Of a stretch of 64,000 nt of DNA, positions 1-64,000 are shown piece after piece. A program made the position numbers and the translations under genes. Numbering within the stretch: position 1 is the stretch's first letter; each line of letters begins with the position of its first letter. A model generated the notes under the pieces. The model was not told the origin of the DNA. It made no database searches and worked only from the letters and a program-made list of their open reading frames with translations. Source of the stretch: Planctomycetaceae bacterium (GTDB lineage: Bacteria > Planctomycetota > Planctomycetia > Pirellulales > Thermoguttaceae); the NCBI GenBank assembly GCA_009778035.1, contig WRKP01000002.1, positions 1 through 64,000 of the forward strand, given 5' to 3'.

Positions 1-2
1 AT

Positions 3-326
3 GCGTTCATTCGGGTTGGCGGTGCGTATTACGAATCCGGCTTTTATGCTCACGCTCCGTCGAATTACAAGTTTGACCTCGGCGGGAATTGGAAGACGTT
101 TAAGACGGGTTTCGGGCTTCAGCATGATCGCCCTGGAACGGTGGTTTTTGTCGTTCGCGGCGACGGCGAGGAACTTTTGCGTAGCGAGCTGGTTGAGAAT
201 CGAGCGATACGTCGCGTGGAAATGAGCGTTGTGGGCGTCAGGGAATTGGAGTTAATTGTGGAGGATGGCGGCAACGGCAACTCGGCTGATTGGGGCGTAT
301 GGGTCGAGCCGACGCTGGAACGGTAG
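3..326 (+). CDS. C-terminal part of an NPCBM/NEW2-domain protein (5' end outside window)
   Basis: The reading frame is open from base 3 to a TAG at 324-326 and has no start in the window, so this is the 3' end of a longer gene. The last ~107 residues match the NPCBM/NEW2 carbohydrate-binding fold. They contain YESGFYAHAPSNYKFDLGG, then VVRGDGEELLRSELV, and end in the typical ELELIVEDGGNGNSADWG segment. In planctomycetes this domain usually sits at the C-terminus of secreted proteins, where it is thought to bind sugars. What lies N-terminal cannot be seen. The domain call is from motif recognition and is fairly secure; the role of the whole protein is unknown. Confidence 0.8.
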   Translation, partial: AFIRVGGAYYESGFYAHAPSNYKFDLGGNWKTFKTGFGLQHDRPGTVVFVVRGDGEELLRSELVENRAIRRVEMSVVGVRELELIVEDGGNGNSADWGVWVEPTLER

Positions 327-448
327 GACATCGGCAAGCGGATTCGACGCGCCCGAACAACGCGCGCCCGGGCAACGCAAAAGTGCCGGGCGTTCACTCG
401 CCGCCAGTCATGGATGGACCTTGGCCGGTTACTTTGCATTACGTACAC

Positions 449-600
449 TAGGGCGTGTTTCAAATTGCTCTGGACGCGTTTTCGTCATTCCGGCGAAAGC
501 CGGAATCCAGAGGAACCGGCATCGCACGCAATGTCTGGTTCCCGGCTTGCGCCGGGATGACGGCTTTTTTTGTCCAGAGTAATTTGAAATACGCACACTA
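449..600. repeat. MITE-like palindromic element, complete copy
   Basis: About 152 bp with imperfect terminal inverted repeats: TAGGGCGTGTTTCAAATT at the left and, on the other strand, TAGTGTGCGTATTTCAAATT from the right. An inner CTCTGGAC arm follows on each side. The core holds two hairpins, TTCCGGCGAAAGCCGGAA and CCCGGCTTGCGCCGGG. Both ends fall on TA, as expected if TA is the target. This is the best reference copy in the window. Confidence 0.85.
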
Positions 601-616
601 AAGAAAGGGGTTTCCG

Positions 617-1183
617 ATGATGAAACGGAAATTGACGGCTGGTTTGGGGGTTGGAATGATTGCTCTGTTGCTCGCGGTGATAGTCTACGCGAGCACCGAC
701 TGCGAGACTGCTTGCGATGCTGCCTATTCGGACGCGTCAATGCACTGCGTCGCGTCTTCCGCTAATGCGCTCGGGTTGTGCGACAGTCAGCCGGCGACGG
801 AAGTGGGATATAAAGTTTTTCTCAGCCAGCTGGGTTTGCCGGATGACTTTTATCAATCTCCCCACCACTTAACTAACAGGGCGGAGTGGGATGAGGAGAC
901 ATTGAAAGCGGAGATAGAGAAGGAAAGAGCGGAAGCTGAGCGGCTAAGGGCGGAGATTGAGAGGAGAATAACAGAGGCCGACCAGAAAATGCATGAAAAC
1001 ATTGCCGCTGCAAGGGCTCACGCGAAAGATTTCATTGAACGGCGGGGTCGCGAATACTATCCTTTGCCAGAAGCCTCAAACAACCGTTGGGTTATCGTGA
1101 TGTGTTTTAATGGAGCGGCCATTTTTGCAATGTTAGCTCTCTACTTTTATCATCGTTGGAGAAAAAACAGACTGTTGCCCTGA
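617..1183 (+). CDS. Hypothetical membrane-anchored coiled-coil protein
   Basis: This is a 188-residue protein of unrecognised family. The start is supported by AAAGAAAGGGG about 8 nt upstream of ATG. Residues ~7-26 form a hydrophobic signal or anchor segment, followed by a short Cys-containing stretch (DCETACDAAYSDASMHC). Residues ~95-145 are a highly charged heptad-like coiled coil rich in Glu, Lys, Arg and Ala. Residues ~158-178 form a second membrane helix followed by HRWRKNRLLP, a basic tail typical of the cytoplasmic side. It is probably a double-spanning membrane protein with an external coiled coil. MITE copies lie on both sides. No function can be assigned. Confidence 0.6.
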   Translation: MMKRKLTAGLGVGMIALLLAVIVYASTDCETACDAAYSDASMHCVASSANALGLCDSQPATEVGYKVFLSQLGLPDDFYQSPHHLTNRAEWDEETLKAEIEKERAEAERLRAEIERRITEADQKMHENIAAARAHAKDFIERRGREYYPLPEASNNRWVIVMCFNGAAIFAMLALYFYHRWRKNRLLP

Positions 1184-1196
1184 CATGAAAATGAAA

Positions 1197-1304
1197 AAAA
1201 CCGTCATCCCGGCACAAGCCGGGAACCAGAGGTAGGATGCTGACCGCCGGGCGGCATCGCCGGAATGACGAAAACACGTCCAGCGTAATTTGAAACTCGC
1301 TCTA
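1197..1304. repeat. MITE-like element, partly decayed copy
   Basis: The core CGTCATCCCGGCACAAGCCG and a matching right core CCGGAATGACG are followed by the family right end GTCCAGCGTAATTTGAAACT and GCTCTA. The left terminal repeat is eroded. No gene ends at it. Confidence 0.7.
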
Positions 1305-1475
1305 ATGCTGTTTATCGGGATTCGGCACAACCTCTGCGTCACCGGGCGTTGAACGTGCTACGGTGGATTTCGGCTTCGTGTATTTCGGCATTGCGGATTC
1401 CTTTCAAAAGGAACAGGATAGCATACAATATCTGATCGTGAAAAAAAACAAGGTTTTGAACGGTTTTCTACAAAT
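1305..1475. other. Intergenic stretch without recognisable gene
   Basis: No coding signal, RNA gene or clear promoter is recognised here. Together with the MITE copy at 1197-1304 it separates the 617-1183 gene from the unrecognised ORFs that follow. Confidence 0.5.
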
Positions 1476-1916
1476 ATGTTGAAAAATCATACCATGGCGA
1501 CTTCAATTCGTGGAAAGAACGTTTTAATATCCATCGGGAAGAAAACGCAAGACTGTTCTACCTTACTCGGTACGTATTGTTCTTTATGGCAACGTTGCGA
1601 TGTCGAGGGACATAAAATTGACCAGATGGAACAAATTGCGTTACAAAAAGTTCAAATGGAGGCGGAATCCAAAAAGATGATGCTCGATCTTGCCATGCGG
1701 TTTCCCGTTCGAGGCGGATTGGAAGAGTCTTACAATATGATTAACGATGAACAGATCAAACAGGAGGAAGCGCAACGATTATTCATGCGTGCGAACATCA
1801 ACGTAGCACAAGCGGACATGTGGCGTGCAATCAATGGATTACTCGGACTCACCAATGAGCCGGAAAAAACGCGACTATCTCGGCGCACCGCATTCGCTTT
1901 TTACCGAAATTATTGA
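1476..1916 (+). CDS. Unrecognised ORF, possibly a gene fragment
   Basis: A 146-residue ORF with no recognised family and no clear ribosome binding site. The middle, about residues 50-125, is helical and charged (MEQIALQKVQMEAESKKMML, then a Met/Ala/Gln-rich stretch) and looks protein-like. The last ~15 residues (TRLSRRTAFAFYRNY) look like out-of-frame sequence. The following ORF begins inside its 3' end in another frame. This could be one gene broken by a frameshift, or two overlapping genes. The region is AT-richer than its surroundings, which fits decay or foreign origin. Confidence 0.35.
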   Translation: MLKNHTMATSIRGKNVLISIGKKTQDCSTLLGTYCSLWQRCDVEGHKIDQMEQIALQKVQMEAESKKMMLDLAMRFPVRGGLEESYNMINDEQIKQEEAQRLFMRANINVAQADMWRAINGLLGLTNEPEKTRLSRRTAFAFYRNY

Positions 1917-2139
1917 AACAACAACACCGGACAGCACAGTTGTCGAACGCATCCCGATGTTTTGGGCAGATTCGATTAGTGTAACGCCGTTTGATGATCA
2001 TTATCGTGGTGTCAATGGTAAAGTCTTTCTCGGCGATGATGGCAATCCTCAAATGCTCCATTTCAAGACGGCACGCTTGCACGTCTATTACTCAAATGAC
2101 TCGATTCACTATTCACGGATTAAATGCAGTTGGCGGTAA
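1855..2139 (+). CDS. Unrecognised short ORF, possibly truncated
   Basis: A 94-residue ORF starting at an ATG inside the preceding ORF. Its middle (PMFWADSISVTPFDDHYRGV, then GKVFLGDDGN and a short VYYSNDS strand) has the alternating pattern of a beta-rich secreted domain. It vaguely recalls short planctomycetal proteins with a G-x-V-F/Y-x-GDDG motif, but I cannot name the family. The C-terminus stops abruptly after a strand, so truncation is likely. The next ~300 bases hold only short ORFs in changing frames. Confidence 0.35.
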   Translation: MSRKKRDYLGAPHSLFTEIIETTTPDSTVVERIPMFWADSISVTPFDDHYRGVNGKVFLGDDGNPQMLHFKTARLHVYYSNDSIHYSRIKCSWR

Positions 2140-2443
2140 AAACATTTTCACAGACGTAATTTTGCGTGATGAAAGAAAATGGCCAGTTGCTTCAGATCTC
2201 CATTCACTCACAAAGGCTATTTGAAAATTACTCTTGCCTGATATGCTTGAATCCGCGATATTTTGGTAGTATTTCACACAGGAGTAAAATAATAAGCGAA
2301 ACCAAGAAGTTGGTCTCCGCGAAGTTGTCAACGACATTTTCTAATTTTCAAACAGATCCTTATTTAAGCGATGATTGAGTTAGAGCGTTTCACGTACTGC
2401 TATGGACAAAAAACTGTCCTTCCGGCACAACTCGCAGTTCTAC
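2140..2443. other. Non-coding, probably decayed sequence with a MITE fragment
   Basis: No sustained coding frame is visible. At 2381 the MITE-type end TAGAGCGTTTCACGTACTGC appears, followed by ATGGACAAAAAACTGTCCTT, a degraded left arm without its hairpin core. The rest is AT-rich and unassigned. Confidence 0.45.
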
Positions 2444-2890
2444 TTACCAATTTCCAGGCATATTGCTTTGCCTCCGATAAGAATCGGCAGCGTTTGCCTG
2501 TTGCAAGTTATGGTGCTGCATCGGCATTGTTGCCCCTCCCCGATGCGTCATCGCGGAAGTCATTTGGAATCCCCGTTGCGGATTCGCGTAAGTCGATTGC
2601 TGCATCGCTCTTCCCGAAGATTGAAACTGTCCCGTCATCATCGGACCGGTGCCTCGCATTTGCCCTGCCATCATCGGGCCAGTGCCTCGCATTTGCCCTG
2701 CCATCATCGGGCCGGTGCCTCGCATTTGCCCTGCCATCATCGGGCCAGCACCTCGCATTTGTCCCGCCATCATTAGGCCAGTGCCTCGCATTTGTCCCGC
2801 CATCATCGGGCCGGTGCCACGCACGTTGGCACCACGATGGACTTGAGCGGGCTGATGCACGGGACGATGACTGACGGTGTGGAATTGCAT
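2444..2890 (-). CDS. Met/Gln/Gly-rich tandem-repeat protein
   Basis: This is a 148-residue hypothetical protein, taking the ATG at 2890; an upstream TTG at 2929 would add 13 residues. Five to six copies of an 11-residue unit, GTGPMMAGQMR, fill about residues 25-90. The tail is Gln/Met/Arg-rich (QQSTYANPQRGFQM). Every unit keeps the frame and most differences between units are silent or conservative, which supports real coding on this strand. No domain is recognised and the ribosome binding site is weak. The Met/Gln-rich composition resembles low-complexity secreted or structural proteins, but no role can be assigned. A TTATAGCG motif also seen near the flagellin genes lies just upstream at about 3016. 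Confidence 0.45.
   Translation of the reverse strand: MQFHTVSHRPVHQPAQVHRGANVRGTGPMMAGQMRGTGLMMAGQMRGAGPMMAGQMRGTGPMMAGQMRGTGPMMAGQMRGTGPMMTGQFQSSGRAMQQSTYANPQRGFQMTSAMTHRGGATMPMQHHNLQQANAADSYRRQSNMPGNW
2638..2835. repeat. 33-bp tandem repeat, about six copies
   Basis: Six consecutive units of 33 bp. Each starts TCATCGGGCC and contains CCTCGCATTTG. Units 1-5 are nearly identical and the sixth diverges after 16 bp. Because 33 is divisible by three, copy-number changes keep the reading frame of the minus-strand protein. Confidence 0.9.
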
Positions 2891-3058
2891 GGCCGAAAAA
2901 GTTAGTAGAAACCAAAACCCATCGGCCAATCATATAGTCTCCAAAATGCGCGTCAAGCGAAAGAACCGTAATATCCGGTAAAATTTCCGCCGAGGCAAAG
3001 AATTTGGGAGGGTTATAGCGATTGTAACAGATTTACCGCCCTGGCATCATCATCGCAT

Positions 3059-4312
3059 TCACTCTCCGAAGACGATCTTATTCTTCATCATCCGCTCACG
3101 CGTTTCGATCTTCAATCGTAGGTATTCCATTGGCCGATCGCCCTTAATGCGATTGCAATTGCCGCAAAGCAGTTGATAATTCTCATAATAATCGCCGCCG
3201 CCCTTCGATTTCGGAATAATATGATCTACTTCCAAATTGCGAACCTGAAAATCTTCTCCGCAAGCATTGCACTTGCCTTTCTGCTCCTTATAAAGTTGCT
3301 GTTTTACCGACTCCGTCGGCTGCACTACTTGCACATCGCTTCGCTTCGGAATCTGATCGGTTGCTATAAAATCTTGGAAGAGCCGACCAGCATCGCTCAA
3401 TCGTTGTATTAAAACTCCTACCGCTTGTTTCTCAATGTCAATTCCGATCCATTGTCGTTGCAACTGTTGAGCGGCAACGCACGTTGTTGCACATCCGCAA
3501 AAGGGGTCAAGTACGGTATCCCATTCGTTTGATGATGCAAGAATGATGCGTTTTAGTAATGCCAGCGGTTTCTGGGTTGGGTAGCCAGTGCGCTCTTTTC
3601 CACGTATGACGGGAATGTCCCAAACATCATCGGGATACTTACCGTCTTTCATATATACAATTTCCTGTTTGCCATTTCGTAGTGCCGATATTTTATAGCG
3701 TCGCCCTTTTTCGTCGGTGTGGTTATAACGTTTTTCGGTTAATTCTGAATACGGCAATAAAATGTTGTTCGGAAAAAACACTGGCCGTTTTCCTTTGCAA
3801 TACCAAAAAATAGTATCGTGTTTTTTGGGCAAGCAGTATTTCGGTATCGAATTACCCGTATAACGCCAAATAATTTCATTGACAAAATGCTGTTTTCCAA
3901 AAATGCTATCCAGCAAATGTTTCAAGTAGTGACTCGCCGTCGGATCGCAATGCAAATACAAAGAGCCCGTATCTTTTAACACGCGGTGCATTTCTACAAT
4001 CCGCTGTGCCATATAAGTCAAGTAGGCCATCATCGGCTTGCTATGCACTTCGCCAACGCTGGCAATGTATCTCGCCAACGATGGAAACTGCACTGCAAGC
4101 GAGTCGAGATAGTATTCATCGACGTCATTCCAAGTCCACATATCTTTGAAACTGGCACCGGCGGCTTTGCTTCCGATGGGAGCGGAGAACATTTGGTTTT
4201 TGTTGAATGGCGGATCGAGATAGATCAGGTCAACGATTTCGCTGTTCATTCCTGATAAGACGTATAAATTATCGTTCGTGTACAGTGTGTTTTTGGAGGC
4301 ATTTTTTGCCAT
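3059..4312 (-). CDS. Beta-class DNA (adenine/cytosine amino) methyltransferase fused to an HNH nuclease domain
   Basis: The protein has 417 residues from the ATG at 4312 (MAKNASKNTLYTNDN). An upstream start at 4387 would add 25 residues that look unrelated. The catalytic motif LIYLDPPFNKNQ lies near residue 34. The AdoMet-binding motif VLDPFCGCATTC comes much later, near residue 270. This order defines the beta class of amino-methyltransferases. Between them lies a long target-recognition region. The C-terminus, about residues 340-395, is an HNH module with two CxxC zinc pairs (CNAC, CGNC) and the catalytic VDHIIPKSKGGG. Modification and possible cleavage are thus in one chain, and no separate restriction gene is adjacent. 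The gene is AT-richer than its neighbours, suggesting horizontal transfer. HNH activity is an inference from motifs. Confidence 0.85.
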   Translation of the reverse strand: MAKNASKNTLYTNDNLYVLSGMNSEIVDLIYLDPPFNKNQMFSAPIGSKAAGASFKDMWTWNDVDEYYLDSLAVQFPSLARYIASVGEVHSKPMMAYLTYMAQRIVEMHRVLKDTGSLYLHCDPTASHYLKHLLDSIFGKQHFVNEIIWRYTGNSIPKYCLPKKHDTIFWYCKGKRPVFFPNNILLPYSELTEKRYNHTDEKGRRYKISALRNGKQEIVYMKDGKYPDDVWDIPVIRGKERTGYPTQKPLALLKRIILASSNEWDTVLDPFCGCATTCVAAQQLQRQWIGIDIEKQAVGVLIQRLSDAGRLFQDFIATDQIPKRSDVQVVQPTESVKQQLYKEQKGKCNACGEDFQVRNLEVDHIIPKSKGGGDYYENYQLLCGNCNRIKGDRPMEYLRLKIETRERMMKNKIVFGE

Positions 4313-4453
4313 ATTTTTTACTCTATTCCATGCCGATGAGTCTTTGTAAGATATTTTACATTGATTTTTTGGAAAAACACAGTGCAAGCCGGGGACTGCG
4401 CTGCAATCAGCTCCGTCCCCGGCTCTTTGCGGTCACGTCCCCGGCTCTTTGTT

Positions 4454-7400
4454 TCATCCCGGTTCCGTCCCTTGAATCCTGCCGCGACCATCGGCGTCGA
4501 AATCGAGGCGAATGTCCTTGCTGTCCTCGTCAATCGACAAAACATAATCCATACCGCTCAATCGGTAATGGCCCGGCGGAAGCAAAATGTCGTACGCGCC
4601 GTCCTCTATCCATAGCATCGTTACCATCGGCCTGTCCTCTCTGACAGGCGAGTCTGGCCCTCGCATTGCATTGACCTGGATATTAGACCGCTCCAATTCA
4701 AATGTACCAAACACGCGAACCAACTTGATCGTCCCTAAATCAACGTTTTCGCCCGGTGCGAGGTCCATGTCCCTCTCTACAGGGAAATGCCTCATTGTGC
4801 CATGTATTGTTCGTAGCCTCTCCGAAAGACTATACGGCGGGGCTACCATAATGGGCATTTTGCCGGACAAAACAGGCAACAATACCCTACCATCCGAATC
4901 CGTTTCGGTATATGTAGGACTCCAATGCGAAGCAGGATCACTGTGTGAATAAAACAGCCTCATCAGTTGTCCCGCCATCGGCCTGTTTTCCGCATCGACC
5001 AGCCTTGCCGTTACACTACCCATCGGCTGAAGAGTAAAACGCTGCGTTGTCCCGAACATGTCGGGCGTAATTTTTGCAATCGTTCCATGCTTGCCATGGT
5101 TATCTATGAAATAGAGCGAACCAGACTTTTCCGATGATTCGAAAATGAATTGACCGCGTGTAAACGATTCGCTGTGGCTTCTTGTAGTGTCATCGCGAAA
5201 CTCCGGGACGAACCAAGAAACAATCTGCTCAGATACCGGCGAGCCGTCTGCCAATTCCAATTCGACAAAAATCGGTGTCGAAAATGTCAAATCGAATTGC
5301 CTTGCCGTGTCGGTTTCGTTGATGACAATGGTTCTGTTCACTCGGTAAATCAAGTATTCGCCCGGCAGAAGATAAGCCGTGTATTCGCCATTTTCGTCCG
5401 TCGGTGTCGACGACCAAAAATGCGAGAACGTGGTTGTGGTGCGGCTTGGAACAGTGTCATCCCGCGATTCGAACATGGTATGCTGCACAAAGATCACACT
5501 ACGTTCTACAGCGGGCAGGCCATTTTCGTACACAACCTTGCCGCGTATCGGAATGCCCTCTTCCAGCGTAATGTCCAGCGGTTCCATATCTGCTTGGACA
5601 ACGAACTCCAGCGGTTTCATGGTGAATCTCTCGCCTGCATTCGTGGACATAATGCTCAAGACGCTCTCTGCCAGATTGGGAATGTCTTCAATTTGGAATG
5701 TGCCATCCGCTGCGGTGTGAACGATAGCGCCTCGGGCATCGCCAGGGGAACCAACTCGTGATTCCGTTCTGACATACACTCGGTAGCCAGCAGCGGGCGA
5801 ACCATCGGGAAGCCGAATGCGGCCGCTGATGTTTATGCTGTCTGTCACGTCGAAAGACTCAGCAACGTTCGTTAGGGGCGTCCCTGGCTCACGCGGCGGG
5901 CCCTGGGCGAGCGGCGGGCTCGGCAGCACCACGGTCAGTTCACGCTCTTCGCCCTCCGACATTTTCGGAACCTCCTGCGAAACAATTTCGTAACCCCTGC
6001 CGACAATGTGAAGTCGCATCGCCTCATCCGGCAAAATGCCGTCCGCATTGATCTTCGTCTCGTCGTTGCCAAAGTTTTTATACTTGAACGAAACGTTCAA
6101 AATGCCGAGAAGAGGCACAAGCGATGTCGCATAATCCCAGTCGATTACGTGAAAATGCTCCGAGGTGATTTCTACACGAATTTTGTCCCCCTCGACCTTG
6201 ATTGTGGCCGGCGTGCCATTACTGATGTACTCAAGCCAAGCATAATACTCCTTGACCGGCTGCCCGAGTTCATCTACGACATTCAAAATGATATTCGGCG
6301 ACTTGAAAGCCGCAACTTCGATCCTCATGGCCTGCTCAATCGTACCCAGCGGCAATTCGCTGCGATTGTTTGCATTTCTCCATTCACTTTCGCCTTCGAT
6401 TCGCATACGATACGTGGTATTGGTATCAAAAGGCACTCGAAAAGCCGCATTTTCCAGTCCCACTGGAACCTGAAAGGAGAACAATCCATCCCCTTGATAG
6501 GCACTCGGCGAGTCCGAACTCATACGCGACGCAAAGAAATTGCCATCCTCCTGACGTCCCGAAATATTTGCATTGAGTTCGCGGTAGGAATCGGCCGTCT
6601 TGTCGGAAAATTGCACATCAATGTTGACAGTCTGTTGCGCCTGGAGTGTTACTTCCAATGCTGTTTCCGAAAGCGTTTCATTTATGGCATAAAAGACGCC
6701 ATCGACCGTTTTGGCATCCCCGTCTCTATCTGCCCGCCAAGTAACCGAGTTGGCAATCGACCAAGGGGGATTACGTCTGGCCATCGAGCTTGGCCGAACG
6801 CGAATATTGTAATCACCTTCCGTGACAGGATGAAGACGCGCTTTTCCCTCCTGGTCGGTAAGCGCAGAACGGGTATAGGGAGACAAAAAACCCACCGCAA
6901 AATCCTCGCCCTGCCGGGTAAGATTAACCCAAACATCATGTACCGGTTTCCCGTCTTTATCCAGTACGGTTACAATCGGCTCGAAGCCCTTTTTAAGCAC
7001 GATGTTCCCGTGGTCGCCCCGTGCTTGGTTTTGGGCTGGCGAAACGAATTGCGGGGCAAGGGTTTCGGGAAGAGCCCAAAAAGCAATCTTTTCATCCTTG
7101 GCAACATCAATACGGAATCGCCCGTCCGCATCGCTTGTCCGATCCATCGTTTCGACCTCTATGTAGTCGTTTCTAAACGGTCGGGCTTTTTGTCGCAGTA
7201 CGGAAATCAAGACATCTGCAAGCGGTTGCCCTTGTTCATCGACAAGCCGGCCTGTGATTGTTTCGGCCCGTTGAAGCGGGAAAACGTCGCAGACCAGCCT
7301 TCCTTCATTGAGGAAGCGTTCCGCCCATTGGGCTTGGCGGCCATTGCTCTCCGAAACATAACCTTCCTTTTCGACGAGAATCCACGTTCCTGCTTCCATA

Positions 7401-8803
7401 TCGGCATCCAATTCCGAGGGAAGCGGAAAGATAATCCGGCCTTCGGCGTCGCTGATGGTCGTTCGGCGATCGACTTCCACTCCGCCGGGCTTGGCAAAGT
7501 AGAGTGTCGCCTGGACTCCAGCGAGCGGCTGTTGAGTTTCCGCATCAATTACGGAACTCCAATGCTGTTCCGCGTTCACGTCCGGGGACTGCACCGCAGG
7601 CGGCTCCGTTCCCGGCTCTTTGGGCAATTCCCGAGCAACAAATTCAACACGGAACAGCGCGACGCTCAAGATCGCAGCGGTTCCCAATACGAGTAATGTT
7701 TTTCTCATGGTAAAGTTCCTTTCTAATGGAGGGATTTCAAGTAATGATGCAACCCGACGCCCGATTCGGGATTTCGTCAGGTTGCGGCCCAAAATGGACT
7801 GACGGGCAACAAAATGCGTCGGGGCGTTCTCATGCAACAGCAAGAGCACGCTAGCGAATTCCGCGATTCCCCTTTGAGAGGGCTTTGCTTTCTGGCCTGC
7901 GAACGCTTCCCGATCACAAAGTTGCTCCGCCAATTCGTCAAACCGGTTCGCGGCATAGTGCGCAGCCGGATTGAACCAATGCGGCAAGGCTAAAATCCGC
8001 ACGAAAAAGGATTTCCAAACGTCGCGCCGCCGGAAATGTGCCAATTCATGCTTCAAAACACCAAGCCGACCGGACTCGGAGAGTTCATCCCAAAGTTCGT
8101 AAGGCACCACCAAGCGGTAGCCCCACGGCGTTCGGATCAATGCCGGCCCGAGCCCTTGTCCGGCATTATCGTGCGACAGCACCATCGGTATTTTCCGCGG
8201 GTCAATACCGTGTGTTGTCAGCAATTTTTCCCACGGTTCCGCCAGAGCGTCCTCGGCGGGTTCCGTGCATCGCAATCGGCACAGGACGCGAATGTATCCC
8301 GTTGCCGCCAGGAGTAAGGTGATGACCATTCCGGCAAACCAAAGGGAGAGAAGGATTCGGTACGCCGCATCCGTTGCATCCCCCGTGCTGATTACGTAGT
8401 CCTCTACAGAGCCGGTTACAAAGCCCGAAGCACCAGCGAGGGGCTCCGGGCTGACGTTTTCGTCAGAAAGCAGCAGAGCGTCATTCCGGTGAAAGCCGGA
8501 ATCGAGGCGAGCGACTTCCATCCCGGCTTGCTGCGTTCCGATTTGTGCCGGAATGACGGGCGAAAGGCTTTCGCTCTGCGTTTTGGAGGCGTCTGCTTCC
8601 TGCGTGGGAGCGATGTAATAGGGGACCTGGATGACGGGTTGCAGCCAGCACCAGCCGGTGAGCAAAACGGCAACCCAGAGCAGCCGTGCGAGTTTCGGCA
8701 ACTGATGTTCAATTTTCCGAAGCGCGAGCCAAGCGATCCCGCCGCAAAGCGTCAGGAGGAGCGTCGTTCGGAGCAAAGCGATGAGGATGTCGTCGTTGGG
8801 CAT
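4454..8803 (-). CDS. BlaR1/MecR1-type M56 membrane metalloprotease sensor with a long regulatory-like tail
   Basis: This 1449-residue protein begins with BlaR1 architecture. Helices lie at about 6-28, 41-60, 150-172 and 367-386. The cytosolic zinc protease site HELAH is at 252-256, with E293 in FDELAEQLCD as the likely third ligand. In the usual model the protease is switched on by an outside signal and inactivates the BlaI repressor. Instead of a penicillin-binding domain, the ~1050-residue outer part is a string of carboxypeptidase-regulatory-like beta domains (repeated G-x-V-x-D-x-x-G-x-P patterns). The signal is therefore probably not a beta-lactam. Residues ~83-117 (VIPAQIGTQQAG, then MEVARLDSGFHRND) are translated MITE sequence between helices 2 and 3. 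The gene starts 21 bp after blaI and must share its promoter. Confidence 0.9.
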   Translation of the reverse strand: MPNDDILIALLRTTLLLTLCGGIAWLALRKIEHQLPKLARLLWVAVLLTGWCWLQPVIQVPYYIAPTQEADASKTQSESLSPVIPAQIGTQQAGMEVARLDSGFHRNDALLLSDENVSPEPLAGASGFVTGSVEDYVISTGDATDAAYRILLSLWFAGMVITLLLAATGYIRVLCRLRCTEPAEDALAEPWEKLLTTHGIDPRKIPMVLSHDNAGQGLGPALIRTPWGYRLVVPYELWDELSESGRLGVLKHELAHFRRRDVWKSFFVRILALPHWFNPAAHYAANRFDELAEQLCDREAFAGQKAKPSQRGIAEFASVLLLLHENAPTHFVARQSILGRNLTKSRIGRRVASLLEIPPLERNFTMRKTLLVLGTAAILSVALFRVEFVARELPKEPGTEPPAVQSPDVNAEQHWSSVIDAETQQPLAGVQATLYFAKPGGVEVDRRTTISDAEGRIIFPLPSELDADMEAGTWILVEKEGYVSESNGRQAQWAERFLNEGRLVCDVFPLQRAETITGRLVDEQGQPLADVLISVLRQKARPFRNDYIEVETMDRTSDADGRFRIDVAKDEKIAFWALPETLAPQFVSPAQNQARGDHGNIVLKKGFEPIVTVLDKDGKPVHDVWVNLTRQGEDFAVGFLSPYTRSALTDQEGKARLHPVTEGDYNIRVRPSSMARRNPPWSIANSVTWRADRDGDAKTVDGVFYAINETLSETALEVTLQAQQTVNIDVQFSDKTADSYRELNANISGRQEDGNFFASRMSSDSPSAYQGDGLFSFQVPVGLENAAFRVPFDTNTTYRMRIEGESEWRNANNRSELPLGTIEQAMRIEVAAFKSPNIILNVVDELGQPVKEYYAWLEYISNGTPATIKVEGDKIRVEITSEHFHVIDWDYATSLVPLLGILNVSFKYKNFGNDETKINADGILPDEAMRLHIVGRGYEIVSQEVPKMSEGEERELTVVLPSPPLAQGPPREPGTPLTNVAESFDVTDSINISGRIRLPDGSPAAGYRVYVRTESRVGSPGDARGAIVHTAADGTFQIEDIPNLAESVLSIMSTNAGERFTMKPLEFVVQADMEPLDITLEEGIPIRGKVVYENGLPAVERSVIFVQHTMFESRDDTVPSRTTTTFSHFWSSTPTDENGEYTAYLLPGEYLIYRVNRTIVINETDTARQFDLTFSTPIFVELELADGSPVSEQIVSWFVPEFRDDTTRSHSESFTRGQFIFESSEKSGSLYFIDNHGKHGTIAKITPDMFGTTQRFTLQPMGSVTARLVDAENRPMAGQLMRLFYSHSDPASHWSPTYTETDSDGRVLLPVLSGKMPIMVAPPYSLSERLRTIHGTMRHFPVERDMDLAPGENVDLGTIKLVRVFGTFELERSNIQVNAMRGPDSPVREDRPMVTMLWIEDGAYDILLPPGHYRLSGMDYVLSIDEDSKDIRLDFDADGRGRIQGTEPG
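8455..8557. repeat. MITE-derived core translated inside the blaR1-type gene
   Basis: GCGTCATTCCGGTGAAAGCC and, about 60 bp on, TTTGTGCCGGAATGACG match the two hairpin halves of the dispersed element. The reading frame passes straight through, giving a peptide closely resembling what other copies would encode (compare the copy at 62912-63064). Confidence 0.75.
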
Positions 8804-8824
8804 AGGAGTATTATGGGCTATAGG

Positions 8825-9208
8825 CTATTCATGTTTCGCAATCAAATCTTTCAGCAGGGTAATTTCTTCGGCGGTCAGTTTCCGTTTTTCGGTCAGATGG
8901 GCAATGAGCGGAACGAGGCTTCCGCCGCTGATTTTTGCCGCTGTCTCAAAAAACGAACCGGACGCAATTTCCGTTTTGACGATGGCCTCGTAGAGTGCGG
9001 GATAATCTGCACTGCGAACGAGCACGCCTTTATCGACCATTCGGTTGAGTCGGGTTTGTATGGTGGTGTAGCCGACGGGTCGGGAATAGTTTTTATGCAC
9101 GGCGGCGAGGGGAGCGGGCCCGAGTTTCCAGAGGAGGTCGAGCAGTTCCATTTCGCCTTCGCTAAGGGGGGTGAAGGATGGGTTTGTGGTATTTTTCGCC
9201 TTTGCCAT
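8825..9208 (-). CDS. blaI: BlaI/MecI/CopY-family transcriptional repressor
   Basis: The protein has 127 residues from the ATG at 9208; a TTG at 9217 would add three. The N-terminal winged helix is clear: FTPLSEGEMELLDLLWKLG, then VGYTTIQTRLNRMVDKGVL as recognition helix and wing. The helical C-terminal part (GSFFETAAKISGGSLVPLIA, then LTAEEITLLKDLI) is the dimerisation and protease-target region of the family. It lies directly upstream of the M56 sensor and should repress both genes by binding the two TTAC-N10-GTAA dyads at 9224-9265. The sensor protease would relieve repression. Family assignment is secure; the inducing signal is unknown. Confidence 0.93.
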   Translation of the reverse strand: MAKAKNTTNPSFTPLSEGEMELLDLLWKLGPAPLAAVHKNYSRPVGYTTIQTRLNRMVDKGVLVRSADYPALYEAIVKTEIASGSFFETAAKISGGSLVPLIAHLTEKRKLTAEEITLLKDLIAKHE

Positions 9209-9223
9209 GGTGTTCAAACAGAC

Positions 9224-9273
9224 TTACTAAACGAGTCGTAAATCATTTTACTACAGATTTCGTAAGTTGTCAA
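9224..9273 (-). promoter_or_regulatory. blaI-blaR1 promoter with two BlaI-type operators
   Basis: On the minus strand TTGACA (9268-9273) and TAAAAT (9245-9250) are spaced by 17 bp. Two 18-bp dyads share the pattern TTACTA..GTAA: TTACTACAGATTTCGTAA at 9248-9265 lies in the spacer and touches the -10, and TTACTAAACGAGTCGTAA at 9224-9241 lies at the predicted start of transcription. Their centres are 24 bp apart. This fits autorepression by BlaI. Confidence 0.85.
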
Positions 9274-9332
9274 GTCTAGGCGGGGGACACGGCAGGCGAG
9301 TGTTCCGATAGGTAGGTTGCCGACCTCGCTTC

Positions 9333-9374
9333 TCCGTCATTCCGGCGCAAGCCGGAATGGCGGTTTTTGTCCTA
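9333..9374. repeat. MITE core fragment at the end of motA
   Basis: A single hairpin, TTCCGGCGCAAGCCGGAA, followed by TGGCGGTTTTTGTCCTA. Read on the minus strand, motA ends GCG TAG directly into it. Both terminal repeats are missing, so its membership in the stop-codon pattern is probable only. The hairpin could also end transcription. Confidence 0.55.
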
Positions 9375-10202
9375 CGCGACGTGTTTATCCCCCTCGCTCG
9401 GCAACGCAACCATCGGCATCGCATCCGCCGGAATCCTGTCCTCCTCGCCCGGCCGCTCGCCCGGCGGAAGAAATGTTAATAATTGCATCTGGATTATCCG
9501 AGGATGCTCGCCCGACTGAATTGCCAACACGCCCTGCGCGATCATCGACTTCATCCGCAATTCGGATTCATGCAGTTGCTTCAACTTTTCCGCCATCGGC
9601 AAAAAGAATAAGTTGGCCGCTATGATCCCATAAAGCGTCGTCAAAATCGCAACGGCAACGCCCGGCCCGACCGTTTCGGCACTCAGTTGCGTCAGCATTA
9701 AAACCAATCCGATGAGCGTGCCGACCATACCGAAGGCCGGCGCGAATTTCCCGCAGTGCAAAATGATATTACGGCCTTGGTGATGCCGATATTGCATTTC
9801 CTCAATTTCGCTGTCCAAAATCCTTTTCACGGTGGTCGGCGGCAGACCGTCGACAATCAGATTCAATCCTTCGGCCAGGAAGGGTTCACTGACTTCTCGC
9901 AATCGGTGTTCTTGGGCCAATAATCCCTCTCGGCGTGCGGATTCGGCAAAGAATACGATTTGTTCGATGATTGCCGAGGCATTCGTTTTTGGATTTGCGA
10001 AGCATTTTTTGACGGAGGCGAGTGCTTTGCGGATGGACTTGCCGGGAAAGGCGATCAGGAGAGCGGCAATGGTTCCGCCGAAGACGATGCACAGAGCGGA
10101 GGCATTCCAAAATACGGCGAGCCCTTCGTGTCCGCCGAAAATGACGGCCCCGAAGATTAAGAGGGCACCCAAAATGAAGCCGACGAGCGTCCCGATGTCC
10201 AT
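9372..10202 (-). CDS. motA: Flagellar motor stator protein MotA
   Basis: The protein has 276 residues and starts MDIGTLVGFILGALLIFGAV. Membrane helices lie at about 5-25, 33-52, 150-172 and 183-205, with the large cytoplasmic loop between helices 2 and 3. The loop carries the MotA-type stretch LREVSEPFLAEGLNLIVDG, and the later helices have GKFAPAFGMVGTLIGLVLML. MotA pairs with MotB to form the ion channel that drives the flagellar rotor. No motB follows; the next gene downstream is blaI, and a HEAT protein lies upstream. The partner is presumably elsewhere. The C-terminal ~45 residues after the last helix are Pro/Glu-rich. The stop codon falls at a MITE remnant. Confidence 0.88.
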   Translation of the reverse strand: MDIGTLVGFILGALLIFGAVIFGGHEGLAVFWNASALCIVFGGTIAALLIAFPGKSIRKALASVKKCFANPKTNASAIIEQIVFFAESARREGLLAQEHRLREVSEPFLAEGLNLIVDGLPPTTVKRILDSEIEEMQYRHHQGRNIILHCGKFAPAFGMVGTLIGLVLMLTQLSAETVGPGVAVAILTTLYGIIAANLFFLPMAEKLKQLHESELRMKSMIAQGVLAIQSGEHPRIIQMQLLTFLPPGERPGEEDRIPADAMPMVALPSEGDKHVA

Positions 10203-10266
10203 ATGCTGCCTTTATACCCTAAAATTGCGGTATTGTCAACCTTGTGCAAGCCGTTTGCGTACTTTT

Positions 10267-10440
10267 TAGAGCATATTCAGAATGAGCCCGGACGCCGTTC
10301 CATCATCCCGGCGCACACATTGTCATCCCGGCGCAAGCCGGGAACCAGATATTGCGAGCGATGCCGATTCCACTGGATTCCGGCTTTCGCCGGAATGACG
10401 ATTTTTTCCAAAGCAAAAATGCAAAAATGGATACGTTTTA
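10267..10440. repeat. MITE-like element ending in the stop codon of the HEAT-repeat gene
   Basis: The left end TAGAGCATATTCAGAATG is at 10267. Two hairpin cores follow, then CCAAAGCAAAAATG and the right end GGATACGTTTTA. An extra CATCCCGGCGCACA half-core suggests internal duplication. Read from the minus strand the right end begins TAAAACGTATCC, and its TAA is the stop of the gene at 10438-12231. Confidence 0.8.
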
Positions 10441-12231
10441 CCGAGCCGCCTTGTACGCATTCGCCCGATTGCGAAAGTCATTGTTCGTCGTAACTTCAAG
10501 CACGCGATCCAATGCCGCATGGAATTCCTCCCGAGCCGAGCGACGCAGGCCCGTCTGATGCGCCAAATCCAATATCGCTCGACAAGACCAATCCCGCAAC
10601 TCCGCATCGTCAATATGCCGTAACGCAAAGCGTAACGACTCGACGATCCGAATCGAACCCGCCCGCTCGATTGCCAATCGCTTCTCTTCGACCCGGCTGG
10701 CCAACTCAAACGCCTCTATAAGCCGATTGAGTTTCTGCTGCTCATTGGTCCGAATGCCAATTTGATCCTGCGGACGCGTGCCCGGCAACGAAACAACCCG
10801 AATAAATGCACGAAGGGCGGAAATCCGCTCCTCACTCGGATTATCCGTGTTACGAACAAACGCAATCAAATCATCCGCAACGACGGCATCGGGCCAAGTG
10901 CGAAATGCATGAATCGCATTACGATTTGGCCGAATTGTATCCAGCGTGTTCGCATCGCCGATTCGGCCCAGAAGCGACAGTGCTTCCGGCGTATCCCAGG
11001 CGTTACCGAGTGCCCGCATCACGGGTTCCGCATTGCGGTCCGCCAGCCGGGCGATGATTTGTTCGGCCCGGTCTTTTTGCCCGCGTTCGGTAATCAGTGT
11101 CCAAACCGCAACGAAGTCGGCAATGTGCTCAGCCGTCGCGGTCGCTTCGGCCCATTGCAGGAGTTGCAGGCGGTCCCGAGTACGGGGAGCCTTTGCCCGT
11201 TCTAGCAAAATGGGCCGAATTTCCGCATTGAATCGCCGACTCAATACATCGGCGAGAATGGCGAATTTTTCGGCGTCCGTCTCCGCCCGTAAGTTTTCGA
11301 GCAATGCCGTGTCGATTCGCAATCCGCTCATTCGAGCGAGCGCAACTTTGGCCAATTCTCGGTTTTCTCCCGTTCGGGCTTGTTCGAGCAGGAACGGTAT
11401 TTCGGCTGGTCCGCCGAGTGCTCCGACTGCGAGAATTCCGGCATTTCGGAGCGTTTCATCGGAACTTTGGACGGCATCGAGGGCCAGCGGAAGATACGGA
11501 TTCGCAGGCCGTGTTCCTGCCCCAGCGGGCGGCGTGCCCTGGCCGGTCTGGCGGCGTTGCTGCATATTGAGACGCATCCGCAAGGTTCGGTCGGTCAGAT
11601 TGCTCAAAACCTGGGCTTTTTCCATATCGTTCAATGCGGCATATCCCGCCAAAAATTCCGCGATACCGGCATTGGCTCCGAGGGGAAGGAAGGGGATCGC
11701 CATCGGCATATCGGCTTCGACGCCGTCATTTCGCGGCACATCGGCACTTTGTGCCCGGGCAATGAGTGCATCCTGGGCAAGTTGCTGTGCGACGGCTTGC
11801 GTATTGGCTTTGAGAGCATTTTCGGCTTCATTACCGGGAATGTTGGCCAATGCCCGGGCGGCTTCGTCGCGGATTCGGACTTCATTATTCGTCAGGAGTC
11901 TTGCCAAAGCGGGTACGGCGGTTGCATCGCCGACGGTTCCGAGTTGCCGAATGATCCAAACGGCCGTATCGACGGGATTATCCTTGGCGAGTTGTTCGAC
12001 GGAAACTCGGATGATTTCGCGTTGATTTTCGGGCAGATGTCCCTGTTGCTGGCAGAATCGCTGCCAATTTTGTTGTGCATTTCGTCGATGGTTTTGGTCG
12101 GCAGCGGAGAAGTCGGCCGACCATGTGGCGAAGTTTTCGGCAATTTCGGATGTATAGGCCTTTGAGGGGGCGAGCAATGCGAATGCCGTCATCAAAACGG
12201 CCGCGGCGGCGAAAAATCGGAGAGTTTTCAT
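10438..12231 (-). CDS. Secreted HEAT-repeat protein
   Basis: This is a 597-residue protein with a clear signal peptide (MKTLRFFAAAAVLMTAFALL, cleavage likely near residue 25-28). Helical repeats run through most of it. The block around residues 85-125 (VWIIRQLGTVGDATAVPALA, then EVRIRDEAARALANIPG) is a classic HEAT/PBS-lyase-type repeat, and similar units recur near residues 250-330. Such repeats are protein-binding scaffolds; here they would act outside the cytoplasmic membrane. No enzymatic motif is visible. The gene has no co-directional partner close by. Its TAA stop is formed by the end of a MITE copy. Confidence 0.8.
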   Translation of the reverse strand: MKTLRFFAAAAVLMTAFALLAPSKAYTSEIAENFATWSADFSAADQNHRRNAQQNWQRFCQQQGHLPENQREIIRVSVEQLAKDNPVDTAVWIIRQLGTVGDATAVPALARLLTNNEVRIRDEAARALANIPGNEAENALKANTQAVAQQLAQDALIARAQSADVPRNDGVEADMPMAIPFLPLGANAGIAEFLAGYAALNDMEKAQVLSNLTDRTLRMRLNMQQRRQTGQGTPPAGAGTRPANPYLPLALDAVQSSDETLRNAGILAVGALGGPAEIPFLLEQARTGENRELAKVALARMSGLRIDTALLENLRAETDAEKFAILADVLSRRFNAEIRPILLERAKAPRTRDRLQLLQWAEATATAEHIADFVAVWTLITERGQKDRAEQIIARLADRNAEPVMRALGNAWDTPEALSLLGRIGDANTLDTIRPNRNAIHAFRTWPDAVVADDLIAFVRNTDNPSEERISALRAFIRVVSLPGTRPQDQIGIRTNEQQKLNRLIEAFELASRVEEKRLAIERAGSIRIVESLRFALRHIDDAELRDWSCRAILDLAHQTGLRRSAREEFHAALDRVLEVTTNNDFRNRANAYKAAR

Positions 12232-12321
12232 TGTGCTTGGATGTTAGACGAAAAGGAAGTGCGTCCCATTGTAACACATATCCAGTGCGAAAAACAGAGT
12301 CCCGTCGCTCGAAACCCGCCG

Positions 12322-13527
12322 CTAATCCTGTTCCGGCGAATAGCCCTCCTGCGATAAAGCCATCAAAATAGCACTGCGGTGATCATATCCAAATGCCTCC
12401 AATGTGATGGAAATTTCCGTGCCCTGATCGCTCGTCCGGTTAATGTCCACAAACTGATTGTGCTGCAACTCAATAATGTTGGCACGCTCTCTCGCTATAA
12501 TGCCCGATATGCGATGCAATTCGCCAGGACGATCCGGCAAACGCACTCGAAATGTAAAAATCCGGCCCCGCCGCCGCAATCCATGCTGCACCAACGACGC
12601 AATCGTAATCACATCCATATTCCCCCCGCTCAATAAGGCAACGACATTTTTTCCCTGCGCCCCGAGGAACTTAAGTGCCGCTGCGGAAAGCAAGCCCGCA
12701 TTCTCGACCACCATTTTATGGCTCTCCATCATGTCCAAAAAAGTATCGACCAGTTTTGAATCTTCGATGGTAATAATATCATCCACATATTTTTGAACAT
12801 ACGGGAAGACAATATCGCCCGGCGTGCGGACGGCAGCCCCATCCGCAATCGTTTCAACCTTTTGCAGCGATGTAACTTGCCCAACTCTCAGGGATATTTT
12901 TGTCGATGCCGCTCCGGCAGGCTCCACGCCGACAATGCGAATGTCCGGCTTGAGTATTTTTGCAAGCGTTGCAATTCCCGCCGCGAGCCCGCCGCCGCCG
13001 ATGGGGACCAAAATAATTTCCGTGTCCGGCAACGCCCGTAAAATTTCAAATGCCAACGTTCCCTGCCCCGCCGCAATATCCAGATCGTTAAAGGGATGCA
13101 CGAATTCAAAGCCTTGCTCTTCCGCGAGTTTGACCGCGTAGGCGTGGGAATCGTCGTAAATACCGCCTTCCAAAACGACCTTCACGCCGTATGCTTTTGT
13201 GTTGTTGACCTTGACGAGCGGCGTCGTTTCCGGCATCACGATGGTCGCATTGGCATTGAAATACTGAGCGGCATAGCCGATTCCTTGAGCGTGATTACCC
13301 GCCGAGGCGGCAATCAGCCCGCGGTCTCGCTGTTGGGCGGAAAGCAGAGAAACCTTGTATAAGGCTCCGCGGATTTTATATGCGCCGGTCAACTGCATAT
13401 TTTCCGGCTTGAACCAAACGCTGTTTCCAGATTGCTTGCTGAAAAACGGGCTGTATACAAGGTTGGTGTCCAGAATGACGCCTCGCAATACCGACTCGGC
13501 TGATTGAAATTTTTCTAGTGTGAGCAT
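12322..13527 (-). CDS. ilvA: Threonine ammonia-lyase (PLP enzyme with C-terminal ACT domain)
   Basis: A 401-residue fold-type II PLP enzyme. It deaminates L-threonine to 2-oxobutanoate, either for isoleucine synthesis or for catabolism. The Schiff-base lysine is K51 in TGAYKIRGALYK. SAGNHAQGIGYAA and the phosphate-binding glycine loop PIGGGGLAAG follow. From about residue 325 a single ACT domain begins (FTFRVRLPDRPGELHRISGI), where amino-acid effectors bind. With one ACT domain and ~400 residues it resembles the shorter form rather than the ~510-residue biosynthetic form with two ACT-like modules. Serine dehydratase activity is also possible. It stands alone here, although leuA in the same window belongs to branched-chain synthesis. 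Confidence 0.9.
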   Translation of the reverse strand: MLTLEKFQSAESVLRGVILDTNLVYSPFFSKQSGNSVWFKPENMQLTGAYKIRGALYKVSLLSAQQRDRGLIAASAGNHAQGIGYAAQYFNANATIVMPETTPLVKVNNTKAYGVKVVLEGGIYDDSHAYAVKLAEEQGFEFVHPFNDLDIAAGQGTLAFEILRALPDTEIILVPIGGGGLAAGIATLAKILKPDIRIVGVEPAGAASTKISLRVGQVTSLQKVETIADGAAVRTPGDIVFPYVQKYVDDIITIEDSKLVDTFLDMMESHKMVVENAGLLSAAALKFLGAQGKNVVALLSGGNMDVITIASLVQHGLRRRGRIFTFRVRLPDRPGELHRISGIIARERANIIELQHNQFVDINRTSDQGTEISITLEAFGYDHRSAILMALSQEGYSPEQD

Positions 13528-13562
13528 TGATTTTAGGGATATACCACAACCGGCAACACATC

Positions 13563-13683
13563 AGACTTGTTCGGAACCTGTCATTCCGGCGCAAGCCGGA
13601 ATCCAGACATTGCATGTGATGCCGGTTCCTCTGGATTCCGGCTTACGCCGGAATGACGATTTTGAGGATTTCCGAACAGGTCT
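13563..13683. repeat. MITE-like element, variant with different ends
   Basis: The core hairpins are the same as in the main family, but the ends form a different inverted repeat: AGACTTGTTCGGAAC at the left, matched by TTCCGAACAGGTCT at the right. About 121 bp. A half copy with TTCCGAACAAGTC lies at 48437-48483. This is a second terminal-repeat type sharing one core. Confidence 0.75.
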
Positions 13684-13777
13684 ATTATACTATTTCTTAG
13701 CCAAATGTTAACGGAGCCGCAGTCCGCCAGCGGGATCGCTAGGGCATTTCGCGCGTGCGATGGACAAAAAACGGCCA

Positions 13778-16657
13778 TCAGCCGCCGCGCAACTTCCTCG
13801 CAATCCGACCACGCAAAATGATTGCCGTTAAATTGAGCGTTAATACCAAGATGATCAACGTCGCTACCAATCCATACTGATTGTACGGCACCATATTCGC
13901 CAACCGATCGCCCACCGCTATGTCATATGCCGAATACGATAATATCGGCGTATGCTCAAATAATATATTCGTCCAACTTACAATCCCGCCCGTTGCAACC
14001 GCACACGTAAACAACAACGATGCCGTATCGCCCGCCGCCCGACTCATTGCTAAAATCGTTCCCGTTAATATGCCCGGTAACGCTGCCGGAAACGTTACCG
14101 TAAAAAAACACCGCGTTGCACTCGCTCCCAATCCCAGCGCAGCCTCCCGAAATGTTTGCGGTACACTCCGAATCGCCTCCTCACTCGCCCGAATCAATAC
14201 CGGCAATACCAATATCGCAAGCGTTAGCGAACCCGCTAAAATACACGGCTTCTTCGTGATGTAATGCACAATCACCGCCAAGCCGAAAAGCCCAAATACA
14301 ATACTCGGGACGCCCGCCAGTGTGTCGATCGCCAAGCGAATCGTACGCGTGATGACACCGTCCTCCTTTGCCGTTTCAACCAAATACGCCGCCGTCGCAA
14401 CGCCAATCGGCATCGCGAAAAGAATTGCGAAAAATGTCACAATCAGCGTTCCCAACAACGCAGGGCCGATTCCGCCCATAAAATATCCCGCCGTCGGAGC
14501 ATCGTAAAAATATCCCCAGTAGAACGTCCACCGCGGATTCATCATCCGGTCGATGTTCGATTCCAAATACTCGAGCATTTCCCGGAGTTCCGCAAAGACG
14601 GGCTCGTCGAAAATATCTGCCCGATTGATCGGCACTTCGCGGTTCGGGAGCACATTGCCCTCTTCGTCCCATTGCGGTTTCCAAACGGTCGTTCGGAGAA
14701 TAGCCTCACAGTATTTTTCTGTCATAACCCAATGCGGGGTGCCGTAGCGGATTTCCGGCGGAAGATGTTCGATGCCTTCTCGTATTTCCGGCCCGAGCAA
14801 CCCGCCGTTGCCGTCGCTGCCGGTGATGCGGTGCCGAAGTTCCTGAAAAGCCGTGCCGTACGTCTTGTTAGGGTCTGCAATCGTCGGCGTTTCACGCAGT
14901 TCCACGTTGACTGCTTGGGCAAACTCGAAATACCGTTGCATCACGATGGCCGTTTCGTAAGCGGGCGTTCCCTCGAGGATTTCATCAGGAGCCGAAGGCG
15001 TTAATCCCGGGGTAATATCCGTCGATTCGCACATCCTGTTAAATGCCCGTAAAAGCCTACGGGACGCATTGTCAATTTCCCGGCGCCGGCTTTCTTCCTC
15101 TTCGAGCCGCTGGGCGAGGTTTGCCCTCGCCTCTTCGGACAGAGCAACGTCGAGTTCATGTTGCAGTTGGGCTAAAATCTGCTCGCTTTCCTGCCGCGTC
15201 GCTCTATCCCGTCGGGCGGCCTGTTCCAGGAGCGGTTCGGGCGCAAGCCAAGCGAATCGGTCGAGCGTTTCGTAAACCGGCTTGCGGACGGCAAAGCATT
15301 GCTCGAATTCTGCCCGTACCGCTTCGAGATGGCCACGCTGGTATTGGTTTTTCAGAAAAAGCCGATGTTCGACCGTCGCCCGAAACAAAAAAGCCTCCCG
15401 GCCATTGCCCAGGAGCGGGCCGAGCACGATGAAGAGAACTCCCGTCAGGCAAAAAACCGAGGCAAAACCGGCCAGCGTGAACAGTCTGTCCATAGTATTA
15501 CGGGCAAAAAGGTGCAGCCGGGGGCCCAGCCGTTTGATCAGGCCATGCACGGCATGCTCCCACCAACGGAAGGGGATGCTGACAGAGGCCGCTGCGTAAT
15601 CCAGGGATTTTCTGACCAAAATACCGATTTTTCTGAACGCATATGACAGATAGGAAATGGATGTTTCGGGCTCTGTGATCGTTTTTGCGGGCTTACTTCG
15701 TGCGGCGGACTCGCCCATCTTGGAGCGGAAGCGGTGCGAAAGTTGTTCGGACACCAAATTGAGGCAGAAAGTGAAAATCAGCAACACGAATCCGACGGCA
15801 AAGAGCGCACTGCGGTGCATCGAGTCGGCGGAGGTTTCGCCCATATCGGACGCGACGGTTGCCGTCATTGTCCGAACCGCTTCGGTAAAGGAACCGAGGA
15901 CGGCTTGGACGTCGTACCAGGGTGTCGGAACATTGGATGCGTTGCCGGCGGCCATCCAAACGACCATTGTTTCGCCGATTGCCCGCATCATCCCGAGGAC
16001 GATGGCCGTCAAAATACCGCTATGAGCGGCCGGCAAGACGACTTTTGTAAGGGTTTCAAATCGCGTTGCCCCGAGCGCGTAGGATGCTTCGCGAAGTTCT
16101 CTGCCCAGGGATGTCATCGCATCTTCGGCAACGCTGACGATGGTCGGGATGGCCATAATCGCAAGCACGAGCGAGGCGTTGAGGGCGTTTGTTCCCGATG
16201 GAAAGCCGAATGTATCTTGGAGCCAGGGGGCGACGACTTTGATGGCAAAGAAGCCGAAGGCGACGGAGGGGATTGCCGCCAGGAGTTCCATGATGGGCTT
16301 GATCCATTGCCGAACTTGAAAGGGAACCATATCGCTGAGGACGACGGCAGTCATCACGCCGATGGGGACGGCGATGCACATGGCACCGAATGTTACGAGA
16401 ATGGAGCCGTAGATCATGGAGAGCATCCCGAATTGGGCGTCGGCTCGTTCGGGATGCCATTCGGGCGAGGAGAGGACGTTGAAAATGTTTTCTTGCGTGA
16501 AGAAGGGAATGCTTTTCCAGGTAATGAAGATAAAAATCGCGATAACGGCGAGGAGTGCGATATTAGCGACTCGCGCGAGGAGCCAGCCGCCGATCCAGGC
16601 TCGGATACGGCGTAATCGGTCTTCTCTTTTGGAGAGGAGGAGAGTATTCTTGTTCAT
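13778..16657 (-). CDS. Fused phosphate ABC transporter permease PstC-PstA
   Basis: This 959-residue membrane protein holds both halves of the phosphate channel. Residues ~1-330 are PstC-like, with six helices and the EAA loop ELREASYALGATRFE that contacts the ATPase. Residues ~395-959 are PstA-like, with their own EAA loop TFREAALGLGASATR and the C-terminal AYDIAVGDRLANMVPYNQYG region. Between the first PstA helix (~400-420) and the rest lies an unusual ~280-residue hydrophilic insert, rich in Glu, Arg and Gln and partly coiled coil, predicted on the outer side. PstA usually has no such insert. No pstS, pstB or phoU is adjacent. The family is secure and the fusion is continuous in one frame; the insert's role is unknown. 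Confidence 0.9.
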   Translation of the reverse strand: MNKNTLLLSKREDRLRRIRAWIGGWLLARVANIALLAVIAIFIFITWKSIPFFTQENIFNVLSSPEWHPERADAQFGMLSMIYGSILVTFGAMCIAVPIGVMTAVVLSDMVPFQVRQWIKPIMELLAAIPSVAFGFFAIKVVAPWLQDTFGFPSGTNALNASLVLAIMAIPTIVSVAEDAMTSLGRELREASYALGATRFETLTKVVLPAAHSGILTAIVLGMMRAIGETMVVWMAAGNASNVPTPWYDVQAVLGSFTEAVRTMTATVASDMGETSADSMHRSALFAVGFVLLIFTFCLNLVSEQLSHRFRSKMGESAARSKPAKTITEPETSISYLSYAFRKIGILVRKSLDYAAASVSIPFRWWEHAVHGLIKRLGPRLHLFARNTMDRLFTLAGFASVFCLTGVLFIVLGPLLGNGREAFLFRATVEHRLFLKNQYQRGHLEAVRAEFEQCFAVRKPVYETLDRFAWLAPEPLLEQAARRDRATRQESEQILAQLQHELDVALSEEARANLAQRLEEEESRRREIDNASRRLLRAFNRMCESTDITPGLTPSAPDEILEGTPAYETAIVMQRYFEFAQAVNVELRETPTIADPNKTYGTAFQELRHRITGSDGNGGLLGPEIREGIEHLPPEIRYGTPHWVMTEKYCEAILRTTVWKPQWDEEGNVLPNREVPINRADIFDEPVFAELREMLEYLESNIDRMMNPRWTFYWGYFYDAPTAGYFMGGIGPALLGTLIVTFFAILFAMPIGVATAAYLVETAKEDGVITRTIRLAIDTLAGVPSIVFGLFGLAVIVHYITKKPCILAGSLTLAILVLPVLIRASEEAIRSVPQTFREAALGLGASATRCFFTVTFPAALPGILTGTILAMSRAAGDTASLLFTCAVATGGIVSWTNILFEHTPILSYSAYDIAVGDRLANMVPYNQYGLVATLIILVLTLNLTAIILRGRIARKLRGG

Positions 16658-16761
16658 ACTGGCGGGCTGGCACCGCCCAATTCGATGGTCGTATGCAGTA
16701 AGTTTAGCAGGTCGGCGTGAAAAGTAAATGAAGAAATTGTTAAGATTATGCTAAGGCACCC

Positions 16762-16800
16762 AAGAGCGGGGGGCGTTAGCCCCCCGGGAACGACTCCGCA
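16762..16800. repeat. GC-rich palindromic repeat (second family)
   Basis: GGGGGGCGTTAGCCCCCCGG is a strong hairpin matching the copies at 34519, 52296-52388 and 54008. It lies between divergent pstCA and rimO, just before the rimO promoter. Confidence 0.7.
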
Positions 16801-16806
16801 AGTCTC

Positions 16807-16835
16807 TTGACAACCTCGCCGCCAGCCGGTAAACT
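16807..16835 (+). promoter_or_regulatory. Sigma-70-type promoter of rimO
   Basis: TTGACA at 16807-16812 and TAAACT at 16830-16835 are spaced by 17 bp. Transcription would start near 16842, leaving a ~26-nt leader before the TTG start of rimO. That leader has no evident Shine-Dalgarno sequence. Confidence 0.75.
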
Positions 16836-16867
16836 ACCATCCTGCGTACCGCACACCCCTCAAACGA

Positions 16868-18166
16868 TTGCCAAACATCCAACCCCGTACTTTTTCGGTC
16901 ATCTCGCTCGGCTGTCCCAAAAATCTCGTCGACAGCGAACAATACGTGTTCTCCCTGAAACAAAACGGACTCGAATTTCAAACCAATATCGAAAACTGCG
17001 AACTCGTTGTCCTCAATACCTGCGGATTCCTACAGTCCGCACGAAACGAAGCACGAGAATATCTCCAAGCACTCATCGAACTGAAAAAAAATAAAACCAT
17101 CGGCCGCATCGCCGTCCGTGGCTGTATGACCAAAGCCGAAGGCATCGAATCGCTCGCCCAAGAGTTTCCCGACGTCGATGAATGGTCTGCCTTTTCGCCA
17201 GAACAAGCCCCATCCGGTACGGAACTCGCCGTCCCGAGACATATCCTGACCGAAAAACACGTTGCCTATCTTCGCATTGCCGACGGATGCAATCGACGGT
17301 GTGCATTTTGTGCCATCCCCAACATCCGCGGGAACTTCCGAAGCATGACGGAAAACCATGTCCTCGACGAAGCCAAATGGCTTGCCGAATCTGGCGTGAA
17401 GGAACTCGTTGTCATCGCCCAAGAAACAACCTTTTGGGGCAGCGATCTGCCCGATAAACCAAAATTGGCCGATTTGCTGCGGAAACTGGAAACTATCGAC
17501 GGCATCCGGTGGATTCGGCTGATGTACACGTATCCGCAGTATTTTGAGGATGATTTAATCGACCTTTTTGCGGCGGGCGGGAAACTGTTGCCGTACATTG
17601 ATATGCCGTTGCAGCATGCGAACGATGAAATGCTCAAAACGATGAACCGTCGGGTAACGAAATTGGAGACCGAACGGCTGTTAGAGAAACTTCGGACGCG
17701 GATTGACCATTTGGTGCTTCGCACTTCGTTCATAGTGGGTTTTCCCGGCGAAACGGACGCGATGTTTACGGAATTGCTGCATTTCGTGGAGCAATGGAAG
17801 TTTGAACGGGCGTCGGCCTTTGCTTTTTCGCCGGAGTCAGGCACGCCGGCGTATCAATTTAAGCCGAGGGTGCCGGCCAAGACGATAGATCGGCGATTGG
17901 AGCAACTTTGTAAGGTTATGCGCAAGCATACGGTTGCGTGGGCGAGTCAGCAAAAGGGGAAGATTTTGCAAGTCCAGATAGACGGCAACTTTATGGACGA
18001 GTTTGGCCGCAAGGAGCCGCAGTTATTCATAGGTCGAACGGTTGCGGACGCACCGGATGTTGATTCGGTCGTGTATGTTACGGGCGAGGCTTTGGTTCCG
18101 GGCTCGCTGATTGAATGCGAAATTTTGGATGTCAATGAAGTCGACCTCGTCGGCATCGCGGTTTAG
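16868..18166 (+). CDS. rimO: Ribosomal protein S12 methylthiotransferase RimO
   Basis: The protein has 432 residues and uses a TTG start (MPNIQPRTFSVISLGCPKN); no in-frame ATG precedes the first essential cysteine. RimO is a radical-SAM enzyme that adds a methylthio group to a conserved aspartate of ribosomal protein S12. The N-terminal cluster ligands are C16 (GCPKN), C52 (LNTCGF) and C86 (VRGCMT). The radical-SAM cluster ligands are C141, C145 and C148 in CNRRCAFC. The C-terminal TRAM-like domain covers about the last 65 residues. LGCPKNLVDSE separates RimO from MiaB. It lies alone behind a good promoter. Confidence 0.95.
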   Translation: MPNIQPRTFSVISLGCPKNLVDSEQYVFSLKQNGLEFQTNIENCELVVLNTCGFLQSARNEAREYLQALIELKKNKTIGRIAVRGCMTKAEGIESLAQEFPDVDEWSAFSPEQAPSGTELAVPRHILTEKHVAYLRIADGCNRRCAFCAIPNIRGNFRSMTENHVLDEAKWLAESGVKELVVIAQETTFWGSDLPDKPKLADLLRKLETIDGIRWIRLMYTYPQYFEDDLIDLFAAGGKLLPYIDMPLQHANDEMLKTMNRRVTKLETERLLEKLRTRIDHLVLRTSFIVGFPGETDAMFTELLHFVEQWKFERASAFAFSPESGTPAYQFKPRVPAKTIDRRLEQLCKVMRKHTVAWASQQKGKILQVQIDGNFMDEFGRKEPQLFIGRTVADAPDVDSVVYVTGEALVPGSLIECEILDVNEVDLVGIAV

Positions 18167-18337
18167 GGCGGGGGGGATCGAGGGACTCTAAAAGTTAATA
18201 TAGGCAAAATTTAACGGTTTTTCTGCCTGTAATGCTCTTTATCAAGATTAAACCGGTTGTATGACGAAATCCTCTTTAGACGGTTATAGCGAATATGCAG
18301 GCTATAACAAAAGTACCCCTTTTAACGTGATCTCCCA

Positions 18338-19798
18338 ATGATGAGAACGTTTTTTATCACATCGGCTTCGCTGTTTATCGTAAGTTGCTGCTTAATCTCC
18401 TCTTGCATGGGTTCCAGTGAAGAACCACGAGCAAATTGGGCGACCGAAGCCTATCAGAAAAACTGCGTCTCCGTTGTCTTCATCCAAGGCGACAAAGTCG
18501 AAGAACGACGCGGAAGCAATACCGATTCCGAAAGAACCTTCAACGGAATGGGAAGCGGTATCATCATCGACGAACGGGGATACATCATCACCAACTATCA
18601 CGTCGTCAAAGATATTCGGCGAATCCAAGTCAAAACCCACGACGAACAGGATTTCGTCGCAACGCTCGTTGCAAAAGATGCCGATACCGACTTGGCGCTC
18701 ATTAAAATCAATACCCGCGCTCCGCTGCGGCCAATCACCTTCGGACGCTCCAACGACTTAATGCCGGGCGAAGTCTGTTTGGCCATCGGAAATCCCTACG
18801 GCTATGTTTATTCGCTGACGGATGGCCGAATCAGTGCCATCAACCGCGAAGTCGGCGTCGATGGCTCTTCGCTGGTGTATCGCGCAGCCATCCAAACGAA
18901 TACGGAAATCAATCCCGGCAACTCCGGCGGGCCGCTCATAAACATACACGGCGAAATGATTGGAATCAACGTTGCCATCCGGCAGGGAGCGACGGGAATC
19001 GCCTTTGCGACACCGGTCGATCAGGTCGTCGAGGTTGCCGCGAGACTCCTCGGGGAAGTTGTCAACCAGCAAGTCGCCCACGGAATTACGGTCTCGCAAA
19101 ACGAGCCGAGCGATTACAATGCCGTGAAACGCTTTTTCATTCGGGTTGAATCCGTCGAAAGCAACAGTCCGGCAGCGTTTGCGGGCATCCAAAGGGGTGA
19201 TATTCTCTCCGGGATAGGAAAATACACTTTGCGTAACAAACTTGATTTTTATCGGGCTTTGCTCGACCTGCAACCAAACGAAGATATTGCGTTTTCCTTG
19301 TTTAGGAACCGAGAATTGCTGGATGTTGCTGTGGTCGTTACCGCACCGCGAAGGGGAGCCGTTGCCAATCGGAATGTGTCGCCCGGTGCATCGCCGAGTG
19401 TCTCTCCGCAGCCGGCCGTTGCGGCTCCTAGGACGGCGAGCAATACGGCAAATAACTCTGCATTGGCCGAGGCGGACAGGATGGTTTGGGAAAATCTCGG
19501 CATTCAATACGCGGCGATGCCTCCGCAGGAATTTGCAAAATCGTATCAAGAGTTTCTGACCAAGTTTGACGGAGCCGTCATCGTCCGAGCGGTACGGGAA
19601 GGCAGTCCGGCGGACCAGGCGGGCTTCACGACGGGCGACTTGGTTGTGGGAATCGGCCCTTGGGGAACGACTTCGGCCAATGACATTCGCTGGATTGCCG
19701 CCAAAGAATGGTCGAAAATCCGCTCGGAAAACGAAAAACTGCAAGCCGACGTCATTCGGGAAGGCACACACTATCTTGCGGAAATCCCGATGCAGTAA
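18338..19798 (+). CDS. HtrA/DegP-type trypsin-like protease with two PDZ domains
   Basis: A 486-residue periplasmic quality-control protease. The N-terminus is hydrophobic and ends in LISSC, so a lipoprotein anchor at C23 is possible. The catalytic triad is complete: H88 in TNYHVV, D118 in DTDLAL and S196 in NPGNSGGPL. PDZ1 covers about residues 245-325 (VESNSPAAFAGIQRGDILSG). A Ser/Pro/Ala-rich linker follows (~335-380), then a divergent PDZ2 (~395-480; VREGSPADQAGFTTGDLV). The length and two-PDZ layout match DegP/DegQ relatives. The gene is monocistronic. The ~170 bp upstream contain GGTTATAGCG and CTATAACA motifs like those near the flagellin genes. Confidence 0.93.
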   Translation: MMRTFFITSASLFIVSCCLISSCMGSSEEPRANWATEAYQKNCVSVVFIQGDKVEERRGSNTDSERTFNGMGSGIIIDERGYIITNYHVVKDIRRIQVKTHDEQDFVATLVAKDADTDLALIKINTRAPLRPITFGRSNDLMPGEVCLAIGNPYGYVYSLTDGRISAINREVGVDGSSLVYRAAIQTNTEINPGNSGGPLINIHGEMIGINVAIRQGATGIAFATPVDQVVEVAARLLGEVVNQQVAHGITVSQNEPSDYNAVKRFFIRVESVESNSPAAFAGIQRGDILSGIGKYTLRNKLDFYRALLDLQPNEDIAFSLFRNRELLDVAVVVTAPRRGAVANRNVSPGASPSVSPQPAVAAPRTASNTANNSALAEADRMVWENLGIQYAAMPPQEFAKSYQEFLTKFDGAVIVRAVREGSPADQAGFTTGDLVVGIGPWGTTSANDIRWIAAKEWSKIRSENEKLQADVIREGTHYLAEIPMQ

Positions 19799-19829
19799 GA
19801 AGGGAGCACGGGCAACACGCGAAACGCTC

Positions 19830-19984
19830 TCGAGCATTTCGCGAATTGGAGTGGAATCGCTCCCGTCATCCCGGCCACACAACGTCATCCCGGCGCAAGC
19901 CGGGAACCAGCATCACACGCAATGTCTGGATTCCGGCCTTCGCCGGAATGATGGTTTTTCCAAAGCAAAAACGAATCCGCCCTA
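19830..19984. repeat. MITE-like element ending in the stop codon of the PPIase gene
   Basis: The left end is CGAGCATTTCGCGAATTGGA and two hairpin cores follow. The right part is CCAAAGCAAAAACGAATCCG then CCCTA. On the minus strand the right end reads TAGGGCGGATTCG, and its TAG terminates the gene at 19982-21223. Confidence 0.8.
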
Positions 19985-21223
19985 CCGTCTTCTATTTTTC
20001 CTCACATCGTAGGCATGATCGCGTTTGTTTAGAACTTTCGCTTCCACAATTCGGTCCAACGTGGGAATGATACTTTCCGTCTCTTGGGGATCAACCCGCT
20101 GAATGTCGGCCAACACTTCAATACCTTCGACGACCCGGCCAAAAACCGTATGCCGGCCGTCCAAAAATGAAGTCGGAATAAACGTCAGGAAAAATTGCGA
20201 ACCGTTTGTATTCGCACCGGCATTCGCCATACTGATTGAACCTCGGAAATGCTTGCGGGCCTGCGGAAACCTGTTTCCGGTTTCGCAATCGAAATTATAG
20301 CCGGGCCCCCCGCCGCCCGTTCCCGTCGGGTCGCCGCCCTGTGCCATAAAGTTCGGCAATACCCGATGGAACACGACATCGTTGTAAAAACCTTGTTCGA
20401 CCAGCGAAACGAAATTCGCAACCGTATTCGGGGCCTCATTTTCGAAAAGTTCGAGCACGATTTTCCCTTTCGAGGTCGTCAGTTCGACGCGGGGCAATTT
20501 TTTGGCGGGATCTTGCTGCCCAGCCTCGGTTTCGGCCTTGCGGATTGCCTGTTCTTGCCTCCAGGCTGCTCGGGTTTGCGGCATGGCCGTCAGTTGGTTT
20601 TGAATCGTTCGGAGAAAGTCCCGTTGCGAAACAGCAAAACTCGTCATGACTTTATCCAATTCGCCCGATTCCGCGGCCGTTTTGAGCCATTCATCGGCTT
20701 CGTCGTAGTTCATCGAGAGCAGTGCAGAGAGGCCTGCAAAAACATAAAATCGGTCGGCTCCCTGGTCGAGGCCTGATGACGCGAGACGCTTGAAAACACG
20801 GACGGATTCTTCATAATTTTCGCGGTGGAACTCAAAAGCGACCGTCGAATAGAGCAGATTCATAACCGCGGGATTGCGGTTGGGCGTTTCTTCATGGGCT
20901 TCGAGTGCCTGTTCGATGGATTTTTTATGGAGGGCAAGCCCTTGTTGATAGAGTCGGGGATGTTCTGCATCAATTTCCGCTTGGCGTTCCGGGCGGGCAT
21001 CTTGATACTCGATTTTCATGGCCGTCAACTTTTTGGCCAGTTCCCGATACTCGTTGAGCGAATCCATAAACAACTTGTTTTTGGGACCGAGTTCGGCGGC
21101 CTCTTGCTCGGTATGGGCATATTGAGGCGGTGTTGTTCCGCTTTCTTGAGCGGCCAGAAAAACACAAAGGGGGAAGATGCCGAGCATAAAAAACAAGCAA
21201 CGGATTGGGGAATAGTTTAGCAT
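19982..21223 (-). CDS. Secreted cyclophilin-type peptidyl-prolyl isomerase
   Basis: A 413-residue protein. A signal peptide ([20 protein letters not shown]) is followed by ~220 residues of helical, TPR-like sequence that probably binds partners. From about residue 250 a complete cyclophilin domain follows, speeding proline isomerisation during folding outside the cytoplasm. Active-site segments are visible: [20 protein letters not shown], then [18 protein letters not shown] and [15 protein letters not shown]. The arginine and the QGGD, NGSQFF and HTVFG motifs are intact. The extreme C-terminus (KNRRR) reads directly into a TAG supplied by a MITE end. It is convergent with the HtrA-like protease, another envelope protein-folding factor. 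Confidence 0.92.
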
Positions 21224-21369
21224 TGTGGTACGGGAACGATGGAGGGATCAAGCGATTGTTCCTAACTCCTGGTTTTCCGCTTTCGTGGAAAGACGTTAAG
21301 AGTTATGGAACGGCCCATTCTAACAAAATCTGACGAATAAACAAGCGATCTTCGCGGTTTCCCGGACAA

Positions 21370-21517
21370 TAGGGCGTATCCATTTTTACTTTGGACAAAA
21401 ATATCGTCATTCCGGCGAAAGCCGGAATCCAGACACGCGGCGTGCATGCCGTTTTCCTGGTTCCCGGCTTTCGCCGGGATGACGGAGGGGCATCAAGCCC
21501 CATTCTGAATATGCTGC
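21370..21517. repeat. MITE-like element, nearly complete
   Basis: It starts TAGGGCGTATCCATTTTTAC, has both hairpin cores, and ends in ATTCTGAATATGCTG, matching the other family end. It lies between the PPIase start and the histidine kinase end (stop at 21536), about 20 bp short of the kinase stop codon. Confidence 0.8.
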
Positions 21518-21535
21518 GTGTTCTGCATCCCAGGC

Positions 21536-24775
<3,240 letters not shown>

Positions 24776-24860
24776 CGACCGGATTTTAGCCGTTCCATCC
24801 TTGGCACGGAGGGGTTATACCATAAACGGCAAAAAAATCAATCGCGTGCAATACCGCTCC

Positions 24861-24922
24861 CTGGATTCCGGCTTTCGCCGGAATGACGATTTTTTGTCCA
24901 AAGCAAAAATGAATACGATCTA
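24861..24922. repeat. Half MITE-like element ending in the stop codon of rpsR
   Basis: The right half only: one hairpin (TTCCGGCTTTCGCCGGAA), TTTGTCCAAAGCAAAAATGA, and the end ATACGATCTA. On the minus strand this begins TAGATCGTATTCATTTTTGC, and the TAG is the stop codon of rpsR. Confidence 0.8.
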
Positions 24923-25198
24923 GTCCGTGACGTAGGGCAGCAGGGCCATAAACCGGGCTCGTTTGATCGCAACCGCGACGGCGTGCTGACTGATGGATGA
25001 GCATCCCGTTTTTCGTCGGCTGAGTATTTTTCCCTGTCGGCTTGTTAGTTTTTTGAGCAGTTCAACATCCTTGTAATCGACGAACATCGGCCGCGGTCTT
25101 TGCCCGCCGACCATTAAGGGATCGCGCCTTTGAATTTGGACGCGTGCTTTTGTTCGTTTTCGCTGTTTGAATTTCGATTTTTTAGAAAATGGAGGCAT
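24920..25198 (-). CDS. rpsR: 30S ribosomal protein S18
   Basis: The protein has 92 residues. The conserved S18 core is plain: [39 protein letters not shown] and the C-terminal [12 protein letters not shown]18 pairs with S6 on the platform of the small subunit. The N-terminal extension is basic ([20 protein letters not shown]). In many bacteria rpsR sits between rpsF/ssb and rplI; here it stands alone with its own promoter. The stop codon TAG belongs to an inserted MITE end, and the protein otherwise ends normally (PYVTD). An essential gene ending this way shows that the insertion point is harmless. Confidence 0.95.
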
Positions 25199-25237
25199 TG
25201 TATTTCTGATTGTCGCCGCAGATTAAATCTTCGGGCT

Positions 25238-25265
25238 ATTTTACTTTGTTTTTTCGCTCTTTCAA
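25238..25265 (-). promoter_or_regulatory. Promoter of rpsR
   Basis: On the minus strand TTGAAA (25260-25265) and TAAAAT (25238-25243) are 16 bp apart, giving a leader of roughly 35 nt before the ATG at 25198. Confidence 0.7.
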
Positions 25266-25370
25266 GCCCCCGACGGGGCGACGCCAATATACGGGACAGG
25301 GTGGCTCCAGGGCGATTGCTCACCCCGAGCCTCCTGGTCAGTCCATCCACAAATCCGCTGATCGCGAGGA

Positions 25371-27839
25371 TTACACCGCAACAAAATCAACTTCTACATA
25401 CTCTTCCTCTTCCGCGTAACTTTCAATCTTGACCGGTGCCGAACGACGAACCGATGCGTTGCCACGCTTGCGATCCCAATCACTCGCCGATACCAACACG
25501 GCACGAGGTTTCCCGTTATTCGACTTGCCCACAATGCCGTCTTCCTCCATGAAATCCATCATCCGAGACGCCCGAGGATAGCCAATCCCCAAACACGTCT
25601 GCAACATCGAGATCGAACCCCGTTCCTTCTGAATCACCAAATCGACCGCCTTGTAATAAACATCATCCCGGCCAATTCGCCCACGGCCATCGTAATTCGC
25701 TTCATCATCCGAGTCGCTTTCCTCTTTGACCGCATCCATCTCCAACAGGTCTTCATCAAAATTCGGATTGTTCGTTCCTATTTTTTCATTGATCGCCTCA
25801 ATTTCATCATCCGTTACCAATGCACCCTGGCCCCGGATAATTTCATTATCCTGCAATATCAACATATCGCCCTTGCCAAGCAACTGCTCCGCACCGACGC
25901 GGTCCAAAATCACCATACTATCCGTCTTGTTCGACACACGGAACGCGATGCGAGCAGGCAAATTCGTTTTTATCAAACTCGAAAACGCATCCGCCGTCGG
26001 TTTTTGCGTTGCCAAAATCAAATGGATTCCCGCCGCTCGACTCTTTTGGGCAAGCCGAACGATATGTCCCTCAACCTCTTTGACGCTCTTAATCAAGTCG
26101 CCGACTTCGTCCGCAACGATTACCAAATAGGGCAGTTTTTGCGGAACTGCAGCCCAAGCTTCTTCGCTTGCATCAATCATATTCAACCGCCGCCGCAAAT
26201 CATCTTCCGAAAGTTTATTATACTCCGTCAAGTTTCGGACGCCCGCCCGTTTGAATAATTCATAACGCTCTTCCATTTGATCGACCGACCAAGAAAGCAC
26301 GCCCGCCGCTTTTTGCATATCGTCGACAACGGGATAAATCAAATGCGGAATGCGTTGATAAGGGCCGAATTCGACCTGTTTGGGATCAATCATCAACATT
26401 CGGACTTGGTCGGGACTTCGCGTCATCAGCATCGACACGATAATCGAGTTCAGGCAGACGCTCTTTCCGGTGCCGGTTTGCCCGGCAATCAAAAGATGCG
26501 GCATCTTGGCCAAATCCATCACGATGGGATCGCCCGTGATTCCCTGACCCAAAAAGAGCGGCAAGGCGAACGCTTCGCTTGCTTCCATACTCTCTTCGAC
26601 GACATCACGCAAGCGCACCATTTGCCGGACATCGTTCGGCAACTCCACGCCGACGGTATTTTTTCCGGGTATCGGAGCGACAATCCGCACGCTGCCCGTC
26701 TTCAACTCGACGCCGAGGTCATCTTGCAGTTGCTGAATTTTCCTGATTTTGGTGCCTTTTTCGAGCCGTAATTCGTACTGCGTAATCACGGGGCCTTTGT
26801 GAACATCTACGACTTTCGCTTTGATCTTGAAATCCAGCAAAACTTTTTCGAGCAGGACTGCCCGTTCATGAACGGAATCATCGAACAGTTCTTCATCGAC
26901 TTTTTCGGAAGGTTGGAGCATGTCCACCGCAGGCAATTCATACTCGGTTTTTTCTTCGTATTCGGCAACGTATACATCATCGTCCTCTTCATCCAAGTCG
27001 ATTCGGACGCTCTGCGGACGCTCCGCCCTGGCAATTTTTACAGGAGCAATATGTTCTTGACGCTCGGTTTCTTGGTATTGTGTGTCCGGGACAATGAAGT
27101 CTTGCCAACTGACCCCTTGGACAACAAAATCTTGATATATTTCCGTACCTTCTTTTTGGGCCGTTACAAAATCAACACCGCCGCAGTCTTCCGCTTTCGG
27201 TTTCAACATTGCGGCAGTGTCCCAGGATGCTCGGCAACTGCATCCCGGAACTGCGAGATGCTCCGCTTGGTGCCTTTGATTGACGATTTCATCTTTCGGC
27301 TCGAATACCAATTCGAGGAGCCGGATGGCAGTTCGGTCGCCGACGAGGACGAATCCGGCGAGTATCATACTGATTAAAAAAATCATAATACCCGTTGCAG
27401 CAACGTTGGAAGAGAGGAGAACGGTGAGAATGGTTCCTCCGTATCCTCCTGGTCCGATGAGGGGGCAGGGCGTTTTGAGGGACCATTCGGGCAGGAATGT
27501 AAACAGTCCGGCGAATCCGAGTCCGGCGAGCATAAATCCTGCGCATTGTATGATGGGATGTTCAAACGTTTGCGAGGGTCGTTCGAGTCGGCAGAGGAAT
27601 CGGACGCCGTAAAGTGCAAGGGGGATGATGATGAGGTATGCGGCATAGCCGAAGGGGATGATCAATGCCGCGGCAACGAGAGCGCCGGGCAGACCGAGCC
27701 AATTATGCAGGGTTTCGGTTTGGGGAAAGCCTCGGAATTCTGGCGGATCGGCAGCGGAATAGCTGACGAGGCTGACGGCAATGCAGAGACTGGCAATGCA
27801 GAACAAAACGCCGATGAGTGGGACGCTGGCAGACCGCAT
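25371..27839 (-). CDS. ftsK: FtsK/SpoIIIE DNA translocase
   Basis: The protein has 822 residues from the ATG at 27839 (MRSASVPLIGVLFCIASLCI), preceded by GCGAAAGG. A longer frame to 28253 exists but overlaps the next gene and has no sensible sequence. Four to five N-terminal helices (to about residue 190) anchor it at the septum. A ~140-residue linker follows, then the alpha/beta motor with Walker A (AGQTGTGKSVCLNS) and Walker B (YLVIVADEVGDLIK). The C-terminal winged-helix gamma domain (GSISMLQTCLGIGYPRASRM) reads chromosome-orienting sequences. FtsK pumps DNA during division and activates dimer resolution. Walker B is slightly divergent from the usual VVIDELADLM type. Confidence 0.95.
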   Translation of the reverse strand: MRSASVPLIGVLFCIASLCIAVSLVSYSAADPPEFRGFPQTETLHNWLGLPGALVAAALIIPFGYAAYLIIIPLALYGVRFLCRLERPSQTFEHPIIQCAGFMLAGLGFAGLFTFLPEWSLKTPCPLIGPGGYGGTILTVLLSSNVAATGIMIFLISMILAGFVLVGDRTAIRLLELVFEPKDEIVNQRHQAEHLAVPGCSCRASWDTAAMLKPKAEDCGGVDFVTAQKEGTEIYQDFVVQGVSWQDFIVPDTQYQETERQEHIAPVKIARAERPQSVRIDLDEEDDDVYVAEYEEKTEYELPAVDMLQPSEKVDEELFDDSVHERAVLLEKVLLDFKIKAKVVDVHKGPVITQYELRLEKGTKIRKIQQLQDDLGVELKTGSVRIVAPIPGKNTVGVELPNDVRQMVRLRDVVEESMEASEAFALPLFLGQGITGDPIVMDLAKMPHLLIAGQTGTGKSVCLNSIIVSMLMTRSPDQVRMLMIDPKQVEFGPYQRIPHLIYPVVDDMQKAAGVLSWSVDQMEERYELFKRAGVRNLTEYNKLSEDDLRRRLNMIDASEEAWAAVPQKLPYLVIVADEVGDLIKSVKEVEGHIVRLAQKSRAAGIHLILATQKPTADAFSSLIKTNLPARIAFRVSNKTDSMVILDRVGAEQLLGKGDMLILQDNEIIRGQGALVTDDEIEAINEKIGTNNPNFDEDLLEMDAVKEESDSDDEANYDGRGRIGRDDVYYKAVDLVIQKERGSISMLQTCLGIGYPRASRMMDFMEEDGIVGKSNNGKPRAVLVSASDWDRKRGNASVRRSAPVKIESYAEEEEYVEVDFVAV

Positions 27840-27982
27840 GACATAATGCCTTTCGCAACGGGGGGGGTGTAGCACGTCAGCAAATCGGCCATTTGTTGGG
27901 TATCCTTGAGAAGTTTGCTGCTTCCCTGTATATTCGGCAATATCGGTACGGAGAGCGGTTGCGTACTCTGGGACTTGAACCC

Positions 27983-29023
27983 CTAAAAATCGTGCCAAAT
28001 CCCGATGCCGACCTTGCGCTCCCGTCGGTGAATGAGAAATGAATACTGCTCGCTCACGCCATTGAAATACTGCGCCCCAATTCGGAAAACTTGGTTTCGC
28101 GACCCCCGCCATTGCCAACCCAGTTGCACCGTAACATTTCCGTCGAAATTGTGCTCCTCCATAAGCCGAACATTGACGGCCGCAAAGGGTGTTCCCCAAC
28201 CACCCCTCGCAGGATAAATAGGACTGTATTCCTTCCCGAACTGAAAATGCCAAGGCTTTGTCAATTCGCCCCGCATAAACGCATAATCCACTTCCGCATA
28301 AACCCTCGTATTCGGCGTCGGACGGTAAGCATAACTCAAAAGCCAGGCCTCCCGATAATAATTCAAACGGTGGACTCGCTGATCGTAATTGCTCTTGTAG
28401 GTGTCCTTGCCTCTGTAATAGGGATCGCCCATATTCAGCGGGTCGCTCTGGCTTCCGTAATACCGCAAAAGTCTTTCATCGCCGATATGCGTGCTGACAT
28501 GATAATATCCCGTGCGAAATTGCCAGATTTTGGTGCCGTATGAGAGCGGAAAGCCCGCTCGGAAGTCGTTGGCTTCCATATCCATCTGATCCAACAGGTT
28601 GAGCCGCAGATGTACGGAACCTTCCATATCGAGTTGCCAACCTTCGGGAAACAGGGCACTTTGGTTGCCGTACCGCACCAGCGGGGCGCGTCCGCCGAGC
28701 GTGATGTCCCAGTTCCATTTGATGTTCGGATCGTAATTCCAAACGCAGGCGAGCCGATTTTGGACGGCGGCCAAATAGTTCGGATAGATGATACCGTCGG
28801 GAAACATTTGCCAACTCCAGGGTTCCGTTTGGATGAAGACGTTATTGGGCGGATGAGCCGGTATCGTGTTGACGGGAATGTATTCGTGTGTATTGTATTC
28901 GTGCGTGGAGGACACGGGACACATTCTGATTGGCGGCATCACGTCGGCACGGAGCACCATCGGCCAAAGGAATATGGCCGAGGTAAAAGCGATGCCGATG
29001 TGCGCAACCATTCCGTGGAACAT
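27983..29023 (-). CDS. DUF1207 secreted or outer-membrane-associated protein
   Basis: The protein has 346 residues from the ATG at 29023; MVAHIGIAFTSAIFLWPMVL at 29011 is an equally good start with a signal peptide. The longer frame to 29131 uses TTG and runs into the atpB promoter on the other strand, so it is unlikely. After ~80 residues the DUF1207 signature region begins (MFPDGIIYPNYLAAVQNRLA), then ITLGGRAPLVRYG and a series of alternating aromatic strands (FRTGYYHVSTHIGDERLLRY). The pattern suggests a beta-barrel or beta-sheet outer-membrane protein. DUF1207 is common in planctomycetes; its function is unknown. It is divergent from atpB. Confidence 0.82.
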   Translation of the reverse strand: MFHGMVAHIGIAFTSAIFLWPMVLRADVMPPIRMCPVSSTHEYNTHEYIPVNTIPAHPPNNVFIQTEPWSWQMFPDGIIYPNYLAAVQNRLACVWNYDPNIKWNWDITLGGRAPLVRYGNQSALFPEGWQLDMEGSVHLRLNLLDQMDMEANDFRAGFPLSYGTKIWQFRTGYYHVSTHIGDERLLRYYGSQSDPLNMGDPYYRGKDTYKSNYDQRVHRLNYYREAWLLSYAYRPTPNTRVYAEVDYAFMRGELTKPWHFQFGKEYSPIYPARGGWGTPFAAVNVRLMEEHNFDGNVTVQLGWQWRGSRNQVFRIGAQYFNGVSEQYSFLIHRRERKVGIGIWHDF

Positions 29024-29124
29024 GCCGAAAATGGTACAAATTTGGACCAATCGGGTCAAGGGGGGAATTCGTTGCGTGCATCGGGAAGGCAGTTTTTTGG
29101 CTTCCGGTTGGCCGGCCAACGGGC

Positions 29125-29153
29125 TTGACAAACAGTCCGAAACAAGGGATAAT
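29125..29153 (+). promoter_or_regulatory. Promoter of atpB
   Basis: TTGACA at 29125-29130 and GATAAT at 29148-29153 are 17 bp apart. The predicted transcript starts near 29160, 30 nt before the ATG at 29190. Confidence 0.75.
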
Positions 29154-29189
29154 GCAAACGTTTCACAGGAATCAACAACTCACACATCA

Positions 29190-30014
29190 ATGGCGGTAGA
29201 TTTAGTCGGAGAACTCGCATCACACGCAAAAGATGGGGATTACTTTCATTTTCCCTGGGGAAATATGTACTTGCCGTCCTTCCTGACCGACATCGGCATC
29301 ACAAAATTCGTCGTCCTCGAGGTGCTGATCGCTACAATTATGGTTGCCGTATTCGTCCCGATGGCTGGCCGGTTACGCGGCGGACAGCCCGCAAAAGGAC
29401 GTTTTTGGAACATGATGGAGGTCTTCCTCGTATATCTGAGGGACAACGTCATCGTGCCTTCCATCGGCAGCAAAAAAGAGGCCGCTCCGTACATTCCCTA
29501 TCTTTGGACGCTCTTTTTCTTCATTTTGCTGTGCAACATTTTCGGATTAGTCCCCTGGATGGGGTCGCCCACGGCAGCGATTACCGTAACGGTTGTTTTA
29601 TCGCTTCTGACGCTGGGTATCGTGATTTATACCGGCATTCGTCATCACGGTGCCCTTGGGTTTTGGACTGGAATGGTGCCGCACGTCGAAGGCAAGATCG
29701 GGCCGATTAACCTTGCAACGATTTTGAATCCCATATTGTTTGTTCTTGAAATTTTCAGTTTTTTCGTCAAGCATGTTGCGTTGTGCATTCGTCTTATGGC
29801 GAATATGTTTGGCGGGGCGTTGATTATCGCGGTGCTTATTGCGTTTATTCCGATGGCGGCGTGGTCGGTATACACTTGGATTCCGGTACTTTTTGCCTCG
29901 TATTTTGGAGCGGTGGCGGTTTATTTTCTCAAACTGCTCGTTGCTTTTTTGCAGGCGTACATATTTACGTTTTTGACGTCGATTTACATCGGCATGGCAA
30001 TTCATCAGCATTGA
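29190..30014 (+). CDS. atpB: F-type ATP synthase subunit a
   Basis: The protein has 274 residues from the ATG at 29190; the frame extends upstream but through the promoter. Subunit a forms the proton half-channels beside the c-ring. Five to six helices are visible. The essential arginine is present in CIRLMANMFGGALII, which corresponds to the LRLFGNMFAG segment of other bacteria. The last helix contains LLVAFLQAYIFTFLTSIYIG. Remarkably, atpE, atpF and the F1 genes do not follow: after a short hairpin (30016-30056) comes tRNA-Lys. The ATP synthase operon is therefore split, or this is an extra copy. The gene itself looks intact. Confidence 0.95.
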   Translation: MAVDLVGELASHAKDGDYFHFPWGNMYLPSFLTDIGITKFVVLEVLIATIMVAVFVPMAGRLRGGQPAKGRFWNMMEVFLVYLRDNVIVPSIGSKKEAAPYIPYLWTLFFFILLCNIFGLVPWMGSPTAAITVTVVLSLLTLGIVIYTGIRHHGALGFWTGMVPHVEGKIGPINLATILNPILFVLEIFSFFVKHVALCIRLMANMFGGALIIAVLIAFIPMAAWSVYTWIPVLFASYFGAVAVYFLKLLVAFLQAYIFTFLTSIYIGMAIHQH

Positions 30015-30015
30015 T

Positions 30016-30056
30016 GCCGTGCTTGCCGTTATTCCGGCGGAGGCCGGAATGGCGGT
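30016..30056 (+). terminator. Hairpin after atpB (MITE-core related)
   Basis: TATTCCGGCGGAGGCCGGAA forms a strong hairpin directly after the atpB stop. It has the core sequence of the dispersed element but no terminal repeats and no T-run, so termination is a guess. Confidence 0.4.
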
Positions 30057-30062
30057 TCCCCC

Positions 30063-30090
30063 TTGCGAAAAAAGGAGATTATTATACAAT
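30063..30090 (+). promoter_or_regulatory. Probable promoter of tRNA-Lys
   Basis: TTGCGA at 30063-30068 and TACAAT at 30085-30090 are spaced by 16 bp. They lie about 80 bp before the mature tRNA end. Confidence 0.55.
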
Positions 30091-30170
30091 GCCCTTTCCG
30101 TCGGGTTTGCCGCGTGTATTGGTCAAAAGCGGCTGAATTGGACGTTTTTTTGGTGGAATCGCTTGCAGGA

Positions 30171-30243
<73 letters not shown>

Positions 30244-30255
30244 ATGTGTGGCGGT

Positions 30256-30335
30256 ACAGTAACCGTTCATACACGGTATATGGGGTTAATGTCGCTACTT
30301 GTCGGCGGCATTAGCAACGTGAACCCGTGTACTGT
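30256..30335 (+). ncRNA. Candidate structured RNA downstream of tRNA-Lys
   Basis: An 80-nt segment folds into one long, interrupted hairpin by eye. ACAGT (30256) pairs with ACTGT (30331), ACAC (30271) with GTGT (30327), GGGTT (30283) with AACCC (30322), and AATGTCGCT (30288) with GGCGGCATT (30304), with two G-U pairs, around a 7-nt loop. It begins 13 nt after the tRNA and runs into a terminator. It could be a small RNA cut from the tRNA transcript or a leader of the gene at 30405. It matches no riboswitch class that I recognise. Confidence 0.5.
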
Positions 30336-30338
30336 TTG

Positions 30339-30376
30339 CCCCGGAGGCGTTTCTGTACGCCCTGGGGATTTTTCTT
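30339..30376 (+). terminator. Rho-independent terminator or attenuator
   Basis: CCCC..GGCGT pairs with ACGCC..GGGG around a 6-nt loop, followed by ATTTTTCTTTTT. It would end the tRNA-Lys/structured-RNA transcript, or attenuate the gene at 30405, whose Shine-Dalgarno lies 15 nt further on. Confidence 0.75.
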
Positions 30377-30404
30377 TTTCCCACTCCGGGAAAGGAGGTG
30401 CGTT

Positions 30405-30714
30405 ATGAGTAGCACCGCCGATCATCGGAGGAATTCCGCTCCGAATTACAGCAGTTACTATGAGCAAAAGGTTGCGGAGCGTGATCAACAAAAAAAAAGA
30501 CTTTCTCCATTTGCAACGCAGGGTAATGGTCGTCTTTTTCTGCGTGATTGTGCAATCCATCGTTCTGCTTGCTCATATTGGGGTTACCCAAATGCCTTCA
30601 CCACCAGAATCAGAGTCAGTACCAGAATCACCAATGTATGTCATCCAACCAGTGCCGGTTGTCTCCTTCATTATTTTCTTTTGGAAGTCCTCCATTCGTT
30701 GTTCACGGAGATAG
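30405..30714 (+). pseudogene. Small membrane protein gene with a frameshift at an A9 tract
   Basis: A perfect AAAGGAGG lies 7 nt before the ATG at 30405. The first 31 codons read MSSTADHRRNSAPNYSSYYE and on to QQKK. At the nine-A run (30490-30498) the frame changes. In the +1 frame the protein would continue KDFLHLQRR and a strong membrane helix (VMVVFFCVIVQSIVLLAHIG), then a Pro/Glu/Ser segment, to a TAG at 30714. With eight As the product would be one 103-residue single-pass protein. The gene is either broken, phase-variable, or decoded by slippage. No family is recognised. Its 3' part overlaps the opposite-strand gene at 30573. Confidence 0.5.
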
Positions 30715-30914
30715 TTTCGAATCCACTCTAAGCCGTGAGCGGATAGGCGGTATTGTAGAGAGAGGTTCTTGCTACAAATTATCAACTGGAGATGCATCAG
30801 TTCCCATATCGTGTTGGTGGAGATTCCAGCGGCTACGAGGTCAACTTCATGTACCCAATTGTCCGGTTTTGTCGGAAAGACTGACAAGATTTCAAGCATT
30901 GTTTGATCGTCCAT
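30573..30914 (-). CDS. Hypothetical protein, possibly winged-helix-like
   Basis: The protein has 113 residues, with AGGGAGAGGG about 5 nt before the ATG. The sequence WVHEVDLVAAGISTNTIWEL then LQYRLSAHGLEWIRNYLREQ looks like a small helix-turn-helix or winged-helix domain (PadR/ArsR-like length), but no family motif is certain. The C-terminal ~30 residues are Gly/Ser/Asp-rich and overlap, on the opposite strand, the 3' part of the frameshifted small membrane gene, so one of the two 3' ends may be untranslated. The 94-bp MITE-like element at 30940 lies just upstream and may carry or disturb its promoter. Confidence 0.55.
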   Translation of the reverse strand: MDDQTMLEILSVFPTKPDNWVHEVDLVAAGISTNTIWELMHLQLIICSKNLSLQYRLSAHGLEWIRNYLREQRMEDFQKKIMKETTGTGWMTYIGDSGTDSDSGGEGIWVTPI

Positions 30915-30939
30915 TTTTTCCCTCTCCCTTTTTGGGCAT

Positions 30940-31033
30940 TAGGGCGTGTTGACACTAATTTACTAGAAACCGGCAAACCCCGAGTCATACGCATCGCCTT
31001 GCGATGCGCATGACCCAAAATGGACTCGCTCTA
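30940..31033. repeat. Short palindromic element with MITE ends and a different core
   Basis: This 94-bp element starts TAGGGCGTGTTGACACT and ends ATGGACTCGCTCTA, the same terminal signature as the main family. Its core is a different palindrome, CATACGCATCGC-CTT-GCGATGCGCATG. It provides the TAG stop of the gene at 31031-32269. It indicates that the ends, not the core, define mobility. Confidence 0.75.
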
Positions 31034-32269
31034 CTCCAGGTACGCCAAAATCCGGCTCACATTTTCCAAGTCGGAGAGACTGCCCGATACAAAAAGCATA
31101 TTTCTGTCGGAACACCAAGCAAGCTGAAGGTCAGGAAACAATTCGCCAATCAGAGTATGTATGTTACCCTTCACCTCCGTCAGCGAATACGCAAAAATGT
31201 GCGGCCCGTCTTCATCTATTTTTCGCATTTCACTCGACGCCTCCTCCAATGTTTGCAATGCTTCCTTCAGTCTTTTGTGGTCGATGGGGCGGCCCAAAAC
31301 GAAAAGCAAATTGTTCGACTCCCCTCCCATCGCCATCTTAAAGCCCGGCGTGCCGAGGAAGTTCGGTTGGATGATTGTTGAAACCACATAGGGCGTTACC
31401 TGCAGAGGATACACTACCAATGTGATCTCTTCGTTCACCTCCTCTTGTGCTTGAGCGATGGCTTTTGCCACTTTATCGTGGTCGGCAGGAATTCCCGTAA
31501 CAATGACAGAATAACGGTTGCTCGGATGGATTCTGTCTGATTTGAAAGATATTTCCGGTAAGAGCCTTTGGATGCGGTTAAGAATGTAGGCGAACTGGTC
31601 TCTGGAAACAGGCATAGAATATATGCCTTCGACCGATTCCGCTTCGATTGACACTACAGGTTCGCTCTCAACAGACGGCGGGGCTGGATTCCCCGTTAAT
31701 TGCACAAATTCCGTCGGGTGTTCGCTGCTTACTATCTTGCCTTCCTTAATCTCGAAACGATGGCGAACACGATACCTGGATTGAGTCCTCGCCCAAACAT
31801 CTCTGCTCCAAACGGGCACATCCAGGTCATGCCAATAATCGACGACAAGGGTGCCGTCGTCGCGTTTTGTTACTTCAAGACTGGCGTTTTTGAAGGTTGT
31901 TACATCGAAACCATGGTGCTCGAAATACCCTACGACCAATTTTTTGGCTTCTTCAGAAAGATCGCTCACATTGCGAACGCTCCCGTCTTTATTGAAAGTG
32001 AAGTCGACCGTCTGCCGGACAGTGTTTCCATCCTGAAGGCCTTCAAACGTGTAGAGAATCGTCGAATTGCCTTCCGCATCGGCTTGCACTTCTCCCCATT
32101 CGAGCGACTTCCGCATGGTAAAGCCCTCGTTGTGCTGGAAATAGTTTTCGACAAAGCCCATCACCATGGCCTTTTCGGGACTGATGGCTTGTCCCTGACA
32201 GAATGCCGGGGCAAGGCTGACGAGCAAGGCGGCCGTCAGGACGGCAATGTGTTTTACGGTTCTACGCAT
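31031..32269 (-). CDS. Secreted protein of unknown function
   Basis: The protein has 412 residues from the ATG at 32269, with GAAAGGAGA about 10 nt upstream. The signal peptide (HIAVLTAALLVSLAPAFC) is clear. Residues ~20-190 are a mixed alpha/beta domain. The C-terminal half has three repeats of a ~75-residue pattern with short strands (SNRYSVIVTGIPADHDKVAK, ESNNLLFVLGRPIDHKRLKE, SDRNMLFVSGSLSDLENVSR). These resemble the ring-forming secretin N1/short domains: hydrophobic strand, then V-x-G, then helix. Secretin-like multimerisation is only a hint, since there is no secretin pore domain. The TAG stop is the end of the 94-bp element. Confidence 0.65.
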   Translation of the reverse strand: MRRTVKHIAVLTAALLVSLAPAFCQGQAISPEKAMVMGFVENYFQHNEGFTMRKSLEWGEVQADAEGNSTILYTFEGLQDGNTVRQTVDFTFNKDGSVRNVSDLSEEAKKLVVGYFEHHGFDVTTFKNASLEVTKRDDGTLVVDYWHDLDVPVWSRDVWARTQSRYRVRHRFEIKEGKIVSSEHPTEFVQLTGNPAPPSVESEPVVSIEAESVEGIYSMPVSRDQFAYILNRIQRLLPEISFKSDRIHPSNRYSVIVTGIPADHDKVAKAIAQAQEEVNEEITLVVYPLQVTPYVVSTIIQPNFLGTPGFKMAMGGESNNLLFVLGRPIDHKRLKEALQTLEEASSEMRKIDEDGPHIFAYSLTEVKGNIHTLIGELFPDLQLAWCSDRNMLFVSGSLSDLENVSRILAYLE

Positions 32270-32381
32270 TTTTCTGGTCTCCTTTCGTGAAAATGATTGC
32301 AGGCGCAAAGAGGGCGCGACACCGTCGGGTATTGTAGCACATTTCGCACGAAAGCACAATACCAGAACGCCGAACAGGGCC

Positions 32382-32505
32382 TAGACGCCGCTCCGTCATC
32401 CCGGCACAAGCCGGGAACCAGACATTGCGTGTGATACCAGTTTCTCTGGGTTCCGGATTTCGCCGGAATGACGGTTTTTTCCAACACAAAAATGAATACG
32501 CTCTA
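32382..32505. repeat. MITE-like element
   Basis: Starts TAGACGCCGCTCCGTCATCC, has both hairpin cores and ends CAAAAATGAATACGCTCTA. It lies between the divergent genes at 31031 (-) and 32592 (+), so here it may influence promoters rather than stops. Confidence 0.8.
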
Positions 32506-32591
32506 ACATAGTCAACGCAACGACGAAAATTTCTTGTCCAATCGTGCCGATTTTGCCGATAAGAGTATTTATCCGGATTACGGCCTTTTTG

Positions 32592-33722
32592 ATGCTCGCA
32601 ATGTATAGAATCGCACTCTTGGCAATCTTGACCGCTTGGATCCCCCAAATCCAAGCACAAACAGTCCTCGAACCCACAAAAATCGTCCGCCTGCACGGAG
32701 AAATCGGGAAAAATGGCCCAATTCCCATCGTCAAGTCGCTCGACCTCGCTCAACAAGGACACCTCCTCGCACTCGGCGGCGATGACCATATCATCCGACT
32801 TTGGAACGTCCGAGAACGAAAATTCGTCGCCCAGTTGCACGAACACAAAGAAGCCGTCCGCGGATTGGCCTTCAGTCCCGATGATTCTCGACTCGTTACC
32901 GTCGCCCAAGACGGACAAATTCACATTTGGGATACCCAAGACGGCCGGCGACTCCATAGCATCCCGGAGCCCGTCCGAGGAATGCGGCGGATTATGTTCC
33001 AACCCAATAGTTCGCGGTTTGCCGTCTGCGGATTTGACCAAAATGTCCGAATTTACGATGCCGTAACCTATCAACTCATCGCGACGTTTCCTGCACATGG
33101 CACCAACAACGAAGCCGTTGCCTATTCGCACGACGGCTCGCTGCTTGCCGTCGGCGGACGGACGGGCATTGTCCGCATTTGGAATACGGCTGACTATCGA
33201 CACTTGACCGACATTGCGGGCGATGGCCGACGGGTTCGGGCGATGGCTTTTAGTCCTGATGATTCGCTCCTCGCGACGGGCGGCGAAGGACCGTTTATTA
33301 TGCTTTGGAATCCGCAGGACGGAGCGTTGGTTCGGGTGTTTTCGGAACGGCCGGGCAAGACGTTTTCGTTGACATTTTGCGGGAGCGATGTGCTGGCATC
33401 GGGCGAAAGCGACAATATGGCTCGGCTTTGGGATCCCTCGACGGGCGAGCAGACGGCAATTTTGTCGGGGCATACGGGAACGGTATCGACGATGCGATAT
33501 GTTTCTCGGATTCAGATGTTGGTAACGGGCAGTTTCGACGCATCAATTCGGTTTTGGACACTGGCTCAACCATCTCTGCTTCAGGCGACCGCACCGACCG
33601 TATTGGCGTTGCCGGCAGCACCGCCGGAGTGGACGGAACCGTTGGTTTTCCCGCCGGGCGTGTCGGCATTGGTTTCGGAAAACCCGATCCTGTACGGCGT
33701 GCCGATTGGCGATGCGAATTGA
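32592..33722 (+). CDS. Secreted WD40-repeat protein
   Basis: The protein has 376 residues from the ATG at 32592 (MLAMYRIALLAILTAWIPQI, a signal peptide). A GTG at 32544 would add 16. About six WD40 blades fill the mature protein, for example HKEAVRGLAFSPDDSRLVTV then DGQIHIWDTQ, and RRVRAMAFSPDDSLLATGG then FIMLWNPQ. Such propellers are interaction platforms. Secreted or periplasmic WD40 proteins are frequent in planctomycetes. After the last blade, ~55 Pro/Ala-rich residues follow. It is a single gene with no catalytic domain. Confidence 0.85.
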   Translation: MLAMYRIALLAILTAWIPQIQAQTVLEPTKIVRLHGEIGKNGPIPIVKSLDLAQQGHLLALGGDDHIIRLWNVRERKFVAQLHEHKEAVRGLAFSPDDSRLVTVAQDGQIHIWDTQDGRRLHSIPEPVRGMRRIMFQPNSSRFAVCGFDQNVRIYDAVTYQLIATFPAHGTNNEAVAYSHDGSLLAVGGRTGIVRIWNTADYRHLTDIAGDGRRVRAMAFSPDDSLLATGGEGPFIMLWNPQDGALVRVFSERPGKTFSLTFCGSDVLASGESDNMARLWDPSTGEQTAILSGHTGTVSTMRYVSRIQMLVTGSFDASIRFWTLAQPSLLQATAPTVLALPAAPPEWTEPLVFPPGVSALVSENPILYGVPIGDAN

Positions 33723-33840
33723 AAAACGGAAAAATTTGTAAACCAAATTTGCAAATTCGCCAATCGCATGCTATACTGTAGGGCGGTTTCGTGCGGAAGT
33801 GCTCGTACACCGCGATAGCGTTTTCCAGTAGGAGTGTTGC

Positions 33841-34509
33841 ATGAGTGCTAATCACAGTCTGATCTTGTTCGAAGGAGATGTTACAGGAAACTTCTCTGGC
33901 ATATTTGATAGTTTCGGATTGAAATTTACCGGCGGCGTTGAGCGTGCGACGGGACTTGCCGAAATTTGGGAGTTCACCGGCTGGCCGAGAAAAGGGAAGC
34001 CGAAAAAACTCATCCACAAAGCCGCCCTGTACAACGGGATGTGGACTGCGGTACTCGACAGGGAAATGACCATGATTCTCAATCAGGCACAGTGCGAGGC
34101 TTGTGCAAAGCGTTGGGACATCAAAATTTTCGGATACATGGTCGAGAGCGTATCGGGTTCGTGCGCGATGTATTACTTTGCGCCGGAAAGAGTTCGGGGA
34201 TTGAACATCCAAAACTTTGAGGTGCTCGAAGAGTTTGGCGAACCGTTGCAGCAGGAAAATGGAATTTCGATGCAAGATATGTTGGGCGACGGGGCGATGC
34301 GAATTTCTCGGCGGATAGGGTTTTCCGACTCGTTATTTGCGCATCCGACGTCCAAAGTGTTGATTTTGGAATTGGAAGATCCGCAACGGGAAGCGGCCCA
34401 TCAGGAGCGTTCGGACATTATGCATGCGCAGGCAAAGCGTCGTTCTAGTGTTCCTGCTCCCAAAAAGCCCGAGGATCGGCACGAAAAACCTTGGTGGAAA
34501 CTTTGGTAG
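33841..34509 (+). CDS. Hypothetical protein
   Basis: This 222-residue protein belongs to no family I recognise. The start is supported by TAGGAGTG 5 nt upstream. The sequence is a globular alpha/beta mix: LILFEGDVTGNFSGIFDSFG near the N-terminus, a pair of cysteines (QCEACAKRW) near residue 84, and MYYFAPERVRGLNIQNFEVL in the middle. From about residue 175 the tail is charged and Pro/Lys-rich, ending EKPWWKLW. No signal peptide or membrane segment is visible, so it is probably cytoplasmic. It lies between two secreted-protein genes, which gives no clue to its role. TATACT near 33772 may be its -10 box. Confidence 0.6.
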   Translation: MSANHSLILFEGDVTGNFSGIFDSFGLKFTGGVERATGLAEIWEFTGWPRKGKPKKLIHKAALYNGMWTAVLDREMTMILNQAQCEACAKRWDIKIFGYMVESVSGSCAMYYFAPERVRGLNIQNFEVLEEFGEPLQQENGISMQDMLGDGAMRISRRIGFSDSLFAHPTSKVLILELEDPQREAAHQERSDIMHAQAKRRSSVPAPKKPEDRHEKPWWKLW

Positions 34510-34514
34510 GTCCC

Positions 34515-34553
34515 GGTACGCATACCCGGGGGCTAACGCCCCCGGCTCGTGCG
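34515..34553. repeat. GC-rich palindromic repeat (second family)
   Basis: ACCCGGGGGCTAACGCCCCC followed by CGGCTCGTGCG, a strong hairpin matching the copies at 52355-52388 and 54008-54050. It lies 6 bp after the stop of the preceding gene and could help end its transcript. Confidence 0.75.
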
Positions 34554-34674
34554 TTGACGCTCTCACGCTTTTGGGCCGCCGGTCGCCTCCAATGCGGAAC
34601 AATCCCCTTGACATTCCCTGTCCGATGTGGTCAAATGGGCCGCTAATATAACCCTTTCCTTCGGAATAATCACT

Positions 34675-35571
34675 ATGAAGCGACATCACATCCTCTCCCT
34701 CGCCGTCCTGTCGGCATTTTTCGGACTCTGCACTCTGCTCTACGTCCAAGAACTCAATGCCCAAGAGGCCAAACCCGCAAAAGTCCTGCATTTTACCCGT
34801 TCGCAAGGCTTCGAACACGATCCTGCTAAACGACTCGAGGACGGAACTACCGTGTCCGGCCGGGGACTCACCTCTTATTTTGCCGACAAAAATATCGAAA
34901 TCGTCGAAACTCAAGACGGCAGCGTCTTCGACGGCGATATTAGCCAATACGATGCGTTTGTTTTCTACACATCCGGCAACTTGCTCAATCCCGATGATTC
35001 CAAAAATGATTTTGCCAAGCCGATGAGCGAAGCGGGTTTGCGTAAAATGCTCGCCGCCGTGCGTGCGGGCAAAGGGTTTGTCGGAATTCACTCCGCGACC
35101 GACACATTCAGCGGTTTGAACGAAGACGGGATGGATATTTACACCAAATTTGTCGGTGCGAGATTTACCGGCCACGGGCCCGACCAGTACGGCACGTTGA
35201 CCGTTGTGCAGCCGACGGCGTTTCCGTTCCTCAAAGAAGCCGGGCCGCGTTTTACGACCTGGGATGAATGGTACGGAATGGGCTCATTCAGCAAAGATAT
35301 GCATGTTCTCCTGATTCAGGAAACGGCCGGAATGGATGGTCGGGATTATAACCGTCCGCCGTTTCCGATGACTTGGATTCGAGCGGAGGGCGATGGCCGG
35401 GTTGCATACACATCGTTTGGGCACGGCAACCGATATTTTCACAATATGGAGAATGTGCGTCGGATTGGCGAGTTGGTTGAATGGGCCGTTGGCCGTTTCA
35501 ATGCCAGCACAACGCCGAACATTGATGCTGTAACGCCCGGCGCAGGCCAAATGCCGCCGCGGAGGAATTAG
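34675..35571 (+). CDS. Secreted ThuA-domain protein (trehalose-utilisation-like)
   Basis: The protein has 298 residues from the ATG at 34675. The frame extends upstream to 34627, but the signal peptide (HILSLAVLSAFFGLCTLL) begins here. The ThuA fold, related to class I glutamine amidotransferases, is complete: KVLHFTRSQGFEHD, YDAFVFYTSGNLL, GKGFVGIHSATDTF and GRVAYTSFGHGNRYF. ThuA proteins act in sugar metabolism, but the reaction is poorly defined; expansions of the secreted form are typical of planctomycetes. A possible promoter is TTGACA at 34608. The stop codon TAG (35569-35571) is the first three bases of a MITE copy. Confidence 0.88.
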   Translation: MKRHHILSLAVLSAFFGLCTLLYVQELNAQEAKPAKVLHFTRSQGFEHDPAKRLEDGTTVSGRGLTSYFADKNIEIVETQDGSVFDGDISQYDAFVFYTSGNLLNPDDSKNDFAKPMSEAGLRKMLAAVRAGKGFVGIHSATDTFSGLNEDGMDIYTKFVGARFTGHGPDQYGTLTVVQPTAFPFLKEAGPRFTTWDEWYGMGSFSKDMHVLLIQETAGMDGRDYNRPPFPMTWIRAEGDGRVAYTSFGHGNRYFHNMENVRRIGELVEWAVGRFNASTTPNIDAVTPGAGQMPPRRN

Positions 35572-35690
35572 AGCGAATCCATTTTTGCTTTGGACAAAAA
35601 ATCGTCATTCCGGCGAAAGCCGGAATCCAGACATTGCATGTGATGCCAGTTCCTCTGGATTCCGGCTTTCGCCGGAATGACGGAAGTGAT
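35569..35690. repeat. MITE-like element starting at the stop codon of the ThuA gene
   Basis: TAGAGCGAATCCATTTTTGC, then TTTGGACAAAAAATCGTCAT and both hairpin cores; the far terminal repeat is missing. The ThuA frame reads AAT TAG straight into it. Confidence 0.85.
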
Positions 35691-35728
35691 TTCGGGCCAA
35701 TTTGCGACCCCGTTAATTTGCCTCTCCG

Positions 35729-38437
35729 TTAGCGTTTGGCTTTCTTCGCCGCCTTTTTTGCGGCTTTTTTCACCGTAGTTTTCTTGACCACCTTTTTCGC
35801 CGCTTTCTTCACGGCCTTCTTTTTCACGACGGGACCCTTCGCGGCCTTGGCCTCCAACAATACCACCGCCTGGTCGTACGTCAACTCATCCGCCGTGATG
35901 TCCTTCGGCAACGTCGCATTCGTCGTTCCATCCGTTAAATAATCGCCAAATCGGCCCGGTAACAACTGAATCGGCTTGCCCGTAACCGGCGAATCCTCAA
36001 ATACCTTGATCGCCCGCTGCGACTTCGCTGCCGATTGACGACCACGGCCCGGCTTCGGCTGCAAAAGCAATTCCACCGCCTCCTCCAAACTCACCTCCAA
36101 CGGCGAAATGTCCGCCGGCAACGAACGCGTCTCCTTGCCACAAGAAATATAAGGCCCATACTTCCCGTTTTGAGCGAAAACATCAAGCGTCGTGTCTGGA
36201 TGCTTGCCCAAATTACGCGGCAAACTCAATAACCGAAGGGCAATCTCCAACGTCATATCTTCCGGCAACATATCCTTCAGCAACGACGCATTCCGCTTCG
36301 TCTTATCATCCATTTCGCCCAGTTGAATGTACGGCCCAAATCGGCCAATTTTGAGAAACACCGGCTTGCCCGTCGCAGGGTCTTCCCCAAGCGGCGCATC
36401 CGCTTGCTTCACCGTGTTCAAAAACTCGATGGCCTTGGCGTAATCCAACTCATCCGGCGGCATATCTTCCGGCAAGGAACCCGTCTTTTCCCCCTGCTGT
36501 ACATAAGGGCCGAACTTCCCTACCCGAACGACAACCGGCTCATCCCCCGCATACTCATCCGGTGCTGACAGCGGAAAAGTGTTGACCGCCCGAGCGTCAA
36601 TCTGCTCCGTTTTGTTGTCCAAAAGCGGTTTCAGGCCCTTCCCCTGCTCTGCGGATTCGCCGAAGTAAAACTCCTTGAGATAATCCAAGTATTGCAATTC
36701 GCCCCGGCTGATCGCATCGAGTTGGTCTTCCATCTGGGCGGTAAAATCGTAATCGACCAAATCGCCGAGGTGTTCGACCATCAGTTGGCACACGGAAAAC
36801 GCAACCCAAGTCGGAACGAGCGCACCGCCCTTCTTGAAGACGTAATTCCGTGTTTGGATCGTTTCGATAATTGATGCGTAAGTACTCGGCCTGCCGATTC
36901 CCTTGTCGGTGAGAATTTTCGTCAGCGAGGCTTCGGAATATCGACCTGGCGGCGATGTGGTGTGCGATTTCGGCTCCAGTTCGGCAATTTTGAGCGAATC
37001 GCCCTGCTTGACGTCGGGCAGCAAGACTTCCCGATCCGCCAATTCCGCATCAGGATCGTCGGAACCCTCGACATAGGCCCGAAGGTATCCCGGAAAGTCA
37101 ATCGTCTTGCCGCTGACCGAAAACAGAGCATCATCGACCGCGACGGACAAATACTTGCGTTTGCCCCGGACGTCGGACATTTGGGACGCGACCGTTCGTT
37201 TCCAAATTAAATCGTACAATCTGTGCTGGTCGGTCGAAAGTTGCCCCCGTAAACTTTCCGGCAACTCGAACTCGCTGCCAGCCGGACGAATTGCTTCGTG
37301 GGCTTCCTGAGCATTTTTGACCTTCGTTTGATAAATCCGCGGCGAATCCGGCAAATACTCCTTGCCGTATTCCCGTTTGATGTGATTCCGCGCTGCCGTG
37401 ATTGCTTCGGTCGAAAGACTCGTCGAATCGGTCCTCATATAGGTGATGTAGCCGTTTTCGTACAGACCTTGAGCGAGACTCATCGTAGTTCGGGCAGTAA
37501 AACCGAATTTTCGGTTCGCTTCCTGCTGCAATGTGCTCGTCGTAAACGGAGCGTAGGGCCGTTCGGTATAGGGTTTTTCCTCGACGGACTTGACCGTAGC
37601 GGGACATTGTTTGAGTCGAGCGGCCAGGGCGTTGGCGGCGGGCTCGTCGAGCAGCAAACAGGCCGCGGGATCGAACAGTTTCCCGGTTGCGGAATTGAAA
37701 TCCTTGCCGCTGGGGATTTTCTGACCGCCGACGCTCGTCAAACCGGCTGTGATCCGCCCTGTCTTACGGGGTGCATCGCAAGAAAACGTTCCCAGCAAAT
37801 CCCAATAGGTTGCGTTATGAAATGCGATGCGTTCTTTTTCGCGTTCAACAATCAGCCGGACGGCAACGCTTTGGACGCGGCCTGCGGACAATTTCGGTCG
37901 GACTTTGTACCACAAAAGCGGAGAAACTTCGTAGCCGTAGAGCCGGTCGATGATTCGCCGGGTTTCTTGGGCTTGTACGAGGTTGCTGTCGATGCTTCGC
38001 GGCGAAGCCAGGGCGTCTTGGATTGCTTTTTTCGTGATTTCGTTGAAGACGAGACGGTGCGTTGGGATTTTCGGCTTAAGGGTTTCGACGAGGTGCCAAC
38101 TGATGGCTTCTCCTTCACGGTCTTCGTCCGTTGCGAGATAGATTTGGTTGGCGTCTTTGACGAGTTCGCCGAGTTTTTTGATTTGCCGCCGTTTATCGTC
38201 GGGCACGATGTAAAGGGGCTCGAAGTTTTCTTCGACGTTGACGCCGAGTCGGGCCCATTTTTCTTTTTTTAATTTTTCGGGAATTTCGGCGGCGACACGC
38301 GGGAGGTCTCGGATATGTCCGACGCTGGCTTCGACGACGAAATCTTTACCGAGGAACTTGCTGATGGTGCGTGCTTTGGCGGGCGACTCTACGATTACAA
38401 GGGAAAAACCTTGAGATTTGCTTGATTTTGGGGGCAT
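35729..38437 (-). CDS. topA: DNA topoisomerase I
   Basis: A 902-residue type IA topoisomerase that relaxes negative supercoils. The TOPRIM domain is at about 10-140 (LVIVESPAKARTISKFLG, ATDEDREGEAISWH). The active-site tyrosine lies in GYITYMRTDSTSLS near residue 330, and SAGRVQSVAVRLIVEREKER is intact. Instead of cysteine zinc ribbons, the C-terminus carries several Topo_C_assoc repeats of the type GKFGPYVQQGEKTGSLPEDM. They are followed by a Lys/Ala-rich tail (~40 residues of KKAAKK type) that resembles eukaryotic and planctomycetal DNA-binding tails. Full length and intact. Confidence 0.97.
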   Translation of the reverse strand: MPPKSSKSQGFSLVIVESPAKARTISKFLGKDFVVEASVGHIRDLPRVAAEIPEKLKKEKWARLGVNVEENFEPLYIVPDDKRRQIKKLGELVKDANQIYLATDEDREGEAISWHLVETLKPKIPTHRLVFNEITKKAIQDALASPRSIDSNLVQAQETRRIIDRLYGYEVSPLLWYKVRPKLSAGRVQSVAVRLIVEREKERIAFHNATYWDLLGTFSCDAPRKTGRITAGLTSVGGQKIPSGKDFNSATGKLFDPAACLLLDEPAANALAARLKQCPATVKSVEEKPYTERPYAPFTTSTLQQEANRKFGFTARTTMSLAQGLYENGYITYMRTDSTSLSTEAITAARNHIKREYGKEYLPDSPRIYQTKVKNAQEAHEAIRPAGSEFELPESLRGQLSTDQHRLYDLIWKRTVASQMSDVRGKRKYLSVAVDDALFSVSGKTIDFPGYLRAYVEGSDDPDAELADREVLLPDVKQGDSLKIAELEPKSHTTSPPGRYSEASLTKILTDKGIGRPSTYASIIETIQTRNYVFKKGGALVPTWVAFSVCQLMVEHLGDLVDYDFTAQMEDQLDAISRGELQYLDYLKEFYFGESAEQGKGLKPLLDNKTEQIDARAVNTFPLSAPDEYAGDEPVVVRVGKFGPYVQQGEKTGSLPEDMPPDELDYAKAIEFLNTVKQADAPLGEDPATGKPVFLKIGRFGPYIQLGEMDDKTKRNASLLKDMLPEDMTLEIALRLLSLPRNLGKHPDTTLDVFAQNGKYGPYISCGKETRSLPADISPLEVSLEEAVELLLQPKPGRGRQSAAKSQRAIKVFEDSPVTGKPIQLLPGRFGDYLTDGTTNATLPKDITADELTYDQAVVLLEAKAAKGPVVKKKAVKKAAKKVVKKTTVKKAAKKAAKKAKR

Positions 38438-38575
38438 TGAAATTAACGAAGTGTTAATTCGGACGGGCGGCGATTCGGACGTCCACTTTCTATTCCCCTC
38501 TATTTACACACGTTGCCGGGTTTTGTCAAGAGAGACTCCCGGATGTATGCCGCCGCTGGCGGTTGCTTTTCCCTC

Positions 38576-38605
38576 TTGCACCATCCTGCGGAAAATCATT
38601 ATAAT
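38576..38605 (+). promoter_or_regulatory. Promoter of the glycosyltransferase gene
   Basis: TTGCAC at 38576-38581 and a consensus TATAAT at 38600-38605 with 18 bp between. The ATG follows 42 bp later. Confidence 0.7.
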
Positions 38606-38647
38606 CCCAAACCCTAAAAATGGAAACTGAACGACGTCCATAATACG

Positions 38648-39760
38648 ATGCCATACAAACCATTCTCCTTCGTGGGTAAAACCTTCCTGCCTAAAGAATT
38701 GGCAAATCCACGACGCATCCTGATTACAAATTTCGGCAATACCGCAGAGACAATCCAAAGTCTTCCCATACTCGTTGCGGTCAAACACCGATTTCCCCAT
38801 GCCGAAATCGCTTGGCTCATCGGGGCCGAATCCGCACCGCTTATATCGGATCATTGGGCCATCAACCGCTTTATCATCATCCGAAAAGATTGGCTCAAAC
38901 ATCCGTCCGAAATCCGCAGAACTCGAAAACGTCTCCAAGCCTTCGCCCCCCAAGTTGCGATTGATCCGCAATCTTCCTTCGCAAGTGCCTTTGCTTCTTG
39001 GCTTGCCAATGCACATTACCGAATCGGCTTCGCCGGAAAATATGCCCGATTCTTCTATAATGTCAGGGTTTTGACCGACGAAAAGCACCAAATTTACAGA
39101 AAATTACACCTGCTCCAACCGTTTGGCATATACGGTTGCGATATTGCGTTCGACATGCCGGACTGCGAAAAAGACAAAATCACTGCTCGGAATATCCTGC
39201 ACCAAAAAGGCTTATTGGGCAATTTTGCCCTGCTTCACGTCAGTGCGGAAAGGCCCGAAGCCCGATGGCAGGAAGAGCGGTTCGGTGCCGTTGCAAGACA
39301 CCTTTTGGAAGAATGGAACTTGCCGTCGTTGATTACGTGGTGCGGAGGCGACCAAGAATACCGACGGGCGGAATCCGTCATTCATTTTTCGGGCGGAGCC
39401 GCTCTGCAATCATTGGAAACCACGTTGGCCCAGAGGGGAGCGTTGGCCAAATCGGCAACTGTTTTCATCGGATCGGACTCGGCGGAATTGCAACTTGCCG
39501 CTGCGGTGGGTACGCAAACGATAGGTCTTTTCGGCACGCCATCGACTTGGGACAGTGCGCCGTTGGGTTTGGAGCACCGAAGCGTGTTGGCCAAGTCGAT
39601 AACGAAGTATGGAAGCAAACGCATCTTATTGCAGGACGGTATGGAGGCAATTCAGTCAAGGATGGTGATGGAAAAGAGTGATGAGTTGTTATCATCAATT
39701 TTGCAACCGAGTGTTTTGCCGTTGCATCAAGTTCCGGCGGCGCAGAAAAAGGCTGCATAG
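38648..39760 (+). CDS. Glycosyltransferase family 9 (ADP-heptose:LPS heptosyltransferase-like)
   Basis: This 370-residue protein has the GT9 layout of two Rossmann-like halves. The N-terminal half starts RRILITNFGNTAETIQSLPI, which resembles the RILVVRLSSIGDVVLTTP entry of WaaC/WaaF proteins, and continues with HAEIAWLIGAESAPL. The C-terminal half has a sugar-nucleotide site SATVFIGSDSAELQLAAAVG and TQTIGLFGTPS. Family members transfer heptose to the lipopolysaccharide inner core. Together with lpxI downstream in the window this argues for a lipid A-type outer membrane. The exact acceptor sugar cannot be read from the sequence. Confidence 0.85.
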   Translation: MPYKPFSFVGKTFLPKELANPRRILITNFGNTAETIQSLPILVAVKHRFPHAEIAWLIGAESAPLISDHWAINRFIIIRKDWLKHPSEIRRTRKRLQAFAPQVAIDPQSSFASAFASWLANAHYRIGFAGKYARFFYNVRVLTDEKHQIYRKLHLLQPFGIYGCDIAFDMPDCEKDKITARNILHQKGLLGNFALLHVSAERPEARWQEERFGAVARHLLEEWNLPSLITWCGGDQEYRRAESVIHFSGGAALQSLETTLAQRGALAKSATVFIGSDSAELQLAAAVGTQTIGLFGTPSTWDSAPLGLEHRSVLAKSITKYGSKRILLQDGMEAIQSRMVMEKSDELLSSILQPSVLPLHQVPAAQKKAA

Positions 39761-39804
39761 TTGGGAGTTGTGCTACCGCTCTGTTTGTAAACACTTTGTC
39801 GATA

Positions 39805-39880
39805 AGCGACTGGTTTGAAATGGTCCTTCCGGCTCGCCGGAAGGACTGTTTTTTGCCCAGCACAAAAGAGATGCACTCTA
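39805..39880. repeat. Decayed MITE-like element ending in the stop codon of glgP
   Basis: One shortened hairpin (CCTTCCGGCTCGCCGGAAGG), TTTTTTGCCCAGCACAAAAG and the end ATGCACTCTA. On the minus strand this begins TAGAGTGCATCTC, and the TAG terminates glgP. Confidence 0.7.
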
Positions 39881-42067
39881 CCGTTCGACCTTGCAACTCG
39901 TTCCGCCAGCAGCAGGAAGATACGCGTCCGTAGTATAGTCGGCAACCATCCGGTGCGCACTGAAACGCCAAGCCAAAGAACTGACCGAACTCATCATCCG
40001 CTCAATCCATTTCATCGGCAAACCATGCTCGTCAATGTCATAGTACAACGGCACCACCTCATGCTCTAACACATCAAACAAACTCTCCGCATCCCGTTTA
40101 TCCGTAACGGTATCGTCCGTATGACTCGTTCCCCTACTGATTGCAAATCCGTTGGTTCCATCATAGGCCTCTGCCCACCAACCATCGAGAATCGACAAAT
40201 TCAATCCGCCATTGAGCACCGCCTTCATCCCGCTCGTTCCCGACGCCTCCAAAGGCCGACGCGGAGTATTGAGCCAAACATCAACACCCTGCACCATATG
40301 CCGACAAACGTTAATGTCGTAGTCCTCAATAAACACAAACCGGTTTGCAAATTGCGGATCATTTCGCAAATTCGCAATCGTTTGGATAAATTCCTTGCCG
40401 GGTTTGTCCGCCGGATGCGCTTTGCCCGCGAAGATAAACTGTACCGGACGGTCGGGATCATTGCAAATTCTCGCCATCCGCTCGATTTGGTTTAGAACCA
40501 AAGTCGCCCGTTTGTACGTCGCGAAACGTCGGCCAAATCCGATGGTTAAGGCTTGCGGGTCCAGGATAGTTCTTGCCCGGTCGATGACATCGTCGGCTTC
40601 GCCACGACGCCGGCATTGTCGGCTGACACGGCGGCGAACAAACGCAACCAGCAAATTTTTCAATGCACAGTGCGTTTCCCAAAATTCGCCGGGATCTATG
40701 TCATGAACGGCTTCCCATTCCTTCGGATCGTAGGATTCCGCCGACCAGGACGTCGGCATATGCCGTTCGAGCAAGGTGTTAAACTGCCAAGCCATCCAAC
40801 TGGGAACATGGACGCCATTCGTGATGTGTCCGATAGGGACTTTTTCTTCCGGCAACTGGGGCCAGAGACCGTGCCACATTTTTCGGGAAACCACACCGTG
40901 TAACGACGCAACCGCATTCGCATATCGGGACATTTTGAGGCCCAAAACCGTCATGCAGAAGGTTTCATGGGAGTTGCTCGGGTCAACTCGGCCAAGTGCC
41001 ATCAGGTGTCCGTGGTCAATGCCGAGTTGTTCACGCAAGGGGCCCAAATGTTCATCGATCAGACTGCTGTCAAATCGGTCATGTCCCGCCGGAACCGGCG
41101 TGTGCGTGGTAAATACCGTTTTTTGGGCAATTTCCGATGCCGCCTGATCAAACGATTTTCCATCCCGTTCCATTCGCAGCCGGGTTGCTTCCAAAATGGC
41201 AAACGCATTGTGTCCTTCGTTTAGATGATAAACTCCCGCCCGAATCCCCAGGGCTTCCAACGCCCTAACGCCGCCAATCCCGGAGACGATTTCTTGTCGA
41301 ATTCGCGTTCGGTTGTCGCCGCCGTAGAGTCGGCTTGTCAGTTGCCGATCTTGCTGCTGGTTTTCTTCAAGGTCGGTGTCGAGGAGCAGAAGCCTGACGC
41401 GGCCTACGTGAAGTTGCCGAACTTTGGCGTAAATCGTCCCGCTTCGGGTTTGGACTTCGACGGTAACTTTGTTGCCTTTTTGGTCAGTTGCACTTTCCAG
41501 GGGAAGAAATTGGACGGGCGTGTCGATGTACTCTTCCTGTTGCCAGCCTTCGATATCGAGGTGTTGTTTGAAATATCCTTGGTTATAAAACAGTCCGATG
41601 GCAACGAGCGGCACGCCGAGGCCGCTTGCACTTTTGATATGGTCGCCGGAGAGGACGCCGAGGCCGCCGGAGTAGATCGGCACCGACTCGTGAATGCCGA
41701 ATTCCAGCGAAAAATAGGCGACGGGTTGGGAACCGAGAACGCCGACGTTTCGCCTTGCCCAAGTGGTTCGGGCGGTCATATACTCGGTCATTCGGCGGTA
41801 TGCTTGGTCGATTCTGGTATAGAGGACGAGTTCCGCGGCACGGATTTCCAGTCTTTCGGGAGTGAATTCGTGGAGGAGAGCGATGGGATTGTGCCCGAGT
41901 TGTCGCCATCGGATGGGATCGAGCGAGCGGAAGAGGCTGATGACTTCGGGATGCCAACTCCACCAGAGATTATTGGCAAGAGCGACGCATTTGCTGTAGA
42001 GTCCTTGGGGGGTGATACCAACGAGTTTTCCGGTGGTTTGGGGCGACGAGTTGTTATTTGCAGTCAT
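39878..42067 (-). CDS. glgP: Alpha-glucan (glycogen) phosphorylase, GT35
   Basis: A 729-residue enzyme that releases glucose 1-phosphate from glycogen or other alpha-1,4-glucans using PLP. The N-terminal DUF3417-type region (CVALANNLWWSWHPEVISLF) marks the shorter bacterial and archaeal form rather than the ~830-residue E. coli type. Also visible are PVAYFSLEFGIHESVPIYSG, YHLNEGHNAFAILE and, near residue 640, the PLP lysine in EASGTSGMKAVLNGGLNLS. The catalytic features appear intact. No other glycogen gene lies nearby. The TAG stop is provided by a decayed MITE end. Confidence 0.94.
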   Translation of the reverse strand: MTANNNSSPQTTGKLVGITPQGLYSKCVALANNLWWSWHPEVISLFRSLDPIRWRQLGHNPIALLHEFTPERLEIRAAELVLYTRIDQAYRRMTEYMTARTTWARRNVGVLGSQPVAYFSLEFGIHESVPIYSGGLGVLSGDHIKSASGLGVPLVAIGLFYNQGYFKQHLDIEGWQQEEYIDTPVQFLPLESATDQKGNKVTVEVQTRSGTIYAKVRQLHVGRVRLLLLDTDLEENQQQDRQLTSRLYGGDNRTRIRQEIVSGIGGVRALEALGIRAGVYHLNEGHNAFAILEATRLRMERDGKSFDQAASEIAQKTVFTTHTPVPAGHDRFDSSLIDEHLGPLREQLGIDHGHLMALGRVDPSNSHETFCMTVLGLKMSRYANAVASLHGVVSRKMWHGLWPQLPEEKVPIGHITNGVHVPSWMAWQFNTLLERHMPTSWSAESYDPKEWEAVHDIDPGEFWETHCALKNLLVAFVRRRVSRQCRRRGEADDVIDRARTILDPQALTIGFGRRFATYKRATLVLNQIERMARICNDPDRPVQFIFAGKAHPADKPGKEFIQTIANLRNDPQFANRFVFIEDYDINVCRHMVQGVDVWLNTPRRPLEASGTSGMKAVLNGGLNLSILDGWWAEAYDGTNGFAISRGTSHTDDTVTDKRDAESLFDVLEHEVVPLYYDIDEHGLPMKWIERMMSSVSSLAWRFSAHRMVADYTTDAYLPAAGGTSCKVER

Positions 42068-42257
42068 TCTGTGTGTATTTTATCCAAAACGTGGCGTGCA
42101 TTATAGCCGAAAATGGGCAAGATAGCAAGCCGGGATTTGTTGGGCTCGTTCGGAAACTCGCATAATCATCATGCCGCTGTAGGCCGGAATCCACAGGGGC
42201 GACAAGCCGCCGGGCGACGCGGTTAACGCCGGATTGACGGTTTTCGCCCAAAGTCCA

Positions 42258-42569
42258 TTAACCCACGAAACAGATTTTCTTGATTTTCTCTTCCGGGAGC
42301 GATTCGGCAAGCGAGGCAACCAATTCGGCCTGCCGAAAAGATAATTCCTGTATGAAAGCATTATGCGGGACCTTGACCGTCAGCGTTCCCCGATAGATTT
42401 TTTTAACGTGCGTTACGGCGGAAAATTGCTCGCCGACGGCCTGCCGCCAAGCATCCTCGATTCGCCCCAAATCACGCCGACGGTGCAATCCATAACGCAC
42501 AATCAACTGCGGCAACACATCGCCGATTTTTGACAATCCGCCGCGGGAAGAAGTTGCGTTGCGTTTCAT
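42258..42569 (-). CDS. DUF721/DciA-like protein
   Basis: The protein has 103 residues. KIGDVLPQLIVRYGLHRRRD, IEDAWRQAVGEQFSAVTHV and GTLTVKVPHNAFIQELSFRQ reproduce the DUF721 pattern. In many bacteria DUF721 proteins (DciA) help load the replicative helicase where DnaC/DnaI is missing, so a role in replication initiation is a reasonable inference. It follows the Rieske gene by 12 bp on the same strand and is probably cotranscribed with it. The stop is TAA near a degraded MITE core at ~42170-42250. Confidence 0.8.
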   Translation of the reverse strand: MKRNATSSRGGLSKIGDVLPQLIVRYGLHRRRDLGRIEDAWRQAVGEQFSAVTHVKKIYRGTLTVKVPHNAFIQELSFRQAELVASLAESLPEEKIKKICFVG

Positions 42570-42581
42570 GACACGGAGTCC

Positions 42582-43127
42582 CTAATTCGGCCGTTTATCC
42601 GCAATGCCAAATGTAAAATTCTCAAACTTGACATAAACTCGGCCATCTTCGATTTTGCATTCGAGCGTATCCAAATCGCGGGGCGACGCATTGTTGCCGG
42701 TTCGTACTCCGTTCAAATCAAAATACGCGGTATGACACGGGCAGGAATACAGGTCTTCCCTTGCTTTTGTTTCTGGATTTTCGCCGATGACTTGAACCAT
42801 ACAGCCCGCGTGGGGACACAGTGCGTGCAGGGCTTGGGCCTCGTTGCCAACTCGCCGCAGATAGAGCGTTCCGATTTTTTGGTTCGGCAAGGTTGTCCAG
42901 GCATCCACTTTATCGTCGATGATTGCAAAGCGTTGTGGCCGTTCGGTCAGCGAATCGAGGGTCGTAATGGGATAAAATTTTCCGGCACCGCCTTCGACAA
43001 AGACGGGAGCGGTAACGAGTTGGATGGCAGCGCAAATTGGTGCGCCGAGAGCGCAGGCTCCGATTCCAGCGGCCGCAGTCGTTTTCATAAGGTCGCGGCG
43101 GTCGATTTTGGCAGTCGGCTCGGACAT
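42582..43127 (-). CDS. Rieske [2Fe-2S] protein with Tat signal
   Basis: The protein has 181 residues from the ATG at 43127 (MSEPTAKIDRRDLMKTTAAA); the frame runs further upstream without a good start. The twin arginine R10-R11 and the following Ala-rich helix form a Tat signal and membrane anchor, as in Rieske subunits of cytochrome bc/b6f-type complexes. The cluster ligands are complete: C104 and H106 in ALCPHAGCM, C129 and H132 in YSCPCHTAYFD, with the extra disulfide cysteines C109 and C131. It would transfer electrons from quinol at the membrane. No cytochrome b gene is adjacent, so it may belong to a complex encoded elsewhere. Confidence 0.88.
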   Translation of the reverse strand: MSEPTAKIDRRDLMKTTAAAGIGACALGAPICAAIQLVTAPVFVEGGAGKFYPITTLDSLTERPQRFAIIDDKVDAWTTLPNQKIGTLYLRRVGNEAQALHALCPHAGCMVQVIGENPETKAREDLYSCPCHTAYFDLNGVRTGNNASPRDLDTLECKIEDGRVYVKFENFTFGIADKRPN

Positions 43128-43242
43128 GATGGTAAGTGTTATGCGATAATCTTTCGCCAGTATATCCCAAACGGCGGAACTATGCAAGCCGTCTGTTGTA
43201 TGCCACAGGCTCTTATGCTCTTCCCTATAAGGATTATGCCGT

Positions 43243-43248
43243 TACAAT
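43243..43248 (+). promoter_or_regulatory. -10 box close to the uxs start (probable leaderless mRNA)
   Basis: TACAAT ends 7 bp before the ATG at 43256, so transcription would begin at or next to the start codon. The -35 region is weak. Confidence 0.45.
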
Positions 43249-43255
43249 AAACCGA

Positions 43256-44233
43256 ATGTCAAAACTCAAACGCATTCTCATCACCGGCGGTGCTGGTTTC
43301 CTCGGCTCGCATCTCTGCGAACGCCTCGTCGCAGAACAACACGACGTCATTTGCGTCGATAATTTCTTCACCAGCCAAAAATCAAACATCGCGCATCTCC
43401 TGAATGAGCCAAACTTTGAGTTGATCCGACACGATATTACTTTTCCGCTCTACCTCGAAGTCGATGAAATATACAATTTGGCCTGTCCCGCCGCGCCTGG
43501 ACATTATCAATACGATCCCATCAGCACAATGAAAACGTCCGTGGCCGGCTCCATCAATATGCTCGGCCTCGCCAAACGCTGCCGAATCAACATTTTGCAA
43601 GCATCGACCAGCGAAGTTTACGGCGATCCCGATGTCCATCCGCAGCCGGAATCCTATTGCGGCAACGTCAATCCCATCGGCCCCCGAGCCTGTTACGACG
43701 AAGGAAAAAGAGCCGCCGAAACGCTTTTTATGGATTATCGGCGAATGCACAAAATGCCGATTCGCATCGTTCGCATTTTCAATACTTACGGCCCGAGAAT
43801 GCACCCTTACGATGGGCGAGTTGTTTCTAATTTTATCCGGCAGGCCCTGAAAGGCGAGCCGATTACGATTTTCGGCGATGGTTCGCAGACGCGTTCGTTC
43901 TGCTATCGCGATGATTTGGTCGAAGCGATGATCCGAATGATGAATAACGGCGAGGATTTTATCGGGCCGGTCAACATCGGCAATCCGTCGGAATTCACGA
44001 TACGTGAACTTGCCGAGATGATTATTCGTTTGGTGGGCAATCCAGCGGTGGGATTGGTTGAAAAGCCGCTTCCCGCCGATGATCCGAAGCAGCGATGTCC
44101 TGACATTTCGTTGGCTCGTGCGAAACTTGGTTGGCAGCCGACTGTTCCGTTGGAGGAGGGTTTGCGTAAGACGATTGATTGGTTCCGTTCGATTGATATG
44201 GAGCAGTATCGTCCGCCGACGCCGTGGTATTAG
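43256..44233 (+). CDS. uxs: UDP-glucuronate decarboxylase (UDP-xylose synthase)
   Basis: The protein has 325 residues from the ATG at 43256. It converts UDP-glucuronate to UDP-xylose and CO2 using bound NAD. This is an extended short-chain dehydrogenase: NAD-binding [19 protein letters not shown] at the N-terminus, then [15 protein letters not shown], and the catalytic Y-x-x-x-K in [16 protein letters not shown]-like [20 protein letters not shown] and the segment [20 protein letters not shown] with [16 protein letters not shown] are diagnostic of the UXS group. It supplies UDP-xylose for cell-surface polysaccharides. Upstream bases up to 43136 are in frame but lie across the promoter. Confidence 0.93.
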
Positions 44234-44291
44234 AGTGTGTGAAAAGTTAGGCGGGGGACTGGCGTGCGATGAACGCAGGCACTATGATCCC

Positions 44292-44320
44292 TTGCGGCAA
44301 CGCAATCATTCTGCTACAAT
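44292..44320 (+). promoter_or_regulatory. Promoter of the esterase gene
   Basis: TTGCGG at 44292-44297 and TACAAT at 44315-44320, spaced 17 bp. The start codon is at 44354. Confidence 0.6.
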
Positions 44321-44353
44321 GCGGGCAGCCCTCCTTCAACCGCTAAACGCACC

Positions 44354-45637
44354 ATGAAAATGCTTCTTCCCCTGGCATGCCTGTTTATGCTGACGATCAC
44401 CGTTTCCGGTCAAACAAATGAACCTCCCACGCCAGGCACGCAAACCGCACAAAGCGTTCAACTGGCCGCCAGTACAAGCACCTGGCCCGATGGTCCCGAA
44501 GGATTTATGATGATCGGCGAACCAAGGCCAATTGATGAATCCAAAACCGAAACGGTACACTATTGGCTCTTTTTGCCGGCCAACTACGAAGCCCAAGCCC
44601 AAACCAGCGGCGCTCCGCTCCTGCTCTTCCTGCATGGTCGAGGCGAACGCGGAAACACGCCCGAGGACCTTGCCAAAGTCAAAGTCCACGGCCCGCCAAA
44701 ACTGCTCGACAATCCCGAATTCGCCAAAAATTTCCCCGCCGTTACCGTTTCGCCGCAGTGCAAAGACGGCTTCGCCTGGTCGCCCGCCCAACTGATGCTC
44801 TTGCTCGACCATATCGAAGCCAACTACAAAATCGACAAGAGCCGGATTTATATTACCGGATTGAGTATGGGCGGTTTCGGCACTTGGATGTGTTTGAATG
44901 AATCGCCGGGCCGATTTGCAGCGGCGGCTCCCATCTGCGGCGGCGGAAAACCGGACTGGGCAAGCAGGATGCTCCATACGCCTATTTGGGCATTCCACGG
45001 CGACCGGGATATGATTGTTCCGCTGGCCCTTTCGGAAAATATGGTCGAAGCAATCCGCAGTATCGGCAGAGCAATCCTCGCTGGCGGAAGGGATGTTCTC
45101 CTTACCGTATACGAAGGTGAGGGACATGATTCCTGGACGCGGACGTACAGTAACCAACTACTGTACGATTGGATGTTCCAGCAATCGTTAAGGTCGGTGG
45201 CGTCGAGGCCGGTGCCGGGGGCTCTATCGGAACCCGCATATTATACATTGTTGGGAATGCCGTTCGGCGAGGCACCAAGGCCGGAGGCATCCGACGTGGC
45301 AGCAGAGCGGATGGTCGAACGACCTCTCCGGGATGGCGAGAAATTTGTTGTATCCACCATACGGAATGAAGAAAGGCAGGTTTTTTCTGCTTCTTTGTTT
45401 GTTCAGCTTCGGAGGAGAGACGCTGTAGCCTTCGATCGGGAACACGATCGGCGAATGAATGAGGTTATTGACCGAATCACAACGATATTGGCTGCAACAA
45501 CGATTGAAGAACGTCAAGAGGTAGGCAATGTAAGCATCAAGGAGAAACTAAAGCGGGGAATCAATGATGTTCTCGGCACGCCTTGGGTGCAGCAGGTGTT
45601 CCTTCGCGATCCCAGTCTTTCGATTGATCGGCTATGA
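44354..45637 (+). CDS. Secreted alpha/beta-hydrolase (esterase/phospholipase-like)
   Basis: A 427-residue protein with a signal peptide (MLLPLACLFMLTITVSG). The hydrolase domain has the oxyanion segment LLLFLHGRGERGN and a complete triad: S171 in ITGLSMGGFG, D219 in FHGDRDMIVP and H258 in EGEGHDSW. It resembles planctomycetal dienelactone-hydrolase/phospholipase-carboxylesterase relatives acting on polysaccharide esters. From about residue 280 there is an extra ~145-residue C-terminal region, charged and partly helical, without a recognised domain. It converges with the sulfatase-like gene, and a MITE copy fills the gap. Confidence 0.82.
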   Translation: MKMLLPLACLFMLTITVSGQTNEPPTPGTQTAQSVQLAASTSTWPDGPEGFMMIGEPRPIDESKTETVHYWLFLPANYEAQAQTSGAPLLLFLHGRGERGNTPEDLAKVKVHGPPKLLDNPEFAKNFPAVTVSPQCKDGFAWSPAQLMLLLDHIEANYKIDKSRIYITGLSMGGFGTWMCLNESPGRFAAAAPICGGGKPDWASRMLHTPIWAFHGDRDMIVPLALSENMVEAIRSIGRAILAGGRDVLLTVYEGEGHDSWTRTYSNQLLYDWMFQQSLRSVASRPVPGALSEPAYYTLLGMPFGEAPRPEASDVAAERMVERPLRDGEKFVVSTIRNEERQVFSASLFVQLRRRDAVAFDREHDRRMNEVIDRITTILAATTIEERQEVGNVSIKEKLKRGINDVLGTPWVQQVFLRDPSLSIDRL

Positions 45638-45772
45638 AACGGGACTGGACCTTTTTTCGTCATTCCGGCGAAAGTCGGAACCCAGAAGAACCAACATCGC
45701 ACGCAATGCCTAGATCCCGGCTTGCGCCGGGATGACGGTGATTCTGTCCAGTGCAATTTGAAATACGCTCTA
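45633..45772. repeat. MITE-like element between convergent genes
   Basis: An eroded left end (GAAACGGGACTGGAC), both cores, and an intact right end GTGCAATTTGAAATACGCTC then TA. The right end is read as codons by the sulfatase-like gene on the minus strand, which continues through the element until a TAA-equivalent stop at 45660-45662. Confidence 0.8.
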
Positions 45773-46769
45773 AATCCTCCAAAACATGCGGACATCGGCC
45801 GGCAACGTCATTGACCTCCCAACGGTCGTCCGGCTTGACATACAGTTCCGTACCGGAAGACTTTCTGTATACAAACCAATCCGGCATGACCGTGACTCCG
45901 CCAGCAATGTGGATCGCTGCATGAAACTCATCCGGCTCGCTCGGCAAGATGTCGTTGGTCAAAAGTTTCCAAACATCGCCAGGTTGCAACAATGCCTGAC
46001 TGCGAAAACCTGAATGAAAACCGTCAGGAAAACGGATAAAAAGCGGTAAATGCACATTCTCCCCATATAAATCCTCGTTGGCCCCAATATAACGGTGCTC
46101 GCCCAACGAAAATCCGCGAACCGACATCAGCAACAACACGGTATTCCGGTCAAGTCCCTCTTCCTGCAAAAACGCGAGCAGGCCCGAAAGCGTGTCGTCC
46201 AAAACGCTCACGCCGCCGGAATACGCCTCCGCTACCGCTTGCCGAACGTCGGGATCAATGTTTTTGCCCGCAATATCAGGCAACGCAATGCCCGAATAAG
46301 GATCAGGGTCTTCATCAACCTGATAACGCTGCCGATACGAAATGGGAAAGTCCCACGGCCCGCGAAAGCCTTTGAAATGCGCCCAAAAGACAAACGGCTC
46401 GTCCGTTCGCTGCTGCAACAGGTCGGCCAACGTTGCGATATTATGATAAAATTGCGTGCCTTCGATTTTTCGAACGGGATATTTTCGGGATTTTGCCTCC
46501 AATCGGTGTTTTGCGTCGAATCGGCCTGCGTGTTCGTGCAGAAAAACGCCGGCATCGTCGGTCAGCAAGGTTTTATGATAGTCCGTTGGAAATTGCCAAA
46601 GTTCGTTGAGCGTTGTTGATAGGTCGAGTGAGGCCGCATAGAATCGGTCAAACAGGGCGGATTGGCACGCGAGGGCATCGAGTGTCGGCGTTTGGATCCA
46701 GGTATTCCCGAACGCACCGATCATCCCGTGTTGCAGTCCGTCGATGGAAAGGCAAAGATAGTTCGGCAT
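45660..46769 (-). CDS. Sulfatase-fold protein lacking the active site
   Basis: The protein has 369 residues from the ATG at 46769 (MPNYLCLSIDGLQHGMIGAF). The fold is that of type I sulfatases: NTWIQTPTLDALACQSALFD, FVFWAHFKGFRGPWDF and LSGLLAFLQEEGLDRNTVLL all align by pattern. The residues that make a sulfatase are gone. The C/S-x-P-S-R site that becomes formylglycine is replaced by ASLDLSTT, the N-terminal metal-binding Asp pair is IDGLQ, and the usual SDHG is SVRG. It is therefore probably not catalytic. The last ~30 residues (QNHRHPGASRDLGIACDVGS and on) are translated MITE. It follows the 46804 gene by 34 bp, likely in one operon. Confidence 0.8.
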   Translation of the reverse strand: MPNYLCLSIDGLQHGMIGAFGNTWIQTPTLDALACQSALFDRFYAASLDLSTTLNELWQFPTDYHKTLLTDDAGVFLHEHAGRFDAKHRLEAKSRKYPVRKIEGTQFYHNIATLADLLQQRTDEPFVFWAHFKGFRGPWDFPISYRQRYQVDEDPDPYSGIALPDIAGKNIDPDVRQAVAEAYSGGVSVLDDTLSGLLAFLQEEGLDRNTVLLLMSVRGFSLGEHRYIGANEDLYGENVHLPLFIRFPDGFHSGFRSQALLQPGDVWKLLTNDILPSEPDEFHAAIHIAGGVTVMPDWFVYRKSSGTELYVKPDDRWEVNDVAGRCPHVLEDLERISNCTGQNHRHPGASRDLGIACDVGSSGFRLSPE

Positions 46770-46803
46770 GGGCAAGTTCTGAATGTTGTCGCGACGCACT
46801 TTC

Positions 46804-48342
46804 CTACCTTTCCCCTGGTTGTAAATGCAGATCGAGTTTAATTTCGCCTTCATCACCGTTGACCGCGAAATCCGCAATCTGTAAGGAAACGTCGGGATTC
46901 ACATACGACGAAACCGAAATGTCGTATATCCGTCCGACGGCCGGAAGCGAATACTCGTATTTTCCGCCTGAATTCGGCTTGTCTCCATCACTGACCTGCC
47001 GAACAACCACGCCGTCAGGACAGCCGCCCGGCGGACATTTTTCAAATAGAAAAATCAGGTACTGCTCCGAAGGCGTTCCATCAGGGTTGTAGACCGTTCC
47101 ATGCAGCCGGATGCCGTTTCCGAGCACAAAATCCAGCCGCCGTTCCTCAATGCCGTCGCCGACGTCAAACGCAAAAACGCCCGGTGCGGCACCGAGTTCG
47201 CTTTCAACTCCAATATCATATAGTTCCCCCGCCTTGGCCCAAGGAATGCTAAATTCGCCGTTCGCATTGCTCCATTGGATACCGTGTCCACAAAGATTAT
47301 GCCGACTGATCGTGATGCCCGACCACGCAACCGGGGTGCCGTCGGCACGTTTCACGGTTCCTTTGACGTTCGCTCGACGCTCCAAAACCAGCGTCGGAAT
47401 TGCTTCGGAAGGATCGAAATCGGTCGAAAATTTGTCCGTGTTTCCGAAAAACAGACGGCTGCCGTCCGGCATCAGGACGCCTTCAGCGGGAGGACGTGCG
47501 ACAAAATATGTTCGCTCGGAAATCGACGGCACCGTGGCGATTCCTTGAGCGTCAGTTACGGAAAGAATCGGAATCCAGATATTGATACTATCTACGCCAG
47601 GCTTGCGCTGGAGCCAAGCGTTAACTTCGATGCCCGGTATCGGCGTTTGATGTTCGTCAACTACACGAACGGGATACGTTTGCCACGGTATCAGTGTCAG
47701 CGAGAACGGCCCGTCGCTGATACTGCCCGGCGAGGTTTCGCTCCTGAGCCCTCTGCCTTCTTCGGTTTCCACATAGTCCATCCCGAGTTCTGTGTGAACG
47801 GCAAACACTTGATGGAGTGTCCGTATTCCATCTTCGGGATAGGCAAAACGGAAATGACCGTCTTTGTCGGTGTACGTAACACTCGGATAGGGCGTATCCC
47901 AAGTGCCGCCGACCATAGCACCTGCGACGGGAGTGCCGGTTCCGTCGGTAACAGTTCCGGTAATGATTCGGGTTTTTTCCAGCGTGAGCGTGAATTCGGT
48001 AATCTCCGATATGCCTTCTTTGAGTTTTGGTCTTGCTTCTGCAAGCCGTTCTTTTTCAGGGGAAAAGGCGTAGAGGGGCATTCCCCTGTGGAATCGTTCG
48101 GCTGGAATCGGCAGGACGAATTTTCCGTGTTCATCGGTGCGTTGCCGTCGTTCTGGATTCACAATTTCGGCCAAAGTATGGCCGCCGTAGTAGACTTCGG
48201 CATCGGCAACGGGTTTGCCAGCATCATCGACGACGGTTCCCTGGAGCAGGATGGTATGAGTTGGTATTTCGGCGAGGAGTGAGGCGGTTGCAACGAGCAT
48301 CGCCGAGCCGACGGCGAAAAGGATAGAATGGAACTTTTGCAT
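46804..48342 (-). CDS. Secreted protein with repeated carboxypeptidase-regulatory-like domains
   Basis: A 512-residue protein with a signal peptide (SILFAVGSAMLVATASLLAE). Four to five beta-sandwich modules follow, each opening with a G-x-V-x-D-x-x-G-x-P motif: LQGTVVDDAGKPVADAEVYY, ITGTVTDGTGTPVAGAMVGG, VKGTVKRADGTPVAWSGITI and LHGTVYNPDGTPSEQYLIFL. They closely resemble the tail of the BlaR1-type sensor at 4454. The domains probably serve adhesion or binding outside the cell. There is no enzyme domain. It is the first gene of a likely two-gene operon with the sulfatase-like protein. Confidence 0.82.
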   Translation of the reverse strand: MQKFHSILFAVGSAMLVATASLLAEIPTHTILLQGTVVDDAGKPVADAEVYYGGHTLAEIVNPERRQRTDEHGKFVLPIPAERFHRGMPLYAFSPEKERLAEARPKLKEGISEITEFTLTLEKTRIITGTVTDGTGTPVAGAMVGGTWDTPYPSVTYTDKDGHFRFAYPEDGIRTLHQVFAVHTELGMDYVETEEGRGLRSETSPGSISDGPFSLTLIPWQTYPVRVVDEHQTPIPGIEVNAWLQRKPGVDSINIWIPILSVTDAQGIATVPSISERTYFVARPPAEGVLMPDGSRLFFGNTDKFSTDFDPSEAIPTLVLERRANVKGTVKRADGTPVAWSGITISRHNLCGHGIQWSNANGEFSIPWAKAGELYDIGVESELGAAPGVFAFDVGDGIEERRLDFVLGNGIRLHGTVYNPDGTPSEQYLIFLFEKCPPGGCPDGVVVRQVSDGDKPNSGGKYEYSLPAVGRIYDISVSSYVNPDVSLQIADFAVNGDEGEIKLDLHLQPGER

Positions 48343-48436
48343 AGCGGCGGATTGGAGAGGGAAATCCTGGCTTCTCTGATAGCATTATCCTTTTCCGCGT
48401 TGCTTATGGCAAGCCCCCCATTGCCTGATGTGGGAG

Positions 48437-48483
48437 CCTAATGTGGGATTCCGGCTTGCCGGAGTGACGGCTTCCGAACAAGT
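48437..48483. repeat. Fragment of the variant MITE-like element
   Basis: GGATTCCGGCTTGCCGGAGT followed by GACGGCTTCCGAACAAGTC, matching the core and right end of the element at 13563-13683. The remainder of 48343-48558 shows no gene. Confidence 0.6.
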
Positions 48484-48558
48484 CAAAGAAGGCGATGCGT
48501 AAGATCGCCTTTTCAGAGCCCGTGGCGTCTGCCAGGGTGATGATCAATGCTGTAATTA

Positions 48559-49125
48559 TCAATGCAACGGAGCATGCACCTCGCCGCCGCCAACTCGATG
48601 GAAATGATCTTTGTCAATATAAATCACTTCGACGCCCGACTCCGTCTTGATCTCGTGCGGAACCGGCCAACCCACATGCGTGATTTCCTCAAAATAAACC
48701 GTACATTTATAGTGAGCATGATGCAACTGCACCGGGCCAACCAAAGGCACCACCCGCGGAGGATCAATATAGTCCGCAATCAGTTCCTTCGTGATTCCCT
48801 TGACGTTACGCATCGTAACTTCCAAGCCGGGAATGCCGCCGCTGACCGGACGTATCTCTTCCAATGCCCTGATGACTTCATCATCCGACGGAGGGTCAAG
48901 TGCAATATGATTCTCATCCAAAATCGGCGGGAGAATCGCGACCTTGCCGTATCGGGCCTTCTCAAAAGCATGGTCTTCCGCCTTTTGCTGATGAAAGGGA
49001 CTCACCGGAGCGGGAATACTCAAGACTCCAAGTCCAGGACCGTGAACGCCAATGCAGCCGCTCGAGGCGGCAATGGCCACTGCAAGCACCCATGTGCAAC
49101 CTATTGTGTAAATCTTCTTTGTCAT
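48559..49125 (-). CDS. Putative lipoprotein of unknown function
   Basis: The protein has 188 residues. The N-terminus has a hydrophobic helix ending in IAASSGC, a plausible though not ideal lipobox, so C24 would carry the lipid. The mature part has KARYGKVAILPPILDENHI, ALEEIRPVSGGIPGLEV and a His-rich stretch LHHAHYKCTVYFEEITHVG. The C-terminus ends GGGEVHAPLH. No domain is recognised, although the organisation resembles short planctomycetal lipoproteins. The histidines could bind metal, but this is speculation. Confidence 0.7.
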   Translation of the reverse strand: MTKKIYTIGCTWVLAVAIAASSGCIGVHGPGLGVLSIPAPVSPFHQQKAEDHAFEKARYGKVAILPPILDENHIALDPPSDDEVIRALEEIRPVSGGIPGLEVTMRNVKGITKELIADYIDPPRVVPLVGPVQLHHAHYKCTVYFEEITHVGWPVPHEIKTESGVEVIYIDKDHFHRVGGGEVHAPLH

Positions 49126-49199
49126 TTTGCCAATCCTTTGTGTTTTGTGTGCGATTCGGTATTGCTCTTGTATCTATTACGAGATGTCAGTACATTTGC

Positions 49200-49262
49200 G
49201 AGACCGCCCTTGCCGGGCGGAGCATATATTAGCCCAGGGCTTCAGCCCTGGAGAGCCTTACG
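49200..49262. repeat. Two GC-rich hairpins upstream of the lipoprotein gene
   Basis: CCGCCCTTGCCGGGCGG and CCAGGGCTTCAGCCCTGG form separate strong hairpins just after the stop of the 49273 gene. They may terminate it; the second is similar in style to the second palindromic family. Confidence 0.55.
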
Positions 49263-49272
49263 AGGCGAATTA

Positions 49273-50139
49273 TTAGTACGTATACTGTTGCGGTTGTCGG
49301 AACAGTCCAGAGAACGGGCCTGACGGCGTGCCATCATCGAAATCCAACCACCAATTTCCGTTGTTAAACTCCAGCGTTACTTTGCGCCAGTCCATTGGCA
49401 CCTGCGGATAGGGATAAAACGGGCCGATATAGGGCCAAGCCTGCGGCGAATACGCTCTCGGATAGGAAACCTGGGCGTAATTCGGGTAGTTTGCATACGC
49501 AGGCCAAGCATATTCCGGCAGATGCGCTTGGTGATACTGTCCCGCCATCTGACCGTGGTGTGCCTGCTGGTGAGGGGCTGGATGCTGCTGCATCGGCTGA
49601 GCAGGCATTGCATGTTGAACCGGTGCAAATGGAGCACCAACTGCCGGATGCTGACCAGGATGCACGCCGTACGCAGCCGGATAATGCTGTTGCGTGTACT
49701 GCGGCAACGCTGCGCCGGGACCCGTTTGCGGAGCCTGTACCGGCTGTCCTTGTCGAGCGGCAGGAGCGGGTGTTCTGCTCGGAATCGGCGCAGGATCGGT
49801 CAAAGCGGCGACGGGCGGCCTTCGGGCAGGTAACTGGGCTTGCATTGCGGCGGCGGCTTTCGCAGCGGCAACTTGAATCTCGTTACTGACCACGGTAACA
49901 TTGACGCCGGGTATGTTTTGGACATATTCGGCAATTTGTCGCCGCTGATCCTGCGAAACGGCTTCCCCGGCGAGGCCGACTTGTCCGCCTTGATAGGCGA
50001 CATTGATGTCTGCATCGGGAAACTTATTACCGATCGCTTGCGCGATCTTTTCTGCTGCTTCTTGGTTATTCCCGAGAGCAGGGCCGGATGCTTGAACGAG
50101 CATCGCTATCAAAATAAACGGAATTATGAGCAATCGCAT
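49273..50139 (-). CDS. BON-domain-like secreted protein with a Pro/Gln/His-rich tail
   Basis: The protein has 288 residues from the ATG at 50139, set by GGAGGAAATAATG; the frame extends upstream to 50298 without a site. The signal peptide (LLIIPFILIAMLVQASG) is followed by a ~70-residue BON-like fold: AAEKIAQAIGNKFPDADINV, QVGLAGEAVSQDQRRQIAEY and GVNVTVVSNEIQV, with the central G-x-V-x-L-x-G strand. BON domains bind membranes or attach to other envelope proteins. The remaining ~190 residues are low complexity, rich in Pro, Gln, His, Tyr and Ala, ending in a small aromatic module (KVTLEFNNGNWWLDFDDGTP). Confidence 0.75.
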   Translation of the reverse strand: MRLLIIPFILIAMLVQASGPALGNNQEAAEKIAQAIGNKFPDADINVAYQGGQVGLAGEAVSQDQRRQIAEYVQNIPGVNVTVVSNEIQVAAAKAAAAMQAQLPARRPPVAALTDPAPIPSRTPAPAARQGQPVQAPQTGPGAALPQYTQQHYPAAYGVHPGQHPAVGAPFAPVQHAMPAQPMQQHPAPHQQAHHGQMAGQYHQAHLPEYAWPAYANYPNYAQVSYPRAYSPQAWPYIGPFYPYPQVPMDWRKVTLEFNNGNWWLDFDDGTPSGPFSGLFRQPQQYTY

Positions 50140-50312
50140 TATTTCCTCCGAACGACTTAACTGATAAAGCACCCTAAAATTTTTAGGTGGACATCCCTGA
50201 TGGTGTGCCTTCTCATTCAATCGTCTTGCCGCGAATAGGAACTTCACAAAAAACGAAAAAATGCGCCCCAGGTGCTGACGCTGCAAACTCTTGCGCAAAA
50301 TCCGGTCTCTTT

Positions 50313-50348
50313 ATAACGATTATAACGGTTATAGCGATTATAACGACA
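50313..50348. repeat. 9-bp tandem repeat upstream of the first flagellin
   Basis: Four units in a row: ATAACGATT, ATAACGGTT, ATAGCGATT, ATAACGACA. The array lies about 130 bp before the flagellin ATG. Similar TTATAGCG or TATAAC motifs occur before the second flagellin, the HtrA-type protease and at about 3016. Confidence 0.75.
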
Positions 50349-50383
50349 GAATAATCGGAATTTTCGTTAAATTCCGATTATTC
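50349..50383. promoter_or_regulatory. 14-bp perfect inverted repeat before the first flagellin
   Basis: GAATAATCGGAATT pairs perfectly with AATTCCGATTATTC around a 7-nt loop. It has no T-run, so it reads more like an operator or RNA hairpin than a terminator. It sits between divergent genes. Confidence 0.6.
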
Positions 50384-50476
50384 CATATTACCCATATTGA
50401 CGGAATAATCCGCATATTCTAAATTGTCGGCATCCTCGTTATTATCCTTATATCCCGAACATTCGGCATAATCGTT

Positions 50477-51337
50477 ATGAACATCGTTTTTAATCCCGGC
50501 GCAAACGAATATCGGTCGATTTTGCTCTTCAACCGCATAGGCCTGGAAATTGCCGAAACCGTCCGAAGACTCGAAACGGGCCAGCGAATTATCAGCGGAA
50601 AAGACGATCCGACGGGTCTTATTTCCCGCGAAATCATGCGGGCCGACATCCGAGGCATCCAGGCTGCCCAACGCTCAACTTCCGCGGCGAATCAAATGCT
50701 TTCCACGGCGGAAAGCGGCCTGTCGAACATCTCCCAAATGCTCATCGGCGACATCAACGACCGAGACGACGGAGGCTTGCTCGGCTTGATTTATGATGAT
50801 AACCTGACGGCGGATGTGAAACGTCAGCAAATTAACGACATTTTGAACATGATAGACGGCACGGTTCGGGCAACGACCTACAACGGCAAGCGGCTGCTCG
50901 ATGGTTCGACCGGCGAATTGCTCTTCCAACTCGGTAAAGATGTGCAGGAATCTATGCAATACCGAATGACGATAGCGAATATGACGACGACGCAACTCGG
51001 CGGAGCAAGCGGCACGCTGCACGAATTGCGAACGATAGATTTGGATTCGGAAGACGGCAAGGCACGGGCCTATGCGATTGTCAATGAGGCACACAATGCG
51101 ACGACGGTGCAACGCGGGTCAATCGGTGCCGTGCAAAAGCATGTTTTGGACAGTAATGCCAGAAGTTTGGAGAGTCAGTTGGAAATGGTTTCGGAATCGG
51201 AAGCATTGATTTCCAATGCAGATATGGCATTCGAGTCTTCGCGGCTCAATCGAGCGGAGATCCTTGCCCAATCGACATTGTATTCGATCCTGTATTACCG
51301 CAATTTCGACCGCCTTTTTGCCAATTTGTTGTTGTAG
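50477..51337 (+). CDS. Flagellin-like protein (first of two)
   Basis: A 286-residue protein with both conserved flagellin ends and almost no variable middle. N-terminal: FNRIGLEIAETVRRLETGQR then IISGKDDPTGLISREIMRAD, the classic helical D0/D1 region (compare SGLRINSAKDDAAGLAIS). C-terminal: LESQLEMVSESEALISNADM then AFESSRLNRAEILAQ, corresponding to the AESRIRDADFAAE segment. The centre (TYNGKRLLDGSTGELLFQLG) is short. Flagellins polymerise into the filament; the small size could also fit a FlgL-type junction protein. The paralogue follows after 105 bp. No flagellar assembly genes are present; motA lies 40 kb away. Confidence 0.85.
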   Translation: MNIVFNPGANEYRSILLFNRIGLEIAETVRRLETGQRIISGKDDPTGLISREIMRADIRGIQAAQRSTSAANQMLSTAESGLSNISQMLIGDINDRDDGGLLGLIYDDNLTADVKRQQINDILNMIDGTVRATTYNGKRLLDGSTGELLFQLGKDVQESMQYRMTIANMTTTQLGGASGTLHELRTIDLDSEDGKARAYAIVNEAHNATTVQRGSIGAVQKHVLDSNARSLESQLEMVSESEALISNADMAFESSRLNRAEILAQSTLYSILYYRNFDRLFANLLL

Positions 51338-51374
51338 ATGCACGCACCCGTTGCTTTTTTCGCCATTTTGCCTA

Positions 51375-51425
51375 AAATACCTATCATAATCCGTATAACC
51401 GGTATAACCGGACCTTTTAACCCTT
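51375..51425. repeat. 9-bp direct repeat upstream of the second flagellin
   Basis: GTATAACCG occurs twice in tandem at 51393-51410, about 33 bp before the ATG, in the same style as the array before the first flagellin. TATCATAAT lies just before it. Confidence 0.55.
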
Positions 51426-51442
51426 AACCATCCTACGATACC

Positions 51443-52291
51443 ATGACCATTTGGTTCAGCACAAACATCCCGGAAATGCGGGCAATTTCGTCCTTTAACA
51501 GGGCCAGCACAGACATCAGCGAAATACAACAGCGGTTCGCGACGGGGCAGCGAATCAATTCCGGCAGGGATGATCCGGGCGGACTCATCGTGAGGGAAGG
51601 ACTCCGAGCGGATATCAAAGGCATTCACGGTTTGCAGGCGGGAATGGGGCAAGCGGAAAACCTGACAAATGTCGCGGCCGGCGGAATGATGAAACTGCTT
51701 GAACTCATTGCTGGCTCCGACCCGAGCAATCCGTCGGAAGCCAGCCTGCTCGGGGCATTGAATGGAGAGGGGGATGCGGCCGCCAAAAAAGTAATCGCGA
51801 CAAACTTTATGACGCTGTATGATTCGATTGTCGCGTCAACAACGTACAGCGGTGATAAACTCCTGGCTACGACGGACGGTCTGGCCAAGACCTATCAACT
51901 TGGCGGCGGGCAATCGTTGGCGTTCACTCTTCCTGATTTACAGTCAAGCGTTAGTGCTTCGGCGGCAGCCGGTTTGAAAACTGCGATTGAAGCCATTGCC
52001 AATGACACGACGCTTGCAGCGGCTGTTACAGCGGCGGAAACCTTGCAAACTGCTATCGCGACGCATGTGGGAACGCTTGGCGGCAGTCAGAATGTGATTG
52101 CGTTGAATCAGCGAGCCTTGGATTCGCGATTGGAGTCGTTTGTGGGAGCGGAGGGTCGCATATCCAATGTGGATCTTGCGTGGGAGTCGAGTCGGATGGC
52201 TCGAGCGGAATTATTGGCACAGAATTCGATGAATTCGATCCTTTACAACAGAAATTACGCTGCATTTGCGGTGCGTTCGCTGTTCGGCTAG
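51443..52291 (+). CDS. Flagellin-like protein (second of two)
   Basis: A 282-residue paralogue of the preceding gene. The N-terminal D0/D1 helix reads FNRASTDISEIQQRFATGQR, then INSGRDDPGGLIVREGLRAD. The C-terminal counterpart is LDSRLESFVGAEGRISNVDL, then AWESSRMARAELLAQNSMNS. The middle is Ala/Thr-rich (VTAAETLQTAIATHVGTLGG), as is common in the exposed part of short flagellins. The two genes are in tandem with separate upstream repeat motifs, so they may be expressed separately. The filament may contain both. Export machinery is not in the window. Confidence 0.87.
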   Translation: MTIWFSTNIPEMRAISSFNRASTDISEIQQRFATGQRINSGRDDPGGLIVREGLRADIKGIHGLQAGMGQAENLTNVAAGGMMKLLELIAGSDPSNPSEASLLGALNGEGDAAAKKVIATNFMTLYDSIVASTTYSGDKLLATTDGLAKTYQLGGGQSLAFTLPDLQSSVSASAAAGLKTAIEAIANDTTLAAAVTAAETLQTAIATHVGTLGGSQNVIALNQRALDSRLESFVGAEGRISNVDLAWESSRMARAELLAQNSMNSILYNRNYAAFAVRSLFG

Positions 52292-52295
52292 TGGG

Positions 52296-52388
52296 CACAC
52301 GAGCCGAGGGCGTCAGCCCCCGGGTTTTTCGATATAGATTTTTTCGACGTGGTTCACCCGGGGGCTAACGCCCCCCGGCTCTTGTGTG
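52296..52388. repeat. Inverted pair of GC-rich palindromic repeats
   Basis: The left arm CACACGAGCCGAGGGCGTCA (52296 on) and the right arm ACGCCCCCCGGCTCTTGTGT (to 52388) are inverted copies, each a hairpin itself (core GGGGGC..GCCCCC). The right arm including TTCGACGTGG..TCACCCGGGG recurs at 54008-54050 on the other side of leuA. This is the most complete copy of the second family. Confidence 0.8.
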
Positions 52389-52422
52389 AGCGACCCCGGG
52401 TTCGGATCTGCCCTTCCATCCC

Positions 52423-52450
52423 TTGCCAGACTCGCCAAACGGGGTACACT
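52423..52450 (+). promoter_or_regulatory. leuA promoter abutting the start codon (leaderless)
   Basis: TTGCCA at 52423-52428 and TACACT at 52445-52450 with a 16-bp spacer. The predicted transcription start falls at 52457, the second in-frame ATG. Confidence 0.65.
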
Positions 52451-53989
52451 ATGCTTATGCGTACCATCAAGATATTCGACACGACTCTTCGCGACGGAGA
52501 ACAATCGCCCGGGGCCAGCATGAACCTGAGCGAAAAACTTAAAGTCGCCGCCGCCCTGGCCGACCTCGGCGTTGATGTCATCGAAGCCGGTTTCGCCATC
52601 GCCTCGCCCGGCGATTTTGAATCCGTTCAAGCCGTTGCCAACTCCATTAAAGGAAGCAGCATTTGCAGCCTCGCACGGTGTGTCGAAAAAGACATCGAAA
52701 CCGCTGCCAAAGCACTGGAAAATGCCGAACAACCACGAATTCACGTGTTCCTCGCAACCAGTCCGATTCATCGGGAACACAAACTCCGTATGACGCCCGA
52801 ACGGAATATCGAATCCGCCGTCGCGGGCGTCAAATTCGCTCGGAATCTCTGTCCCGATATTGAATTTTCCGCCGAAGATGCGACCCGAACGGAAATCGAG
52901 CATCTTTGCCGAGTCGTCGAAGCAGTCATCGAGGCCGGTGCGACGACCGTCAACATACCTGACACCGTCGGATATTCCACGCCGAGCGAAATGTATGAGC
53001 GCATCCGCAGTCTGTTCGAGCGAGTGCCGAACATCGACAAGGCGGTCATCAGCGTACATAACCACAACGACCTCGGGATGGCCGTCGCGACGAGTTTGGC
53101 TGCCGTGCAGGCCGGTGCTGGACAAGTTGAATGTACCATCAACGGTCTCGGCGAAAGGGCAGGAAACTGTTCGCTCGAAGAAATCGTTATGGCACTGAAA
53201 ACCCGAAACGATATTTACAATGCGACGACGCGGATTATCACGCAAAAACTCGTGCCGATAAGCCGGTTGGTATCGACCGTTACCGGCCTGAAAGTTCCGA
53301 GAAATAAGGCGATTGTCGGGCAGAATGCGTTTGCGCATGAGTCGGGAATACATCAGGACGGCATGCTAAAACATCCGACGACGTATGAAATTATGTCTCC
53401 GGCGGATGTTGGTTTTCTCAAGACTGATTTGGTGCTGGGCAAGCACAGCGGGCGGGCGGCATTAGCGGATAGGGCCAAAACGTTGGGATATGAATTGGAT
53501 GCCGAATTGTTGTCCAAGGTATTTGAGGAATTCAAGAAGTTGGCCGACCGAAAGAAAAACATTTACGATGAGGATATTTTGGCACTAATTGAGCAACTGA
53601 TTCACGAAGGTCAGGCCGGCGGGGTGCCGAAGGTTTCGAGCGGTTGGAGTTTTGTGTCGTATAATTTGCATTGCCAAACGGACAAAACGCCGACGTTGAT
53701 GCTTAAAATCCGCCGGGGCGAGCAGGAATATACGAAGGAAATCAATGCGGGCGATGGTCCGATTGATTCGATTTTCCTTGCGATTCGGGACATTACGGGT
53801 TTGGACATGTCGGTCAAGGAATTTAGGGCGCAGAGTGTTTCGGCGGGGGAAGATGCGCAGGGTGATGTAACGATATTGATAGATTACAAGGGCGAGACGT
53901 ACCGGGGGCATGGCGTTTCGACTGATACGATTGAGGCGACTACGGTTGCGATACTCAATGCGGTCAACCGGATGGCCGAAACTCGCTAA
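52451..53989 (+). CDS. leuA: 2-isopropylmalate synthase
   Basis: The protein has 512 residues from the ATG at 52451, or 510 from the ATG at 52457, the likelier translated one because transcription seems to start there. It condenses acetyl-CoA with 2-oxoisovalerate in the first step of leucine synthesis. The catalytic TIM barrel starts IFDTTLRDGEQSPGASMNL, and the metal-binding histidines are in VHNHNDLGMA. NGLGERAGNCSLEEIVMAL and HESGIHQDGMLK are typical. The C-terminal regulatory LeuA domain, where leucine binds, covers about 395-512. It is intact and stands alone; the other leu genes are not here. GC-rich palindromic repeats flank it on both sides. Confidence 0.96.
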   Translation: MLMRTIKIFDTTLRDGEQSPGASMNLSEKLKVAAALADLGVDVIEAGFAIASPGDFESVQAVANSIKGSSICSLARCVEKDIETAAKALENAEQPRIHVFLATSPIHREHKLRMTPERNIESAVAGVKFARNLCPDIEFSAEDATRTEIEHLCRVVEAVIEAGATTVNIPDTVGYSTPSEMYERIRSLFERVPNIDKAVISVHNHNDLGMAVATSLAAVQAGAGQVECTINGLGERAGNCSLEEIVMALKTRNDIYNATTRIITQKLVPISRLVSTVTGLKVPRNKAIVGQNAFAHESGIHQDGMLKHPTTYEIMSPADVGFLKTDLVLGKHSGRAALADRAKTLGYELDAELLSKVFEEFKKLADRKKNIYDEDILALIEQLIHEGQAGGVPKVSSGWSFVSYNLHCQTDKTPTLMLKIRRGEQEYTKEINAGDGPIDSIFLAIRDITGLDMSVKEFRAQSVSAGEDAQGDVTILIDYKGETYRGHGVSTDTIEATTVAILNAVNRMAETR

Positions 53990-54007
53990 CCGCCCGGCTA
54001 TTCGACG

Positions 54008-54050
54008 TGGATTCACCCGGGGGCGTAAGCCCCCGGCTCTTGTGCGTGCA
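54008..54050. repeat. GC-rich palindromic repeat (second family)
   Basis: GATTCACCCGGGGGCGTAAG then CCCCCGGCTCTTGTGCGTG, nearly identical to the right arm at 52355-52388. It lies between convergent leuA and the saccharopine-dehydrogenase-like gene and may end both transcripts. Confidence 0.75.
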
Positions 54051-54069
54051 CTTGCTCGTGTGCCTTACA

Positions 54070-55290
54070 TTACGCAAGTCCGCCGTCGCCAGCCGGAAAC
54101 GACTCAACCCAAGGCAAACCCCAATCGCCTATCTCCGACATGAACGGATCAGGATCAAATTGCTCCATATTGAATACGCCCCGGCCCGACCACTGGCCCG
54201 ACAATATCAACTTGGCCCCCAATGCCGCCGGCACCCCCGTCGTATAACTGACCGCCTGCGCTCCCGTCTCCGCATAACACGCCTCATGATCGCATATATT
54301 ATAAATGTAATAAGGCGATGCCGACGTTGCTTTACCCGTACCCGTAATCCAACAACCAATGCAGGTTTTCCCTTTCGTTCGCGGCCCCAGCGATGCCGGA
54401 TCTGGTAACAATGCTTTCAAAAATTGGAGCGGTATGATTTCCCGGCCTTCGTACATGACCGGATCAATCCGCGTCATTCCAACATTTTCCAGCACCTTCA
54501 AATGCGTCAAATACGATTGGCCAAAAGTCATCCAAAACCGCATCCGCTGCACTTCGGGATAGTGTTTGACGAGCGATTCCATCTCTTCGTGATAGAGGAG
54601 GTACATATCTTTCGGGCCGATTCCTTCGGGGAAATCGAAGACTTTTTTGACCGACAACGGGTCGGTTTCGTGCCAGGCTCCCTTTTCGTAAAACCGGCCT
54701 TTTGCGGTAACTTCGCGGATGTTGATTTCGGGATTAAAGTTTGTCGCAAAGGGATAGCCGTGATCGCCGGCATTGCAGTCGATAATATCGACCGTATCCA
54801 TTCGGTCAAAATGGTGTTTTCGTGCGTGTGCGACGTAAACATTCGTTACGCCGGGATCGAAACCGCTCCCGAGCAGAGCCAAGAGGCCGGCTTTTTCGAA
54901 GCGTTCGTGATATTTCCATTGCGGGGAGTAGCAAAATTTGGCGGTATCGGGATGTTCATAGTTTGCCGTATCGAGGTAATGGACGCCTGTTTCGAGGCAT
55001 GCATCCATGATGGTCAGGTCTTGGTAGGGCAGGGCGAGGTGAACGACGAGATTTGGCTTAACGTTTTTGATCAGAGCGACGAGTTCGGAAACGTTATCGG
55101 CATCGACAGCGGCGGTATGAATGGGTTGTTTGAGACCTTTGGCATGGATGTCTGCGACGATGGCATCGCATTTTTCTTTTGTTCGGCTTGCCAAAGTAAT
55201 TTCGTTAAAAATATCTCGGCGTTGTGCGCATTTGAATGTTGTGACTCGTCCTACTCCGCCGGCTCCGATAATCAGTACCCGATTGGTCAT
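54070..55290 (-). CDS. Saccharopine dehydrogenase-like (carboxynorspermidine dehydrogenase group)
   Basis: A 406-residue NAD(P)-dependent enzyme. The dinucleotide fold opens with RVLIIGAGGVGRVTTFKCAQ. LALPYQDLTIMDACLETGVH and YLDTANYEHPD follow, then LGSGFDPGVTNVYVAHA, motifs shared by the Lys1-like group that includes carboxynorspermidine synthase. The length of ~400 residues and the start favour carboxynorspermidine/carboxyspermidine dehydrogenase over true lysine-pathway saccharopine dehydrogenase, which would mean polyamine synthesis. No decarboxylase partner (nspC) is adjacent, so the substrate is uncertain. Confidence 0.85.
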   Translation of the reverse strand: MTNRVLIIGAGGVGRVTTFKCAQRRDIFNEITLASRTKEKCDAIVADIHAKGLKQPIHTAAVDADNVSELVALIKNVKPNLVVHLALPYQDLTIMDACLETGVHYLDTANYEHPDTAKFCYSPQWKYHERFEKAGLLALLGSGFDPGVTNVYVAHARKHHFDRMDTVDIIDCNAGDHGYPFATNFNPEINIREVTAKGRFYEKGAWHETDPLSVKKVFDFPEGIGPKDMYLLYHEEMESLVKHYPEVQRMRFWMTFGQSYLTHLKVLENVGMTRIDPVMYEGREIIPLQFLKALLPDPASLGPRTKGKTCIGCWITGTGKATSASPYYIYNICDHEACYAETGAQAVSYTTGVPAALGAKLILSGQWSGRGVFNMEQFDPDPFMSEIGDWGLPWVESFPAGDGGLA

Positions 55291-55397
55291 GCGATGATTC
55301 TCCCTCTTTGTTCTTCTCGTAAGCGCATTTTACCATAACGGACGGGACATGTCTCACTTCGGCGGCACTGCGTATTTCTTTGGCTTCTGGCCATTTG

Positions 55398-55736
55398 TCA
55401 TTTTTCGCCTGTCCATTCCACGTTTACCGTGGTCGAAATACCACCGCGGGGGGTGAAAGCGGCCGTCAATTTCAGGCGACGGGGATGAAGCGTATTGACC
55501 AAATCATCCACAATCCTGTTCGTGATGTCTTCGTAAAAAATGCCTTGATTGCGAAATTGCTGCAAATACATTTTCAGACTTTTCAGTTCGATGCACCACT
55601 TGTCAGGCACATACAGAAACGTCAGCGTACCGAAGTCAGGTTGGCCTGTTTTGGGGCAAACCGACGTAAATTCGGGACAGACGATCTCGATGGAGTAATC
55701 CCGATGGGGGAAAGAATTTTCAAAAATTTCGAGCAT
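55398..55736 (-). CDS. queF: NADPH-dependent 7-cyano-7-deazaguanine reductase
   Basis: The protein has 112 residues, the short (type I) form of QueF. It reduces preQ0 to preQ1 in queuosine synthesis for tRNA. The nucleophilic cysteine lies in [17 protein letters not shown], and the QueF signature [16 protein letters not shown] with the following [13 protein letters not shown] is intact. The C-terminal strand ([19 protein letters not shown]) completes the T-fold. The rest of the pathway is not nearby. A decayed MITE separates it from shc. Confidence 0.95.
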
Positions 55737-55809
55737 AATCGGCCCAGTGTATCACATCCCTGCCGGGTGTGCAACTGCGATGTCTCAAGCCAGCGGGTCG
55801 CAGCGTGTG

Positions 55810-55855
55810 CCGGGAGGACGGGAATTCCGTCCTGAATAATTTGAAATACAGCCTA
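55810..55855. repeat. MITE end forming the stop codon of shc
   Basis: AATAATTTGAAATACAGCCTA at 55835-55855, reading TAGGCTGTATTTCAAATT on the minus strand. Only this terminal arm and a short GGACGGGAATTCCGTCC palindrome survive. The TAG is the shc stop codon. Confidence 0.65.
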
Positions 55856-58147
55856 ATTCCCGAGCGGCGGGTCGCCCGGACGCGTATTGTTATAGCAGGC
55901 CGTTTCCGGCGAAAATATCCGTAGCCGATACATCGGCAATATCGCCTCATATTCCTCCGTGTCCAACTTCATCACCCGACGACGCGACGCATAAAGCGAT
56001 AACGCCATCAACGGAAAATAAACCGAATAATAATGGTACTTCAAATAAAATACCAACGGAAAACCCGTGCCCGTATACTCCGGCTCATACCAAGTTCCAT
56101 CCGGCCGCTGTCGATCCAGCAGAAATTTGATGCCGCGTGTTACGGGACAATCCGCCTCGCCTCGCAGAGCAAGACGGCTGGCGTCGGCATCGTCAATCTT
56201 GCCCGCCGCAATCAGTCCCATCACAGCCCACGCTGTCTGCGACGCCGTCGGCGTGCCCGTGCCGCGAAGCGATGAATCTTCATACGAATCCGGCGACTCT
56301 CCCCAACCGCCGCTCTGGTGTTGATGGGCCAACAACCAATTCGCTCCCGCTTGGATTGCCTTATCATCCGTCGGAACACCAACCGCCGTGAGCCCTGTGA
56401 GTGCCTGCCAAGTCCCGTAAATGTAATTCACCCCCCATCGGCCAAACCAACTGCCGTCCGCCTGCTGTTCCTTTTTCATATAGGCAACCACCCGGTCAAT
56501 TTCCGGGTTTTTCCCCACACGAAAACCGAGTCGGCCCAGCGATTCCATCACACGGCCCGTCAAGTCCGGCGTGCTGGGGTCAATCATCGCATTGTGGTCG
56601 GCAAAGGGCACCTTACAGAGGAATTCCTTGTTGTTATCGCGGTCAAATGCCGCCCAACCGCCGTCCTTGTTTTGCATTCCCAAAAGCCAGCGGAGGCCGC
56701 TGTCCAATGCGGCCTGCGTGTCGGCAGTTTCGAGCATACATTGTTTGGCTTCGTCCAGCGACTCGACATTTTCGACAGCCGTAATCCGCAGGTCGGGCGG
56801 AAGTTGTCCCCCGGACTCCTCGAATCGACCGGCGAGCACCATCAACGCCATCGCGGTGTCGTCGCAGTCGGGATAGAACGCGTTGTTGAATTCAAAGCAC
56901 CAGCCGCCCGTTCGTCGCGTCGCCTGCGTCGCGGGCAACCTCTTTTTCCATTGTACGGTCCAATCGCCGGGCTCCTTGATGTGCCGCGAACGTACCCATT
57001 GCACGCCCTTGCGCACTGCCGGATGCGAAATCGTCAGGCCGCCAAGCATCAAGGCTTTGAGCGTCAGCGACGTGTCCCAAACCGGCGATCTGCAAGGCTG
57101 CACCCGAACGCTGCCCCGCTCCTCATTGCGGATGATTAAGGCCTCCAACTCCTTTCGGCAATACTGCACTTCCTTGGAATCGTCGGCATAACCGAGTGCT
57201 TTGAAGGCGATCCAAGCCCAAATAATCGGCGGATAAATCGCTCCGGGACCGTCGCTCTTTTCGCAGTGTTCGAGTGTCCATTGTTTGGCCTTTTCGATGG
57301 ATAATTTGCGGAAAGGAGTTACACCCCAGCGTCGGCAGAGCCACATTGCGGAATTGCAGAACCGGAAAAAGTAATCCCAGGAGAAGGGATTTTTGGTCAA
57401 TGTTTTTCCCGGCGCAACGAGCGGGCCCCATTCTTCGGGTTTTTTGACGAAAATTTCTTGTATTCCTTTTTCGGGCGGCAGATTTCGGACTGGTGCGAGT
57501 GCGGAGACGATGGAAAGGGGCACGAAAATTGTCCGCGACCACGCACTCATGTTGTAAATGTTAATCGGAAACCAATTTGGGAGCAGCATCATCTGCGGCG
57601 GAACGGCGGGGCAAACGTTATGGGGTATTTGTCCCAAAATCGCGAGGTAAAATCGGGTAAAACTATTGACTTTGTCCACGCCGCCGAGTTCCAGTGCCCG
57701 GACGCGTGCTTTTTGCATATAATCCGCGGCGGGATCATGTCCGGTGAGTTTCAGAGCGAAATAGGCTTTGACGGTATTGTGGACATCGGATTTGCCGTCG
57801 GTGTACATTCCCCAGCCGCCGTCTTGGAGTTGGGTATCGAGCAGATGTTTGGCACATTCTTTTGCCAGTTCGGTCTCTTCTTCGCCGAGGAAGGCGAGGA
57901 GCATAATGGTTTCGCTTTGGAGGAGGGCATCGCCTTCGAGTTCGGCAACCCAGTATCCGTCGGGATGTTGGTGATTGAAAAAGAACTGTCGTGTTGCGGC
58001 AATGCCGTGCCGGAGTTTTTGGATGAGTTGTTCGTCGTGAACGGCGTTTGCTGGGCCCGTGGTGTTTACGGCGTGAGCCAGGGATTCCGATTCGTCGTTT
58101 ATGCGGTTCGCATTGTTTCGGTTCATATTGTAGAGATGCGTTTCCAT
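55853..58147 (-). CDS. shc: Squalene-hopene cyclase
   Basis: This 764-residue enzyme cyclises squalene to hopene and diplopterol, the start of hopanoid synthesis at the membrane. The acid motif DxDD is present in YPDCDDTAMALMVL. Several QW repeats are visible (QLQDGGWGMY, QQADGSWFGRW, QSGGWGESP, QRPDGTWYEPE). FQHPDGYWVAELEGD near the start is typical. The length is slightly above the usual ~630-720 because of N- and C-terminal extensions. No squalene-forming genes (hpnCDE) are adjacent. It ends AAT TAG at a MITE terminus. Confidence 0.95.
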   Translation of the reverse strand: METHLYNMNRNNANRINDESESLAHAVNTTGPANAVHDEQLIQKLRHGIAATRQFFFNHQHPDGYWVAELEGDALLQSETIMLLAFLGEEETELAKECAKHLLDTQLQDGGWGMYTDGKSDVHNTVKAYFALKLTGHDPAADYMQKARVRALELGGVDKVNSFTRFYLAILGQIPHNVCPAVPPQMMLLPNWFPINIYNMSAWSRTIFVPLSIVSALAPVRNLPPEKGIQEIFVKKPEEWGPLVAPGKTLTKNPFSWDYFFRFCNSAMWLCRRWGVTPFRKLSIEKAKQWTLEHCEKSDGPGAIYPPIIWAWIAFKALGYADDSKEVQYCRKELEALIIRNEERGSVRVQPCRSPVWDTSLTLKALMLGGLTISHPAVRKGVQWVRSRHIKEPGDWTVQWKKRLPATQATRRTGGWCFEFNNAFYPDCDDTAMALMVLAGRFEESGGQLPPDLRITAVENVESLDEAKQCMLETADTQAALDSGLRWLLGMQNKDGGWAAFDRDNNKEFLCKVPFADHNAMIDPSTPDLTGRVMESLGRLGFRVGKNPEIDRVVAYMKKEQQADGSWFGRWGVNYIYGTWQALTGLTAVGVPTDDKAIQAGANWLLAHQHQSGGWGESPDSYEDSSLRGTGTPTASQTAWAVMGLIAAGKIDDADASRLALRGEADCPVTRGIKFLLDRQRPDGTWYEPEYTGTGFPLVFYLKYHYYSVYFPLMALSLYASRRRVMKLDTEEYEAILPMYRLRIFSPETACYNNTRPGDPPLGN

Positions 58148-58255
58148 ACGGTATTTTGTCTGCTCCCTCGATTCTTCGGCATTGTATCAGAAAGAGGGAA
58201 ATTGGGCAAGGCGAAAAATTGCGGGCATTATTGCACGAGTCCGGCCTCTCCCCTC

Positions 58256-58283
58256 TTGACAGTCCGATTGTTTGTGTTACACT
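58256..58283 (+). promoter_or_regulatory. Strong promoter of gdhA
   Basis: Consensus TTGACA at 58256-58261 and TACACT at 58278-58283 with a 16-bp spacer. Transcription would start near 58290, about 93 nt before the ATG, so the leader hairpin is transcribed. Confidence 0.8.
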
Positions 58284-58356
58284 AACCGCACTGCGGTGAA
58301 CAAAGGCGTTTATCGGTACAATTACCCCCATAATTGCGCCGGTGAACGCCTTTTTC
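58284..58356 (+). ncRNA. Structured gdhA leader with terminator-like hairpin
   Basis: A short hairpin ACCGC-act-GCGGT lies at the predicted transcript start. Then a long nested stem: AAAGGCGTT (58302-58310) with AACGCCTTT (58345-58353), CGG (58314) with CCG (58339), and CAATTA (58319) with TAATTG (58331) around the loop CCCCCA. Symmetric internal loops separate the three helices, and TTTTT lies at its 3' end. It could work as an attenuator of gdhA. It matches no riboswitch family that I recognise. Confidence 0.6.
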
Positions 58357-58382
58357 ATTGCTCAAAATGAAAGGAAACCTGA

Positions 58383-59714
<1,332 letters not shown>

Positions 59715-59734
59715 AAACGTAATGTCGCCTAATA

Positions 59735-59778
59735 TCGCAAGAGCCGAGGGCGACTCGGGACTAATGCCCCGGCCACAC
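59735..59778. repeat. Degenerate GC-rich palindromic repeat
   Basis: GAGCCGAGGGCGACTCGGGA then CTAATGCCCCGGCC, a diverged copy of the second family between gdhA and lpxI. Confidence 0.5.
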
Positions 59779-59793
59779 CATCCCTAAAGAGAT

Positions 59794-59799
59794 TACAAT
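59794..59799 (+). promoter_or_regulatory. -10 box next to the lpxI start (probable leaderless mRNA)
   Basis: TACAAT ends 6 bp before the ATG at 59806, placing the transcript start at the codon. No Shine-Dalgarno sequence could fit. The -35 region is not convincing. Confidence 0.45.
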
Positions 59800-59805
59800 A
59801 ACAAC

Positions 59806-60702
59806 ATGTCATCAATTCCCACCAAAATTGGACTCATCGCAGGGCGTGGCCGTTTCCCGATTTACCTGGCCGAAGCCCTAAAACAGCAGGGCGTCGGCGT
59901 GTATTGCCTCGGTGTGATCAATCATGCCGATCCCGTCCTCCAAACAATGTGCGACGAATGGCTGCCGCTCGGACTCGGTCGTTTGCAGACGGCCTTTCGG
60001 TTTTTCCGCCGACACGGATTGACGCACGGGACATTGGCCGGCGGTATCAACCGCAGAGCATTGCTTGATCCCTTCCTGATTTGGAATCAACTGCCCGACT
60101 GGTACACCTTCCGAACCTTTGCTCCGATGTTTCTGACTCGGCGGAAAGACAGCACAGCCGACACTCTGCTTGGAGCGGTCGTCAATGCTTTTGACCAAAA
60201 CGGATTCAAACTTTTACCCGCAACGGATTTAATTCCCGACTTGCTTATGAAACGCCAAAAATTGACCCGTCGCGGCCCGACCGCCGCAGAATGGAAAGAT
60301 GTTTGCTATGCCTGGAAAATCGCCAAAGAGATGGGACGCTTGGACATCGGTCAAAGCGTTTGCGCCAGCGGATTGGCCATTTTATCCGTCGAGGCGATGG
60401 AGGGGACGGATGCGTGCATACGCCGTGCTGGTTCGTTATGGCCTGGCAAGGGTTTTACGGTTGTTAAAGTTGCCAAGCCGCAACAGGATATGCGATTTGA
60501 TGTACCGACATTTGGTTTGACGACGCTTCAAGCGATGTACGAATCGGGCGCGCGGGTTTTGGCAATCGAAGCGGACAAGACGATATTCATAGACCGACAG
60601 GATGTCGTGGATTTTGCCAATCGGCATGATATAAGTATCGTGTCGATTACGGGAGAGGACAGCGAGCAAGAGGCCTCGCCGTTTGCGGAGTATTCGGGCT
60701 AG
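59806..60702 (+). CDS. lpxI: UDP-2,3-diacylglucosamine pyrophosphatase LpxI
   Basis: The protein has 298 residues (DUF1009/LpxI family). It splits UDP-2,3-diacylglucosamine to lipid X in lipid A synthesis, the alternative to LpxH. The N-terminal GLIAGRGRFPIYLAEALKQQ is characteristic. The catalytic C-terminal part has IGQSVCASGLAILSVEAMEG with TDACIRRAG, then VKVAKPQQDMRFDVPTFGLT, matching the family's KPxQDxRxDxPxxG motif. Its presence implies lipopolysaccharide. The stop codon TAG (60700-60702) is the first three bases of a MITE copy. Confidence 0.95.
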   Translation: MSSIPTKIGLIAGRGRFPIYLAEALKQQGVGVYCLGVINHADPVLQTMCDEWLPLGLGRLQTAFRFFRRHGLTHGTLAGGINRRALLDPFLIWNQLPDWYTFRTFAPMFLTRRKDSTADTLLGAVVNAFDQNGFKLLPATDLIPDLLMKRQKLTRRGPTAAEWKDVCYAWKIAKEMGRLDIGQSVCASGLAILSVEAMEGTDACIRRAGSLWPGKGFTVVKVAKPQQDMRFDVPTFGLTTLQAMYESGARVLAIEADKTIFIDRQDVVDFANRHDISIVSITGEDSEQEASPFAEYSG

Positions 60703-60783
60703 AGCGTATCTCGAATTGGTCTGGAAACGCTTCCGGCATTAGCCGCGACGCGCTGCTTGACTGGATTCCGGCTTTCGTTTGCC
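60700..60783. repeat. Partial MITE-like element starting at the stop codon of lpxI
   Basis: TAGAGCGTATCTCGAATTGG then TCTGGAAACG, followed by one half core (TGGATTCCGGCTTTCG). The distal part is lost. Confidence 0.75.
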
Positions 60784-60870
60784 GATGCCTCTTGCGGAAA
60801 GTGTTTTTGGGTAACACGTTTTTGATTTTTTCACAAAACAGGGTGACATGTTGATATAAATTTGGCATAG

Positions 60871-61216
60871 CTAATTTGGCATAGTTTTTTCGTTTAGTTT
60901 TACCATCAAAAGGATTAGGGAGATAACGATCATCTCTTCGGACTTACTGTAGCATTTCGTTTTTCTCTTGAATCTCGCCAAGTAATGACGAATGGGGCTA
61001 TTGTAACTCTCAACAGTATAGGTCTCACCTTTGCTTTGACAGTGTTGTTCCGGCGGAATAAACTCCTCATAACTCCGCCAATAATCCGTTGCAAAACAAC
61101 TCACCGACAAGTACTTCAACTTCTCCCATAACCTCAAGCCCGTCGCCGTCGAACGGTCGCCGCAAACAAACGATATAAAACATTTCCTTAAACGATTCAC
61201 TGCAATCCAAATCCAT
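60871..61216 (-). pseudogene. insB: IS1 transposase catalytic part (InsB-like frame)
   Basis: This frame is entered by -1 frameshifting near 61212 and continues SCRWIWIAVNRLRKCFISFV, then GDRSTATGLRLWEKL, ATDYWRSYEEFIPPEQHC, and ESYNSPIRHYLARFKRKTKC. The DDE-family elements and the terminal NxxxRxxLARxxRKT pattern of IS1 transposase look intact, and an internal TTG/ATG at 61200 is a possible but unlikely separate start. Without the damaged InsA part, no full transposase is made. Confidence 0.7.
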
Positions 61217-61535
61217 CGGCAACTTTTTTATTGACGTAAGTATTTAATTTGTCGAGATCTACGACATCTACTATCTCTTCGTCGACGGGCAATTCTATTG
61301 CCTTTCCTGCCTGTTTAATCCAATAGTAAACGGCAGTATGACTGACTTTCAAGATGCGTCCGATGGCTCGAAAACCCAAACCTTCGAGATACATATCTTG
61401 GGCTTGTTGCCGAGTTTCTACTGGTATTTCACCTGATCTTTTTTGCACCGTGTAATTCTACTGACACTGTTTGCATTCGTATCGTTGTCGATTTTTAACG
61501 ATGCCATTCTTGATGTATTTAACACGGTTGCAATG
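61197..61535 (-). pseudogene. insA: IS1 InsA-like frame interrupted by TAG and lacking a zinc ligand
   Basis: Reading starts at the ATG at ~61533 (MDFPHCNRVKYIKNG, then RQRYECKQCQ). A TAG codon follows, then the same frame continues NYTVQKRSGEIPVETRQQ, the helix-turn-helix GFRAIGRILKVSHTAVYYWI, and ends VADGFGLQ at a TGA. The first cysteine of the CPxC zinc knuckle is Phe. A normal copy would read an aromatic residue at the TAG. The two faults point to inactivation by mutation. Confidence 0.7.
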
Positions 61536-61619
61536 CGGAAAATCCATTTTTCACTCACTTATAAAAAACGCAATCCCTTGCAATGCAAACAGTATAACAC
61601 GGCTACACCGGTTTAACAA

Positions 61620-62068
61620 TGCCCTCGATTGAATTGCTTGCTTTCAAGTTGTAGTGCTAATGCTCCGATGTGATCGTTACTCATCTTTATATTTTTGGGA
61701 AAATTCTTTGTTAGAAATATCTTTGGCTTTTTTTCTTGTCCTTCGACAAGAGCAATCAGCCCCAAATAACCTTTTCTTTCTTTTTCAACGTCGTTTTCCT
61801 TAATCTTTTAGAGTTCCATTTCAGTAGGCATGCACATCTGTAGAAATGATGGACAGCCAAACCATGCCGACATGTGATCTTCGGAGATATTTCCTTTTGA
61901 AGATAAATACCATTACCGAACATCGCTCCGACTGCTTGCTGCACGAACATACTGTTTCCACTGCGTGCCGGTAAGCCGACGAATCTTTGCCTACTCTTCG
62001 GCAATCTTCATCATCTTACTATCATCCTCATTCCACAACTCTTGTATCCATTTCTTGGGGGCAAACAT
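61620..62068 (-). pseudogene. Unrecognised decayed gene
   Basis: One minus-strand frame reads as plausible protein from MFAPKKWIQELWNEDDSKMM to QLESKQFNRGHC but is broken by a TAG and two TAA codons. Between them are stretches such as KIRRLTGTQWKQYVRAASS and ENDVEKERKGYLGLIALVEG. The family is not recognised. The AT-rich, decayed sequence next to a dead IS1 suggests a remnant of acquired DNA. A further ~130 bp to 62199 show nothing. Confidence 0.45.
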
Positions 62069-62199
62069 TGTTATTTAATGATTACTATTTAATGCTTGAT
62101 GGTTAGTGATTCTTCATTATTCATTCTGTCCGATAATACTACTGGCAGACTGGCGACTGTCCCTTACGATAAAATCACTTCGACCAGCGAAATTGCTTC

Positions 62200-62904
62200 C
62201 TATGGACGCTCGACGCCCGGTAAAATGCGGGAAAATATGCGCCCGTCCCGAAATAAAAGGTCCTGACCAAATCCCAATCGCACCGAAATTTCACGCCCCG
62301 GCATTAAAAGCAAAATGTGATCCGAAATGCCTGTCAAACTCTCAAGTGCTGAATGACACAGAACATCAGAACTAATCATCCCGAAATGGCTGCACATCGC
62401 CTCGTGCGATTCAACATGTGTCGAAAAACAGGGACAGGGAATGTCCGCCGTCATTTTTTCTAAATGGATTTCCTGCCAAGAATGTAATGCCAAGTTGTAA
62501 GGCAGCATTTCTTCATGGTTTGGAGCAGGATGCAACGTTCCGTAAATTTGTTCATATTGCCCGACGCGGCGGGAGACTTCGCTCACCCAACTTTCGGTAA
62601 CGTATGACCGCGTTGAACGTTCCGCATAGCGGATGACCAAAAACAACGCGAAGGCGATGATAATGCCGACGGATACCGACGCAATGAGACCGATTTTGGA
62701 AGATTTTTCTTCATCCTCTTCGTCGAGAGGTTCCATTGTTTTTAGCGGCCTGGGCGGCTCGTCATCTCGTTCGTGTTCGTAGGCCAAAAACTGTGCAGGC
62801 AGTATGGATTCGGGCGCAAAATGTGCGGAATCTAAAAAGATACCTGAATTAGGCGGGGCATCGTAGTCTGCCTGAACATTTGGTTCTTTTTGTGTTTTCA
62901 TCAT
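62200..62904 (-). CDS. Hypothetical single-pass membrane protein
   Basis: The protein has 234 residues, taking the ATG at 62904 or the adjacent one at 62901, with AAAAAGGA directly upstream. A longer frame to 63132 only translates a MITE copy. The first ~70 residues are acidic and Pro-rich (MEPLDEEDEEKSS), followed by one helix (IGLIASVSVGIIIAFALFLV). The outer part of ~140 residues has several cysteines and histidines: DIPCPCFSTHVESHEAMCSH, then SSDVLCHSALE. These could bind metal or form disulfides. It ends in a strand-rich segment (REISVRLGFGQDLLF). No family is recognised. Confidence 0.65.
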   Translation of the reverse strand: MMKTQKEPNVQADYDAPPNSGIFLDSAHFAPESILPAQFLAYEHERDDEPPRPLKTMEPLDEEDEEKSSKIGLIASVSVGIIIAFALFLVIRYAERSTRSYVTESWVSEVSRRVGQYEQIYGTLHPAPNHEEMLPYNLALHSWQEIHLEKMTADIPCPCFSTHVESHEAMCSHFGMISSDVLCHSALESLTGISDHILLLMPGREISVRLGFGQDLLFRDGRIFSRILPGVERP

Positions 62905-62911
62905 TCCTTTT

Positions 62912-63064
62912 TGGAGCGAATTCATTTTTGCTATGAACAAAAAATCGTCATTCCGGCGAAAGCCGGAATCCAGCCGAGCGACGTGCATATCGTTTCCCTG
63001 GTTCCCGGCTTTCGCCGGGATGACGGAGAGGGGGGACGTCCAGACCAATTCTGAATATGCTCTA
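62912..63064. repeat. MITE-like element, complete copy
   Basis: GAGCGAATTCATTTTTGCTA at the left, both cores, GTCCAGACCAATTCTGAATA and TGCTCTA at the right. It lies between the membrane protein gene and recJ and would provide the leader of the former. Confidence 0.8.
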
Positions 63065-63272
63065 GCGATCTTTTGCGGTGTCGCAGTGTAATAATTTTTA
63101 CCAAATGCTTCAAGAGCGATTCCCGTTCGCACACGCCCCCAGGACCGCGGGACAGGCGGCCTGCCCTATTTTGCAACTTGCAGTCGCCCTGTCCGGCATC
63201 TCGTTTTCGATACCAATTTCCCGTTTTTTCGTTATAATCTAGCGCAGTCGCCTAAATTGCCAAAAATCTCCG

Positions 63273-64000
63273 ATGCACACGACGAAACGCTGGACCTTTC
63301 GCCCTGCCAATCCCGACCTGGAACGGCTCCTCGTCTCCACGCTAGGTCTCTCACAACTTGTCGCCACTCTCCTCGTCGCTCGGGATATCAACTCCATCGA
63401 CGACGCAAAAGATTTCCTAAATACCAACCTGAAAACTCATTTACGCGAACCCGAACTCCTGCCCGGCTGCAAAGAAGTTGCTGAACGACTCCTGCAAGCC
63501 ATCCAAAACAAGCAAAAAATTGCCGTCTACGGCGATTACGACGTCGATGGCATCACCGGCATCGTGATCCTCTGTCAAACCATCAAAGATTTAGGCGGCA
63601 ACGTCTCTTACTACGTTCCCGACCGCCTCGACGAGGGATACGGCCTCAATTCCGAAGCCCTGGAAAAATTGGCAAAGGAAGACGTCAAAACCGTTATCAC
63701 GGTTGACTGCGGAATCAACAGTCATGAAGAAGCCTTGCAAGCAAAACGGCTGGGCATAGACCTGCTGATTACCGACCATCACACGCTCGATGCCGAACTT
63801 CCCGATGCCGTTGCCATCGCGCATACGCAACTCGTTCGATGGAAAGAGCATTGGATTTCGCCCGGCTCGCTCGCCCCCAAAGAACAAGCAAAAACCGAAC
63901 AATATCCCTTTCCTTCGTTGTGCGGAGCGGCAGTCGCCCTCAAAGTCGCCTGGGCATTAGGCCAAATCGCCCACGAAGGGCTCGGCAAGCCGGTTTCCGA
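63273..64000 (+). CDS. recJ: Single-stranded-DNA-specific exonuclease RecJ (3' end outside window)
   Basis: The frame is open from the ATG at 63273 to the window edge (242 codons). TATAAT at 63233 is a likely -10. RecJ degrades single strands 5' to 3' in recombination and mismatch repair. Motif I of the DHH phosphoesterases is KIAVYGDYDVDGITG near residue 90, and motif III is LLITDHHTLDAELPDA near 170. TVITVDCGINSHEEAL is between them. The DHHA1 domain lies beyond the window. All visible catalytic residues are intact. Confidence 0.93.
   Translation, partial: MHTTKRWTFRPANPDLERLLVSTLGLSQLVATLLVARDINSIDDAKDFLNTNLKTHLREPELLPGCKEVAERLLQAIQNKQKIAVYGDYDVDGITGIVILCQTIKDLGGNVSYYVPDRLDEGYGLNSEALEKLAKEDVKTVITVDCGINSHEEALQAKRLGIDLLITDHHTLDAELPDAVAIAHTQLVRWKEHWISPGSLAPKEQAKTEQYPFPSLCGAAVALKVAWALGQIAHEGLGKPVS

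Follow-up and report, generated by a model that had tools for sequence, protein, structure and literature searches.

CGTC REPs were defined by Di Nocera et al. in 2013 (PMC3733652). Members of the CGTC-1 type carry a CGTC tag, an 8-bp stem starting with AT, a 4-base loop, and a CCA-type tail, and occur mostly as head-to-head dimers and mostly between genes. Some dimers lie inside genes, where they encode 20-30 amino acids in several bacteria; loops and linkers have been proposed to tolerate these intragenic copies, and no dedicated transposase has been reported (PMC3733652). The CGTC-1 type has been equated with RPE-6 of Rickettsia and dRS3 of Neisseria, and CGTC repeats are recorded in the results of the same study from Proteobacteria, Chlorobi, Bacteroidetes, Spirochaetes, and Thermotogae, with Planctomycetes also named in its abstract (PMC3733652).

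The Rickettsia palindromic elements (RPE-1 to RPE-7) are in-frame palindromic insertions kept in genes, as the element described here very probably is. RPE-1 to RPE-3 are longer and unrelated to it in sequence; RPE-6 and RPE-4 are, like it, CGTC REPs. The host protein of the present element has an M56 module, four membrane helices, and a partner gene of the BlaI type in common with the sensors BlaR1 and MecR1. In both of these proteins the loop L2, which corresponds to the site of the element, is extracellular and disordered, yet touches the sensor domain (PMC6925264).

The element lies in a 64,000-nucleotide window (the whole stretch of DNA analyzed, positions 1 to 64,000 of contig WRKP01000002.1) of a planctomycete MAG of 2.46 Mb that is 75% complete. 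It is very probably an old copy of a CGTC-1 REP dimer that was inserted in frame and kept as an open hydrophilic loop peptide. The preliminary description likened it to the Rickettsia elements, but in a planctomycete; the likeness is borne out, and in-gene elements of this kind, including CGTC REP dimers, had already been reported outside Rickettsia (PMC3733652). Because intragenic CGTC REP dimers have been known since 2013 and RPE-6 is itself CGTC-1, the phenomenon is a known one in a new lineage, and the finding fits the description of Di Nocera et al. in every tested feature (PMC3733652). It differs from described CGTC-1 REPs in the host lineage and in the location of part of the dimers within TIR-flanked elements of ~145 bp. 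In-gene CGTC REP insertion is thus extended to a further lineage, and the additions made here are that host lineage, an apparent lineage-specific burst, an example in PriA, and possible recurrence at one site.

Architecture of the Host Sensor

The host gene (4454-8803, minus strand) encodes a 1449-residue M56 (BlaR1-type) zinc-protease sensor (Pfam PF05569, E=5e-17) with the zinc motif HELAH. Four hydrophobic segments appear as hydropathy peaks at residues 6-24, 42-60, 150-168, and 366-384, and the C-terminal part carries CarboxypepD_reg domains (PF13620, E=6.1e-25) and related Ig-like domains identified with Pfam. The hydropathy and coding scores used throughout are simple home-made measures. 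A search of PDB sequences for a topology template of the sensor gave no match at E<=1. Directly upstream lies a gene for a BlaI/MecI-type repressor (8825-9217, minus strand; PF03965, E=3.2e-17), a protein with which M56 sensors are usually paired.

The preliminary label of "BlaR1-type sensor" is apt for the M56 module, the HELAH motif, and the BlaI neighbor. It does not extend to the C-terminal penicillin-binding sensor domain of BlaR1 and MecR1, as no such domain was found in the protein with Pfam, and the NCBIfam model blaR1_generic scores it at 24 bits, the cut-off being 400. Without that domain the protein does not count as a BlaR1-like sensor of beta-lactams, and the label denotes the signaling module only.

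The Intragenic REP Dimer

Two CGTC-1-type REPs stand head to head at 8479-8558 (minus strand), forming an 80-bp unit of the form CGTC...GACG whose DNA reads CGTCATTCCGG...CCGGAATGACG. An nhmmer profile built from 54 clear dimers, with the sensor copy left out, detects the unit at E=1.2e-12 (47 bits); the same profile finds nothing in the reversed sequence even at E<=10. In the window the 23-base REP pattern occurs 18 times, against 0.00 expected from shuffles. The dimer encodes residues 83-108 of the sensor in frame (26 residues, VIPAQIGTQQAGMEVARLDSGFHRND). These results uphold the earlier proposal that a dispersed element encodes part of the sensor, along with the peptide match on which it was based (VARLDSGFHRND here, VARLDSGFRRND from the copy at 62912-63064). 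The segment had, however, been delimited too generously, at 8455-8557 and residues 83-117 with an insert of about 35 residues; the sequence ALLLSDEN, which follows residue 108, lies outside the element.

The copy has aged unevenly. A CGTC tag is present at each outer end (8479 and 8558), and inverted symmetry is retained at both ends. One half, CGTCATTCCGGTGAAAGCCGGAATCG (8479-8504, plus strand), is intact save for one or two bases and has one mismatch to the 23-base REP pattern; the other, CGTCATTCCGGCACAAATCGGAACGC (8533-8558, minus strand), is eroded in sequence and its stem is partly broken. The closest other copy is identical at 63 of 80 positions, and the copy at 62946-63025 at 61 of 80. 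The predicted RNA fold of the sensor copy has an energy of -34.3 kcal/mol, versus -51.2 and -61.0 kcal/mol for two other copies in the window.

The term "MITE core" in the preliminary description goes back to other copies, in which the dimer occupies the center of a ~145-bp TIR element. It correctly recognized a dispersed palindromic element, but the sensor copy is an 80-bp CGTC-1 REP dimer rather than a MITE: the TIRs GAGCGTATTC/GAATACGCTC are both absent within 75 bp of it, and no target duplication is visible there. Since the 80-bp core is not a multiple of three, insertion requires that one extra base (or 1+3n bases) came along with it or was gained, a point that counts against this reading.

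It has to be considered whether the frame across the repeat is spurious, with the real sensor starting downstream and the REP serving only as a 5' regulatory hairpin. Several ORFs in this genome do span an REP upstream of the true start (those of GAPDH, a GspF/PilC-like protein, an Obg-like GTPase, and a Clp ATPase). In the sensor, however, one open frame links an N-terminus homologous over TM1 and TM2 to TM3 and the M56 domain; the 60 N-terminal residues that precede the repeat can be aligned to helices 1 and 2 of homologues in other genera, which share the starting methionine. The coding score is good (0.19), and the BlaI-type gene ends just upstream, all of which makes a downstream start highly improbable.

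The string TTCTGACGAAA (8458-8468, minus strand) begins 10 bases past the element. It recurs at the same offset after one other in-gene dimer (G000:C8:39569-39646) and nowhere else in an 862-kb sample of the genome, and the exact pattern matches no further site in the genome. The shared string may stem from gene conversion between linkers or from an element variant of greater length.

The REP Family in the Genome and Among Relatives

The genome contains 314 exact REP matches in 2.46 Mb. The detailed census, made in the 862-kb sample, found 101 REP elements, among them 82 full dimers. Each REP comprises the CGTC tag, an 8-bp stem beginning with AT, a 4-base loop, and a CCA-type tail, with the consensus ATTCCGGC-GAAA/GCAA-GCCGGAAT-CCAG. 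Dimers are uniform in size (54 of 60 strong ones are exactly 80 bp, with CGTC outermost). In the window, a near-perfect intergenic dimer lies at 35603-35682 (plus strand; RNA fold -61 kcal/mol), and the reference dimer, at 62946-63025 (minus strand), forms the core of the TIR-flanked element at 62912-63064 upstream of a gene, not within it. The family is high-copy, dispersed, and mostly intergenic, with 3 of the 82 full dimers in the sample inside genes. The element has two mostly stop-free frames, VIPA..RND and SFRRKPE..WIPAFAGMT; the second lacks stops about as often as the first (76 against 87 translations). Single matches from a looser REP scan (20/26) were discarded as chance.

Some copies carry the inverted ends GAGCGTATTC/GAATACGCTC with TA on each side, as do bacterial MITEs (RUP, NEMIS/Correia, ERIC). 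Unlike in those elements, inverted ends are missing from the sensor copy, and both are found in only 10 of the 82 dimers; about half have at least one end of the ~145-bp TIR element. The presence of TIR ends on about half of the dimers, some between TA dinucleotides, suggests an additional route for some family members. The same REP dimer also lies at the center of two or more distinct TIR elements, one with GAGCGTATTC/GAATACGCTC ends (62912-63064 and G000 copies) and one with GTTCGGAAACC ends.

Among relatives, the exact REP pattern is absent from 20 congeners and occurs once in one other family member and once in one further genome (394 of the order searched). These two, single copies in G130 and G262, are the only matches in about 480 other genomes of the order; save for them, the exact REPs are restricted to this genome within the order. 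A profile search of sensor-homologue and PriA loci found no element-like DNA in those from other genomes, the sole match in the homologue-locus set (L067) being the window's own genome. The REP expansion is thus apparently a recent, lineage-specific burst without an evident transposase. RAYT was rejected as a mobilizer: the only PF01797 gene in the 75%-complete genome is IS200-like and has no REPs within 1.5 kb. CGTC REPs are reported not to be associated with such genes. Contamination as the source of the REPs was rejected because PriA, which is 74-81% identical to its congeners, carries one.

The TM2-TM3 Loop of the Sensor

The REP-derived segment lies between the TM2 and TM3 hydropathy peaks, in the loop between helices 2 and 3 where the preliminary description had placed it. 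Homologues of the sensor were sought in 21 genomes of the genus, 119 of the family, and 397 of the order, as well as in the genome_contigs set. The best among the genomes searched are 36-48% identical, with none closer than about 48%. Between fixed anchors, the TM2-TM3 loop ranges from 55 to 171 residues across homologues; that of the sensor has 97 residues, or 71 without the 26-residue insert, and those of the closest homologues L068, L061, L069, and L071 have 65, 67, 67, and 81. Because loop length is hypervariable, the clean gap in orthologues that had been predicted cannot be scored for the sensor.

The same variability bears on whether residues 83-108 could be ancestral and resemble the element by chance, or whether the element family could derive from the sensor gene. 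The loop is of low complexity and variable in all homologues, and L069 has a short AIPAEV run. Either derivation is nonetheless scarcely credible in view of the DNA similarity over 80 bp (E=1.2e-12), the inverted symmetry at both ends, the homologues without similar DNA, and the more than 300 REPs elsewhere in the genome. No orthologue was seen that carries the segment with no element-like DNA.

Insertion of an REP dimer remains the preferred reading. A mobile or once-mobile CGTC-1 REP dimer would have entered the sensor gene and added, on balance, a multiple of three bases, in a TM2-TM3 loop that tolerates changes in length and is expected to be extracytoplasmic. The frame used would read VIPA..(A)GIQ...LDSGFRRND, and the insert would have been retained because this frame is stop-free and hydrophilic. 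The 26 extra residues would make the loop longer without disrupting the four-helix metalloprotease module. Erosion towards ordinary sequence would have followed, breaking one stem and lowering the strength of the hairpin. Judging from the open frame, the REP-derived peptide of the sensor is predicted to be translated.

The contact of loop L2 with the sensor domain in MecR1 and BlaR1 makes an effect of the insert on signaling possible, and the added residues might have been exapted to alter sensing or signaling, for instance if they dock on the extracellular domain in the manner of that loop. The copy has diverged in sequence yet stayed open. However, 12 codons differ from the nearest-copy consensus, 7 of them changing the amino acid, and the mismatches fall 4, 6, and 7 times on the three codon positions, a spread that gives no sign of purifying selection. 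Neither the length nor the sequence of the loop is conserved among homologues. Exaptation is accordingly very unlikely, and the peptide is probably near-neutral.

In-Gene Copies in PriA and Other Proteins

The C-terminal part of PriA (L211) contains VIPAQAGIQPNGSQGAPLGSGLRRND, encoded by the REP dimer G000:C52:1525-1604, which lies outside the 862-kb sample. The residues before it, LEHIPNWPGIAS, are encoded in frame by the left arm of the larger TIR element. Its congeners, 74-81% identical, have no REP-derived residues; at this site most have shorter, unrelated residues, and in L220 the space is taken up by an unrelated stretch of similar length, peculiar to it. The comparison demonstrates that CGTC REP dimers enter genes in frame in this genome. 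This parallel insertion, absent from congeners, is thus shown, as are the identity, frame, and position of the sensor element and the abundance of its family. The copy in PriA, which scores 67 bits and shows no degradation, is located in a variable linker, and PriA is another replication/repair gene, as in the list of Di Nocera et al. (PMC3733652). Because the burst contrasts 314 copies with none in 20 congeners, it allows core genes such as PriA to be compared with near-empty sites, and hence offers a tractable setting in which to follow the entry of repeats into reading frames and their conversion to protein sequence.

In the sample, three full dimers fall in credible genes: those of the sensor, of a 565-residue protein with a Zn-ribbon and an STN-like region (G000:C8:39569-39646), and of a 166-residue protein with no family match (G000:C8:55129-55204), the last being the weaker case. 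Each of the three lies in a stretch just after a membrane helix, and all four in-gene copies, PriA included, share the frame VIPA..RND. The hairpins of the three sampled copies are weak, and by profile score they rank 77, 79, and 81 of 82. The chance of finding all three among the lowest six is about 2e-4 (20/88560), a figure to be read with the uncertainty of the third case and the undegraded PriA copy in mind. Other REP-spanning ORFs (GAPDH, Obg-like, ClpC-like, GspF-like, and others) were rejected as in-gene cases: in these the repeat precedes the true start or falls in a shadow frame. In contrast to Rickettsia, the sample gives no sign of mass decoration of genes: of its 82 full dimers only 3 are in genes, and support for one of these is weak.

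A second repeat family is present in the same gene (L211; G000:C52:3044-3109 and 3803-3910): priA also holds a GC-rich palindrome coding for ARAGGVSPPVSPPVG, and its open frame starts with a very strong hairpin (ARAGGVSPRV..RGLTPPARAR).

Repeats in Sensor Loops of Other Bacteria

Rickettsia orthologues can carry different RPEs at nearly the same position (PMC3767692), and here, too, different repeats are found in the sensor loop. In the homologous sensors of two other genomes, L104 (about 2455-2526) and L105 (about 2296-2382), a different palindromic repeat, GGGAGAGGG..GGGTGAGGG, is read as part of this TM2-TM3 loop; it has 30 and 113 matches in the respective genomes.

Unrelated palindromic families may recurrently supply new linker sequence in these bacteria, a tentative reading that is somewhat more doubtful than not. 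It comprises two points of like uncertainty. The TM2-TM3 loop of this sensor family would have been hit at least three times independently, by a CGTC REP here and by CCCTCTCCC..GGGAGAGGG..GGGTGAGGG in L104 and L105 (two other families), and the in-gene REPs of this genome would fall in linkers and in one preferred frame. The TM2-TM3 loops of the L066 and L072 sensors contain tandem repeats (EEPEVSLEEHNGF and TSAPV), which add to the signs that this loop is loosely constrained.

Follow-up and report, generated by a model that had tools for sequence, protein, structure and literature searches.

The window analysed in this study is a stretch of 64,000 nucleotides from a Planctomycetaceae bacterium (contig WRKP01000002.1), in which a tRNA-Lys gene is followed on the same strand by a series of predicted RNA structures and a short reading frame:

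30171..30243, + strand: tRNA-Lys, anticodon TTT (ARAGORN; Rfam RF00005, 77.4 bits)
30246..30272, + strand: P1, a small hairpin in the spacer between tRNA and arm (RNA fold; found in the C65 copy too)
30273..30335, + strand: P2, the long bulged arm of the RNA family (fold, alignments, covariance model)
30276..30375, + strand: region matched by the family covariance model, 63.1 bits with model R1 and 57.8 bits with a second model, the window sequence itself being among the inputs of both in a family that covaries strongly
30339..30379, + strand: intrinsic terminator (hairpin 30339-30367, T-rich tail 30369-30379)
30371..30398, + strand: Shine-Dalgarno-pairing hairpin (fold), containing AAAGGAGG at 30391-30398
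30405..30731, + strand: stub reading frame with ATG at 30405, starting MSSTA

A reading of the sequence alone had proposed a structured RNA after tRNA-Lys, and the structured feature is real and not due to chance: the 161 nt from 30244 to 30404 fold at -73.4 kcal/mol as compared with -51.1 +/- 4.2 for shuffled sequences (z -5.32; 0 of 200 as good), and the covariance model matches the same region. The multi-helix fold of that reading holds, but its start 13 nt after the tRNA does not, the first helix beginning 2 nt and the long arm 29 nt after the tRNA. P2 consists of an outer stem, an inner stem and an 8-nt unpaired stretch on the 3' side, and P1 of the C65 copy differs from that of the window in one pair, changed from U-A to C-G. 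The hairpin with a T-rich tail had rightly been taken for a terminator; it covaries in the family, its loop in the window (TTTCTGT) is typical of the family, and a simple terminator scan found none at this site. A Shine-Dalgarno sequence followed by an ATG was likewise read correctly, but the hairpin covering the former had been missed; its pairing in the window is 0.86 versus 0.79 with the upstream sequence shuffled. The promoter placed upstream of the tRNA finds no support beyond chance level, the sigma-70-like match at 30063-30090 (9 of 12 positions) being one site where 0.8 would be expected.

Two more copies of the leader were identified in the same genome, C65 behind tRNA-Met and C20 behind tRNA-Arg. 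The string from the Shine-Dalgarno sequence to the gene start is identical in all three copies, and at C65 and C20 a winged-helix gene starts with it and continues to the contig end. Homology of the window frame to these two genes reaches only up to 30423, thus the window gene is a stub, and no winged helix was found in the frame 30405..30731. The small gene of the earlier reading therefore exists as a frame, but as the stub of a winged-helix gene, and the window copy, judged by its sequence, is a remnant comprising leader and gene stub only. The C20 leader is divergent (16 bits, E 0.23 with the second model) and nonetheless begins at the tRNA end. Farther downstream in the window, a stretch of 22-23 nt at 30939-30961 recurs exactly at three other places in the genome (twice in C63, once in C7) and is perhaps an insertion-sequence end.

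In related genomes the sequence behind tRNA-Lys keeps the same order of parts (tRNA, arm, terminator, Shine-Dalgarno hairpin, gene) with other bases. What the sequence-only reading treated as a single locus is one copy of a multi-copy family occurring behind many tRNA species and apparently belonging to mobile elements, all of which it had missed. Covariance model R1 and alignment A3 were made from 17 copies, and the R1 search returned 77 matches at E <=0.1 in 18 of the 21 genomes of the genus. At the family level, 19 of 119 genomes were positive with R1 at E <=0.01, 17 of them members of the genus and the others G139 (4 matches) and G108 (1 weak match), and a search of the order with model R2, built from all 77 R1 matches, was positive at E <=0.001 in 17 of 396 genomes, namely 16 of the genus and G139. 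As the wider searches were stricter in their filters and the models rest on copies from the genus, distant relatives may be missed. A DNA search of the 119 family genomes with the C65 leader matched its own genome only, so DNA similarity is too weak to serve as a probe, and the leader string had no exact match in the viral contig or genome contig collections. Mean arm similarity is 0.506 between copies of one genome and 0.477 between copies behind the same tRNA species, barely above the 0.451 of the remaining comparisons, and thus no line of descent can be read from the arms.

The family is absent from Rfam release 15, in agreement with the earlier statement that no known RNA class was apparent: the window gave only the tRNA, and a relaxed-threshold search of 14 loci left the arm without a match, T-box and riboswitches included. 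A T-box or other known RNA was rejected on these grounds. Literature searches on the topic listed no tRNA-linked RNA family of this kind.

Alignment A3, made by MAFFT without structure (A4, A6 and A7 were fitted to the structure, which favours it), had 89.1% of cells paired as compared with 67.2% in shuffles and at most 45.4% in slid controls. The matches were split by eye into two classes, a few weak or odd ones being placed in neither alignment. Class A comprises 29 rows, of which G139 supplies one. Its outer stems are sequences like TGTACAGG or TATATGG, and it usually has a Shine-Dalgarno sequence and gene; 93.7% of its cells are paired versus 68.1% when shuffled, with double changes in 27 of 29 pairs. 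Class B (38 rows) has the outer stem TGTGAAGG and is mostly without the gene; 84.1% of its cells are paired versus 67.2% in shuffles. In class B the outer stem is nearly invariant and several inner pairs are frequently open (one of them in 25 of 37), so it is the apical and terminator helices that carry the support for this class. The compensatory changes sought in relatives are strong, and the sequence-only reading is therefore not refuted on that point.

Within the family, the apical hairpin of the arm varies freely, and the terminator helices are conserved, with covariation and a T-tract. The terminator loop TTTCTAT is conserved (90, 61, 97, 90, 93, 64 and 64% by column) and the stems vary. 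In a simple scan, TTCTA occurred in 20 of 42 family terminators versus 4 of 56 others, two of these four being family copies left unflagged. A pseudoknot between apical loop and bulge was inconsistent among several copies inspected by eye and was dropped. In many gene-less copies the motif TATTTTAACA was seen soon after the terminator (class B, for example L142, L143, L145, L151 and L158).

The association with tRNA genes is close. Of the 77 matches, 55 start no more than 2 nt from the 3' end of an intact tRNA and 59 no more than 40 nt from it; in the four further ones, the window copy among them, an extra hairpin or spacer sets the match 21-32 nt away from the tRNA. Two matches are extra arms of a tandem leader in G012 (L091), and 12 follow a tRNA 3' part as judged by eye, a set in which the tRNA of L136 is cut by the contig end and L138 and L140 show only a Ser-like T-arm end. 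Four matches, all of 33.2 bits or less, have no tRNA (L177, L180, L181, L182). In G015, 10 of the 41 complete tRNAs carry a match and the other tRNAs inspected are without the arm, on which ground a generic tRNA trailer was rejected. At L220 and L221 (G013, G016), the arm follows a Ser-like T-arm end with a promoter-like site before it and no tRNA or tmRNA called; this end is perhaps a degenerate or unusual tRNA-like gene.

A winged-helix gene follows 25 of the 77 matches, which amount to 23 leaders because three arms share one leader. For the other 52, the 500 nt inspected (less where the contig ends) contain no winged-helix gene, so the arm exists also without the gene. Pfam winged-helix matches to the product are weak, and matches among solved structures are mostly generic winged helices. 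Direct repeats were identified in all seven winged-helix gene regions inspected, at a spacing of 21 nt in four (13 copies in L091, 8 in L088, 6 in L035 and 3 in L092). In one protein only, that of L226 (G009), DnaA_N was matched near the C-terminus (E 9e-8), and a PHROG replication-initiation family matched the same region (E 0.0024). Another C-terminal domain (alignment A5, three sequences) gave five matches in 4 of the 21 genomes, all five on arm-bearing contigs, with no family match and nothing credible among solved structures. No match was found for the winged-helix protein in the genome contig collection, for the 544-aa protein, the terminase and the C-terminal alignment in the viral contig collection, for the L091 protein in plasmids or for the L094 protein in phages. 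Several winged-helix genes are frameshifted or cut, as expected of decaying elements.

Judged by these sequence features, the most likely product of the gene is a replication initiator that binds iterons and belongs to tRNA-integrated elements. Initiators of the lambda O type and of iteron plasmids have a winged-helix N-terminus and in-gene repeats at helical spacing; the genes described here are alike in both respects but have only weak family matches, and we know of no lambda O-type or plasmid iteron initiator controlled by a tRNA-linked leader. Type III toxin-antitoxin systems consist of a repeat RNA, a terminator and then a ToxN-like toxin gene; this identity was rejected, as the product is a winged-helix protein without toxin family match and most leaders have one arm. 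On the minus strand of L007 (G016), about 200-560 nt after a tRNA-Lys without scored arm, lies a long array of TTGGAGAACTCCAA-type short repeats, which looks like the iteron array of a decayed initiator gene.

The surroundings of the leaders point to mobile elements. At L219 and L222, tRNA 3' parts are preceded by phage integrase genes, and L091 runs on into genes with PHROG matches. At L094, a tRNA-Lys(CTT) 3' part lies between the leader and terminase and portal genes; its status as a proven phage attP was downgraded in view of stacked insertions at L219 and L225, and also because this tRNA part differs from the intact tRNA-Lys(CTT) of G015. Tandem units of tRNA 3' part, arm and terminator (L101:1040-1304, L145:901-1153, L149:428-832), some of them combining different tRNAs (Lys with Phe, Leu with Asp) over a span of a few hundred bases, are, as their sequence indicates, stacked insertion scars. 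As insertions stack at these tRNAs, an arm can be the leftover of an older element or a resident trailer. At L225, a 4.1-kb insert with an integrase gene separates tRNA-Met from its arm (474-4756) and has on either side a direct repeat of 23 bp, which matches the tRNA 3' end and reaches just two bases past the tRNA; this insert has no arm at its tRNA end, the arm lying beyond it, which counts against the explanation favoured below. The contigs end early, and none of them was found to span a complete element together with a leader and both ends. Behind the cut leader and gene of L219 are two further genes (4834-6565), the first without PHROG match, which we take to resemble Csx3 and Cas10 of a type III CRISPR system.

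With a promoter-like site defined as at least 10 of 12 consensus positions, sites were found upstream of 16 of 54 intact tRNAs as compared with 1.55 expected, far enough above expectation to indicate that the consensus works in the genus. Inside leaders there were none on the sense strand (0/26), and thus transcription of the leader appears to have to come from the side of the tRNA. On the opposite strand a site was found in 1 of 26 leaders (0.28 expected), and control by antisense RNA was rejected for this reason. Regions upstream of tRNA 3' parts, corresponding to the 3' end of an element, had a site in 1 of 11 (0.57 expected), so that a 3'-end promoter of the ICEKp1 type finds no clear support. 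Mean Shine-Dalgarno pairing was 0.89 versus 0.76 with shuffled upstream sequence and higher in 27 of 31 rows, a set that includes a few without a real gene; as start codon, the search pattern often picked a TTG lying just ahead of the probable GTG.

We propose that this RNA forms the 5' leader for the first gene carried by mobile elements that have integrated behind tRNA genes. After integration, the host tRNA promoter would be read through from the tRNA into the element, and the leader would intercept this transcript, its arm, terminator and Shine-Dalgarno hairpin holding initiator expression low so that the origin of the integrated copy is not fired; the leader would also supply the tRNA with a 3' boundary and a terminator, and the initiator would be released once the leader refolds or is read through. 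That the leader attenuates transcripts which start at the host tRNA promoter and would otherwise run into the initiator gene of the element has, in our estimate, a probability of about 0.55, and the leader probably keeps the replication gene quiet when the tRNA is transcribed. The earlier suggestion of a terminator-controlled leader is well supported by the conserved order, the compensatory changes and the lack of promoter-like sites in leaders. Against the proposal, a terminator alone would attenuate, and attenuation does not account for the conserved arm.

The arm and terminator might instead serve the tRNA and not the gene, which we regard as unlikely: an insertion would displace the trailer and terminator of the tRNA, and the element would bring a folded trailer aiding 3' maturation together with a terminator, both kept by host genomes after the element has decayed. 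The good pairing of gene-less arm-terminator copies (class B) and the start of the arm at the tRNA end, whichever the tRNA, fit such a cassette; however, the restriction of the arm to a minority of the G015 tRNAs argues that tRNAs do not need it, and the Shine-Dalgarno hairpin of gene-bearing copies and the conserved terminator loop are left unaccounted for.

The other suggestion of the sequence-only reading, a small RNA matured from the tRNA transcript, is possible, and the interpretation given there is supported in part. It also seems doubtful, and more so, that the arm and terminator are released from the tRNA transcript as an RNA with targets in other leaders or among host RNAs, in the manner of the P4 CI immunity RNA or the 3'ETS-leuZ sponge. 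Its start would coincide with the expected tRNA 3' processing cut, the terminator loop is conserved as the stems vary, and gene-less copies persist, whereas the freely varying apical hairpin speaks against it. A specific form of this idea, to which we give slightly less credence, is that the RNA freed by tRNA 3' processing is stable and represses the initiator leaders of incoming related elements in trans through terminator loop and arm, gene-less copies being domesticated immunity RNAs; if true, it would amount to an RNA-based superinfection defence built from tRNA trailers. Finally, it is highly improbable that the arm acts as DNA, a folded single-stranded site that the integrase would recognise for recombination or attachment: arms do turn up repeatedly after tRNA 3' parts, also in tandem (L101, L145, L149), with integrase genes nearby, but the excess of G.U over A.C (242 vs 56 on A4, although a single DNA strand would also tolerate G.T) and the terminator that always follows the arm in the model indicate the transcribed strand, and the direct repeat of L225 barely extends beyond the tRNA end.

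If attenuation of tRNA read-through is the correct reading, the family would tie the replication of mobile elements to host tRNA transcription. The family model also offers a search handle, as it finds element remnants behind tRNA genes that are missed when phage, plasmid and viral collections are searched by DNA or protein similarity.

Parts of the proposed arrangement are known from other systems. In phage P4, the CI RNA is a structured leader RNA that, with premature termination, controls the replication genes of a tRNA-integrating element; to our knowledge it does not adjoin a tRNA, and its immunity acts in trans, whereas for the leader family trans action is a candidate only. 3'ETS-leuZ, a host tRNA trailer acting as a sponge that binds small RNAs, likewise derives from the 3' end of a tRNA transcript, but in the sections of its description used here it has no link to a mobile element or downstream gene (PMC7154689). 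Actinophages that integrate into tRNA genes use a tyrosine integrase and the tRNA 3' half as common core, and the portion of that account drawn on here describes no conserved RNA leader (PMC10865867). Prophage KplE1 in argW also lies behind a tRNA, and transcriptional coupling to the tRNA promoter had been suggested for it; however, intS has its own promoter overlapping attL, and a conserved RNA leader is not described in the excerpted report (PMC2951348).

The closest parallel among these is ICEKp1, which like ICEclc and ICEEc1 lies behind a tRNA. According to the parts of the study available to us, the tRNA-Asn promoter drives int in ICEKp1, stem-loops in the int 5'-UTR form an attenuating terminator, the tRNA's own terminator is displaced, and a promoter at the 3' end takes over after excision (PMC13023037). 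In both cases the first element gene putatively lies directly behind the tRNA on the same strand, with a stem-loop terminator in the 5'-UTR, and the leader described here has no promoter-like site of its own. Unlike ICEKp1 as described in those parts, a 3'-end promoter finds no clear support here, the gene is an apparent replication initiator instead of an integrase, and the leaders make up an RNA family with covariation, occur behind many tRNA species and have a Shine-Dalgarno hairpin in addition. If our reading is true, the hijack of tRNA promoters known for ICE integrases would extend to a replication initiator.
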